Positions 1-64,000 of a stretch of DNA of 64,000 nt are shown here, one piece after another. Source of the stretch: Cheilinus undulatus (lineage: Eukaryota; Chordata; Actinopteri; Labriformes; Labridae). A model generated the notes under the pieces. It was not told the origin of the DNA, searched no databases, and worked only from the letters and a program-made list of their open reading frames with translations. The number at the start of each line of letters is the position of its first letter. Position 1 is the stretch's first letter. The position numbers and the translations under genes are program-made. The DNA is taken from NCBI RefSeq assembly GCF_018320785.1, contig NC_054873.1:25696196-25760195 (forward strand), in the 5' to 3' direction.

Positions 1-288
1 CCCCTTTAAGTCCATTAATGATCATTCAGCTTGGCAGCAGCAATGCATAGATGTCACACTTAAACCACTCTCTATCTGTCAATCCTGTAGATGAGATAAT
101 CTAAGGCTTACCTGTGGAGTTCTTGCATTTAATTACGTTCGTTGACGAAAACAACTTTAAGTTCATCTGCTATAGATCCTTGACTGCAAAGGCTTTCACT
201 CCAGTGCTATGTGGTCTGATACAACAGGTTATTGCCTTAGATTTCATGATGATCTATTTTTAGATCATACATTTTTCTCATGTTGCAG

Positions 289-3200
289 GACATTGTGTTG
301 AACTTCTCTCCCGGGCCTATATATGCAGTAGATGGAGACAGAGGACTCAACTCTCCAGTCAGCTATGCTATTGTCTCAGGTACAAAACATACTCATGCAA
401 GCTGAAATTAAAATTTAATGTTGATACATTAGCACATCTATTACTGTGTTTGTGGTCATACTAGGAAATGATGATGGACGTTTCCTGATCGACAGAGAGA
501 CGGGGGAAGTGAGACTGGTTCATGGGGTGCCAGATAGACTCACAACCCCATTGGTGCATCTACAGGTCATGGTAAGCGTTACATACTAAGTGTTAGCAGG
601 TTTTACATGGCGTTCTCTATTTCTCTCAGCACTAATTTCCCTTTGCTGTCCTTTTGTCTGTTTTGCATCCAGGCTTATCAGGACGATGACCCCAGGAAAT
701 ATTCTGTTGCTAGAGTGCTGGTCCGATTTGTGGCTGTGAACATGTTTCGTCCTGAGTTTGAAATGGCTGAATATCAAGGCTTTGTAACTGGAGGGAAGAG
801 CCCTGTCGCCCTTGTCAACACCTATGGCAACAGAGCACTGATGTTACATGTTGATGATCAAGACTTTAGTCATGTATGCACCTCACAAACACATGAAAAC
901 ACCTACAGTGCAAAAAAACTAAATGCATTTCTGTTTTTTTGAGAAATGTTGTTACCAGTTTCCTACATTTTTGTTCCATATTGACAGGGATTTAACCCCA
1001 TGATATACTACACCTTCAGCCCTAAATCCAACCATACAGATGTCTACAGAATCACACAGGAGGGCCTTCTGATCGCCTGGACTGATCATCTCCAACCACA
1101 GCAGAAGCATGTTCTACAGGTAACGCTTTAGAAGAAAAAAATTTACTTACCCCAGAGTGTGTTTTTTAAGATTAAGGCCAGCAAATACATACCAGACATT
1201 ATTTTAAATTTATGTTTCTAGATCCATTTCTCATTGCATATTTTTTAAATGGCAAGAGCAAAAAACTTAAGGTGTAATTCCTTTTGACACACGCGAGCAT
1301 TGTGTACACTTCATCTTTTAAAAAGAAAAAAATAAACTTAGCTTGCAGGTATTCTTAATGTGTTTTTCAAGCTTGAACTCAAAAGTTGGTATACAATTTA
1401 ACTGGCTGAAATGTAAAAATAAATCAGCATGTCCCTAAAAAGAAAATTGATGTGATAATAATTGAGGATCAAGCATTAACCAAGTCACATGTATATCAAG
1501 CAAGACGAGTATTAAGTGGTGCTATCAGCTTATAAATCAATTACAGGCTTTGTGATTTATTAATCTTGATTAATTGCATCAAAAGATGGGGAAACTCAAG
1601 CACCCAGTAGCAGCTTTCAAGACACATAACATGAAACTCTTACATGTGTAGACCCCCCATGTTAAGCATGCACAATTGCCAGAAAAAGTATTAAGTCTTT
1701 CTAAGTTAAGGTTACATTTGAATAAAGTAAAATCAAACAAAAATTTAAACAGAATAAAATAAAATAAAAATAGAAGCCTTTCAATAACAAAAAAATAAAC
1801 ATAGAGATTATATATACTTTATTCAGTTTAAATCACAAAAGAACTGGAGATAGAAATCACACATAAACAGATAATAATGCAGTGTTCTATGGATGTTGTG
1901 CAGGTTTGACATGGGATTTAAAAATTAAAGTGTACAGAAGACAATAAGATAAATAGCTGTCTCTTAAAACATTTGTGCAATTTCGCAGTTAAAATTATGC
2001 TGAATGATTGCATTACAGATTGACCTAATGTTCTACCCTGTTTTAAGATGGTTATTTCCAATGTTATGTTTTGATTTGGCTCCATTCTTCCCCTTTTTGA
2101 AAAGACAATTCAATCTTTGTTTATCTATCCTGGATAGTGTTGATAGAATAAGACCAGAGAATTTTTAGCATGTATTTTCATGAAGTTTAAAAGCTGCTGT
2201 TGACAGTTTTTATGACATCAGAGTACGATTAATCTGGGTAAATTGTATATTTTCTGTGATAAATAATTTAAAAGAAAGTGACAGCACTGTTATTTACAGA
2301 AGCTAGTTTACCAGACCTGCACCAAAGCATATTTGTCTTTTATGGAAACATCACAACAAATAAAGACAAAAATAAGATGTGATTAAAACTGAAATTATTT
2401 TTCAGGTGATGGCTGTTGACCAAGAATCAGGTGATGCCACTTTTGCTACTGTAGTGGTGAAGGTGTTATCTGATGGCCAACCAAGTAAGAACTAACATTA
2501 ACAAACTCACAGAAATCACAGATAAATGATGAGCTGGCAGAATGAAACACCTGTATGTCTCTTTCTGTGCTTTAGTCCCTTATGGTGCACTAGTGGACGA
2601 GCGTCTGACAGGCTGCACTGTGGGTAAAGCCTTGTTTCTGAGCATGGTGTTCATGTCTATATTTGGAAGTTTCCTGTATTTGGTAATATGGCTGAGGAGG
2701 AGACACAAAGGACAGATGGACCCACTGGAGAGAGGCTGTGTGGCCCAGGGGAAACACCCCAACGTGGTGAGATTCTTAATCCCTTTAATCCAGAGAGGTA
2801 TTTACTAAGATTTGTTGACGAGTTTCTGATTTATTCTTCACTACATTTATTCCCACAGAGTTTACGCTGGTTCCAACTGGTAAGTTATCCATTTTTTGCT
2901 GAAGCTACTTCTCATTGAGGCCCTATATTTTCTTGCCTCCCCCTTATTTAACTAGTTATAGTATTCTGTATAGTATTTATGTAAAAGGTATATTTGCCCC
3001 CCAGCTTTTTATTGATAAGGGAGTGGAGAGCTTCTTAAAGCTTGCAGTTTTGCAGTGCTGACAAAAGAAAGTGCTCTTTGTTGGAGCGCATAAACACATC
3101 TAGGAAAAAAATCAAAGAAACCAAGGCACTTGTCTGTAAAACATCAGTGAATCTGAAGAAGGCTGGATGCCAAACGCTGTTGAGTTTTATGATTTTAATC

Positions 3201-6200
3201 ATGCTCTACATCGTGGGTTCCCAATCTTTGAGCCAAGGACCCTTAAAATAACAGTGCCAGAGACTGGGGCCCCCCAGACCCCCACTGTACCTAGAGGTGG
3301 TTAAAGCAAATAATGTTGTGCACAGCTGTGCACATTCACAGACAGGCCTTTCCTAACACCAACGAAAAACAAAATTAAGACCAAGCTACATAAGAAACAC
3401 ATTATTGTTTTATACAGTATTTAATTCATTTATTGTATGAAAGGTCAGAAGAAGAATGTAAGTACATTAAATTTTACACAGGTGATGTCTGTGTGTCTTT
3501 AAAGAGCTGCAGACCCCTATATTTTTACTGTCATCGAAATTTATGTTTTAAAGATTTTTAGCACCTCATTTCAGCATAAGTCTCACCTACAGACTATAAT
3601 TTATTTTAAACCGAACTCGTTTTATGTATGTATTTTAAGGGATGCATATAATTGGCATGATATTGATATCGGCTGATATAACTTTAAAAGTGAATTATGA
3701 GCGCTAGCAGATATGAAAATTTCAGCTGATATTTACAACCAGTATTTTGTTTATAAAAATCTGTAAATATTGGCTGTACAAACACATAAGCCAGAGGAGT
3801 TTTAGGCCGGACCAACAGACCTACGTCAGCTGAAGTCTTTTTCTTTATTCATCATAATTCCTCGCACTTTTTAGTGTGTTTAAAGGAATGAAATTTGTTC
3901 ATTTGTCCAAACTTTGAATTGTGTCTTTTAAGTATTGGAGTTGTAGGTCTGAACTATATTTAGATATTGATATTGACATTGGTATCAGCTGAAATACTTT
4001 TGGCAAATAGCATACCGGCTAAAACTCAGTATCGAGCATCCCTATATATTTTAACAATGATGGGTAAAATATTCCTTTTAAAATGATTTCATCCCCAAAT
4101 TTGGAAAGCACTGCTTTGCCTTGATATCTTTGATTTTTTAAAATTGATTTTTATCAATTGATTGTCTACAGTCCTTTTGTGCTCTTATTAAAATGTCCTC
4201 TTCAAATCCAGTCATATTGAAGGCTGTCAAACAATTAGAAGTTTTTTTTTTTAATTCTCTGAATTTCTGTAGTTAATCATCGTTGCTCACATTTTGAAAT
4301 TCCACTATTTTGGATTTGAAACTTTTACTATCATTTTAGATTTTTGTACTTAATAAACTATAGGTAGTTAACTTCCTTCCTTGCACAGACCGTTGTTTTT
4401 GTTTGTTTGTTTGTTTGTTTGTTTGTTTTTTGTTTTTTGTTTTCAAAAGAAGATAAGGACTTTTGGGTAAATGGATAATTATGACATGAACTTAACTACA
4501 GAAAAAAAGAACCTGTTATTGACTGAAAAGAAATGAAGGAACAGTAAAAAGTTAAATGTTTGATAACACAAGGTACAGAGGACTGTTGACTTGTACTCTG
4601 AGCTGTCTGTGAGTTTTGTTTAAGTGAAATGAGACATTAAGGAGCAGTGGCATATTTATTTTATATCACTGTGGCTACAGGGAGACGTTACAGTGGCTCA
4701 AAAAGTTAGCTGAAAGGAACAATGAAGCGTGCAATTAATTGCAATAAAAATATTAATGCACTAATTAGGGACCTTAATACACCATGATTAATACATTCAT
4801 GCTGACAGCCCTATTTTTTATCCAAAAATGTGTTTAATAAGTTAATGTCTGAACTGCCAATCCTACAAGTGCTATTTATTACTCTCAATACAAGGTCCAA
4901 CTTACTCATTGCTTCCAAAGCAATCATGTATAAATTGTAGTTACCCTCTGCTAATTAAGTTTCTCAAATGTTATGCAGTTGATTCAGATGTCTTTTGTGC
5001 TAAAGCGTGAATTAGCACATGACAATAACTAGTCTGCCTGACTATCTGACAAGTATGAGGCCTTATCCACCAATAAAGGCCACAAGAAGTGCCCATAAGC
5101 TCCAGAAGAAACAGGTAAGATGGACCTTATATTTAAACTACTCACTCCCACTGGCAAAAGGTTTGACTGCTTGGCTGCTTAAAGGCCACTTCCCTCCTTA
5201 TAATTAACCAGTGTTTTTTTAGAAATGCTGACCCAGCGACTGTTGTGTCTCTACAGTTAAGTCACCGTAGCTCCTTGCAGCAAATGGAAGAAGAACCTTT
5301 CAGCACTGACGAGTTAGGGACCTGCAATCCTTCCTTCAGCTTCCCAGATATTCACCAAGAACTCCCCACCTGCCAAGGAGCTGCTTCACCCAGACCGGCT
5401 GCTGCATCGGACACCAGCTTCATCCCCAGTGAACCTGCTAATAGCCCAGTGATCTTCAACAATATTGTTTCTACGCCAACCAAAAGCTCCTGCAGTTCAC
5501 CCGCCTTTCATCTAGCAATTGTGGATGTGAGCCCCATTCTCTTGACCCGGGAAGCGGCTCCATCCAAAGAAAACCTTGTATCAGCAACAGATACATCCCC
5601 TGAACCTGCCGAGGAGCTCCCGCGCACCAGGCCAGGCTCCACAGCCCATGATGCTACTAGAACTCCCACTTTCACCTTTCCTGATTTACAAACAACACAA
5701 ACAACCTCCAGTATCGAGCCTGTTGACCCTGGAACCAGCCCCTCCTCTCAATCCAGCGTTCCTTTCAGTCATGCCCGAATCGCTTCTGCAGAAATAGACA
5801 AACCCATACGCAAACCTCGTGTGAAGACACCACCATACTCACCTTTGCTGTCCTCACCCCTCTCTAAGCAGACAAGCACCCCTCCACCCACCCCAGAGCT
5901 TGTTCCTATAAAAGCCAAGCTAGTACAGTTAGATACCTCTCCCCTCTATACACCCCCAGAAACACCAGAGCAAACAAACACGAGTCAACGCACTGAAGTG
6001 AGTGAACCCTGCACGTCTCTGGACACACCAGAACACCATGCTGCAGCTGCAAACGACGCACATGCATCTGAGGACAGAGAGCCCTCCGTTAACTCAGAAA
6101 ACACACAGGACAACCGCCAGGCGGGGGAGGAGGAGGATGATATTCTGGGAGATGAAGATGCGGACAAGAACAGTGAGGGTGAGGATGAGTTAGAGTCAGA

Positions 6201-6264
6201 CGAAGAAGAGCTGCTGAGAGTGATGGCTCGTTGTAATCCAATTTTTATCTCATTTAGTAAGTGA
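289..6264 (+). CDS. cdhr5: CDHR5-like cadherin, 3' part (5' exons outside window)
   Basis: This is the 3' part of a single-pass cadherin, probably cadherin-related family member 5, which in mammals links intestinal microvilli at their tips. Exons read: 289-379, 465-571, 673-873, 988-1119, 2406-2484, 2576-2766, 2859-2879, 5016-5114, 5257-6264; every join keeps phase. The exon 289-379 peptide contains SPGPIYAVDGDRGLN, close to the remembered human CDHR5 stretch RPGPIYAEDGDRGIN. Two cadherin repeats follow (DxD and DQE motifs), then a short stalk, a membrane segment (from VGKALFLSMVF to YLVIWL), a basic stop-transfer RRRHK, and about 370 cytoplasmic residues rich in Ser, Thr and Pro that end in an acidic patch. 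A poly-A signal lies at 6636. The 5016 acceptor has a weak pyrimidine tract, so that exon is the least certain. The C-terminus could also come from a splice near 6283. Other CDHR members are possible; the cadherin call is firm, the member less so. Confidence 0.75.
3637..4046. mobile_element. Decayed hAT-type non-autonomous element (GGGATGCA family)
   Basis: The left edge begins AGGGATGCATATAATTGG and the right edge ends in ATCGAGCATCCCT, its rough inverted copy. Inside, repeated GATATTGATATCGGC-like phrases resemble the better preserved copy at 33439-33772. No clean 8-bp target duplication is left. It lies in the cadherin intron between 2879 and 5016. Confidence 0.55.
4215..4813. mobile_element. 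hAT-type non-autonomous element (AGGGCTGTCAA family), copy 1
   Basis: The left edge AGGCTGTCAAACAATTAG pairs with the right edge GCTGACAGCCCTA as imperfect inverted repeats. An internal segment at about 4620-4652 (GACATTAAGGAGCAGTGG) reappears reverse-complemented at about 31184-31213 inside the second copy, which ties the two together as one family. A GTTT microsatellite sits within it. Confidence 0.6.
4396..4440. repeat. (GTTT)n microsatellite
   Basis: About eight GTTT units run into an impure GTTTTTT tract, inside an hAT-type element in the cadherin intron. It is likely to vary in length. Confidence 0.85.
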
Positions 6265-6635
6265 TGTCACTATGGTATCGCAGGCTCTGAAAGTGATGGA
6301 GTGGACAGCATGGCATGGAGGAGGTATGCCGAAGAGGGATGACAGCAGACTCGTCAAGAAAGAAAAACCAAAGGTTCTCCTGTACTGTAGGTACCTCTAA
6401 GACAAGTAAGGAGACAGTATACGTACACAAGATAAGCAGCTCATGGACAAGAGAAGACATGCATTCTGTTTGTTCACACTGTATAATGTATTTAAGAAAC
6501 ATTTAACAAAAAACATTGTAAGGTTTAAAGCTCCATTTAAAACATCTAGTAAGGAAAGATGACAGGAATGAGTAACCTTGAATGAAATGTCAAAGAAAAA
6601 ATTTGTGTAAATTATGAAAACATTTTCAAGGTTAC

Positions 6636-6641
6636 AATAAA
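6636..6641 (+). terminator. Poly-A signal of the cadherin gene
   Basis: An exact AATAAA lies about 370 bases after the cadherin stop codon in an AT-rich stretch. It is the first canonical signal downstream of the stop on this strand, so it probably ends the transcript. Confidence 0.5.
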
Positions 6642-6649
6642 TTCATTTA

Positions 6650-9600
6650 TCACAAGGCTAGCACAAGTAGCACAGTCTGAGAGAATCAGATATATTGTCT
6701 GCAAATGTTTACGAATAATACGAGATGATTTGTGTCTGTTTTTTGGGAAAAGGTAAATTCACATAAAAATGCACATAACAGGAAAAAAATGCCTTCCTGC
6801 GGCTGTCAATAGAATTAAAGAGTCACAGATCTCTAGTTGCACTGTCCATTAGTGGCCTGTGAGTTTCCTTGTGGATTTACCTTTTCAATAGCTGCAGGTA
6901 TGTTCAAAACTCTCACATAGTGTACTGCAGCTGTAATTATTTTGTTATGCCTACTCCTCAAACTGCCTAAGTTTTTTCTTTGAAAATTAAAGTTACTGTA
7001 CAACTACAACAATGAGCTAAGACTAGTTATTAAAACTAGATTAGAAAGCATACAAGTGCTGTGTGAAAGGGCAAAGTGCTCTGCATAATCAGAGGAAGTT
7101 TGGTAATTTAGCTTGTTATGCAGTTCCATATGTTGATACAAGAGAATGACAACAAATGATAGGGGTTGTGGCCAAAAGGCTGATGCTGCCTGTTATTCTG
7201 GACCCTGTTGGTGGATGTCAGTGGTGATAGAAGCCACAAGGCTGAAAAAGAACTTTTTAAGCTTGGTAAGCCTTTCGGTCTCCAGAGGCTGCAGACAGGT
7301 ATTAGGAGGTAAGGAGGGCAAGGCTTCTTTGTTTGCAAAGCAAGTACAGGAGATTAGGGGACTTTATAGAGAGAGTCTCATAAAGGCTTCCACAAACTGT
7401 AATGCATTGGGAGGACACTTTGAGGAATGGCTGAGCCCAACAAACACGGCCTGTGATAGAGGCAAAGTTGGATGATCCAGGGAAAGTTTTACCTTTATCT
7501 TTGGCAGAGGGATTTTAATGCTGACACATTGCAAGTGAAACAGCAGTTGGTTGTGGTGGCTTGCCATATCTACAAAGGTTCCTCCAGCTATCAAGATATA
7601 CACTAATCTACATATACAGCACACTACTCAGCCTCCAAAGGACTATTTAGCCATAGGCTATTTTCACATAAAAGAGAAACAGTATGGCTTCCATACTGTT
7701 TGTGGAATGGTAGTCCAACTCTTTACCCTTGCAGGGTCGCTGGGATGATTGTCCAATCTACAAGTTTTGTAGCCCTAAGAACGGCCCACAGTTGTATTCA
7801 CCATGGATCATGTTATCTGTTGTTACAAGCCAACCAGTCCCTGAATAATCTAAGTGAGAACACTGTCTGTATCCTTGGTACAAAGACAAACCTGTAAGCA
7901 GTAGGCGTGTACTTCTTCTAGGGTCGTGCCTTTGCCCTTTGTGCTTGTTATATTCATTAAGCTGATCCAAAGACACCACTGAGGGAAGAGGGTCACAGTT
8001 AGGATTGTTCTCTGCTATAAAACAGTGGATTTCTCTCCTTGGACTGAATCAATGCTTCAAGCAAAGGTTTTGACTTTCTTTGACTCTTGTTCATAAGAGA
8101 GGGAAACTGGTCCATGAGATTGACAGACGTTTGGTGCAGGGTAAGCTGTATACCTGGTAGAAATGAAGACAAAGTTGTAACCTTGCAAAGGTAATGGATT
8201 GGCATGATTCCATGTCTGGCATCAGACAGATTTATCTTGCAAAGCTACAATCTGAAACTTTTGTGCCTGCTCTGAGAGTGATTATTTGAGGAGAATGAGG
8301 GGGTAGCTATTGGCTGGGTTTCGTTTTACTGCAAGATGGTAAACAATTACAACCGGTAATATCTTAGATGAAGCCATAGCAGCAGTTTTTTATCCCACTG
8401 GATCACGTTTCTCCACCGAAAGAAGATTTCAGTGTGAGCAAAGATTTACACTGAGATAGCGGCTGCCTGCCAAGTCCACCTTTATGCAGTTTACTGTCCA
8501 GGGTTGCACATGCCAACTACGTCATGTTTTGTGGCTCTGATTCGCCATTATGAATGTGACACACAGAACGTTTGTCCAGTCACCCTCTGGGAATTTTTTT
8601 AAAGGTTCTGCCCTTTTCAAACACAGACTATGGGCAGTTGGCACGATGGATGTGAGGCATATCCAATGCAATGGGTAAATCAAACTGTCTTACTGCTGTG
8701 TAAGGTTAGCAAAGCCGTGCCAGTTGACCCAAACTTCCCCTGTGTCCACAAGCTGCTAGATGTGAACAAAAGAAGTATGGTTGATTCTGAAATGTGTTTC
8801 AAGGTACTTAAGCTCAGCCTCTGAGACAGGAAAAAGTGCTTTTACAACAGGAGTGAATTTAGAGTGGAGCTTGGAGGTTGGAAGGAATTGAGGATGCGAT
8901 TGGGCCTGTTCATTACTCTTTGACAGTTTTCTGGGCTTGATGAACTGGGAGGTGATGCCAGGGCAGACCCAGAGCACGTTGGAGAGATTACAGTATTTAT
9001 CCCATCTTGGAATGCCACAGAATTCAGAGGAAGCAAGAAACTAGCTGCTAGCAAGTGCCTATAGCAATGCTATAGCATGCCAGGAGCTATGAGAGCAGCT
9101 GTGTATAGGCCGTCCACTGCCTCAGGTTTTGCCATTCATAAGTATTTTATCAAAATCATAGGGCTAGGCATCAGTATAAGGATGCAGTATATAATCAGAA
9201 TTAGTGTTGATTCCCACATACATTTTCACATACAAGGAATTTGTCTTGGTGTTTGGTGCAAAACCAATAAAATAATGGCAGAATAAAAACATTAAGAGGC
9301 TAGAAAGTTAAATAGATTATTATAGAAAACTATAGTAGCAAAATTAAAATATAAAATCCAAATAAACATCACAAAAGTATTTATAACGGTGCGAAAGAGG
9401 AGAAACTATACAGATGTGCAGGTATACCTGGTGATTAGGTTATATAGTGCACTTTTCTAAAGGAGTATAACAGTGTGCAGTTGTAAACAGAAGAGAAGTC
9501 CATTGTGTGATAAGGTTACGCACTAGTCTGTTACAACATGCATTAGTTTGGTCTGCTGGTTCTGGGGTTCAGCGAGAATGTAAAAAAAGAACTTTGTTGT

Positions 9601-10760
9601 CCAAAGATGAAGAGATATAGATGTATGAGAGCATACATCTATGCTTGCCACAATAATCCTTGCCACAATTTATTTTACCAGGTACATATTCAGGACCTAC
9701 TTATAAGTCCCAACCTACTAATTGAGAACCACTGGTTTGCCAGGATATACAATCATGTTTGAAGTTTTAACAATATAGTTGTATCTGTTAGCATGCTGAT
9801 AGTAAACACAAAGTTTTAGTATGACTGGCAATGTTTAATTTAGTTTTGGACATTTTTGGCCTGGTAGTTGCAATTGATGAAGAAGTGCAAACAGTTCACT
9901 CCAAAAGTTTTAAAGAGAATAAGAACCAGGGAAAGGAAGTAGACTCATACTTAGACAATAACAGGCCTTTTGGATAGATCGTATTTCTTTTTTTTTTTTT
10001 TTTAGGTTTCAGGTATCAGAAGTTCTTAATAATGGTTTTGATCAAAATTATCTGTCCATGTTGACTTTTAGCTTTGCACAGGAAACAACCAGCGGCTCAG
10101 TGGATGGAAAAGCCTGAAGACCAACATCTTACATGTGCAAGTGAGAAGAACATTGGCGGCTTGAAAAAGTGCTTGTTCATTCAGAAATCTTTCACATTCA
10201 AGAAGCCGATTAAATTACAACCATTTAGCACCTGTTTTACACAGAAAAATTCTACAGTAACCTATTCTGTGTACATACATATTTAATGTAAATAGAGGAA
10301 TTGTCTGTATGGGCCAGCAAGACAACTAAAAAGTATACAAGTGTCTAACATCCTATCAATTTTGTTTAAAGCTAAATTACATATTCATGTAGTCTGTAGT
10401 CTATCTTCAGGATTCATATCCCATAACTGACTTATTATGGGCTGTTAATGGTAGAAATATTTCCTCAGAACAATTTAGTGACAGAAAAAGGGACTGGACT
10501 GGAACAACAACCCAGAGTTCAATGGGTCAATGGCATGGAGGGAAACAGGAAACAGCACATTTCCTTTGAAGGGAGAAAGCTAGGCAAAAAAGGGGGTAGT
10601 TGTAACGAATCTAATACAAACCTTACAACTTACAATGTGAGGTCCATTTGAAAGAATTCTTTAGAAATGAAAAGCTGTGATTTTTTTTTTAAATGGCAAT
10701 TTAAGTTGTGTAATGGACACCTGACAAATGCCGAACTAGAACAAACAAGAGGACTAAAAG
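6650..10760. other. Intergenic stretch, no gene recognised
   Basis: I see no exon chain, RNA gene or intact element here. The block from about 7.1 to 9.05 kb is less AT-rich than its flanks and holds several short open stretches on both strands, none of which matches a family I know. Flanking parts are AT-rich with ordinary single-base runs. It may contain distal regulatory DNA or an unidentified old insert. Confidence 0.5.
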
Positions 10761-10776
10761 CTCCAATTTTATCTGT

Positions 10777-10782
10777 TTTATT
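10777..10782 (-). terminator. Poly-A signal of calumenin
   Basis: TTTATT on the + strand is AATAAA on the gene's strand, about 1.15 kb after the calumenin stop. It implies a 3' UTR of roughly 1.2 kb, which includes the CA microsatellite at 11127-11144. Confidence 0.45.
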
Positions 10783-11126
10783 GGGACACTCTCACTCACA
10801 AAACTGGACCTGATTGTTAGGGTGCTCCAACAACGTATTTACAGTAAAGTTACTAGTGAAAGGGTGGTCACTGCAGTGAGCCTGTAAAAAAACATTATCA
10901 TATACAATAGTACAATACTGTAAAAATCATCAGTGGTTATAAACGGTGGAAGTGACAAAACAAGCATAACAAACTATTTTTGAAAGGAAGTGTTTGATGG
11001 CAATTTTTTTTTTCGAATAGCTTAAAAAAATGATAAAGTTCTGCTGAATTAAACAAAAATCAAGACATGACATACAAAATAGGGAAAGCACTCATCAAGA
11101 AACATTTACACACACAGATACTCACG

Positions 11127-11144
11127 CACACACACACACACACA
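11127..11144. repeat. (CA)n microsatellite
   Basis: Nine CA units lie in the inferred calumenin 3' UTR; a shorter impure CA stretch precedes them. Confidence 0.8.
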
Positions 11145-11945
11145 ATTGGGTGATGAAAAAACAAAAAGAAAGGAGGCGGCCCTAAGGATTCATCTGCGTC
11201 TAACTTCACATTGATTCCTTCGACTTCCACAGTGCAGAACCAACCACTCTGTGTGTTAGCCTGGATGCTTTTTGGACCACAGAAGCAAACAGTGTATTCC
11301 CACTGATGACACTATTACGCTAAATAGTCTTCACTGTCACTGGAGTTAACTTTTTACTCCTCGTTCCAAACATCCCATAATCCAGCAAACCCCCATTTCA
11401 AAAGAGACAACAGCGTAACATTGAGCCAGCAACTAGAGTTTTAGTTTGGGTTTGGCGATATGATAAGACAGAGGAGTAGGTAAAATTCTAGTGCCTAGGA
11501 ATCAGCTCCACTCGTTGCAGTCCAGTGCATCTCAAAAAGAAATAGGAGGATAAATCATTGTGCCTTCTGCATACCTGAACTTTTTTTGTCATGGGTTTGA
11601 AACAAAACATGGCTTTTTCATAAAATTCCCCTTTCAAAGAAAAATAAAGGTAAACTAACTAAATTATCCTTCAACCGACCTCCAAGTGTAGTGCGAGGAA
11701 GCAGAAACAAAGGCTGGGGATATGTCCCACTCTTAAGAACATGAGCATGAGGGCACACTGGTCGAGAATGTACACATTACTGACAGTGTAATATTGTGTA
11801 CAATAGGACACATTCAAGAAATCAAATAAATTATTGTCCGTGGCGTTGGATTAGAGGAGCTCATCTTGTTGGGAGTACTCCATCCACTGTCAAGCAGTAA
11901 GGTGGTTCAAAAGATGAGCACAGAGTCTTTGGAGGCAGGCGGGTG

Positions 11946-14900
11946 TTAGAACTCGTCATGTCGAGTCAAAGCCTCTCCAAAGTCTGTTGCCTGGCTTCCA
12001 ACGAACAAGTCGTACTTCTCTACGATTTCTGCTTTGGTCAGACGGCCATCCTGAGGGCAGGAGAATAACATGTTCATATTATTTAACCAACAAATCGATA
12101 GACTTCACGTTTTTATGTGTTACTAACAGGAAAGAAACTATTTACATTTACTTAAATTACTGTAATTGAGTAGTTTTTGAAGCACTTGTACTTTATCGAG
12201 TAAATTTCAAAAAAATCAGTACTTTTACTTCTACTTAAGTAAGTTTTAACCAGAGTAACTGTACTTCTACTTGAGTACAATACTCTTGTACTTTTTCCAT
12301 CTCTGTGGAGTACACTGTAGCACATGGTGAGAGAATGATTCCACATCACATCCCAACACAGTTGTTGTACTCGGCAAAAACTGGAGTGAACTCTGAGTGA
12401 AGTCATCCACTGAGTTAGAGTTGACGCTCTGCTTTGTTCTTGCAAGAAGAGACCCACCTTGCCACAAATTTCCCATAGTTACTGCAGCTCTGTCATATGG
12501 GAGTTTATTTAACACTGTTAATGTTGCTGTGTGTTTAGTTTTACTATAACGTTTGAAGATCAATTCTCTAATTGTTCTTGCCAATAAGTAAAGACCACTT
12601 TTTACAATACATTTCCTAAGCAGCTGCACAGTACTTCAAGTAAACTTTAAATTAAATACATTTTACTTTTAATAGAGTAGATTTATAGTCCAATACTATT
12701 ACTTTTAATTAAGTAAATTTTAACCAGAGTAACTGTATTTTTACTTGAGTACAACAGTTGTGTACTTTTTCCACCTCTGGTTACTAATAGGTATTGTGTA
12801 TGTCTTTTATGGACGTTTTTACATATGCTTGCTCAACTAAGAAGTTTAAAAAAATTAAGCAGGACTGTTCCTGAAATCCTCCTGAGTTCACTGTCCACAT
12901 ACCCATCTCACAACAAGGGACCATCCCTTTTAGACTGGAGGTAAGACAGGCAGTCTAAGGGGGCAGCACACAAGGTAAATAAAAAAAACAACACAGAGGT
13001 AGGGGGAGCAACAGAGACTGCTGTGCAACATAATAATGAGAATTTTTCTGTTTGATCAATGTTATGTGTAGTTTGACACAATCAAAAAGGTGGAAAACTG
13101 AAAAACATAATAAAGCAGTTTCATGATGTGCAGAGAGATCGTGCTGGTCCAGCACATTACAGGCTGGGGTCTTGTTCCAGTCCCGTTAGACAAATGTCAT
13201 TACACCCACCCACAGTGAGTTTTCTGATATTGTTCCTGCTGCATTCACACACCCTTTTATCATGACTTCATGGTGAAAATATACTAGGGGGCTAGCAGGA
13301 AAAAGTCAGCAAATCAATAAGGGCTGCTGTATCAAGGAGGCTGGTGTGTAAAAGCAAACCTTTAAAGTGACTTGCTAAAGGCAAGTAATTGTATTATAAA
13401 TATTTGTTTTAGTCTTTTATACACATGGAATATTTCAGAGCCCTGCAGTTGCCAACTTTAAACCATCTTGTGTGTACTCAGTGTAAACACTGTCAAATGT
13501 GAATTAATTTGCATATACACATGCAGGGCCCCTCCAAGAGATGTTCAGCAAATGAGTCACAGTTAAATCTACGAGGAAAACTTTGTACAGTTGAAATTTA
13601 AAACCACTATGTCATATTAAACTACCTACTTTGTCTGCATCTGACTCGTAGACCAGATGCTTGGCCTCAGCTTCAGCATGGTCATAGTCACTGGGCAGGA
13701 TCCAGTCTCTGGTTTCGTCCTTGTCCATCTTCCCGTCCTTGTTTTTGTCTCTGAATTCAGTAAACTGTTCCCTCTCTGTTTTTACCCACTCAGGTTCTGT
13801 GGCGTCTCCCTCCTGATTGTACATGTCGCCTTGGGGAAATACAAATATGACAGGCTAAGTGAGAAAGAGGATGTTACAAAACATTAAAAAATGTTTATGG
13901 AGGTTCCTCAAAATACAGTTTTTTACACTTTTAAAATAAACTTTCTGACTTGGTTTGCTGCCAATAATCCAAAGTTATGATGCTAGCATGGCAACAGGCT
14001 ATAATAACTCACCTATATATTCATCTAAATCTATCAAACCATCTCCATTCTTGTCAATGTCCTCCATAGTTTCCTATTGAAGGAAAAGAAAACACAAGAA
14101 AATAAGAATAAAAGGAAATTGTGAAGTTTTAAAGACTTATTAAACAACTGTGTGAGTTTTCAGCACTCACCAGCACTACAATATCTTTCATGTGGTCATA
14201 CTCCTCAGGGTGAAGAAAGGCTGTGAACTCCTCCTTGTTTGCTTTCAAGTCATTATCTTGGTCGGCCATTTTGAATCTTCTCTCATCACGGGCCATCATC
14301 TGCCTGTAGCTGAAACCATCATCAGGATCTGGGTCATCTGCAAGTTAGATAACACAGCTTTGTTTAATGTGTGCATGTAAGGCAAAGGCATTTATGTCAA
14401 TTTACTTCAGAGATGATGGTAGAATTTTCAAGGAGGTAACACATAAAAATAAGTTTGCTTGCAGTCGTACCAAGAATGTATCCATATGTGGCGTTTTTGT
14501 ACTCCTCCCAGGACACCATATTGTCCCCATTTAGGTCATGACTCTTCCACTGTCTGTCCACATCATCATAGATCCATCTTTTCTGAGCGTGTTTGATCCA
14601 CTTTTTCATCTCTTCAACTGTCACAAATCCATCCTTATCGTCATCTATACGCTCAACCAGCATGCTGTGGAGAAATCAGACAAGTTTGGCCAGCATCACC
14701 TCATATTATCTGGTAGTGTCACCTCGAATGACCTTTACACCTCTCTTAAGTGAAACAGGGTCATTGCAACAGCAATGAAAAAAATAACTACACAGGTCCT
14801 TTATCATTAGGACTGCTACAGAATGTAAAAATGACATGAAGCTTACCCAAGCCTCTCTTTGCTTTCCTCGGGTGTGAGCTGGTCGAAGGTCTTGGCCTCA

Positions 14901-15067
14901 TCTTGACCCAGAAAGGCTTCATGGTCATAATCAAAGTTCTCTGCATCATCATGCTCTCTGTTGCTGAGGGGCTCATCATGATGAACACGATCCTTCTTCT
15001 CTGTGGGTTTGCTGGTGGCATAAACCACGCAGAGAGCAAAACACATGACAAGTGGACGCAGTTCCAT
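11946..15067 (-). CDS. calu: Calumenin, ER/Golgi EF-hand calcium-binding protein
   Basis: Calumenin is a CREC-family protein of the secretory pathway with six low-affinity EF-hands; it modulates calcium handling and vitamin-K-dependent carboxylation. Coding exons on the minus strand, in order: 15067-14847, 14664-14471, 14337-14171, 14073-14013, 13829-13630, 12050-11946. Lengths 221+194+167+61+200+105 give 948 nt, 315 aa, the same as remembered human CALU. The start [19 protein letters not shown] is a signal peptide, followed by [11 protein letters not shown] as in the human protein. EF loops visible include [60 protein letters not shown] and [12 protein letters not shown]. The end is RHDEF, the family's retention signal. 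A 5' UTR exon probably ends at 16047 (donor ACCG|GTGAGT). Fish often have two calumenin genes; which one this is cannot be told. Everything looks intact. Confidence 0.96.
12127..12779. mobile_element. hAT-type non-autonomous element with 8-bp target duplication
   Basis: The 653-bp insert is flanked on both sides by GTTACTAA (12119-12126 and 12780-12787). It starts CAG and ends CTG (CCACCTCTG), as hAT elements do. It codes for nothing. Inside, the stretch from about 12210 to 12305 and the one from about 12690 to 12779 are two direct copies of the same end (ACCAGAGTAACTGTA, then CTTGAGTACAA, then CTTTTTCCA.CTCTG). It lies in the last intron of calumenin. Confidence 0.85.
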
Positions 15068-16046
15068 CCTGCCTTTTATAAACGCTTTCTGGATGGATGG
15101 CATGAAAGACACCAAAAAGCTTTGGTTACAGCTCAAATTATGCATAATGATTAAAAACACTTATAAAACATGCAAGTTTAAAATGTAATTTTCTTTGTAC
15201 AGAACAGTCCTTTCTGTTATTCAGCTATGCAGTGGCTGAGTATGATTCACGATTCAGAGAAATACTCAGACTATTAGAGGAGGACTGGCCGGCTAATCTG
15301 TGCCAGCTGACTCATTCTCTATTTTTCAAACGTTTCAGCTGAAGAATATTTTTTAAATATACTTTATTTACACCAAAATATCAATAATAAATCAAAGATG
15401 CACAACTAGCTAAAGCAAATGCAGCCTCAGCTGGTTCAATTCCCACCTTTATAGAAAAAATATAAGTATAAATACAAATAACTTCAGTTATAGTAGGATT
15501 AAAAGTTTTTTAGAGACATAATGGATAAAAGCTAATAAATCCTTTTTGCCCTTTTTCTTTGATATCCCCCACCATTCACAATGATACAGATTGCATGAGC
15601 TTAACATTTAGTGTTCAGAATTCCCCTTACGGTATCCTTATTTACAAAACACACAACTGGATTGCTTCCATGGGATGAACAGGGATAAAAACGCTGCGAT
15701 GATAGTTAAACTGTGTCTCACCAGAGTACCTAACTCTACTCCCGCTTGATGATCTTTCAGCATTTATCTCATCATCGACACAACAGAAAGATACAGCAAT
15801 GAAAGCACGGGACTCTCTTCCTAAAAGTTACCATTCCCATCAAAAAACAAGGTTGGCCACTGACATCAGACTGGCTAACGTAGCGTACCGTTAGTTATAG
15901 ACCCGACCTGCTGCTTCATTCGTTCAATTGAGATAATAAACTACTCATAACTTGCCTCTTTGCGACTTTGTAATCACCGGTTGCAGGAGTAACACATTTA
16001 ATTTATTTTTCAAAAACTGTAACCAAAAATTAACAAGAGAACTCAC

Positions 16047-16110
16047 CGGTGTCTCAGTGAAGTTATTCGATGGAGTATAAGAACCTCCCCTCGGAAACAC
16101 ACCCATACAC
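16047..16110 (-). other. calu: Probable non-coding first exon of calumenin
   Basis: On the minus strand a GAGACACCG|GTGAGT donor at 16047/16046 follows a GC-richer stretch with a TATA-like GAGTATAAG shape. An acceptor just upstream of the ATG at 15067 would join it. The start is a guess; only the donor is seen directly. Confidence 0.4.
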
Positions 16111-16828
16111 TTCCTGTGCCAGAACGAGAACTGGCCAATCAGGGGCTGAGAAGGCGAGTGTGATGTCGCTCGCTCATTGGTCCACTTCAAGAGGACATCG
16201 ATGATTGGATTGGCCGAGAACCGCCACGTCCTCAAAGTCAACAAAATCTCGTTCATTCACAAATTAATCTCCAAAGTGATTGCGACTGGAAAGCTTCACA
16301 TGGGGGAACTCTGATACAGTACAAGTTTTATTAAATATGTACAAAAATACCAACAACATAAACTGCCTTAAAAAAATGACGTTTACTTATAAAACTTACA
16401 AGTCTTTAAACATCAGAGTGACCAACAGATTTTTGATTCGCAACAAAATGCAAAACAACACGTCTTATGATAGAGGAATTTCCCAAAATCATGAAATAAG
16501 ATTTCAAACAAAACAAAACAAAAACAAAATTTACAAAGCCTTTAGGGCCGATGAAAAACAACTTATCACAGATTCACACAAATCTGACAAATGTGGACTT
16601 TATAATTTACGCAAAGTTTTACTTTATTTAAAAAAAATGAAAGAATACAGGTCCTCCTCCAAGCAGCATAGCCATTCTTCAACTCTGTCACTCCAAAAAG
16701 ACTGTTCATACTCTTGCTTGGTAAATAACCAACCACTGTAAATAATAAAGTTGACACAGATACGAATGACCTTTTTATCTAGTGTATGGTTTTACAACAT
16801 GATTTTTAAAAGTCTGACTTCAGACAAA

Positions 16829-16868
16829 TGAATTTCCCTTCTGGGATAAATAAAGTTATTGTATTGTA
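16829..16868 (+). mobile_element. 3' tail of an L2-type LINE or a LINE-tailed SINE
   Basis: AATTTCCCTTCTGGGATAAA followed by TAAAGT is the typical end shared by fish L2-type LINEs and their SINE partners. Only the tail is left, followed by a pentanucleotide repeat, as such tails often are. Confidence 0.6.
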
Positions 16869-16895
16869 TTGTATTGAATTGTACTGTACTGTAAA
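16858..16895. repeat. (ATTGT)n short tandem repeat
   Basis: Five to six units of ATTGT that decay into ACTGT follow the LINE-type tail directly, as expected for the terminal repeat of such an element. Confidence 0.7.
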
Positions 16896-17020
16896 TCCAA
16901 CTTGGACTGTGTTTCAGACATGTAATTTCTAACAGCTTAAAAATGCCCATAACCTGGGTATGGGGTCATTAAATAAAGACAATGCTCTTCATCATGGATT
17001 ATCTTCTTGCTTCCAACGTC

Positions 17021-17026
17021 TTTATT
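17021..17026 (-). terminator. Poly-A signal of gtf3c6
   Basis: TTTATT on the + strand (AATAAA on the gene's strand) lies about 170 bases after the gtf3c6 stop codon. Confidence 0.5.
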
Positions 17027-17196
17027 TCAATATCCTAATCCGCCCCTTCATGTAAACTGGCATTTGTTTGACAGGTTGTATCTACCTTGTCACAGCAATC
17101 AGCACTCCCTGGTGGGACATAGTAAAAATCATGATTAGTTTTAATAATATAAAGCAAAGCAGAGTCATCAAGCTGCATGATTAAAGATTGAGAAGC

Positions 17197-19855
17197 TCAC
17201 AAAAAGTGATCAGAAATGTATACAGTACTGTTTGGTAGCTGCTCTGACTGACCTGAGCTGGTTTCACCCTCCCTCTTCTCAGTGAGGAAGATTCGTTGCA
17301 TCATCAGTTTCTTCGTGGTGTGGCATGTATACTTGAGCTCTGGAGCACTGTCTGCTTTACCTGAGAAGGCGTTAAAATAGAAAATAAGCAAAGGAAGACA
17401 ACCCCCAAGTACAGCTGACACACAACAATAAATGTTTAGAAAATGGAAAAAAACACACACACCTTTCTGTGGGCCCTCCTCGAACAGAACACAAGTTCCC
17501 ACAGTGTCTTTAAAGGGTGAAAGACAATACAATATTTAATATTCTGTTCAAGAGAAGAACTTATCAAGGCGTGCTTATGGTGTTAAAATAGCAAGCACCA
17601 CTATGACTAATAATACCACTGTTACAACACTTTTTAACACATCAGTAGGGCAAAAGTATTGAGATAAATGTATAAATCCAAAGCGTTGTTAATGCTGTTA
17701 CAATTTGGTAATCAGAATTTTAAATGTTTAGTTGTGTCGTGGGTTATTGTTGACACTCCAAATGCAAATTACTGGCGGCAATTGCACAGTCCCAGATGAG
17801 GGAATGTGTCCGAGAGTTAAATGCAATGTTTGCATCCTAAGAAGAGAAAGAAGTAAAAAGCATTTATTGGCTGTGCACTTTTCCTTTAATTCTTACCTTC
17901 ATATTCCCCTGCAAACACATACTGTCCAACCTGCATCATAGGCTTCTCACTGTCAATATCCTGAAACACATTAACAGAAATGATCACAAAGTGAAGCGGA
18001 AAAAAACAAACAAATGCGGCAAAATAGCAATTTCTCTTCTTTAATCTCCTAAGATCCTAGCTTTTGTTTGCAATATATTTTTAGTTTTTCACAATTATTT
18101 GGGACAAGTAGGATCAAATAAGTGAGAAACATCAGCCTTTCTTTGAACAGGAACTGCTGGAATTTTTCCTTTCAAAATTCCACATCAATTTCAAAGAAAT
18201 TACATACATTTTGTGTAAAAATTTAAAAAATCTGTGTTTTTAAGAATTAAAAAAAAATTGCTCAAAATTTCTTCAATTAGTTCCCGAATGTTTTAGTTGA
18301 ATTTGAATTCTAATTATAAAGTCTAAACATTCCAATAAAAAGAATTCCCCGAAAAAACCCATGTAAATTTCTTAGCAAATTCCCCCAAATTTACAAATAC
18401 ATTCCCCAAAATTCCCTGAAAATGATGGAAACATCCAAACAAATTCTTACCATTGACACTTACCATCACCAAATTTCCAACCCTAGATTTACAAATAAAT
18501 GTCACAAATATCCATAAAAATGCCAAAAACATTTAAGGCAAAGTTCACCAAAACTTCCAATGATGCTCAAACATATACCCAAAATTCCCATTAAAATACT
18601 CTAGAAAATTCAAACAAATTTCCTAAAATATATAAACACAAAATTCTCCCCAAATCAAAAGCAAATTACTTAAAATTTAACTGACTTTTTGGACATTTAT
18701 TTCACAAGTGGTTAAAGCAAAAATGATTACTTAATTTTGCTAAGAAAAAAAAAAGTTTTGCGTTTGATAAATTACTTCTTTGTTGTAACAATGCTTTGTG
18801 GCAATGAATCTCATACTGTTGTAAAGTCTGTTTATTTCCCTTTAAATGGTGCCACATTTGTAAGGAACTTGTATTTGTGTGATGAGCAGCAGAGCTGAGT
18901 ATGTGGGTTGCGCCCATGAAAATTTGCAAAATATTCTCTGCCAATGCCAAACAGCTTGTTCTGCCTTTGACTATAGTTTGGTGTTTTTTGATGGATTTGA
19001 TGATTAAAGTCTGAAGAAGCAAGACATATTGGCAATTTAACAATTTATTCATTGAACAAACAGGAGCCTCAGTAGTGTGGAAGAACCATAAACAGCCTGG
19101 TCACACACTGCCGTGGGATGGCATCCCATCCCATCATGCACCTGATTGTCAGCACCTGGGGTACCAGACACTAAAAAAAAAATGTCAATAGCAACAGCAA
19201 AATAGGCTGTTTGGCACTGATAGAGAACATCTGGCAAACCCACCCAGTTACTCAGCTCTGCTGCTCATCCCACAAATGTCCTTATTTTTGTGTTGTTTAT
19301 ATAGTAGAAAAGCCTAATAGTTATGTCGTTATATGTACGCGAAGGGTCTTAGGAGGTTAAACATAAAGAATCAATCTTTACACTCACCAGTATTTTGCAC
19401 GTGCCACGACATTTGGTCAGAAAGTCATTGTTGATTATACCAGAGAGCTCCACCACGACAAGCTGCTCCTGAACAGACCACAACAAGAGAAGGGTTATTC
19501 AATGTAAAGAGATATACACAATATCTATAGGTTTGTGTAAGAACGAGGCGGTATTTACATTATAATGGAGATATGGGTAAACAATGTTATGGTAAGTAAA
19601 TAATGGAATACTTCAGAGTTCACGTAATACGTTCACGTACAGGAACCGTTTAAGAAACGTAAGAATTCAGACCAAATTCTGCTGCAGTGTGCATGTTAAC
19701 ATAGCAATTCAGACTAAGGCTAGAAACGTCTTTATGTATATCATGTTCCCTGAGGTAAAGCATGCTTAGCAGACGCTAACGTTAGCACCGCTGTGTTGTA
19801 CTAGTAACGTTACGCTGGTTAGATTTTGTACCTCCTCCTCCCATTCATCGTCCAT
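17197..19855 (-). CDS. gtf3c6: General transcription factor IIIC subunit 6 (TFIIIC35)
   Basis: This subunit of TFIIIC helps RNA polymerase III at tRNA genes; it pairs with another TFIIIC subunit through a triple-barrel fold. Minus-strand exons: 19855-19832 (MDDEWEEE), 19468-19388, 17960-17897, 17507-17463, 17360-17197; total 378 nt, 125 aa, all phases agree. Recognisable phrases are EQLVVVELSGIINNDFLTKC, QVGQYVFAGEYEDTVGTCV and KYTCHTTKKLMMQRIFLTEK, which match remembered human GTF3C6. Human GTF3C6 is about 213 aa with an acidic tail; here the reading frame stops soon after the TEKREGE motif. A GT at 17250-17249 (CAG|GTCAGT in the gene's sense) could be a donor leading to a longer tail, but no further exon was found. 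The start follows an AG-rich leader and fits the acidic N-terminus of the family. Confidence 0.92.
18140..18690. repeat. Degenerate tandem array of AAATTCCC-like units
   Basis: Phrases such as CAAATTCCCCCAAATT, CATTCCCCAAAATTCCC and CAAAATTCCCATTAAAAT recur with loose 25-40 base spacing across about 550 bases of a gtf3c6 intron. The units are too diverged to give an exact period by eye. This looks like an old minisatellite. Confidence 0.5.
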
Positions 19856-20303
19856 ACTGAAAGTCCTGGAGTTAAAGGGGATGCCAGCAATTAAAATTCA
19901 TGTGTTCGTGTTGTTTTGGCATTTGAGTCTCATAGCATCTTTGGCTTAACAATGCTCTGACAACTTCCGCGAATGTACGGTGCCCGAGAAGCCTCCCGTT
20001 TCATGTTCACTGCAACCCTTTGAATTACCGGAACTGACCATCCAGGGGCGCTGCCGCTCAGTTTACGGGCATGTTTTGAAGCAAACCATTCAAATGTGAA
20101 TTGGAAGCAACATAAATATAAATGCTCTCTTCATCTATCTGACTGTCTCTGTGTTCAATCCACTTATAGTCAATGATGATTGGACCTAAATATTGGCTAC
20201 CTGTAGACACTCATCTACATCTAACATTAATGGTGTTAATGTTCTCCTGCAGCAGGCCACAGCTGAAGTGGTGGTATAAGATGAGATGAAATGAGACGAT
20301 GCC

Positions 20304-20328
20304 CTTTTATTGATCCCAGAGGGGAAAT
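20304..20328 (-). mobile_element. LINE/SINE-type tail, reverse orientation
   Basis: TTTATTGATCCCAGAGGGGA is the reverse complement of the fish L2-like tail (CCC..TGGGATCAATAAA type). Only this short end is recognisable. Confidence 0.45.
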
Positions 20329-21318
20329 AAATCTGTCAAAGGCAGAGGTAACAAAAACCAAAAAAAGAATAAACATCAAACATATCCACAACCAAAAAGG
20401 AAACAGTCACGAACAAGAGGCGCCAGATGATAAACAGAACAGAAAGCATCATTAATGAAAGAGTATGAAAGAAAAAAAGTCTTCAGTATTTTGGTGAACC
20501 ATGTAGCCATAAGTGAAAGTGAAGTGTTTTACTTTTTTTTTTTGTTTTGATTTTCCATTTAATTTTATACTTGGCATGGGGGTCAAAGTGTGCCTGAAAA
20601 AGCCCATTGCCATTTCTGACACACTGCAAAACCGAATATACACCACAAAGTCTGTCAGTACAAAATAACTATATACCCTTCAGATAGTAAGTAAAATGTA
20701 AAATAATAAAAGGTTGAAAGTTGTTTACATATATTTGTGAGCTAAGGATGTTATCATTACAAAAGAGGTTTTATGAGATTTTTAGGTGGGGGCAAATTTT
20801 CAGGGTTTTTTAAATTTTTTTTATCATTTTTTTACATCCATAATTTTGATATAAGGCAAATTTCTATTTTCTGTTCAAATGGTTTTTATATTGCTGTATC
20901 TGGGGGAAAAGGTTTACATACATGTTATTTAAGTTAAAAGTTTCTTAGGTGAGTGTTGAAATGTCTCAAACAGATTTCTTATGAGCTACATTGATCTTTT
21001 CGGCCTTACGTGACTAGATGTCATGCAAATCACTTTCTAAAGGTACTATACATATGCTAATTAGTTTTTTTTAATAGAACAACTATAAATGATCACAGCG
21101 TTATGTGTGTTCAATATTCTACAGCAATGATTGCATTTTGATTGGTAAAGGAATGTCTTTTCCTGTTCTTCTTTTGCTAACCTCTACACAGGGGTCAGAG
21201 ATCAGGGGCAGCTGAGGGGCAGCATCCCTTGATTTGGTTTAGCTCCATCATCTGGCCCAGGACATCAGTAGTGATGAATGTTCTTCCAATAGAGTCCCTT
21301 CATTCTTCATTCTTCAAT

Positions 21319-22028
21319 TTTAGAGATGCACAACATTATAGGCACAACATTGGTTTCTGCAGACATGAACATTTCTGCTGATATTTAGAGCCAATATTTT
21401 GGCTGTATGTATTGGCATACATGCTAAGTATAATTTGAAAGTATAAGCTCCATAAAAAAGAGCACTCCAGGGTTTTTTTTAGTTCTCTACAGGGCTCACT
21501 GTCAGCACACTGTTACAGTGCTGTTTGTAGCTCTCAAAAAGGCAGACTAAGCCTTACTTTTCTGTTAAAAAACCATTGAGCTCATGATGCAAATGTACTC
21601 CAAAGGTATTGTTTGAAATTTTTTTCAACATTAAATGTCTGTATTTGAAAAATAATGGATATATCAATTATTGTCAAACCTATTCTGTTGTTTTGTTTTA
21701 TTTCTGTTTAAAAAGCAATTAGACTGGCACAATAAGAAGAACAGCTCAGTTCTAGGACTGGACTAGTTTAGTCTGTCCTCTGTTTCTTTTGGTTTATATT
21801 CTCAGAATTTCTTCTGTAATTGACTCGACATCATTGTAAATGATGGTGCCCCTCGATGATATCTCGGGTATAAATAAAGGCTGATTGATCGTAAAGGACA
21901 CTCTTAGTGATCTTTACTGTGAAAATAAAGTGACAATATGTCGATATCAAGATTGGTATTGGCTAAATTGTATTAGGAAATATCAGCAAATTGGCTATCA
22001 TTAAATATCCAATATCATGCACGCCTTG
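21319..22028. mobile_element. Decayed hAT-type element (GGGATGCA family), enlarged
   Basis: The left edge reads TTAGAGATGCACAACATTAT and the right edge CAATATCATGCACGCC, imperfect inverted copies. Inner phrases such as GCTGATATTTAGAGCCAATA and GATATCAAGATTGGTATTGG match the copies at 3.6 kb and 33.4 kb. At about 700 bases it is twice the length of the 33.4-kb copy, which suggests an internal insertion. Confidence 0.5.
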
Positions 22029-25000
22029 TTAACTAGTCAACATCAAGACAACAACAATGAAAAGAAAATAGACATAATGAGTCAAATCAATTAAAATGTG
22101 CAAATCTGCAAGGTAAACTTGTAAGTAAATCTATAGTATGTCTTATAATTTTTCAGTATTTAGCTCAGCAAACATTTTGTGTGAAAAGGAGCCATGATCC
22201 CTTCTATACAAAGCAAACAGTGTGAGTAACTGATGAAAACATTGCCATGGTGTATTGATTAAATTGTAGGATGAAAAGAGAAATGTGCAGCTTATATTAT
22301 TGCAGAACTGTCCTCAGATTTGATAAGGGTAGTCTTTGGACGAAAGGATTTAAAACAACTTTGGCTCCTCTTCATTACAAAACTGGGTTCCTTATAAATT
22401 TGAGAACAGCAGTTATGTAAAATAAGTAATGCAAAACATTTTTCTGTTTTAAAGAAGTGTTGAAAAACACATCTTGAAACAGCTTATAAAATGTTTTGCC
22501 TCAAAAGCAAAATTTTTTTTGTTTTCTAAGTTTATCATTGGGAAAACAAAAAATGTATTTTACCCTAATTTTTTGATCTATAAGTATTAGTGTTGGAACA
22601 GTTTCAAAATATTTTATCCCTGTAGAACATCCATCGAGCTGCCGAGGTACAGGTACGATCACCTGATAGGAGCTGCATGGAGGCCAGCCGTATTCATAGG
22701 TGTGTGTGTAAATGTAAAACAGGTTGATCTTGAATGTGCGTCAACCTTAAAGCAAAAGAGAAAAAATTGGAATCAAATTCAGGCAAACCAAATTAAACAG
22801 GGTGCAAATCCCCCGTGCGCCTTCTCCCTCTCCATTTCTGGCCTATCATCTATCTCTGGACCATGGTGGGGTTGTCATGTCGACCAGCCCACAAGTTACT
22901 ATGACAACGGCTCAAGGGGAAGGACTTGCTGGGGAGGTTATTGCCTCCTCGGGGATGTAAAGAGGACAAGGGGAATGTGAGCAGAGACAAAGGTAGAGGG
23001 ACTTATAGACACCAAAAAAGCTTGAGTAGAAGGAGAGGTCAAGCTGGAGTGTGTTGGCTGAAAGTGTGTTTGGGCGTGCCCTGCAATAAAGGTCTGTTTA
23101 CATTTACAATGCAAAAGTGTGTAAATTAGAGTTTCCACATTGATGCTTTGGATACAGGGCAGAAAGTTTACTCTCCTGGACAAGGCCCAGGCCTCTCCTG
23201 TACATGATATATATTACACTCCCTGCTCTGTGCCATACCCTGGGGCACAAAGGGGCGGGGGCAAGGGTGGGAGTGACATTAAGGACCCTCTAAGGTGTCA
23301 GATGGGTCCCCAGCTTCCCCCACATTTTGTCATATAAATGTCATAAAGACAAGTTTGGAGTTGGGGAGCTTTTAGGTCTCCTTTTGCCTGGGGGGAGGGG
23401 GGGGGGGGGTTATTGCTGTGGTTAATTGCCCCATTAACACTGACAGGGTAAATTGGTGGAAGGGCTAACTATATATTACAGTGAAAACAACAACCTCTGG
23501 CATACACCTGAGGGCATGGAAAGCATTGTGCATTTTACAGTTTGGCCTGTGTGTCATGGAGTGTCTGTAAATGTAAATGTCAATGCATACTTACATGAGA
23601 GCTTTAATATTGGTAAGATATTAGAACTCTACATTTATCACTGCAGAAATTAACTCACAGTCCCAGTCAGGGAGACCATATCAACGCATATCTCACTGAA
23701 CCTAATAAATGTGTGTATTTAAAACTAGCAGGAAAGATATTCAATTGGATTCTATATGTGACTTTATGTGAGGGTTGCATTTCAGCGGGCTGTGCATATG
23801 TGTATTCCTCCCCCACAAACATAGACATCAAATGTGTGAGTGGGTGTGTTCACCTTGCTTCAGTAATGGGCCGATATAAAAGACAATTGCAAATTTGTAC
23901 AAATGGACAGTTATATTGACCAAAAAGCCCTGCAAATAATATAAAGGATCATTCAGAGGCATTTTATTGTTGCATCAGAGCACCGGATGGCTTACATTAA
24001 GATTTTCTGTTTATATTGAATTGAAAGAAGAAAATTCATGCTGTGTGAAATCAAAGCTAAATTATAAACACTCCATTTTTTACGTGTCCCCATAATATCC
24101 TATCTGTTTACAAGGTTTTCTTTTACATATTTAAGATCAGTATACTGCCAATGCTCATTAACTTTTAAGAATTGTACCCAGCATCTTTATATTCAAACCA
24201 ACAAAACAATAAAAAAAACCCACACACAGAGAGTACATGGGACACATTAAAATTCTATCACCACCCACTGCAATTGTCTTTTGCTCGTAAAATAACATTA
24301 AATTACCACCATTTTAACTGCAGCCCATAGAAACAACACAAAAACATGTTAAGGACAAGAGATTAGTGACTGATTTATGTTGGTGATAACATGCCTGCAT
24401 GCTGAAGATAGAACATTACTTTTAACATTTTCACATCATAAAATAATTATTATATGTGCCTCTTGAATGTAGTGGATATCTTAATTTGCCCTTCATTTAT
24501 TGACTAATATATGTTTTTATTTACATGTTTCTGGTTGCACAAATGAGAGCCCAGAATCACACCAAACCAATACAAGCCAAATTCAAAATGTCTGCGCATT
24601 CAACATAAGGAAATATCATTAATATGCATGCACATTGAGATAAGGCCTTATAGTGCGGTTGTTTCACGCAACAGTGACCTTACTGCAGTTAATGCTGTAG
24701 CCCTTTTTCCTTCCTGTGGTAATGCCATTATATTTCTTTCATATCTTTTTATTAAGACTTTTGCCATAACATTGCAGCCCTGCACACTTTTAAACATTTT
24801 ATTTACACAACTGTTCAGTAAGATGAGGTCAGCTTTGACGATCAGAGTCTAATAAAGCAAAAAGCTACAATTTGATCCAACAAACAAATGCAGCGTTCAC
24901 CTTCTTAAATATGGACGATGGACAGATTGCACATCCAGCGTGAAATTCACAATAGTATTATCATAACAATAGAGCCCAGTGGCGAGGATGGGACGGCCGG

Positions 25001-25799
25001 AGCAGAAAAAAACCTAAAGGTCTTCTGTGATGAGGAATAGACACGTCAATTTAAGCTAAAAAAATTATTTTTGTTTTTCAATTATTTTGAATAAACCCCT
25101 TAACCAATGCAAGAAATCTACACCTGAACTCCCAGTCCAGAATACACTCATGTCACGTTTCAAAGTAAACCATTTACATGCTTCTTTATTTTTTGTTTAA
25201 AGCTCATTTAAAGATCTCTTTGTTACAATTCTAAAGATTATTTACATTGCAAAATTTTGTGATACAACGTCGTATAACTTTTTCGTTTATTGTAACGCAG
25301 ATTGGCCATTTGAAAAAAATTAAATAATTAACAAAAATAACACGACTAAAGTTTCGTACATAATACCCCCATCTGAACATACAAATGAAGGTTTGTCTAA
25401 AAAAATGTTTTTATATCATTGTTAAAACAGTCCTCTAGGGCCTTGTAGTGTGTGTATTGTCATGCATCGTGAATGTACGACATTTAATTTTTATTGTTGT
25501 TTCCTCGTCAAAAAATATAACCTTTGATCACTATTGATTTTTATTTTGTGTTTAACGTATCAATTTCGAAACTATTAACATACTTTGTCGTCATTTGAAT
25601 GCAATTTATTCATTTTATTACATCTTTGCGTTCATTGAAATTATTTTCACTGCCATTCTGATAAAGGTACATTTAAGCTGCTTTATTAGAAATATTCCGA
25701 CATTATTTTTGTTCGTTATTAAAAACCGCTGTTTCAGGTGTGATATCTCGCACTTAAAAAAAAAACATTTTCTTCTCCTTGTCTTCTCTTTGGGTCCGC

Positions 25800-26150
25800 G
25801 GAAGCCTCTCCCCTCCCTCCATTGCCGCTCTCTCTCTTTCTCTCTCTCTCGCGGAATCCTATTGATCCAAACGGGCTAATTAGCGGTGTCTGCGCAATTA
25901 CGCACATGCGCACTAGGCGTAATCTCAGCCATTTTTTGAAGGAAACTAATTAGCAGGAATAAAGAGCCAAGTGTTTTTCCCCCCACAGTGATCAGAACTC
26001 ATTCTACCTCTGGAGCTCGCACAAACCCCTCCGTCCCCCATCTTCTGTTTACTACAGCCTATATGTAGCTTTAATTACTCTGTTGTTTGCTAACAACTTG
26101 GACCCCGCTGCTCTCTCTCCCTCTCCCCTTTTTTTCCTCCTGGCTCCGTA
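25800..26150 (+). promoter_or_regulatory. zfhx2: Presumed zfhx2 promoter region
   Basis: A GC-richer stretch with a CT-rich run (25828-25850), two CTAATTAG-type homeodomain cores (GGCTAATTAGCGG and AACTAATTAGCAG), and GCACATGCGCA near 25902, close to an NRF1 site, lies just upstream of the inferred first exon. There is no clear TATA box. The transcription start was not located. Confidence 0.4.
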
Positions 26151-26258
26151 AAACGCAGAGGATCATTCATAAGGAATGAGTGGGCTCTCTATACGATTGT
26201 TTTCTGGACTACTACACATTCAGCGTACGGAGCTTTGTACCAGAGCCGCTGCAGAAAT
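26150..26258 (+). other. zfhx2: 5' UTR exon of zfhx2 with an upstream ORF
   Basis: The stretch ends in a strong donor, GCAGAAAT|GTAAGT. It contains an ATG at 26176 that stays open through the donor. If spliced to the acceptor at 28630/28631, this frame makes a 36-aa upstream ORF that ends with TAG at 28656-28658, eight bases before the main ATG. The 5' edge of the exon is a guess. Confidence 0.5.
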
Positions 26259-28630
26259 GTAAGTCTGGCATTTGTTTACGATATTAAAGGGACCTGGGTG
26301 GAAGCAACCCGGCGACGGGGAGGAAGGGGTGTTTGGTCAGTGCAGCTTTCAATTCGCTAAAAAACGAGCTTTTGTTGATCTGCTTGTGCGTTAAATCACC
26401 TGTTACTGGATAGTGAACGCGATCGCTGTTGGTTTAGCTGGGTCGGAGTGTGGTACGGTGCGGTCCACTGTAAACAAAGGCTGAAGTGGAGTGCAGACTG
26501 AATGTTGGTCAGTGGCTTGACAACACAGAGACAGGGAGTAACTTCTAGTCGCTGCTTGTCCGGTAATCTAAAACATCCCCAGAATAAAGCGAAACACAGC
26601 TGAGTGTTTTTACCTTCAGACTGGTGTCAGCTGTTTGTAGTCCATTTTAGCCCTCGTGCGTTGAAAAAGATATTAGTCCATGTCCAAGTCAGTTGGTCCA
26701 GACCCTAAAATGAAAGTAAGATGTATTTTCCTTATGTAAAGGCACACAGCACTTCTGTCTCTGTCTCTCCCCCCCTTTACTGCCCCTTCTCCCAATTCTA
26801 TCTATTCTTAACACACATAAACACACACCCACAGAGACGCAGACACACACACACACAGACCTAAGATATAAATGCTTACACTTTTTGTTGGGTATAATTT
26901 TACATATAAAATCTATTGTACTCTTGATAACGCTGATTTATTGGGATAACTACAGTCTTAAGTGTTAATAAGGATGTCTAGTTTCAGGTGTTCACTGTGT
27001 TTCACAGACATCGGATTCAGTTTGCATTGCACAACAGGATGTACACGAATTAACACACAAAAATGTACACACACACGTTGTTAAATGATGGTTTCCCGCA
27101 CTTGTGATCGATAGAGCGCCAGGAATGTTTGTATAAATAGTTACATTGCCGATAGACCTGGGATATTGATTGCAGTGTAAATGAAAATCTTTATCAGATT
27201 AGAGACTGTTCTCAGCTGCTGGCAGGCAGGCAGGCTCAGTCCTTCAGTGCTACCCGGCGGGACAGTGGACAGCTGCAGTGGGCAAGGGTCTGTGGCCTGT
27301 GACATAAACACAGTACATTAAAGCACTATCAGAGTGCCGATATGAGCCATATATCTTTAAGGTGCAGAGAGGGGGGTGGCTGCAGGAGAGAGAGAGTGTT
27401 TAAGGAGGAGGAGGAGGAGGGGGGTTGGTTAGTTGAAGGAGAAGGTGAAAGGGTACATTAAGGTCTTTCCTTGATTAAAAAAGGTCAGTAATGAGATTGT
27501 GGGACACACAGAGTAAGAGAGATGTATCTGTCTCATCAGGCATCCATCTGTCAGTCAGAAACAGAAGAGGAAGGGCTCCATTTTTTAAAGAAAGCCTTTG
27601 TGCTGATGCAGGATTGTGCTGATGATTCAGAATAATTTTAAATCTCATTATTTCATATATCTGATATTTACTGATTACCTTGAATATTTATGGCTATTAT
27701 TCATGTTTCTTAAAATGTCATTGACCTTTGTTTAAATCTAGTTTAAATGATCTATTTTGCCATAAAATACAATTGTGAAAAATACACTTTTTCTTTATTT
27801 TAATTTCTTCTTTTTCACTGCAGGATTACTGACCATGCTTGCATTATGATTTCAGAAGAAAACTACTTCACTTATTTTATTGCTTATTCCTGAATTGTTG
27901 TTTATGCTTTGAGTATGTTTCTTTGTTGTATAAAACGTAAAATGAGTGAAAACAACATCTTATACAATACTGAAAGGTCTAAACAGTAAACACTGCAACA
28001 CAACACCACAAACAAATGTTTAAAAAAAATTAACCACACATTCAAATCACACCCACCTGAAATCTCAGCTCAGTTGTTTTTTCAGTCTAAATAAGATGAA
28101 ACAACAGCATTTTATTGTGTCCCTCCCCTGTGTTTGCATTATGAGTTGTTAGATGGCTCCTGATGAACAGAGATCCCCTTTCCTCACATCTCTGCACTAA
28201 TGAACAGCTGAAGATGTAGAAACGGATACACTGGCTTTAAAAATTGTTCTTTTATCCGCTTTTATCTAAGTGTGGCAATTTAGTGGAAGCCCTTTAGCTC
28301 ACAAGCGTTCAGTTCTTTATTTAATCCTATCCCCTGAGGAATATTACAGACCTCCTGCGTAGCCTTTACCCGCATTCCTCTACCTAGTTTAGCACTCATG
28401 CTATTGATTTTCCCATTAAGAGCTAACGCTAACCCCTGAGTAACCAGCCTCTGTATTGCGCATTGTGAAAGCAGTATTGAACAGATGCTATCCAGGGACT
28501 GTAATCAATGGCCTCCACTGTTATGCAATATTATTTACATGACTCGTGTTTCATTTTCTTCTCTTTTTCTCTTTTGCTCCCTCCTGTGTCTGTCTGCCTT
28601 CTCCTCTTCCTCTGTATCTGAAATGCACAG
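26259..28630 (+). other. zfhx2: First intron of zfhx2
   Basis: It runs from the donor at 26259 to an acceptor with a long pyrimidine tract (CTTCTCCTCTTCCTCTG) ending at 28630. It contains short CA runs near 26821-26860 and a purine-rich stretch near 27370-27440 (GGAGGAGGAGG). No other coding exon was seen. Confidence 0.45.
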
Positions 28631-28666
28631 GTGGGGTAGCGATGCGTGGCAGCTGTAGCCTCTGGA

Positions 28667-31600
28667 ATGGACAGCAGTGAGGGAGGAGGAGGGGATGGAG
28701 GGGGAGGAGAGGAGAGAGATGCTGACCTCAGTCCCCAGGCTTTATCTCTTCCTCTCCTGACCCTGGCGGTCAGTCCTGAGCAGGGGTCATCCTCTCATAC
28801 CTCAGCCACGGCCCCTGCCAAAGAGCCCCCAACCCTGCTTCAGCAGCAGGAGGAGGAGGGCGCAGGGGGGTCACAGGCTAGAGAAGAGACCCAGGAAGGG
28901 GAGCAAAAAGAAGGAGGCAGAGATTCACAGGAGAATGGAGTGTGTCAAAAGCAGGGGATGAAGGAAGACTTCGAGGAGGGATATCTGTCAGGGCAAAGGA
29001 AGGAAGAAGGGGAGATGCATGTAGGTGTGGGAGAGGCGTCTGTTACAGTGGGCCTTCCAGCAGCCCTGAACGGAGAGGAGGAAAAGGAAGAGGAGGAGGC
29101 CATCTCAAACCAAAGCCAAACCAAATCCAAATGTTCTTTATTATTACCTCAACAGAGCCAGCACAGCTCTTCTTCCAGCACTGCAAAGGCCAGTGGCACA
29201 CTCGACAGCAAAACAGCCGCCTCTCCAAAGCCCTCCCCTTTTCTTTCCACCTCTCCAAAGCACTTCACTTGTCCATATTCCTCTTCTGCCCTGCTGAGCG
29301 AGACAGAGGTAAAAGACATTAAGGGAGATCAGGGCTGGATTTCTGGGTTTCCTCAGAGCTTTAAATCCCAGCAGTCTACTCTGGCTTTTCCACTGGCAGG
29401 TATGGAGCCTGCTAGTACACCTGCTGAGGATGATGGGCCGGCAGGGGTTTCTCACTCTTCCATTTCCAATGGAGATGGTGCCAAAGCTCCAGAACCAAAT
29501 GACAGCCAGCTAGACACAGAGGTGGATGATGAGAGGGACAAAGAGGGAGAGAAAGATGCTGTCCACAAAAACCTCAACCAAGACCTCTCTACTAATTCAC
29601 TGACTAGTCACATGACCATAATGCACTCACGCAATTCCTGCAAGACGCTGAAATGCCCCAAGTGTAACTGGCACTACAAGTCGCAGCATACACTGCAAGT
29701 CCATATGAAGGAGAAACACCCAGAAACAGGAGGCCAGTGTGTGTGCAGCACTCCAGGGGGAAAGTGTGTGTGCGGAGGAGCAACACGAGACGTATGTGGA
29801 TATTGTAGTTCGGGGAAACCCCATCCTCGCCTGGCCCGTGGTGAAACCTACGCCTGTGGCTACAAACCCTACCGCTGTGAGGTGTGTGACTATGCTACCT
29901 CATCAAAAGGCAACCTCAGCATTCACATGCAGTCAGATAAACACCTGAATAACGTTCAAAACGGGGGACACTCAAACAGTCACCTGCCCACTTCTCAAAT
30001 TGCCAACAACAGCAGCTCCTCTAATGGTCACACAGTAGAAGAGCCTGCTTACAAGCTCCCACTCTCTATTCCTACGCCTACAGTCCAGCCTGCTAAGCTC
30101 ACACCACCTGCACACTCTCACTCTCATGGTAAGCGGTGGCGGTGTGATGTGTGCGACTATGAGACCAGCATTGCCCGCAACCTGCGCATACACACCACCA
30201 GCGAGAAACACACACACAACATGCTGCGGCTACAGAGAGGTTACTATCTGTCTCACTGTAGAAGCCTTGCCCCACAACTTAAACACCTACAGAACACAGG
30301 TGAGTCATGCGTTTTATCTCTCGATGCTGTCCAAAGTAAAAGTTTGAAAATTGTGTCATTCTTACAGGGTTTCCCTCTGTTTTAGGAGCTGAACTCTCCT
30401 TGAATATGCGACTGACCAGTCAGCAGGTTGCAGAACAGCCAGTCACCCTTGGGTCTACACTGACTCCCTCCCCCTCCCCATCTCCCTCTCCACCACCAGC
30501 CCCATCTCTCTCCCCCACTGGACCACTCTCCCAGGGCGTGTTTCAATGCCTTGTCTGCTCCTGCTTTTCATCTGACAGCTTAGAGTCCGTTGAGCAGCAC
30601 CTGAACACCACACGCTCTCTACCACAGTCTGAGTGGTGCTCCCTGGTTGCAGGTGGCTGTCACTGCAGGCTGTGCGGCTACACCACCCCGCTGAGGGCTA
30701 ACTTCTCCTTACACTGCCAGACTGACAGACACCGCACCCGCTACCAGCTTGCTGCTCACCTTCAGGAGGGTGGAGACAGGGGTCAGGAGGGGGCTGCTCT
30801 TATTGCTAAGGGCAACCCTGTGCAGCTGAGGTGCAACCTATGTGACTATGTGACAAGCAGTTTGGAGAAGCTACGAGGACATTCCCTCAGCTCACACCAC
30901 AAGGCCAGCGTCCGGGTTTACAGAGTCAGTGCTCCATCTGTTTCTCCTTGGCCTTAACCAGTAACTTTTAGATTAAAAATAAGGGCTGTCAAGATTAATT
31001 GCATTAATAGTGATTAATTAAGGTCCACAATCAGAGCTGTTTAAAACAAAAAAACCCAACAACAACAACAAAAAAATAATAATTTATATATAATTTATTG
31101 CATTCTTTAATGTCCCTTTCAGCACACTTTGGTAAAGCCATTGCAGCGTCTCCCTGCAGCCAAAGTGATGTAGAATAAGTCCACCACTGCTCCTTAATGT
31201 CCCGTCACTTTAAAAAGTCACAGACAGCTCAGTGGACAAGCCAAGTCATTTGTACCTCTTGATATCAAACATTTACCTTTTCACTGTTACCTTTTCACTA
31301 CCAAGTTCCTTTCTCTCTGGTTAAATTCATGTTATAATCTCTGATCTGCCTATAAAAGCAGATCTGTATCCAAACAGGAAGTCACTTTTGAATGCAAAGT
31401 AGTGTAATTTTAAAATGTGCTTAAAAAGGATGCAGTAAATGGAATTCTGAGATTAATTGCGATTAAAATTTTAATCTCTTGACAGCCCTATTCAAAGTTA
31501 ATATCTGTATCAAAGAATATGATAATCGTGCTTATATCTAAATGAAAATCTGTGAAATTTTCTCCTTTCTCTTTTATTCTCAGTTCCTGCAGCAGTATGA

Positions 31601-34600
31601 TGGGGAGGTTGATGGTGGTTCGTGGCTGTTCCATTGTCTCCTATGCAACCACTCATCCTCTTCTAAACTCCAAGTCCTGAAACATAGTCAAACCCCAACC
31701 CATCAACAAAGGGAAGGGCTACTACAGCTGCAGCCTATGGGTGGTGAGGAGCTGGCAGCCATTTTCACCATTAGGAAAAACCCTGATGGTGACCAAGGTG
31801 AGAATGCGAGCTGTGTGGGTGTATTTAATTTCATGTGTGGGCTGCATCAGTGAGCAGACAGGGGATTGAGATAAAAAAAAAGTGAGAGAATGAGTAATGG
31901 TTGTTGCTGAGGTATTGATCAAGTAAATTGATTTGTCAATACACATCCTTGTTATATCCCCAATAACCCCTGACAACAGCTAACTAGCACCTGCTAATCA
32001 ATGAACCAATACGAAAGTCCTGGACAAGAATGGGAGAGCGGGAGGCTGGTACGCCTGCAGTCAGTTAAAGATGAAACACGTAATTGACAAGTCTAGAGTG
32101 CTAGCACAACGTCTAAAATGAGTGGTTCATCACTTGAGTCGTGGATTCAGTGCATCCAGTAATTTGTCTCTGTGCTGATTAAGACTTATTGAGGTGAACT
32201 GATGCGCTGTGAGTTCATATTACGTCTACTCCACCTCTGAGGAGAATCTAATGGAGAATCAATGATTAATCAATAGTGTATGGATGCACACAAGAAGAAC
32301 GAAGTGTGGCCCTAAGACATGCGTCTTTTTGAAAGATGCTGTCTAGAGAATAATATAAACTGCAATTAGCCTAAGAGTTTGTGAGAAAATATTGTATGCA
32401 GGTCGATGTTTGTCTAACAGTTGTTTGTCTTGTCTCAGGAGAGCTCAGTGAGGATATGGAAACTTCCAGAGAGATCACTACTGGTCATTTGGACACAACC
32501 AAAGACAAAAGTATCTTGATTTCCAAGAAAACAGGTATGACTGCTTTTATGTTGATTACAATAACATTTTAGTAGACATGGTAAAACTTCAATTAAAAGC
32601 ACAGGCTTTTATTTATTTTTGTCCATAGGCGGAGCAAGGGGGTGGCTTACAGTGCTGAAACCCTTAATGTTTTCTCAAAAGCCCCAATCTTTTAGGCTGG
32701 TGTAAAGTATTTTTTTCTGCTTAGTGTTATGATTAATAATTGCAAGAAGAAATCATTTATAGTATCCAAATAGATGTGGAATTTAATTCATGAAGGCACA
32801 TGGTATAAAATCAAACTTTTTTAAGAGCTTATATTACAGTATCAAAAATAGGTGAACATCAAATTTGATAAAGTTTTCTGTTTTTATTGAAAATATCTCT
32901 AAATCCAAAACCCCACAGTTTGCTTTTTATGTTCATTTTAAAAACAAATGTAGTGCCATGTGTAAACTTTTCACTGAATTCACACCCTTTCCATGTTATG
33001 TACATTTTTAAAAAAGTAATATCCAACAGTTTTTCCCCTTTTTCAGGCAGAAGAAGTGAAAATTATTGATCTTTAATACAGTGTATTATGGTTTTAGAAT
33101 GATGGGCTCATTTTGAGAACTGCATTTAAAATAAATGATGTTGGCTGTAACGGATGCTTGTTTAAGATGGAACTGCATCATGTTGGCCCAAAGATGTATA
33201 CTTTTGTTAATATTTCAAATATAAATTTGTATTAAAGATAGATTGAAAAATAGTACAAATAACACTCCAATGAGTAAAAACTTACTGGGGAAGCATACTC
33301 CAGGACCCTCCCAAGTTTTGGCTAAGCCCCTGATGTTAAACACTTCTTGCTCCTCCTGTGTTTCAGTCTATAAAATGACCCTACCATTATTATTTGGGGC
33401 AGGTGTCAACACAAGACAGACCTTTGATATATTCAAACTAGGGATGCACCATATTGGAACACACTTTAAGGTTTGAGGATAAACAAAGAAACAAACTTGA
33501 GTCTTTAAAAAACCTTTAAAGAGTAAAGAATGAGGATGAATATAGAAAAATACCTCAAATTACATAGGTCTGTTGGTCCGGCCTAAAACGTCACTATTTT
33601 CTTGGTATAAATGGACAACATTTACAGTCAGTATACAGTATGCTGATATTCACAGCCAAAATATCAGATGAAATATCAGCAGAAATTTTGATATCTGCCT
33701 TTTCTGATATTTGCCTTTCTAAGCTAATATCTGCTGATACCAATATCAGGCCAATAATATTGTACATCCCTAATTCAAACTGAATCCATTCACAGTGTAG
33801 ATGAAAGGTAATACTTTTTAAAATTTACATCAGAATGCTGTGTTACAATAAAAGGATACTGGTAAAAATTGTAATGTGTGAATCTCCAGCTAGCCAGCTT
33901 TCTCACAGCTAGTACACATAGTGACATTAGTCCGTCTTACTTGGAAAAATGTTGAGGTCGAGCCTTAGTTTGTTGCTGCTTTTTCTCTGCATTTTTGGTT
34001 CCCAAACTAGTACAACACTTAATGTCAAGTGCCTAGAGGGCTTTACACTGCAAAGAATCAAATCTTAGGAAGTGGATTAGACTAATTTCAAGTCAAAAAT
34101 GTTTCATTACACTTATGAAACAAGCAATATTTACTTGTTGAGTGTCGTGAATTGAGATACACCAATTTGAATAGTACATCTCATTTAAAGAGTACAATTT
34201 TGCTTGTTTGACAGGCAGATATTTTTCACTTATTAAAAGCCATGTAGGCCTTATATTTCACCTGTTATTAATGGAAACAGGATACTTGATGTGCCGTGTA
34301 AGCAACATTTTGAATGAAATAAGAATGCTCTGATATTTTAGACTTAAAACTAGACAAATTCTCTTCCTAAGATATTTTAGTTTTTGCAGAATCTTTGTCA
34401 AAACATACAGCAATACCAGGCTAGTAAAAGGGACTAAAATTGAGATTAGCTTTTATTTGAATTTTTACTATGTGCCAGTTAACTCCAATAACAGTACAAT
34501 GATGGATGGAATGACCAGTAATCAAAATCTCTTGACATGTTTTTATCTTATTTTAAGCAGAAAATAAAGAGGAGGAAAACGAACTGAAGGAGTCTTTGCC

Positions 34601-37600
34601 CTCAGTCAAGCGTTCATCCTCCGGATATGAGGAACTGGAAATCGCCATGTCAACCAAACGCCCCAGACTACACCAGCAAAATGAGAACCAGCAGGTGAAA
34701 AAATCTTAATAGTCACGTAAATTTTGTTCAGTGTTTGTAATACAACAAAACCAAGCATGTGTTTGCTGTCTTGCAGCTACTAAATTTAACCCTTTAACCA
34801 TTACTTTGACTTTTTTCTTTTTTTCCCCCTCGTTACTGTCTTAGACTGTCCAGTGCCCTTTGTGCCAGGTTAAACTTCCATACAAACACCTAGAACAGCA
34901 TCTAACACATGTGCACAGTGTTGCCCAGGACTGTGTAGACAAGCTCATCAGCACAGTAAGTGTATGCAAGTGTGTACTTGTTGTATTTGCGTTTGTCAGG
35001 AAGCAAAAGAAAATGAGAAGGCAAAGCGATGGGGGAAGGGGGGAGAGTGAAATGTAGGGAGACAATTCCATTAAGAAGGCACCAGAGAGAAAGGCAGCGC
35101 TTTTTTTAATGCATGTTTAAGTAGCTCCCCGCTATCATCTTTGATGCAGCCGAGCATTCTGTGTGTATGTGTATGTGTATCTTTTAGAGTGGAGGAGAAA
35201 GGGTTTGACTGAGTGAGTGAGGGAAAAGCCAGTCTTTCTATAATGCATGTTTAAGTAGCCCTCTATTACCAGAAGTGCAGTCAAGCTAAAAAGGGGCCCC
35301 CATGCTTTTTACTGTGTCTCTCAACTAACAAAGACTGGTCATCTATCCACATCACCATCCTCCATCTCCCTGGCCCGTATGCTAAGTGGCCTTTGTCTCT
35401 TGCGCTCTTCGCCTCCACTTGACTGACTGCTTTTCACCCTTTCCTCCCTCTGCTGTCCCTTTCCCCTCCCTCAAGCTACTCCTATCATTCCTATTCAGCC
35501 ATCTCTGCTCTGGCCCCTCCCTTTCTGTCTCTCCAAATTTCTTATGCGTTACCCCTCCCTTACTCAGTCTCTCTCTGAAGCAGTTTTTTGTTCATTGCCC
35601 CATACTTCCTCACTCCCTCGCCCTGCTCCCTCTCTTTTTCATATTCTACAACCCTTACCCCTCCCAATCTTCATCCTCCCTCCTTCCTTCTTACCCCTCC
35701 CTCACTCTCTCTGATAGTAATTGAGGTTCATTAATTCAGACTGAGGTGATGATGGCCATTATGTACCTTGCTTTCCAATTACGCTCTCTAGATTAAGCCT
35801 GACCTTCAGTTTTCTCTGCAGTGTGTGTGTGTGTGTGTGGTTGTTCTTCTCTTTTTCTCTTATGAAGCTGTTATGCAGAGAAAACTCTTGTCATGTAAAT
35901 CTCATCTTTAGCTGTCCGCTCTTTCCTTAGGGTAGCTAGCTGTTCACATAGATATAGTACTTGGTCTCAGTGCTTGAAGCTGTGGAGATGGAGGTTTTCT
36001 ATATGAAGAATGATTTTGAATAAATTCATTATTCAGCTCAGTAAAGTTTTATTAAACCCTTGGGGCATGTTGAAGGGTGTCATAGGAGCTGAAGGGCAGA
36101 ACCTGCATATCTCGGCCATATACTCTTATAACAAAATTGATGTGTCCTGCTGTCTACTCTGCTGTGCAGGCAGGTGCAAGATTTAAAGATACACTCACAA
36201 ATTCACAGTTGAATGTTTAATGATATTAGGACAGGGTGGGCAGACACTCAATTTTTATACATGTTGATGTTTGCTTGCTATTATGCAGTACAATTAAAAA
36301 TGTTTTATTCATGATGTTGGATTGAAGGGGTGTGTTTACAGCCACCATTTCTTTTAGCTTTACTGACAAAATAATGAAACCTGAAGATAACTGGTAAAGA
36401 AAAAAACGACAAAACCTTACAAACCATCTTTTTGTCTTACAGGTCACACCATTAATTGAGCAACTGCCACCTCTGGTGCAGACAGAACCACTACCAGCTT
36501 TGTGTGTGGATGAAAGTCAGACAAACAAAATCCCCAAGAGTAACAGTGAAAATTGTTCCAATTCTGCTACCATTGCCCCTGTTGATTCACAGAAAGACAA
36601 AGGTTGGTTTAAAATGCACGACGGAACCTATCATCATTTAAATATGATAAATACAATCATGTTGAAGTAATTTTTAGTTCACTAATCACTTATTTTGTGA
36701 TCTCTGCAGGTATTTCAGCTGAAAACTCTGAAGGAGAAGTAGCTGCACCCAAAGATGTCACGGCCCTACTCACCCCACCCCTTGAAGACAACACTACTCA
36801 CCATTCTAATGGCAGACTGGCTCCTCAGTCCCCAACTCAGATTCCCCCCTCTTCTCCACCCGGCTCCCCAGCCAGCGACCCTCCTCCCCTTTCTGATCGC
36901 CATGGTTACCGTTTTCGTTGCAGCAGGTGCAGCCTGGCGTTCCCCACTCAGGAGAAGCTCCAGCTGCACTGGCAGTACCATGCCATGAGGGCGGCGACAG
37001 AATGCCCCGTCTGTTCGAGACAATGCCGCAGTCAGGAGGCTCTGCAGAGACATATGCAGAACACACACTCCCAACTTGACAACACACAGGGGCAGAATAC
37101 ACTCCTACCCCCTCCTCCTACTCAATACATGGAGCTTAATAAGAGTTCCTGTCAACAAGATTTAAGTTTATCACCTCAAGTGGGTCAGGAAGCAGGAGAG
37201 GCTGAAGATGAGGACATGGAGGAGGAGGAGGAGGAGGAGGAGGAGGAAGAGGAGGAAGAGGAAGCACCTGACATAGATGGAAAGGAAGAAACAAAAGAAG
37301 TAGTTAAATTTAAGGAGAGGAAGGTGGCTGGTGAAACTGAAGGGAGTGAGGAAGAATTAACTGAGCTAGAAAAAGGGCAACATGAGGAGATCATATCAGA
37401 ACCGAGCTCCAGCTCTCCTGTCAAAAAGAGCTCCAACCCCACAATGGACCGCTACCTTGATCCAACAAGACCCTATAAATGCACAATATGCTCTGAGTCT
37501 TTTACCCAGAAAACCATCCTTCTGGTCCACTTTAATTCTGTGTCCCATCTTCATCGGGCTAGACGAGCCCTTCAGGACTCTGGCACAGGTGCTGCTGCTT

Positions 37601-40600
37601 CTGAGGCACCCCGTGGCCCAGATCCCAGACCATACCGATGTCGATTGTGTGGTGTGGGCTACAGCCAGAGCTCTACGCTGGACATACATCTTCGCTCTGT
37701 CCTACATCAGACCAGAGCTCGTGCCGCCCAGAATTCAGCACCACAGATCCCAGCATCCAGCATAGCTGCTCCTGTGACAGCCTCTACAACTGCTACTCAG
37801 AATGCTACCACCAGAGAAGAAAAAACATCCAGCAATTTGCCCCTAATGAAGAGACCAGATGTAGTTGGCTGTTCAAGCTCATCGTCAGTTGTCTCTGGAT
37901 TACCAACTGAAAACCAGGCAACCACTCTCAACACAGGTGACAACCCGCAGGCTAAAAAGAGAGTGGCAGAGCTTTTAGCATCTAGAAACCAGCTAATGCT
38001 ACTTCAACAGCAACAATTAGCTCATGCTCAGGCACAGGCCCAAGCTCAGTTACAACAGCACACAGCCCTGCTCCAGTCCCAGTTAATACAGCACCTTCCT
38101 TTAGGCCCAGAGAATCTTCTCAAACATTTCCCCTTGGCACCAGAAAACTTGCTCACTCTGCAGCAACAACTTCTTCTTCCCTTTTACTTGTCCGGAGACA
38201 TGAAGCTTACCCCAGAGTTAGCTGTGAAGAACCAAGAACTTGGTCAGCCGATAACTGACGATTCCATCCAAAATGTTCAAGCAGAGGCAGAACCTAAGAG
38301 GGACTCTCAGCCCAAAATAACTGAGAAACAAATACAGAGACAAAATTCAAACCCTGCTTTTAGTCAACCTAAGGATCATGTGCATTGTGAAGTCATTGCT
38401 GGAGCAGGTTGCAGTGGATCCTCTTTAAACCAGACAGAAAGACAACTCAACAGTTCAGGCCTTGAAGAAGAAAAAGAAGAAATGCCTGTCGTAACTATTA
38501 AAATTGAGAGTGAGAAGAAGGAGACAGATCCTTCATGTAATGTTCTTAGCCTGCAGTGTCCTCCTCCTAGAATCCCATATGCTGCTGTAAATGGGGAGCC
38601 TCTTAGAGCACTGCTGCAGAGTTATGGCTTTGAGTTGGCACTGCAATATATACAAAGTAGACACAGACACCAGCAACAGATATCAGCTCATATGATACCC
38701 ACTACTCAAGCATGCTCTGATAAGGAGAAGGAAGTGTTGCCAGACGAGGAAAGAGACAAGGTTATTGGATTACAGGATGGAAGGATGGAGGGCTGCAACA
38801 ATAATAATGATGGAGCACAAGTCAACAGAGGGATTGAAGACTTGCCACAAGAGAAAGGGCAGAAAAAAGATGAGGAATTGCCGAAAAAAGAGAAAGAATG
38901 CTGTGATCATGGAGAGAAATGTAGACATTGTGGCAAGTTCTTTTCAGATGCATTGATTTTAAAAAGTCACCAAGAGTACATTCACAGGTCTCTTTTTCCC
39001 ACGGATGCATTGGAGAGGTTTTCCAGAGAATACAGGCAGCAGTATGACCAGATGTACCCCCTACAGCCAAAATCTGCAGAAGATTTAAGTACCTGCCCCC
39101 AGGCTGCAACTCCAGCTTCATCTTCGGACTCAGAACCAGCAGGAGAACCGGTGAAGCCCCAAGTTAAGACACGTGCTCCCTCACCTGTACCCTTAGTTTC
39201 AGAGCCCATAACTAAATCATGCACACCAGCCACAGACCCATCACCAACTGCCCCTCTGCCTTCTTCTCCAATACCTTCTCATACCCAGGATTTCCATCAA
39301 GAGGCACTCAACCCAAGCACATCTGCAACAGCAACTGCTCATACCACATCCCAGGCTACGGCCATACCTCTTCCATTACCAATGCTTCCCCTTTCATTGC
39401 CTCAGCTCCCTATGCCTTCACTAACGTTGCCTAAACTCCCCCTACCACCCATTCCTTTTCCAATGGAGCTACCCCTTCTCCCTCCAGTTGTAATGCAGTC
39501 AGTAGCTCTGCAGTCTAAGCCTTGGTTAGACTCAAATGTTAATCCAGAGTTGGCAAAACTCTACCAATCTCAACTGAACCAAGCAGCACTGCTAGGTCAA
39601 CAGCCACAGCTTAATCCAACTTTGGTACCTCAGCAATCTCAGCTCAGCCCAGCTTTGCAAATTCAGCCCCCACAGCTAAACCCTGTGCTACTGGGTCAAA
39701 AAACCCAACCAAACCCTATACAAACAGGACAGCAACCCCAAGTCAGTCCAACAATACTTGAACAGGGTAAAAGGACCCGAACACGAATCACTGAGGAGCA
39801 GCTGATTGTTTTAAGGAAACACTTTGACATTAACAGCCTTCCCAGTGATGAAGAGATCAACAAGATGTCTTCTTTGTGTGGTCTGCCTCATAAAGTCATC
39901 AAACACTGGTTCCGCAACACCCTTTTTAAAGAGCGCCAACGAGACAAGGATTCTCCTTATAATTTTAATAATCCCCCTGTCACTGCCCTGGAGGAGTCTA
40001 GCAAAGAAATGGCTCAAACCCAGCCCTTTTCACTTTCCCCATGTTCTCTGTCCCCAAGCCTTCCAGCTAACAACTCCCCACAGCCCCAGACAGCGGACAT
40101 CCAGAGAGAAGAGCTCCATAAGGGAAGGCGCTCTTCTCGCACCCGCTTCACAGAGCAACAGCTAGAGACCCTGCAGGGGGTGTTTGAGGCCACACCTTAC
40201 CCTAGAGAGGAAGAATATGACAGGTTATCTGCTCTGCTTTCTCTTCCTAACAGAGTCATCGTTGTGTGGTTCCAAAATGCTAGACAGAGAGCTCGCAAAA
40301 ATCAAGATCGGGTGACTGATGATGGACTAGAAGGGAAGAATCATTGTGACAGCACTTACAGACATAAAAATGGCTGCAACAATAATGAGGATGATGACAA
40401 CGATGGTAACAGCTGTGGGGAGGGGCAACAAAGTGAATCGCACAATGAAAACTCCATGGATCTCACATATGAGTACTACACCCACCCTGATTCACCTTTC
40501 GTTGATTCTTCCTCCCCCTGCCCAGAGAGTGAGCATCCAACAGACAAGGGTGAACCAACACCTGTTACTAGAAAACAAGAAGATAAAACAGTCCCCTCTC

Positions 40601-42533
40601 TGGAGAACAAGAATACAACTCTTGGCCAAACTCAAAGCAAAAATTCAGATGTAGATATTCAGAAAAAGGACATTGCTCTGGCTTTAAAAACGGGGTCCTC
40701 TCCAAAATCTGAACCCAACCTGCAGCCTGAAAATACTGCAGAACGACCTGCTGCTTGCTCTTCCTCCTCACAAAAAATGGAACCCACCAGCCTTGCAGCT
40801 CATTCCAGCCAGGCGCCATTACACAGCCCCCTTTCTGATCAAACTTCTGATCCAGCACCAAGCCTCCCTGCTCCTCAGGAGCCTGAAAAGAGCCACCTAC
40901 AGATGTCAGATTCCAGCTCCAGCCTATCCAGTGACGTTCAACCAAAAAAACAGCTTCAACCCCAAACACAAGCTCAATTCCAGTGCAGTCTTTGCCCAAT
41001 GTCATTGCCATCATTCCAGTTGTGGCAGGAGCATCAGACAAGGCACTTGCTGGCTGCTCAGTCCCAGGTCCAATTTCTCCACTCTGGATTTGCAGATAGA
41101 TCTATGCCTTATATGATGCTCCACCCAAACCATACCCTGATGGCCAGCCAAATGCTTTCAGGAGCTATACCCCAAATGCACCCTAACCCAACACATCCTA
41201 TGATGTCACACTTGAACAGCATACAAATTAAGAACACATTCTCTGATCACTCAAGTACCGCCCTGACCAGCCTCTCTCAAAGTTCCCTGACAAACATAAA
41301 ACAGAACTCAAAAATTTTGTCAGAGAGCAGTTTTGAAAGCCAGAGGAGTGGTAGAGAAGTTGAGGAGGAACATCGAAGGGATAAGCGCCAGAGAACCACC
41401 ATCACCCCAGAGCAGCTGGAAGTGTTGTATCAGCGTTACAGCATGGACTCCAACCCCACCAGAGGTGTCCTGGAAAGTATTGCACGTGATGTAGGCCTCA
41501 CACGGCGCGTGGTTCAGGTATAGTATGAATGTCCGTGGTGTTTAGATATTTTAAATGTTTCTTAAAGATACCAATACAAATAACTCAAAAGACATTAATG
41601 CTTTCTGTCGTTTTAAAACATGGTGGTCTTTCATTGACAGGTGTGGTTTCAGAATACACGTGCCAGAGAGAGAAAAGGACAATTTCGTTCCGTGGGGCCA
41701 GGATCCAATTTCAGCTTGGGTTTCAACCACTTGCGCTGCCCATTTTGCAGGGCCCTGTTTAAGGTGAAGAGTGCTCTGGATGCGCATATGAGGTCACGGC
41801 ACTGGGCTGAGGCTGAAAGAGCAGGTTATAACTTATCAATGAATAATGGATCCAGTGGGCAGATCGGGATGGCTATGTCATCTATCGTGGATAGGCCTGG
41901 CCCATCTGTCTCCAATCCAAAGCATGGCTTTGCCATCAGCAACAAGGAATTAATTGTTAGGCCACCCATGAACTCCATGTCCTCAAACACTGATTTAAAC
42001 AACCCGGAGGAGGAGGATGACTATGAGGAAGATGAAGAAGAGTACCAATGTGAGGAGGGTTCCAGTTTGGCAGACCAAGGTTCTCTAAGTCCTGAGGGAT
42101 CTGGGGGTCCAGGTGCAGAGTGGGATGACACACAAACTCTGCAGCAGCAGAACCAGCAACAGCAACGCCAAAGGACACAGATGAGCCACTACCAGATTCT
42201 CCAGCTCAGAGACTTCTACAGAAGCCACCGTAACCCCAACCGACATGAGTGTGAAGCACTTGGCCAGGAGTTGGGACTACCTCACCGTGTGGTGCAGGTA
42301 AATGATCTAAACATTTACACAAAATATTTCAGATTGAAAAACAGTTATTTCATTAAAATAAAATTGTTTTTTAATAACAGATAATGACCTTTTTTATAAA
42401 ATATCAACCTTTGCAGGTGTGGTTCCAGAATGCCAGAGCCAAGGAGAAGAGAGCCAGGAGCCTGAGTTCTGATGCTGCAGAGAGAGAGCAGGCCGAGCTG
42501 TCCGCAGGGGCAGGGGAGAGAGACAGAGCTTAG
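28667..42533 (+). CDS. zfhx2: Zinc finger homeobox protein, ZFHX2-type, four homeodomains
   Basis: A giant nuclear transcription factor of the ZFHX (ATBF1) family. Exons: 28667-30299, 30386-30924, 31584-31797, 32439-32534, 34561-34694, 34845-34955, 36443-36602, 36710-41517, 41641-42297, 42417-42533; 8,469 nt, 2,822 aa, all phases agree. C2H2 fingers start near aa 331, 402, 491, 597, 637, 692, 740, 875, 1030, 1058, 1218, 1271, 1699, 2386 and 2596. Homeodomains lie at about 1983-2042, 2102-2161, 2521-2580 and 2741-2800; their third helices read [39 protein letters not shown] and [13 protein letters not shown], in the order known from ZFHX3 and ZFHX4. A Glu run lies near aa 1127-1148, a Gln-rich stretch near aa 1330. 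The length and abrupt end after homeodomain 4 fit ZFHX2 (human 2,572 aa) better than ZFHX3/4 (about 3,600 aa). The start is the first in-frame ATG after the acceptor. ZFHX is certain, the number 2 likely. Confidence 0.9.
30983..31488. mobile_element. hAT-type non-autonomous element (AGGGCTGTCAA family), copy 2
   Basis: It starts AGGGCTGTCAAGATTAATTG and ends CTCTTGACAGCCCT, good inverted repeats. Its interior shares a segment (CCACTGCTCCTTAATGTC) with the reverse strand of the copy at 4.2-4.8 kb. It sits in the second coding intron of zfhx2. No clear target duplication is left. Confidence 0.65.
33439..33772. mobile_element. hAT-type MITE with perfect 8-bp target duplication
   Basis: The element starts TAGGGATGCACCATATTG and ends AATATTGTACATCCCTA; both sides carry ATTCAAAC (33431-33438 and 33773-33780). 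At 334 bp it is non-coding and full of GATATCAGC-like phrases. It is the best preserved of three related copies in the window and lies in the zfhx2 intron between 32534 and 34561. Confidence 0.85.
34046..34394. mobile_element. MITE with ACTGCAAA ends
   Basis: The left edge ACTGCAAAGAATCAAATCTT followed by AGGAAG pairs with the right edge CTTCCTAAGATATTTTAG followed by TTTTTGCAG. This gives about 25 bases of imperfect inverted repeat. The interior is non-coding. It lies in the same zfhx2 intron as the 33.4-kb element. The superfamily is not certain; hAT is likely. Confidence 0.6.
35821..35839. repeat. (GT)n microsatellite
   Basis: About nine GT units lie in the zfhx2 intron before the exon at 36443. 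The preceding 400 bases are strongly pyrimidine-rich (CTCCCT-type) on this strand. Confidence 0.8.
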
Positions 42534-45320
42534 TGAGGCAGACTACAGTCCCTTTGTTTCCTTCTTTCACACCCTTCTTGAAACCCCTCCTGCTCCTGTC
42601 ATCAACCTCTACAAGTTCCCTGCCCACCTTGCTGCCAAACCTGTTACCTGAACACCCCAAAGATGCAGACCCCCCTTGGCCCAAAGAGAAACTCTCAACT
42701 CCCAAGTGGGAGAGAGCCCAAACCAAGTCCTCTCTACAACAGCTTTTCTCTTTTCATATTCTTCCAAAACTCTTTCGTGGTCTGTACTTCCTTGCCCCTC
42801 TAACCTGTCACACACCTTACTACAACCAAACACCACCTTGTTAAACCAACCAGATGCCACAGAGGCCAAAGAGCATTCTCCAAGTATGTGACCTCACTGC
42901 CCTGCTAGACCTGCAGTCTACCTCTCAGTCTGCATGACAGACTCACAGTGGGCCCTCCAACAGACAGTGCTAGATGACTAGCTGTGTAGCATGTAGTACC
43001 AGTCTGTCAGAGGCTGGAAAAGAAATTGTCAAAGAGATTTAGTGTAAATAGAGAGCTCCAAAAGATAAACTTGAAGAAAAACAAAGCTGTTAACGGTGAA
43101 ACAAGAAAAAAAGACTGAAAAATATCCTTGAAATAGATGGAGGTATTCGCATAGAGCTTTTGTAAAGACTGACTCAGATTCCAAAGCTCGTAACCAAAAT
43201 TTTACATGTCTGAGGATTTAGTTTTAACATGTTTGTTTTCAATAACAAACTGCAGAGCTGACGTCTGTATGGTGAATGGGGGACAAGTGCTGCTGGCATA
43301 TGTAAGCCTAGTACCAAGAGACTGACATGGTGCTGGAATGCAGCTTCACCCTCCACAAACCAATGATGAGTCTTCTGTTGTACATGTACACCTTCTATGT
43401 TTCTTTAGTGGATAACAGCCCAAATAGCACAGAACGAAAAAGGCCAGTTTGTCATGAAATTGGCAAACTATTTTTTATAGCACTCAACCATTATACTGTT
43501 TATGAAAACTTTAACCAAACTCAAATTTACATTGTGTGTGTTTAGTAATAGTTTCTTGATATAAATCTTACGGATTGAGATGAACTGTCTTGCTTCGATA
43601 TAATAGTGTCATGATAATGAAAAGATTATGACAGCTTTGATATGTTCAGGCAAGTTAACTTACTGCCTTTCTGTTCTATTTGAATATACCAATGGCTGAC
43701 CAATGTTATGTGATTAATGTAAAGCTTTCTATGCTCAGGTCAACAGCTCAACATGGCTCCACTTCTAATGTGATCTTAATACCAAACTTTTCTGTTTTTA
43801 AAACAGAGGAGTTGAGGTTTAACTTTGGTCTAAGTATTACAAAATATCTACAAAAACATCTCTGTATTTCAAAGATCTGAGCTTTTCACCTCTGAGTAAT
43901 AGATTGTTACAAAAACCTTATTGAAACTAAAGTGTTTAATAGTGTGAGGGGTAAATGTACAGTATTTAGCTTTTGTATGGTTGACTCAAGACTTCATTGG
44001 ATGATTGAGACATAGCTCACTTTTCCACTTAAAGATAGGGAGCTACTGCGCAAAGCGGAGAAAAACTTTGGATGTTATTGATGTTATTTTTGTACACTTA
44101 ATTTATTTTTCCTCCTTCTTCTTGCCTACCTGCTTCCTTCATTTTGTCTCTACCTTTCTTCATGTGTTAATTTACAACCAGTCCTTATTCTTACTGTAAT
44201 AATGATAATATAACAATAATAGCTAAACAATAATTAATGCTTTAAGACAAAAATCCAAAGACGTGATAATACTTTAACCATATGACCTACAAAAATAAGC
44301 GCTACTGTTTACTTGATGATGTATTGCTGTTTTTAAAGAAGGAAGGAGTCCCTATATCTAAGCTACTGTTTTCTGCCTCTCATAAGCACACTGGAGACTG
44401 TAACCAAAACCCCAAACTAGAGCCATGGCAGTCTGTAATATAGCGGTTAAAGAGTTTTACTTCTCTTAAGAAATGTTGCAGTTTATTTTTTCCTTTTTTT
44501 TAACCATAGTGTTAAACTTCAGCCCTTAAGGATGTCCAGTTTGCTGCTAATGTACTGTAGTTTCTAACGATACTGTAGAAAGATGCATGCTCTGATCGCT
44601 TTATCACTAGGCTTTAATGACTACAAACTGTAATGATACCTGTGATGCTGTTGATAAACTGCTCCTCTGTTATTTTGTTGAAAACAAGTGGATATGTGGG
44701 GCTCAATTCCATCAGGTTTGTTTTTCAGTATCCCAATAATTACCCCCATTTAGAGGACAAAAAATCAAACCAAACCCTCAACTCTATGTTGTTAGTCTCT
44801 CTGTGTTGCAATGTCTCCTGTCAATATGTCCAGCTGTAACAGCTTTGCTGAACTCTGACATCACAACTTACTTTCCAAAGGATGTGGACTGACTAACTCC
44901 TTTAAGTTTTGTTCTTAAACTAACCAATGTTTACGACAATACCAATGAGCTTTCTTCTGTACAGGAATGTGCATTCCAAATACCACTAGGCAGTTTTTGT
45001 ATACTGATTATTTCAAATTTATTTTCTCTCGTATTCTCTTGCTCTTAGTGACTGTAATATGTACATACTGAGGTCCTCTATGGTGAAGGGACTCTGTTAT
45101 CTTTAATGTAGGTAAAACTATTCTTTTCCTTTTTCTGGATATATTGTTGCCATAGTGATGACCAAAAAGATACCTGTGATGTGCACCTGTCCTTATGTCC
45201 TGCTCCAGTGGTTTAGTGTGTCTCTATACTCTTCCCTTTCCCCAGTTCTCCCCTCTGTGTGTGTTTCTCTTCCTCGTTCCCTTCCTCCACTGAGCTAAAT
45301 AAAGTCTGCTTTGGTGCATG
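42534..45320 (+). other. zfhx2: 3' UTR of zfhx2
   Basis: No coding signal follows the TAG at 42531. The stretch is AT-rich with many TTTTTA and TGTA motifs, and its end is marked by a good AATAAA at 45298-45303 followed by a TGTGTT-rich downstream element. A UTR of about 2.8 kb fits a tightly regulated developmental gene. Earlier signals may also be used. Confidence 0.55.
45298..45303 (+). terminator. zfhx2: Poly-A signal of zfhx2
   Basis: An exact AATAAA with a GT-rich region within about 90 bases downstream. Confidence 0.6.
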
Positions 45321-47476
45321 TTCTGGTCTCATCCCTTTGGTCTGACTGAGAGAAGCCATTTTGTGAATGTTGTGGTATGTGCGTGTGTTTGCATATTCTA
45401 GGTTGAAGGTGCGATGGTGGTTTTGTCTGGCTGGAGGCTTTTGATGTGCAACCGTGTGTGTATGTGTGCACAGCAGTGTGTGCAAGGCGTTTGGTGAATG
45501 GTGCTATGACCTCTGGGGTCACTTCATTAATTACATCTCTGACATTCAGCCAGATGAGTTTCCTTTGTGACTAAATGATATGATGAATATTAACGACCTC
45601 GGATGAATTACACTGCTGCTTCTGCTGCTGCTCCTGATGATAATGTGTTTTACGACTCTAGGAGAGAGGGGACTGAAATTGCACACTACAGCACATTTAG
45701 GATGCAAAGATTTTCATATGCAACCTTTCAAAGACCACAACATATGTTGGTAAAGCATTTTTATTAGTTTGTCTTGTTTTTGTAAAAAAGTGGTTGTCGA
45801 GATAACTTGCCGGAGAGGAAAAACTGCAGTACAAAAGCGTTTTCCTTGTTCAGAGTGTAAAGTGCAAACTGGTACAGTACCTGCTCCTTGTTCTCCACCT
45901 GCGCATTTTCCAGATAACAATTACACATAAATTTACCAACAGAGGAAACATATTTGTGAAACAGTTCTGATTAAGGTTGCCGAAAACAGACTAACAAATA
46001 CATGGAGAGAACAATAGCAAAATAAACACAAAAGCTGCTTGAGATAGCTTTGCAGCTGATGATATCCATCTTAGAAAGTCATCCTGATAAAGTGATCCCC
46101 CACCATTTCTCCTTCTCCCTGTCCTCCCCCTCTTAATCAAATGAGTACTGTGCAGCTGGTGGGGTTGCGGCAAAAAGGGGTACGAGTGTGTGCGCAGTGG
46201 AGGTGGGAGGGGGCACTGAGGGATGGCGTGAAATTATTGCCTGCTGGTGTATATGTGTCGCTGGGGGTAGTAGGGTAGAGTAGGGGGTTGGGTTGGGGTG
46301 GGGTGTGGGGGGGTGTAATGTCATTGCCTGCTGGTGTATCTGTAGTGGGGGCTCATTTAGATTTAGATTGGTTATGTGAGGAGAGAGCTGAAAGGCCAGC
46401 TCATGTTTATGCATGAATCCAAAGCATGCTGCTGTGGTGGAGCCCCGAGTTAAAGAGACAGAGCTGAAATACATTCACACCTTTAGACACAGCTCTGCTC
46501 CTTTGGATAAAGCTTCAGTGGACGCTGTGCTATAAGATACAGTTCAATCAGTGTGTTTGGATGAGGCCTGTTTGTTGCATTGTCTGCAATGCAATCAGAT
46601 AACAAAACAAACAAAACAAAACAAAAAAATCCAAAAGAACAACACCCCAAAACAAAAAAAGGGTCAAATTTTACTTTAAAAACATGACAAGCATTATCCA
46701 TTGCGTACCTGAATCCTGATTGTTGGCTCCGTATTCTCAACAGCTGATGCAGAGCTGCACACACTACATGAGTGCTTCCCACATTACACTGACTGGAACG
46801 CCAAGAGTAATCAGTAAATGTCTTTGAAGGAGAGTTTGTTCAGCACTTCATCAGGTATAAAGTGGTTTTTATTTGGAAATGTGGTCCCTATCCATCTTTT
46901 AAATGACTTTTTAATGGTCGTCACACCATCCTAATCAATCATTTGGCAGAGCTAGCCTGCAAGAGCAAATATACTCTATATATAATTCCTACATTCTGCT
47001 GCTAAAACTGACACTCTTTGCCTCCATAGGACTATACAAGAACAGTGAAACTGCCTTTTTAATTATGTAAACTTTCAATTATCTTTCTGAGTTACTGGTT
47101 ACCTGTTCTGTTTTCATATTATATAGCCTACAGTTTTTTGGAGATTGTTATAAAATGACGTCTGGTTGTACTTCATAGAATTTTTTGGGGGTGTCCACTT
47201 ATTCAGGCCTTCACTTTTTTTGTTGACCCCTCACCATCCCCCATCCACACAAGCACACCCCTGTTGGCCCCCCGTCAGTACTTTACATCTATAATGAGAT
47301 ACAAATACGCATCAGCAGGACAGTGTCTACGCCACGCGTCACTGTGTGAATATTACTCACACTTATTAGCTGGATTATGTTAATCTTTACACTCCCTGCT
47401 CACAGACAACAGACTCCCCATGATATGGGGGTGGTCACGGCAGTAAGCGTGTGTTATCGTTTGTGTATGTGTAGGG

Positions 47477-47504
47477 GTGTGTGTGTGTGTGTGTGTGTGT
47501 GTGT
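47477..47504. repeat. (GT)n microsatellite
   Basis: Fourteen uninterrupted GT units in the gene-free stretch. Confidence 0.9.
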
Positions 47505-47567
47505 CGGAGTGATTGCAGTGTTGTCAAACTGATCTGCATGTGAAAGGGCGGTCTAATTACATCACTT

Positions 47568-48575
47568 ATGCAAATGAGAATTGCATGTATGCACACACAT
47601 ACATACACACACCACAGACAGCTTACCACTAAGGTCAAAAAGATGAGAGTGTGCTATCCTCTTTTGGACTAACATGGGATGGCATCACCACCTGTCAGAG
47701 ATAGACTTGTTTTAACTCGGTACACAGAAGTCGCATTTGATGTTTTGATACATGCTGTCATAAAAAGTATAAAGAAAAGAGGTTGGGTCAAGCACACAGA
47801 GGACTAAAGCACTTAGACTATTATTGGGAAATGTCCGACCACATATCCACTGATTACTCTTTTTTCAGACTGAAACATTGATAGTATGCCTGTTCGAATG
47901 ATTGATTGAGTCTGACACATTTTAATTACGCCCAAATTAAATGAATCGGCTGGTGGACTATAAAACATTGCTATTTAATAACGAGCCCCTCCATTTGCCT
48001 TTTTTTCCCTTGCTTCATCCAATCCCATTTTGGCTGCCCGCACCAAATAACCTCTCTCCATTTAATGATATGCAAATGAATTTTCATGAACCCCATGATC
48101 CCATGCGATGATTAAACTGAGATGACATTAGCTGCCATGCTGCTGCCACTGTCAGTGTTTCTGTCTGCCTTCTTTCTCCCTCCCTATCTCTACCATCTTT
48201 CTTCGTATCCACGACAACGGCCAACTGGTGATATTAAGGGAGTTTATTGTCACCATCCCCTTATGAATTTGCTTTGTGAGCGACGACATTCTGTGTGAAT
48301 CCAGTGTTATTTCAGAGAAGTTTTTCTAGTGGCTACAAAGATGGAGCATCACAGAGAGCAGTGTTGGTTCCCACTCCTGATGTTAAAGTGGAACAACAGA
48401 CATAAAAATGTTACAAAATATATATACAAAGATGGTATTACAATAACATCATATAGGTGATTTAGTATACTTCCACATATCTTCATTTTCCACTTCCAGT
48501 CCTCCCCTCCCACTGTTCCGTTTCAGTCTGGATCCCGCTCCACCTCTGCTGTCGTTTATTGTACTCCATTTGCAT
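47568..48575. promoter_or_regulatory. Three octamer (POU-type) sites
   Basis: ATGCAAAT occurs at 47568-47575 and 48070-48077, and its reverse ATTTGCAT at 48568-48575. Near the last are GGCTTAATTAAG, CGCTAATTATG and TGTTAATTAGC, which are homeodomain-type cores. The sites are seen; a regulatory role is inference. Confidence 0.4.
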
Positions 48576-49293
48576 AATGAAGCCCAGGCTTAATTAAGAT
48601 CCCACTGGAGTCTGGAGCCAAGGATGAAGGAAAGAAGGACGAGGAGAAGGGGAGGGAGATCCAGCGTTCCTTAGCTTATCCGCACGTGTCCAAATAGGAG
48701 GCACAATTTAAGGGGGGAGAAAAGCGTTGACAAGCGATTAAATCGCTAATTATGATAGGCTGTTAGAATTAGTGTGTGGCTGTTAATTAGCTGCAGATGA
48801 GATGCCCAGACAGTTGCCCGCCCCTGACGACTGCAGCACCCTCCTTGACTGGCAATAGAGAAGCACAGCTTGACACCCCGATGATGATGCCAACACATCC
48901 CTCCCTTTGAGGGGATATCCCTTTAAGAACATCCCAGGTGTGCAAGTGCAGAAAGAGCCTCTTCATCATTCTTGTCCACCCACTCCCACTGTTCTTCGTT
49001 AAGCACAAAATTCCTCCTTTTTTCTTCTCTATATCCTCAATCATTTTGCTTCTTTCTCCTCTTCTTTTCTTCTTTGTAAGGAATGGTACGATCCCTTCTG
49101 TTTTATTTTCAATGGGCAGCAGCTTCTTCCAGTGCAGTAGTTAGCACTGGAGTTTGCATTAAGAAAACAGAGTTACACATAACTCCAACCCAGTTATACT
49201 TGTGGTTTGTCTTGCTTTGATTTTTTTTGGTCTATATTTCTCGCACTTTTGTACATCTTATTGCGGTGCTCATGGACGCCTCCTTATTTGCGC

Positions 49294-50060
49294 TTGGCAT
49301 GATGCCATCTCTGTTCCTGGCATCTCCCTTGGGGGGTTGACGTCGCCAAAACATTTAAGGTATCCTCTGCTCACCGTATGGAGTTTTCTGTTCGCAGATG
49401 CGTTATGCTGGCTTGGCAGCATGCCATCTTTCATCCGTGCCCTTGCCGCCCCTGAAAAGATGCCATCACAGAATCGCGGGCAACCCGTGTCTTAGCACCT
49501 CATGTTGGCTTTGTCCAAGCAAACAAACAGTGATTTGCGGCAAATCCTCAGCGGTGAGTCTCCTTGTCTTTTAATAAGATAGTTCTCCGCCGAATGCTAT
49601 GATTGCTCCGGGTATGCCCCGACTGTAGGTTGGCATGGTGCCCGCTGGTTGGCATGCTGTGGCTGGCACTGACAGAAAGAAAAGTTGGAAATAAATGGAA
49701 TGTAAAAAAATTCCACCGCAATACTTCTAATGATCAATGATTATCGTGAAATAACACCTTACGATTTTGTAAAACCATCCCTTTCGCTCTTCAACATTCT
49801 TCTGTGCTTCTCTTGATCCATCCTGAGTCATCCTCTGTCTGTTGGAATCTTGCACTCCTCTATGTGTAGCATTCCTCTGCTATTTTCTATATCTTCCTTC
49901 TCTATCCGCTCCGTTTCCTCCAGCCCATTGTGCCCATGCCAGGATGGCACCATGGTAGTAGCATGGAGGGCTGTTTCTCTTCCATTTTTATTCCCTTCGC
50001 CCCTTCGCCCATACCCATGCCCACCCCCGCTCAAGTCCTGACTGGATGGCACTGTGCCAA
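49294..50060. promoter_or_regulatory. Cluster of four NF1-type palindromes
   Basis: TTGGC-N5-GCCA-like sites with exact five-base spacing lie at 49294-49308 (TTGGCATGATGCCAT), 49413-49427 (TTGGCAGCATGCCAT), 49630-49644 (TTGGCATGGTGCCCG) and 50046-50060 (ATGGCACTGTGCCAA). An extra half site TTGGC is at 49649. The consensus for NF1 dimers is TTGGC-N5-GCCAA. Confidence 0.4.
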
Positions 50061-53000
50061 CCTGCCACCGCCATCGCTCTCATTTGTAGCTCATCCCTCC
50101 GATGCCCTTCCCCCTGTCTCTACATTTCCATTCCTCTCTCTTCTCTTCATTCCATTCATTCACTTACTAAATCATTCACCCCCTCTGTGCGTATTAAATG
50201 CTGCTTTTATAAATATACGTTACTTGAACATCTCATATAAAACATCATTTGTTAAAAAAGACTACCGATTTGCAAATTGGTTGTCTTTGTTGTCATTTGG
50301 GAGACTTTTTTGGCACCTGAAGGAATGCTGCCCTGAAGGTAATTACAGCAGCAGTAACTTATTCCACTGAGACAAGAATAGAGAGACAGGAGAGACCCGA
50401 GTTTAGAGAAAGCTTGTTTTGTTTTAATTAACTTTTACCAACCCCCACCATGTGTGCTTCATTTCACAACTCTACAGGGCTTATGCAGGTTGTGCTTGTT
50501 CATGCCAATACACACACCAGACAGCAAAACGACCCATCTGATCATCAGGAAATCAACGAGTAACATTGACCTTCCCCACTTTACTAAAGTGACCCTTGCT
50601 CACTAATTTTTCTTCTTTTTTTCCCCCACCTCTTTCAAATCTCTCATGCCAAACAAAAGCTGCCAGTGGTGGAGGTTTTAAGCAAATACTCTCATTAGTA
50701 CACAAAACATAATGAATATGTAAATGAGGTGTGTAATTTATGCATAGGCTGAGAGACTTTTTCTCGTTTTAGTCCTCCATTGTATTCACTCTATTTTTAT
50801 CCAATTTCCTCAAAAAAAGGAAATAAAAGGAAAAAGAAATCACTCTTAACATAAATTTTCCTTATTTTCTTGCAGCACATCCTGTGAATGAATCCATGGG
50901 AAACCTTTTTAGGTTTCCCCTTATCCTTTTTTTCATTTATTCTCTTTTTACACATTTCTTTCTGCCTGTTACAATAGTTTGTTGGGTCTAGTCTCTTAGA
51001 GATTCTTCTGTGTTTGCTTCGTTCTGCTCACAGCCTATCGTCTCCAAAACAAACCCTGCAGTGACGCATTAAACCAACAACAGAGTGTTTGATCAAGGTC
51101 TTTCTTCCAGGAATATGAATACTGAATAATCCATCCATTAAATCACAACCACACTTGACTGTGTTGTATGCTGCTTTTTTCTTTTGTCCCTCTGCAGCTG
51201 TGTCGATCTTGATGTGTGGTCCAAACTGTGTGGTATATTGAAGCATGTCCTGATAGACGGTGAGTAGCCTTGCTCCTGTCTAGGATAAACACCTATAATA
51301 CTCTGGCTCCCTTGGCAATCACCATAGCAACAAACCATGGTACCCACGTGAGTTGCATAATAAGATGTTCCCCAAGACCATGGACCATAAAGCGGTGACA
51401 AACTAGATACATGAAGCAATGAATGTGAATCAGAAAATACCCATCCAAATGTCAAACCTCACCTCTAACTCATTCCAAAACAATCTTTTCTATTTATCAA
51501 CAGGCATCCCTCAGACACACATGCACCTTCTCGCTGTCTCTCCAGACCTTAACAGGTGCTGATGAGCCGCAGTCAATGATTGTAATGAGCTATCGATCAC
51601 CGTGGGAAAACAGAGGGACAGAGAGGGGTGAGGAAGGCAGGGGGAACCAGAGGACACACACACAAGCACGAGGAGGTGGACTGCCAAGGAAAAAAAAAAG
51701 AAAACTTCAGATGAACTAAATGGAGACAAGCTAACCAAGACAGAGTATCAATACTTGCTTTAATCAAGTCCTTATCTCCTTTTGTTCTGCTTAAAATAGA
51801 ATTTATGGGGAAGTGCTTTCTGCCAGTGCAGGTTAAAGGGAACTGATCAGCACTAAGCTGCTTCTGGACCACCTGATCTGCTCAGGATGACCATGCAGAC
51901 ATGCTTGTCATGACCGAGTCCAGATGCCAGCAAATGCCACTGACGCAGTATCTCTATTTTCCTCTCTTTTGTGCTGTGTGCATGGAGTGGAGGCAGACAG
52001 CTTTAGGGAAGGGGGAGGTGCGTTGTGTGTGTGTCGTGTGTGTTGGCTGGCGTTTCGGATAATGAAATGCAGCAGGGAACAAAGAGCTGGGGGCCCCTAT
52101 TCTCTGTGCTGCAGCTTCATTTTCACTCCCGTCAGTCTATGATTCTTCCGTACCCTCTTTCTTGTGTACGTGTGTGTTTGTGTTTGTATGCGCGGTTTGT
52201 TGTGTGTACCTGTGCCCCCCTCCTTCCTCCTGTTAGTATTCTGCATGGCAGATCCCCCTAATGTAATAACTGTGTCTGCATGTCTAATTTACAGCAGGAG
52301 AGAGTAAATAGCCTGTGGTTAATTACAGTACGTGTATGTGTATGTGTATGTGTCTATGCGTGTGTCTACATGCGCGTGGGTGTGTCAGAATGATTTATGA
52401 GTTGCAAATAGCTACACCAGTGGCCCGTTTCTCCTCACTTAGTTTTTAATCTGTCTTTCCATTAATTTTCCTGGAGACGTTATTATGGTTTTATAACAGT
52501 GTGCACGAGGATGCACATGTGAGTGCATGCATGTGTTAATGAGACAGAGGTGTGGGCATTTTGTGAGAATCAAGGTTACTTGGGCAGCACTTTGCGTTCC
52601 CCTATTTTTAACCTCTCCATTTCCCTTCCTTCCTGTCCCTTCGTCTCTTTTCCAGTGCTTCATTCACTCTCTTCATTGAGAGCCACAATGAACACAGATC
52701 TTTATTGACAGTACATGGTAGAACATGGAAACAGCAGGTCAATCCGTTTAGCCCAAGGGCCGATACACCAATTCACCAATTTGTCAGTGTTAGTTTGAGA
52801 GAGAAAAGCAGCTAATCTCTCCTCTCTGCTCTCTATTGATCACACACTTAGACTCCACTTCTCTGTCTAAACACTATTGATTCCCTCTCTCTCTCAATCT
52901 CTTTCTCTCTCTCTCTCCTTCTTTCTGTCCTGCTCTCGCTACATACCACAGCTCTTAACACATCTTCCCCTTATACACTCCAACTACTTCTCAGATAAAG

Positions 53001-53924
53001 CCTGAATGATTGACTCTAAGTCCTTGTACACAAAGCACAGAGACAGAGTTTACTCTACAACTTGAGAAAATTTTGTCCTGAACCAAATAGTTACTTTTAA
53101 AAGTGAAGCTTATGAACTCTACAAATAATTTTAGGAATGGGTGCCACAAATGATTGTTCCCTGCTGTGTACATTAAAGTTTATGCATGGCCTCATTAAAA
53201 AAAATCAATTACTTAGCATCCCATCTACAGGGTGAATACAGAAGATGATTAAAAATTCACTGCTGGGTATTCTGTCTCCTGGCTTTGTTTTTCAGGCTCT
53301 ACATCACAGGCTACACTTTAAAAGACCACTTTCCTGTCAAGATGAAGGCTGTGTAAAAATTAAAGAATGATTATCTTAAGGATGATGCCCCCCCAGCATT
53401 TTAACATCAATCCAAATTGTGCCAAAGATCTCTGTTTGATTGGATTTAGCTTGTGGGGACCCCTGTCATGACAAATTGTATTTGAGATGTATGATATTAA
53501 AGGGAGTTGTTTATTGTAGACTGGAACATGACACACAGAGATAGCAAGGCAGGGTTTAAACATGAGACCAAAAGACATCACAATTAAATTGATCATATAT
53601 TTACATTTTTTGTTGTCTATTGATCAAACAAAAAAGGGAACCCCAACGGGTACTATGTGCTAAAAAAACAATCATCTTACCTCTTTGGTCTCCTTACATT
53701 ATAGTAACTCTTATTTATTAGACTGGTACACCCTCTCCTGGTGATGTTTACCAATTACAATCCTCAGCTTTAAAGGTTACAAAACACAAACACGTGGCTT
53801 GTGTAACTCTAAATCAGCTGTTATTTGGTAACCAACACCGGGTAGCTACAGGAAGATACATTTTAGTCTTTTGGAGTTTTACAGCCTTTTATATCTACAT
53901 TTGATCCTCACCTTTCACCTGAAG

Positions 53925-56900
53925 ATGCCTCCTTCAGCGGGTTCCGACGAAGACAGCAAAGCTTTGGTAAGAAAGGCGTTAAGGGAGGTTCTGGTGGGTC
54001 GAGAGGATCCAGAGGGCTTTTTTGCGATGTGTGTGTCCGCCCTTGGGCACCAGGAGACCCGGTTACATTTCCTGTCCATCATCCAGCCCCTATCGACGGC
54101 CAACATCTCCCTACACTCCATCCTCACTTCCATCTATAGGGAGTATTTTTCAAAGGTTAGTGAAAGCCTGATCATAAGCATGTCGTTTCTGCAGTTTTCT
54201 AGATTAACAGGCAAAGTGGCTCAAAGCAAATGTACAAGTTTAAAAAATGCATCTATTTAATGAAACACGACATTGGGTTGGTGTATTTTGTTTTAAAAGG
54301 CGAGAAAGAAAGGCAACTTAGAGTTAAAGAATCAATCAGTACAAGTTAGGGATTAGTGTTTTAAAATTTAAAATTGTTTTCACGCACCTTACTCACCTGT
54401 GTATGTTGCATAAAGCAGCTCCAAGGCGCACACGACACAAAGTTAGCTTAAAGTTTGACCGCTGAAGTTCTCGTGGCTAACATGTTAGCAAAAACTGTTA
54501 AGCTACGTTGACAAAAACAGGAAAAATAAATTTACCCGTTGACATAACTGTCGCCAACTATAAAATTCAGATACTCCAGTCACATACGCCGTTTTTTGGC
54601 TCATTTTTGTCCACCAGCCCCTTTAGAAAATTAACTGTTGGGAGGGGTAATGTCTACCTTTGCCACCTCTTTACTTGGCTCACTGCCACTGTAAATGACA
54701 GGTAATGCTAGCTAGTGTTAGCTTTGGAGTGTTGTTGTTTTAGCTGAATATCCCACTAAAAAATTAGAAGACAAATAAAAATGAATTATAAGAATGGATA
54801 ATCGTGGATAGATACTGGTGCCTCTTGTGAATACAATCAAACAAGGTGGAAATATTACAGGACTATTGCACTCAGGTAAAAGTAGTTACTCTGGTAAAAA
54901 AGTACTTAAGTACAATAAAGTTACTGATTTAAAAATATATTCAAAAAAGTACAAGGACCCAAAAGTTACAGTAGCTTGCGTAAATGTAATTAATAACTTT
55001 CCACCCCTTCAAAAATAATATAAGGCCTACCTGAATGATGTTTAATCAGTTGAGATAAGCCAAATCTAGGCTCCAAGAATATGAAAGAAAAAAAATGACC
55101 CTAGTATCTATCTTATAATATTCCAACAGTAACTTCCTAGTTTAAATAACAGATTCTGACCAAAAACATTTTTATAAAGAGCAAGCCAAGTGTTTGGTCG
55201 CATGAGTTGTTGTTCACACTATATTAACATTTCAACAATTAACTTTTTGATATTGTCACTACTCGCCCATATGCTTGCAAAATGTGTGCATCAAATGTTA
55301 CATATAACGCAATGATACGGAGTTATTTAAACATTCCTTTGAATAAGTTGTTCTTGTGAACTTCCAGACAGAAGATGATGAACTGGAAGTGGCATTGGCT
55401 CTCTCTCTACTTGAAATGAGAGATCACCAGCTGTCAGCCCCAAGCCAAGAGTCCCAACTCCAACAACATCTTGAAAGACACATCCAAAAAAGCTCCTCTC
55501 AACAGATCTCAAGATCTCAGTCTTGGGGAAACAGTCACACACAGCACACAAATGTAGCTGAAAGCAGAGAAAATACCAACTTGCCAAAAACTGGAGACTT
55601 GGAGAGGGTGAACCAACCAAAAATAAACCTAAAAGGTAACCCAGGGAAAAGTCTCACTATGTGTGCCCCTGTGACTTCTAATTCATTGCGTGAGCATGGC
55701 ACAGCTGAAGGAGGTGGTGGAATGATGCATGAGGGAGATTTGGATCAACCAGAGAAACGGAAACACTCAAAGAACAGGCGACAGCGACGGAAAGGAGCTT
55801 GCCAGCGTATTGTAGGTTTACCCACATCTCCTTCAGCACGGCCACCAGTACTGCTGTGGTTCAGGAGGGACTTGAGACTTTGTGACAATCCTGCTCTGAA
55901 TGGCTCATTGGAGGTTGGTGCACCTGTCATACCTGTCTTTATCTGGAGCCCTAAAGAGGAGGAGGGACCTGGGATTACAGTGGCTATGGGAGGAGCTTGT
56001 GAGTTCTAAGTGGAATAAATTATTTCAGCTTTAGTAATCCCTCTTCTTTTTTTTTTCGTTTTTCCCCTTTTTTTTATTTATAAGTTCAATAAAAATTTCT
56101 GCTGATTGTTGTACAATAACATTTTTTTCCAACAGGCAAATACTGGCTTCATCAAGCTTTGTCTTGTTTCTGCTCGTCTCTGGAGCGCATTGGCAGCCAT
56201 CTTGTCTTCCTCCAAGCAAAAGGAGAGAGTAAAGAGGTTGGATCATCTCTGTGCTGCCTTAAGGAGCTACTGAAGGAGACTGGAGCGAGGACAGTCTTGG
56301 CTAACGCTCTCTATGAGCCATGGCTGAAGGAGAGGGATGATGAAGTGGTGTCAGCCCTTCAGAAAGATGGTGTTGAGTTCAAGATGTTCCATTCATACTG
56401 TCTCAGAGACCCTTACTCTGTCAGCACCGAGGGTGTGGGACTCAGAGGTCAGTCACAACAACAGGAGATTGGTATACTGAGTTCAAATCCATGTTTGTTG
56501 GTCATACAGAAGCTTTTAATGTGTATATGAGTGTGTAGTAGTGTTAATTAGCAGTAAATTGTTGAAAATTAAGGTTGAACTCTTTGTCTCCTTGTTACAG
56601 GCATAGGCTCAGTGTCCCACTTCATGAGCTGCTGTAAGCAGAACCCAGGATCTGCATTGGGAGTTCCCCTGGATCCTCCTGTGGCTCTCCCCTCCCCTTC
56701 CCATTGGCCTCAAGGTGTCTCTTTAGACGAGCTAGGCCTAGCAACCATGCCCCGCAGAAAGGATGGCACCACGGTCAGTATCTACAGATGGTCAATCTTG
56801 TAGGGTCAAGCAACAGCCAAAAAATGTTCAAGTCCTCAGTGTTTCTCTGTGTTCATTTTGGCGTTCAGATTGACTGGGCAGCTAACATTCGCAAATCCTG

Positions 56901-58584
56901 GGATTTTAGTGAAGAAGGAGCACATGCACGATTAGAGGGCTTTCTTCATGATGGTGAGACATCTTACACTTACCAGACTCTGTGCTTGGAGAAGTGGTAT
57001 GAAGTTGGAATTTGATCCATCAGCAGCTTCTGATTAATCCTGTTCCCTAGGTGTCTATAGGTATGAAAAAGAGTCAGGAAGGGCAGATGCTCCAAACACC
57101 AGCTGTCTGTCTCCATACATTCACTTTGGTCAGCTCAGTCCACGCTGGCTAATGTGGGATGCCAAAGGTGCGCGTTGTCGACCCCCAAAATTCCAACGTA
57201 AACTGGCATGGCGAGATTTGGCTTACTGGCAGCTAACATTGTTTCCTGACCTCCCCTGGGAATCCCTCAGGCCGCCATACAAGGTAGGTGGTTAAAAGTT
57301 GAGGTAAAACCTGCTTATACTATAAAAATTAACATATAATGAAAAGTGATTTTTTTCTAATGGTAATTATAGGTGTTACGGTGGAGCAATAATCACAGCC
57401 ACTTAAAAGCCTGGCAGCGAGGTCGAACAGGTTATCCTCTAGTGGACGCAGCCATGAGGCAGCTGTGGCTGACAGGTTGGATGAACAACTACATGAGGCA
57501 TGTGGTAGCATCTTTTCTCATTGCATATCTTTACCTGCCCTGGCAGGAAGGCTATCGCTGGTTCCAGGTAAGCGATGCATTTAAAGGACTCAGTTCACTC
57601 AAATAGATAAACGTGCATGTATGCATAAGTACCAATATCTGTATCCAAACATTTTATATGTTCAGGACACCCTCGTAGATGCAGACGTTGCTATAGATGC
57701 TATGATGTGGCAGAATGGGGGCATGTGTGGTCTGGACCACTGGAACTTTGTCATGCACCCTGTTGATGCTGCAATGACCTGTGACCCCTGTGGCAGTTAT
57801 GTAAGGAAGTGGTGCCCTGAGCTTTCCGATCTGCCTGACGAGGTCATTCACAAACCCTGGAAGTGTCCTGTGTCTATGCTTCGACGTGCTGGTGAGATTA
57901 TCATCACAAAGCTGTTTGAGTAATTGTTTGCATTTAAAATAAGTTTCACAGTCCAGAAAACTGTGTATGTTTTTTAAATTCTTTCTACAGTGTACAGATT
58001 CACACCACAATCAATAAATCTCCTCTGCTCTTCTCTTAGGTGTGGTGTTTGGCCAGACATACCCTGAGCGAATTGTTACAGACCTGGAGGAGCGGAGGAA
58101 TCACTCTCTGCAGGATGTAGCCCTAGTGCGGAGAGAATTTGGTCAGTATGTGGACAAGCGCTCAGGCTGTGATTTGGTCCCCCTGCCTCCACGTCTGGTC
58201 TCTGAGGCTCTGGGATTATCACACAGAGATGGGGGTGTGGTGAAGGAAGGAAAGCAGTTTTTGTTGCCAGTTATCACCCGCATGGAATTCAAACACCAGC
58301 TGGAAGATCCTGATGCAGATGCTGCCTCAAATCCCTACAATGCCGTCTTAAAAGGATACGTCAGTCGCAAAAGGGACGAGACCATTGCGTTCCTAAATGA
58401 AAGAGACTTCACTGCCAGTGTGATGTATGAAGGAGCCCAGAGAAAGGAGAGGTTGGAGAGTGACTATCGCAGAATGGAGGGACTCCCCAGGCTTCCTGCA
58501 CCTCGGGGCAAGGCAAGGCGAACTACAACTGCTAAAGACAGGTTCTCTACAGTTCCTGGTGGGGCAGTCACCTCACTCAAGTGA
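53925..58584 (+). CDS. Plant-like cryptochrome/photolyase with N-terminal ubiquitin-interacting motif
   Basis: A flavoprotein of the photolyase/cryptochrome family. Exons: 53925-54155, 55368-55998, 56136-56447, 56601-56773, 56869-56953, 57051-57283, 57373-57567, 57666-57891, 58040-58584; 2,631 nt, 876 aa, all phases agree. Residues 1-77 form a helical region I do not recognise. A ubiquitin-interacting motif follows at 80-95 (DDELEVALALSLLE), then a polar linker with a basic nuclear signal at 207-219 (KRKHSKNRRQRRK). The antenna/alpha-beta domain starts near 237 (PVLLWFRRDLRLCDNPAL). The FAD region shows TSCLSPYIHFGQLSPR (494-509) and GRTGYPLVDAAM (572-583). The Trp triad is W559, W612 and W635. 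D631 in DADVAID sits where photolyases have Asn next to flavin N5; plant cryptochromes have Asp there. The (6-4) photolyase HH pair is replaced by NN (593-594). So it is not a (6-4) or DASH enzyme by these motifs. Light sensing or repair activity cannot be decided from sequence. The start is the first ATG in frame after the upstream AT-rich stretch. Confidence 0.9.
54840..55015. mobile_element. Remnant of an AGTTACT-type non-autonomous DNA element
   Basis: CTCAGGTAAAAGTAGTTACT, AAGTACTTAAGTACAATAAA and TAATAACTTTCCACCCCTTC resemble the short phrases of the hAT-type insert in the calumenin intron (CTTGAGTACAA, TTTTTCCACCTCTG). The ends and target duplication are not clear. It lies in the first intron of the cryptochrome gene. 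Confidence 0.5.
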
Positions 58585-59322
58585 CATACAGATCCAAGAG
58601 TAAATGTTTACAGGTTCTAAGTAACTTTGTAGTTATATGCCAATGACTGCCAAAATGCAGAACTGCAATTTGCAACAACTGTTTCAAGAATGTGGCATAA
58701 CAAGTAAAAAAGTCTCTGCTTAGAATCTACTCTACAGTCAACATATTAGGAGGAAAACTGGTTTGAAACTCCAATGAAAAAGTTTACAAGAGGGTTGGTA
58801 GATGTGCCATACATTTTATGTGGTGGGTATAATCTCAGGTATAGCACTATTGGACACTTTGTGGTATTTTACAATATTTTAGGTGTAGTTCACAAATACA
58901 ATCATAAATATATTCAGGGTAAACGTGGGAAGTGATGGTGTCAGTTTTTTTAAATTTCAAAACAGGCCTATGTTTTTTCTTTACAAACTGATAGAAATGG
59001 TATCAGAAAAGTGGTATTTAGTTATCAGGGTGCATTTTTATGAGTTGGAAGTACAACAAGAATTTTTTAAATGGTAAATTTAAGTAAAGCTTTATATACA
59101 GTTGTTCTAAGGGGTCTAGGTTTAGTCTGCCAATGTTACATTTTTTGTATGTGTGTGAAGTTGCAGGCTAACCATTTTGTTTAGAAGATATACACTTTTT
59201 TTCCTTTACATTAAGCCTTAAATTAATTTTAAACTCTGACAAGGTTTCAAGCATGTGTGCAGTTCATACCATACCTGTTTTTAAATGTTGCCCTTGTTTT
59301 CATATGAAGTCCTGGAAAAAAA

Positions 59323-59328
59323 ATTAAA
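59323..59328 (+). terminator. Probable poly-A signal of the cryptochrome gene
   Basis: ATTAAA, the commonest variant signal, lies about 740 bases after the stop. A later AATAAA near 59630 is possible, but it would run the transcript into the gcsh 3' UTR. Confidence 0.4.
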
Positions 59329-59362
59329 AATGAAAAAGAAAAAATGTTTAAGGAACTTTTCA

Positions 59363-59368
59363 TTTATT
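59363..59368 (-). terminator. gcsh: Probable poly-A signal of gcsh
   Basis: TTTATT on the + strand is AATAAA on the gene's strand, about 440 bases past the gcsh stop codon and only some 35 bases from the signal of the converging gene. Confidence 0.45.
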
Positions 59369-59806
59369 AATTTACAGGTCTCTTGTCTACATTGTAATTG
59401 CCATACATGCAAAGTAGGCCAACATTATAATCAGTACTAAAAAGAAAAAGTGCTTCGCAAATGTAAAGTCTATCTATGTTCCACAGTGTATTCAAGTTTT
59501 CTTTCGACTGAAATGCTCATAAACTACTGACTGAGTCTCTTCTGTTTAGGGGATGACTCTGCAACAACTCAAAATTTAATGTGACCCCAGTCCAGACTGA
59601 CAGTCCTCTAAAGTCAGTCCTTAACAGTAAATAAAGGAATACTTATGTTCACAGCTTCACAACACTGGCAGGTCAGCTGAGGCTGCTGAACTCCGCCAGT
59701 GGACGCTAACCAAGAATAATGAAGGAAACGGGCACAACTTGTGGGTTTCCCTGTCAGTTGTGTCTGTAAAGGAGAGCAAATCATTTATAAGAAAGGGGGT
59801 GTCGGG

Positions 59807-61925
59807 TTAGTCCTCAATAGAACGAATGTATCTCTCATAGGCTGCTTCATCCATCAATGCATCAAGCTCTTCAGGTTTGGTGATGGTCATCTTCATAAGC
59901 CAACCTGTAGGGAGAAGGTTAAAACCATGGTTAGATGATAGAAAATGGCCATACTCTAGTGTTGCATATGTAGGCCAGTCTGAGCTTAAAGGAATTAGAC
60001 AATCCGTTACACATTGGATCTGGTTTATTATTGCCATACAGTGATACTACAAATCTGACATGAAAAACAGAGCCTCAATATGATTGATTACTCACTCAAC
60101 CTCAGTTTCTAATCCAAGTGGATGGCTTTATTTTGATAGTGGAAAACCTCAATTGTTTAAGAAGGAGGAAAAAACAACTAATGTCGGATGCCTTGAAATA
60201 TACCTTGAAAATTTTTAATTTAATTTACCTGGGTCACTGAGAATGGCTAAAACATCCTTTATTATTGGTAGAGTTGTAGTTTAAAAATGTACATAAAGAT
60301 ATTTCTTTAGAAGTTAAACTTCACGTTCAAAACAAAGTATTTACACGTAATCACATTTTATTTAAATCATACAAAACCTTTTATGTTGTAATGCTGCCAT
60401 CTACTGTTCAAAAGAAATAAACTTTGTTTGCATTTCTTGAAACATCTTATTAGTTAATGTGTTAAAGTAAAAAAAGATTGTTAGTATTAGGAAATAACTT
60501 TATTTTTTTTTCTAAGTACAAAGCTATTACGAGATAAAAGGAGACTATGCTGAAGAGATATGCAGGGTACAGTGTCAATGTGCAAACTGTAGAAATCACT
60601 TTATTTACCATGTTTTCAAAAATTGCATCAAAACTGTGCATGATGTTTAATAAACATTATGATCTTCTTCAATTTACCTTCTTTCACTTTCAGAGCCTTC
60701 TTTAAAAATAATACTATCTCCATTAGCAGACCGTACTTACCATCTTTGTAGCAGGACTTGTTGACCAAACCGGGTTTGTCTGCCAGTAGTGAATTGACCT
60801 CTACAACTTCCCCTGTCAAAGGAGAATAAAGCTCACTGGCTGCTTTGACACTTTCCAGGGCTCCAAATTCATCTGTGAGAAAAGAAGTCAGACACAACTG
60901 CAATTAGAGCCTCTTGACAGATGTAAAAGTACACAATGGAGACAAGCATTGCTGGCTCACTTATTTGGTCTTAATTAAGACAGACAGTGGCATGACAGCG
61001 TTTGCCTCACCAGAGGTGCTAAACAATGAATAAAGTTTACAACAGAAGATATTTCTACTAGCTGAGAGATTAGTCTATAAGAGGCACAAATACATGTTGA
61101 TGCGATTGCTTCGGAATGTCTGTTGTTAAAAAATACCAGACATTTTATTATTAATTCTGCCTAATAATTGAGATAAGACTGAAACATCAGAATATTACTA
61201 AGCTTACCAAAACAAACGTTAAAAAATTTGGACCACTAAAGTGTTGTCTGTTAAAGAGGGTCCATCTCAATAACCCCCACCCCCCCCCTTTTTTGTTTTT
61301 CTAATGTATTTTTAACAAGACCCCAGTGAGCTTCATACCTTGCTGAGCCAGCTGTGTTCCCACCTCTGGTAGTCCACAGTACACTACATCACCAAGAGCC
61401 TCCTACAAGTGATATAAAGTTGGGTAAATGATAGTGGCAAACACATCCTTAAGGCAGCGCTCTCGTGCATGTCATGGATTGTGAGTATACCTTGGCTCCT
61501 GGCCAGGAGAACTAACCTGGGCAAAGTTGCTGATGCCGACAGTCCCAATCCCGTCCTCTTCTACTCGGATCCATTCGTGCTTGTCTGTGAATTTTAGTGC
61601 TGTAAAATAACAGAATAGACTCAGAATACTAAGAACCCCTAGAGACAAGACAAACAGACATGCAGCACTGTCGTCATCTCTCGTGTCCTTTACTCACTGT
61701 TAGCTCATTTTACCTTTAAGCTACCAACAATGTTAGCTAATAAGCGACAATAAAACAAAGCGACAACGGAATACCTGCTGTTAATCTACTAGATGAGACC
61801 AGCGTTCGTCTGAAACAAGGTGTAGGACCCAGGCGCAATGAGGAAAGCTGTGCCGACCGTGTGAGAGAAGGCAAAACTGCAATGAAGTTGGAAGACACGG
61901 AGCGGAGTAGCCTACAGGCGGCCAT
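59807..61925 (-). CDS. gcsh: Glycine cleavage system H protein, mitochondrial
   Basis: The H protein carries the lipoyl arm that shuttles the aminomethyl group between the P, T and L proteins of the glycine cleavage system in the mitochondrial matrix; it is also a relay in lipoate transfer. Minus-strand exons: 61925-61775, 61599-61517, 61402-61339, 60872-60741, 59904-59807; 528 nt, 175 aa, phases agree (human 173 aa). Residues 1-50 are rich in Arg, Ser and Leu with no acidic residues ([12 protein letters not shown]), a mitochondrial targeting peptide. The core starts [29 protein letters not shown] follows. The lipoylated lysine is K109 in [13 protein letters not shown]. The end is [12 protein letters not shown], as in vertebrate GCSH. 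All expected motifs are present and the gene is intact. It faces the cryptochrome gene tail to tail. Confidence 0.97.
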
Positions 61926-61999
61926 CTTTGTCGCTTACTGATGAGAGCACGGGGAGATTTCTTCTTCTACTGCTTTACGTGACACATTACGGCTGTACT

Positions 62000-63960
62000 G
62001 CCCTCCAGCGAAACATGAAGAAAATTCATATCAAATACAAAAATACTGAGTATGCCCCGCGTTGCTCTCATAATTTTATTCTGGTTTGATCCAAAATAGA
62101 CATGAATTTGTGTTTTGGTTTTAACATTACAATTTTTAATAGTCCTTTTCTTGTATAATAACATGATGAGGCTAACTAGGCGGATTCAGGCTAACTATAC
62201 ATTAAATGCATGAATGAGTTTGACTAGGCTCACAAAGTGTTCCCATTTAACGTTTTTTCCCGGAAATCAATGTTTAACTTTGATGCCTTTTGAGTTGTGT
62301 TAATAATTATCAATAAAGAAAATAAATCAACTGCCCAGTGTCAAACCTCTTGACAGCTCTGGATTTTTTTTTATTCTTTTCAGGCGTAAGCTTTTTATTT
62401 CTAAACACCTTACCCTACTTTCATAAGTACAAACATGTTATCTTCCTGAGCTCATTTTAACACAGACAATTGGTTTTCTTTTCCATGAAAGCCACAGGCT
62501 TTTTTAATGTTCTATAACAAAATTTAAGCTGCTTTTATTTTGAATTGACTTTAACCCTTACTCAGAATCTGAATTACTAGAGCCAGTGGGAATTCACTCC
62601 CTAGTCAATGCATAAGCCCCATCTATTTAGGGCAAGCTTTAGGCCTACGACACTATAAGGCATGTAGCAGCACCTATACTGTCAAATTTAATACCCAGCT
62701 GTAAGCCACTGCTTGCTTTCTTGGATTCTCAGCTGTGCCATATAGTGTACAATCTCTGATTTGCCTCTTTCCGACAGCGAGAACCAGATGTAAAATGACC
62801 CTGATTCTGTTTAAAACATTTCATTGGATGTCTAGACATCCAAATGCTGTCTGGAAGCAAAAATCAACACCCGCATGAGACTAAATATACAGAGCTTATC
62901 ACTCTGATCAACTCTAATCAGCATATGGCTTTGCTGTTATTTTTGCATTATCTTCCACTTAGACAATGAAGTTCACTTCTAGTAAGGTAACAAATGAATA
63001 CTCAAGCGCTGCCAAAAATAAAGAACAATAGTTGGAGCATGTTAGAATTATGTTTATTTAAAAGAAGATTCTGGAGAAAAACACAGGGTTATGCTGTTGA
63101 AAAATTCCTTCTAACCATGAGAATAAACCAGAAATTTGAACCAATAGTATTTGTGTGTAAAATTTAAATAACCATGCGCCTTCTCACATGTTACCACAGT
63201 AGATTATTTTTCCCTTTAGGTCAGATTTAGTTATTACTATCATTATTATTATTTGCTGGCACAACAGTGGCTCTTTAGTAAATAAAGAAGAAATACTGAA
63301 TTTATAAGGCTCCAGGACCCTTATCAGAGATCCATGCAGATACCTGCATCCTAAGCACTACCAGTCAATCATACCTTTTATGACAGATGGTCTGCATGTG
63401 CACACCAGGTCCTTGTTCTTTAATTCACACACAAAAACAGAGCTTATTGTTATTGACCAACCTAACAAAATCTTAAATTATTTATTAAGTAACACTTTTA
63501 TATATACAAAACAACAGAATATATAAAGAAACAGGTCACTCTCATGCCTTGGAGTTCCAATATTGCCCAACATTTCATTAGCTGAGGAAATGGCATGTTA
63601 AAAAATAAAAAAAAATCATAAAATAAAGCAAATTTGAGTGTTTCATACGGTCGCACACTCCCTTTGTCCTGTTCTGGCTTCATAAACTATGCTGTGAAAC
63701 AAACTAAAATACAGAACATCTAAAAGTGTTCTCCCCTATCGCTGGGCTAAAAGCTACAAACATAAATAACAAAAAGCACATTTGTTTGGCTTTTACATTA
63801 CACAGCTTCAAGAGTCCATCCAGTGTCCACTTTTCCTTATTTGATTCTGAAGATGAGACAAAAAATAAACGACAACAATAACAACATCGATAACAATAAA
63901 GAGAAACAACAGCTTTCTGTGGAGAGAGGAGTGAAAACAGAGGGGACAAAAACTCCTGTG
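62000..63960. other. Intergenic stretch right of gcsh, probably including a neighbour's 3' UTR
   Basis: AT-rich with no exon chain seen. From about 63.4 kb rightward it may be the 3' UTR of a minus-strand gene whose stop codon would lie at 63971-63973. TTTATT at about 63481 would serve as its poly-A signal. No repeats with clear ends were found. Confidence 0.35.
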
Positions 63961-63970
63961 TGTGTTTGGT

Positions 63971-64000
63971 TTAGTCTCCATCAGAGCTCATTGGAAGCTT
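63971..64000 (-). CDS. Possible last coding bases of a minus-strand gene
   Basis: Read from the window edge on the minus strand, the frame gives KLPMSSDGD followed by TAA. The small, polar, acidic end looks like a protein C-terminus, and the sequence left of it looks like UTR. With only nine codons the family cannot be named, and the call could be chance. Confidence 0.2.
   Translation of the reverse strand, partial: KLPMSSDGD

Follow-up and report, generated by a model that had tools for sequence, protein, structure and literature searches.

A Cheilinus undulatus cryptochrome 6 gene with a putative ubiquitin-interacting motif ahead of its photolyase/cryptochrome fold

An intact gene of nine exons with GT-AG introns, encoding 876 aa, was assembled at positions 53925-58584 (+) of the window, i.e., the whole 64,000-nucleotide stretch of Cheilinus undulatus DNA that was analysed. 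On its sequence, the gene is cryptochrome 6 (CRY6, PCRY-like). We put at roughly 85% the probability that its product is a FAD-binding blue-light redox switch of the plant type, without a function in DNA repair, in which a helix at aa 80-93 binds ubiquitin. Behind this reading stand the structure of the gene, its domains and motif and the residues at the flavin site, all determined here; polyubiquitin binding is taken from the frog motif in print, and FAD binding, light sensing and any link between them are inferred. A sequence-only reading of this DNA had proposed a photolyase/cryptochrome-family protein with a ubiquitin-interacting motif (UIM) of its own, and this was borne out. The observation is nevertheless already known, the CRY6 extension and UIM having been published for frog and fish, and the accompanying view that no characterised member of the family carries such a motif is out of date: frog CRY6 was cloned and shown to bind polyubiquitin in 2023 (PMC11520951).

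The two exons named in the sequence-only reading, 53925-54155 and 55368-55998, were both present and joined in phase with seven more to give a single open frame of 876 aa. The exons are as follows:

53925-54155, + strand: exon 1, aa 1-77, opening part of the CRY6 N-terminal extension; helices predicted at low confidence
55368-55998, + strand: exon 2, aa 78-287, with the UIM (aa 80-93), a linker, the basic stretch and the beginning of the photolyase domain
56136-56447, + strand: exon 3, photolyase alpha/beta domain, with PCRY-like motif pl1 VGLR (aa 388)
56601-56773, + strand: exon 4, from the assembled gene model
56869-56953, + strand: exon 5, from the assembled gene model
57051-57283, + strand: exon 6, start of the FAD domain, with PCRY-like motif pl2 WRDLAY (aa 531)
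57373-57567, + strand: exon 7, with two residues of the Trp triad, Trp559 and Trp612
57666-57891, + strand: exon 8, Asp631 (N5-proximal), Trp635 and PCRY-like motif pl3 MWQNGG (aa 634)
58040-58584, + strand: exon 9, end of the FAD domain, C-terminal extension and stop codon

When splice-site combinations within 4 bases of each junction were tried, two of them yielded a single open frame. These models are identical except at the exon 1/2 join, which reads K-TE-DDELEV or K-VK-DDELEV, and the UIM core is unchanged. The two possible in-frame joins leave some room for a prediction artefact, in which exon 1 or the beginning of exon 2 would be part of another transcript. We regard this as extremely improbable, given that exon 2 carries the UIM and the first part of the photolyase domain in one frame and that the same order of parts is found in published CRY6 proteins (PMC11520951). 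The suggestion that alternative splicing could add or drop the motif fared poorly. Exon 2, which is 631 nt long (631 mod 3 = 1), reaches 50 residues into the photolyase domain, so that skipping it would break both frame and fold; an alternative acceptor within exon 2 is a possible other route.

Assignment to class rests on domains and motifs. The photolyase domain (PF00875) begins at aa 238 (E 2.7e-29) and the FAD-binding domain (PF03441) spans aa 525-720 (E 5.5e-67), both far over cut-off. The three motifs given as defining PCRY-like proteins in PMC9498864 (pl1 VGLR, pl2 WRDLAY and pl3 MWQNxG) are all present, at aa 388, 531 and 634, and are accompanied by further CRY6/PCRY-like traits, namely a long N-terminal extension, the first register of the UIM and a basic stretch. 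Among solved chains, the top match was the photolyase 4u63 (287.5 bits), which we take to be the bacterial class III photolyase PhrA, followed by six cryptochrome chains at 237-243 bits, presumably of plants, and then by the next chain at 163.8 bits. The best NCBIfam match was the plant cryptochrome model TIGR02766, and its 280.1 bits, far below the cut-off of 603.85, indicate that this is not a plant cryptochrome proper.

The UIM consensus consists of three acidic residues, a hydrophobic residue and x-x-A-x-x-x-S-x-x-acidic. A strict expression of it, with the acidic run and the A-x3-S-x2-acidic core, matched the UIM-like sequence of the sequence-only reading and matched once in the whole 876-aa protein:

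55374-55415, + strand: UIM DDELEVALALSLLE, aa 80-93, strict pattern match, with a frog counterpart in PMC11520951

The start at aa 80 thus stood, and the end moved to aa 93 from the 95 given earlier. When aa 1-237 were shuffled 200,000 times, the strict pattern arose in just 11 cases, which makes a chance match unlikely; when the full-length sequence was shuffled 50,000 times, it likewise arose in 11. The corresponding counts for a looser pattern were 304 of 200,000 and 321 of 50,000. Profile searches were less favourable. With the Pfam models PF02809 (UIM) and PF23625 (UIM_2), each with a curated cut-off of 21 bits, a 39-aa fragment scored 14.4 and 18.1 bits, respectively, both under the cut-off, and in a search of the whole protein UIM_2 alone of the UIM models appeared (11.2 bits, E 0.49). 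A sequence search for solved relatives of the UIM gave one chain at E 0.77 and Vps27p, itself a UIM protein, at E 3.1, both too weak to count.

CRY6 motifs have been named DI-UIM (PMC11520951). The Ala, Ser and Glu of the first register are present in DDELEVALALSLLE; in the second register, shifted by two, Leu92 stands in place of Ser, where the frog peptide has Gln. The expected conservation of Ala and Ser was seen in the one orthologue compared, in which Ala90, Ser94 and Glu97 of frog align to Ala86, Ser90 and Glu93, and 8 of the 14 residues are identical. In a GST pull-down, the frog CRY6 UIM precipitated K48 polyubiquitin, and less was recovered with a shuffled motif (PMC11520951); the same study reports the UIM as conserved in Takifugu and zebrafish. 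The sub-threshold Pfam scores and Leu92 would suit an acidic-Ala-Ser helix that arose by chance and plays no part in ubiquitin binding or signalling in this fish. Set against the scarcity of the strict pattern among shuffles, the residues shared with frog and the published binding and conservation, such an explanation seems very unlikely to us.

The remainder of the N-terminal extension (aa 1-237) contains one further recognisable element:

55752-55799, + strand: basic stretch EKRKHSKNRRQRRKGA, aa 206-221

At sequence level, its core KRKHSKNRRQRRK (aa 207-219) has the character of the CRY6 nuclear/nucleolar signal (NLS/NoLS), of which the stretch is likely the counterpart. The order proposed earlier, with the photolyase fold lying beyond the motif and a basic signal, agrees with this. 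A single-sequence fold model of aa 1-107 (pLDDT 53.7) had five helices, including that of the UIM; a KaiA/RbsU-like four-helix N-terminal fold has been reported for CRY6 (PMC11520951). Of the 106 matches that Foldseek returned for this pLDDT-53.7 model at E <= 10, none passed E <= 0.001; a designed protein ranked first, at 0.82. Exon 1 alone had no Pfam domain above cut-off, Drf_FH3 (E 0.21) being the sole match. A six-frame search of the same genome with the extension, in which five candidates were scored, gave four matches and no paralogue: two correspond to exon 1 (E 7.2e-45) and exon 2 (E 2.6e-9) of the gene itself, and the others (E 1.56 and 2.4) were taken as chance.

At the flavin site, features of the plant-type cryptochrome switch are an N5-proximal Asp and a Trp triad. 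Our protein has Asp631 at the N5-proximal position; both aligned plant cryptochrome chains also have Asp there, in contrast to Asn in E. coli Phr and 4u63. The triad is intact (W559/W612/W635); its middle Trp is Ala in 6lz3, one of those two plant chains. At the positions that we take to be the dimer contacts of E. coli photolyase (E274, W277, N341, R342, M345 and W384), the protein has K, W, N, Y, H and N, i.e., four of six are changed and two (W277 and N341) kept, which is not the set of a photolyase. The plant-type Asp and intact triad, together with the four changed contacts, make a light receptor likelier than a repair enzyme.

These residues also bear on the earlier suggestion of recruitment to damage sites, according to which the UIM would guide a DNA photolyase to UV-damaged sites where the chromatin is ubiquitylated. 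This would accord with a photolyase as the nearest solved chain, with the two retained contacts and with Takifugu Cry6, which is induced by blue light in one group with photolyase (repair) genes (PMC5394683). The Lys, Tyr, His and Asn that replace E274, R342, M345 and W384, and the Asp that replaces the N5-proximal Asn, disfavour it, as does the mostly cytoplasmic location of full-length frog CRY6 in HEK293 cells, although its basic peptide was nucleolar (PMC11520951). Bacterial relatives point the same way, with the N5-proximal Asn in all four and the Glu of E274 in three, the fourth having a gap where an incomplete frame was taken. We consider this role improbable and retain the plant-type light switch.

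Those relatives came from one prokaryote scan with the photolyase region, in which four bacterial loci (two titled Caulobacter, one Caulobacterales and one Proteobacteria MAG labelled CAULO1) were 39-45% identical over the best segment. They were rejected as CRY6-type relatives: NWQW occupies the position of the CRY6 MWQN in all four (L021 read in an incomplete frame), hence pl3 is absent, and we read them as ordinary photolyases. A tree of nine sequences was too small to place CRY6, and one scan of viral contigs gave no match. DASH-CRY is described in PMC9498864 as nearly always present in species with PCRY-like. A DASH model had 13 matches in the genome, seven of them together on one contig (C19) and the best at 101.2 bits for one exon; none reached the whole-protein cut-off, as expected for exon-by-exon scoring. 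The cluster on C19 agrees, at sequence level, with that co-occurrence.

Upstream of the gene lies a candidate light-responsive element, which we offer as a lead only:

53791-53806, + strand: E-box CACGTG, a 2-base gap and the D-box-like TTGTGTAA, 118 bases ahead of the ATG

The pair occurred in none of 100 shuffles, an optimistic figure because the pattern was picked after the sequence had been inspected. In the 1.17 Gb genome, pairs with gaps of 0-10 occurred at 80 + 73 sites and the reversed-pattern control at 394 + 361; as the backwards pattern is commoner, the pair is not enriched. Within the window, CACGTG alone was found 7 times (4.4 expected); TTAYGTAA, allowing no more than a single mismatch, had 126 sites (113 expected). 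The gap of 2 bases is unlike those given in PMC2759001, which are 14 in per2 (E-box -174 to -169, D-box -154 to -145) and 17 in an artificial E-box/D-box module.

In the reading that we prefer, FAD is most likely bound by the photolyase fold, which would serve as a redox switch driven by blue light, in the manner of plant cryptochromes. By analogy with the frog motif, the helix at aa 80-93 would bind ubiquitin or ubiquitylated proteins, and a light-driven change of fold may shift its choice of ubiquitylated partners or the place where they are engaged. The blue-light induction of Takifugu Cry6 also suits this reading; the low UIM and TIGR02766 scores, the two retained dimer contacts, a photolyase as the nearest solved chain and the mostly cytoplasmic frog protein count against it. 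Light-dependent turnover, raised in the sequence-only reading, has also been put forward for CRY6 by the authors of PMC11520951. A bolder proposal, which we hold to be doubtful, would make CRY6 a ubiquitin receptor of vertebrates that is gated by light: the E-box/D-box module would turn the gene on, and blue light would reduce the flavin in an Asp-gated plant-type photocycle, altering engagement of ubiquitylated partners by the UIM. If true, this would provide fish and frogs with a link from light to ubiquitin that parallels the plant cryptochrome-COP1 pathway. A single vertebrate protein that combined a fold absorbing light with a helix binding ubiquitin would be unusual as a device for signalling. 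However, CRY6 with its extension, and the binding of ubiquitin by its motif, have been published before; the additions made here are modest, i.e., a further intact orthologue, residues favouring sensing over repair and the candidate promoter element.

The closest counterpart is Xenopus tropicalis CRY6 (LC705158), whose N-terminal extension and UIM were described in 2023 (Okano et al., PMC11520951). Shared with it are an N-terminal extension of about 200 aa, a basic NLS/NoLS stretch, a plant-like photolyase homology region, a C-terminal extension and the UIM, at about aa 84-97 in frog, with Ala, Ser and Glu common to both; the other 6 of the 14 motif residues differ from the printed 28-residue frog peptide that was compared. 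Takifugu rubripes CRY6 (LC177518/LC177519) is likened by its published description, which reports a conserved UIM (PMC11520951), and PMC5394683 places it nearer to plant CRYs than to the rest of the animal CRYs. With the PCRY-like subfamily, our protein shares pl1, pl2 and pl3; a UIM extension is not part of the subfamily's description in the passages of PMC9498864 consulted. With 4u63, it shares 176 of 460 aligned residues, the Trp triad and an Arg-Asp pair. It differs from that photolyase in its N5-proximal Asp in place of Asn, in four of six dimer contacts and in its extension, to which 4u63 has nothing comparable, since the match begins at residue 26 of the 498-residue chain.

The cryptochrome 6 gene, cry6, was found to comprise nine exons with GT-AG introns and a single 876-aa open frame. 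This intact frame, together with the Pfam domains and the motif listed below, confirmed the proposal of the sequence-only reading that a photolyase/cryptochrome here carries its own ubiquitin-interacting motif (UIM). The features are as follows:

Window 53791-53806: E-box, 2-base gap and one-mismatch D-box, CACGTGGCTTGTGTAA, 118 bases ahead of the cry6 start codon
Window 53925-58584, plus strand: cry6
CRY6 aa 80-93: UIM, DDELEVALALSLLE, in the N-terminal extension
CRY6 aa 206-221: basic stretch in the N-terminal extension
CRY6 aa 238-386: photolyase alpha/beta domain (Pfam, E 2.7e-29)
CRY6 aa 525-720: FAD-binding domain (Pfam, E 5.5e-67)

Exon 1 (aa 1-77) together with the greater part of exon 2 encodes the extension ahead of the photolyase fold. 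No second copy of it was found in the surrounding genome (1.17 Gb, 46 contigs), where the only matches beyond its own two exons had E values of 1.56 and 2.4. The exon 1/2 junction offers two donors (54155-54160) and two acceptors (55364-55372), each pair 4 bases apart; matched use is in frame (TE or VK) and mixed use would lead to a frameshift.

CRY6 possesses all three motifs (VGLR, WRDLAY and MWQNxG) of the plant-like cryptochrome (PCRY-like) subfamily, as defined in PMC9498864. According to excerpts of that paper, the third motif is present in 100 of 103 PCRY-like sequences vs 0 of 2144 others, and vertebrate PCRY-like genes occur in neopterygian fishes and frogs. Five NCBIfam models matched CRY6, with the plant cryptochrome model TIGR02766 ranking first at a score far below its cut-off. 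The nearest sequence neighbour of the photolyase region was the class III photolyase 4u63 (176/460 residues identical), followed by plant cryptochrome chains. Identities were 149/453 for 6x24, 154/448 for 6lz3 and 135/456 for E. coli Phr. Seven exon-wise CRY-DASH model matches were also observed on contig C19 (12701152-12710251, minus strand) of the same genome, in accord with PCRY-like and DASH genes being reported to occur together. "Cry6" is also used, in passages of PMC7553075 and PMC4350181, for a separate, Drosophila-type invertebrate group.

A strict expression built on the UIM consensus matched the CRY6 protein once; it matched shuffled versions of aa 1-237 in 11 of 200,000 cases and of the whole protein in 11 of 50,000. 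On a 39-aa fragment, Pfam scored UIM_2 at 18.1 bits and UIM at 14.4 bits, both under the 21-bit cut-offs, so that a profile test by itself would have missed the motif. What places it beyond chance is orthology with the Xenopus CRY6 peptide ETDLELAIALSLQE, which is identical at 8 of 14 positions and keeps the Ala, Ser and Glu (PMC11520951). The frog extension holds an overlapping double-sided and inverted UIM, the frog motif pulls down K48 polyubiquitin in a GST pull-down, and the UIM is conserved in Takifugu and zebrafish (PMC11520951). The UIM of CRY6 probably tethers ubiquitylated partners.

It had also been suggested that the motif might be optional through alternative splicing of exon 2. 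At 631 nt (631 mod 3 = 1), this exon carries the first 50 photolyase-domain residues as well as the UIM; skipping therefore cannot neatly include or exclude the UIM, although an alternative acceptor within the exon could.

CRY6 was compared by alignment with two plant cryptochrome chains and the photolyases 4u63 and E. coli Phr. The flavin N5 neighbour is Asp631, shared with both plant chains, whereas the two photolyases carry Asn. CRY6 also retains the Trp triad and the Arg-Asp salt bridge. Two of six dimer-contact positions are kept (W277, N341), with E274, R342, M345 and W384 replaced by K, Y, H and N. Judged by these residues, CRY6 is more likely to be a light receptor than an enzyme of DNA repair. 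Chromophore binding and photosensitivity are named as still to be assessed, and full-length frog CRY6 was mostly cytoplasmic in HEK293 cells (PMC11520951).

Directly downstream, three stretches on the minus strand (window 59807-61693) match the glycine cleavage H-protein model PF01597 (E 1.4e-16, 1.9e-6 and 0.0023, the third below cut-off), and mark a predicted gcsh gene convergent with cry6. Upstream, the E-box/D-box-like pair is a candidate light-responsive element, kept as a lead because the pattern was picked after inspection of the sequence. With gaps of 0-10 it occurs at 153 sites in 1.17 Gb vs 755 in the reversed control, which makes it rare without being enriched. In zebrafish, per2 requires E- and D-boxes for its induction by light, according to parts of PMC2759001 and PMC3039656, with a wider spacing (PMC2759001, in part) than the 2 bases in cry6.

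The sequence-only reading knew of no characterised animal cryptochrome or photolyase with such a motif. Its interpretation holds in part, but not its novelty: the CRY6 extension and its UIM are already in print, as the central claim of PMC11520951. Among the matches listed in the open-licence literature, none announced that an interaction of CRY6 with ubiquitin had been shown to be gated by light. The main remaining interest lies in this putative coupling of light to ubiquitin, which the Xenopus tropicalis study proposes, without test, as light-dependent regulation via ubiquitin binding (PMC11520951).
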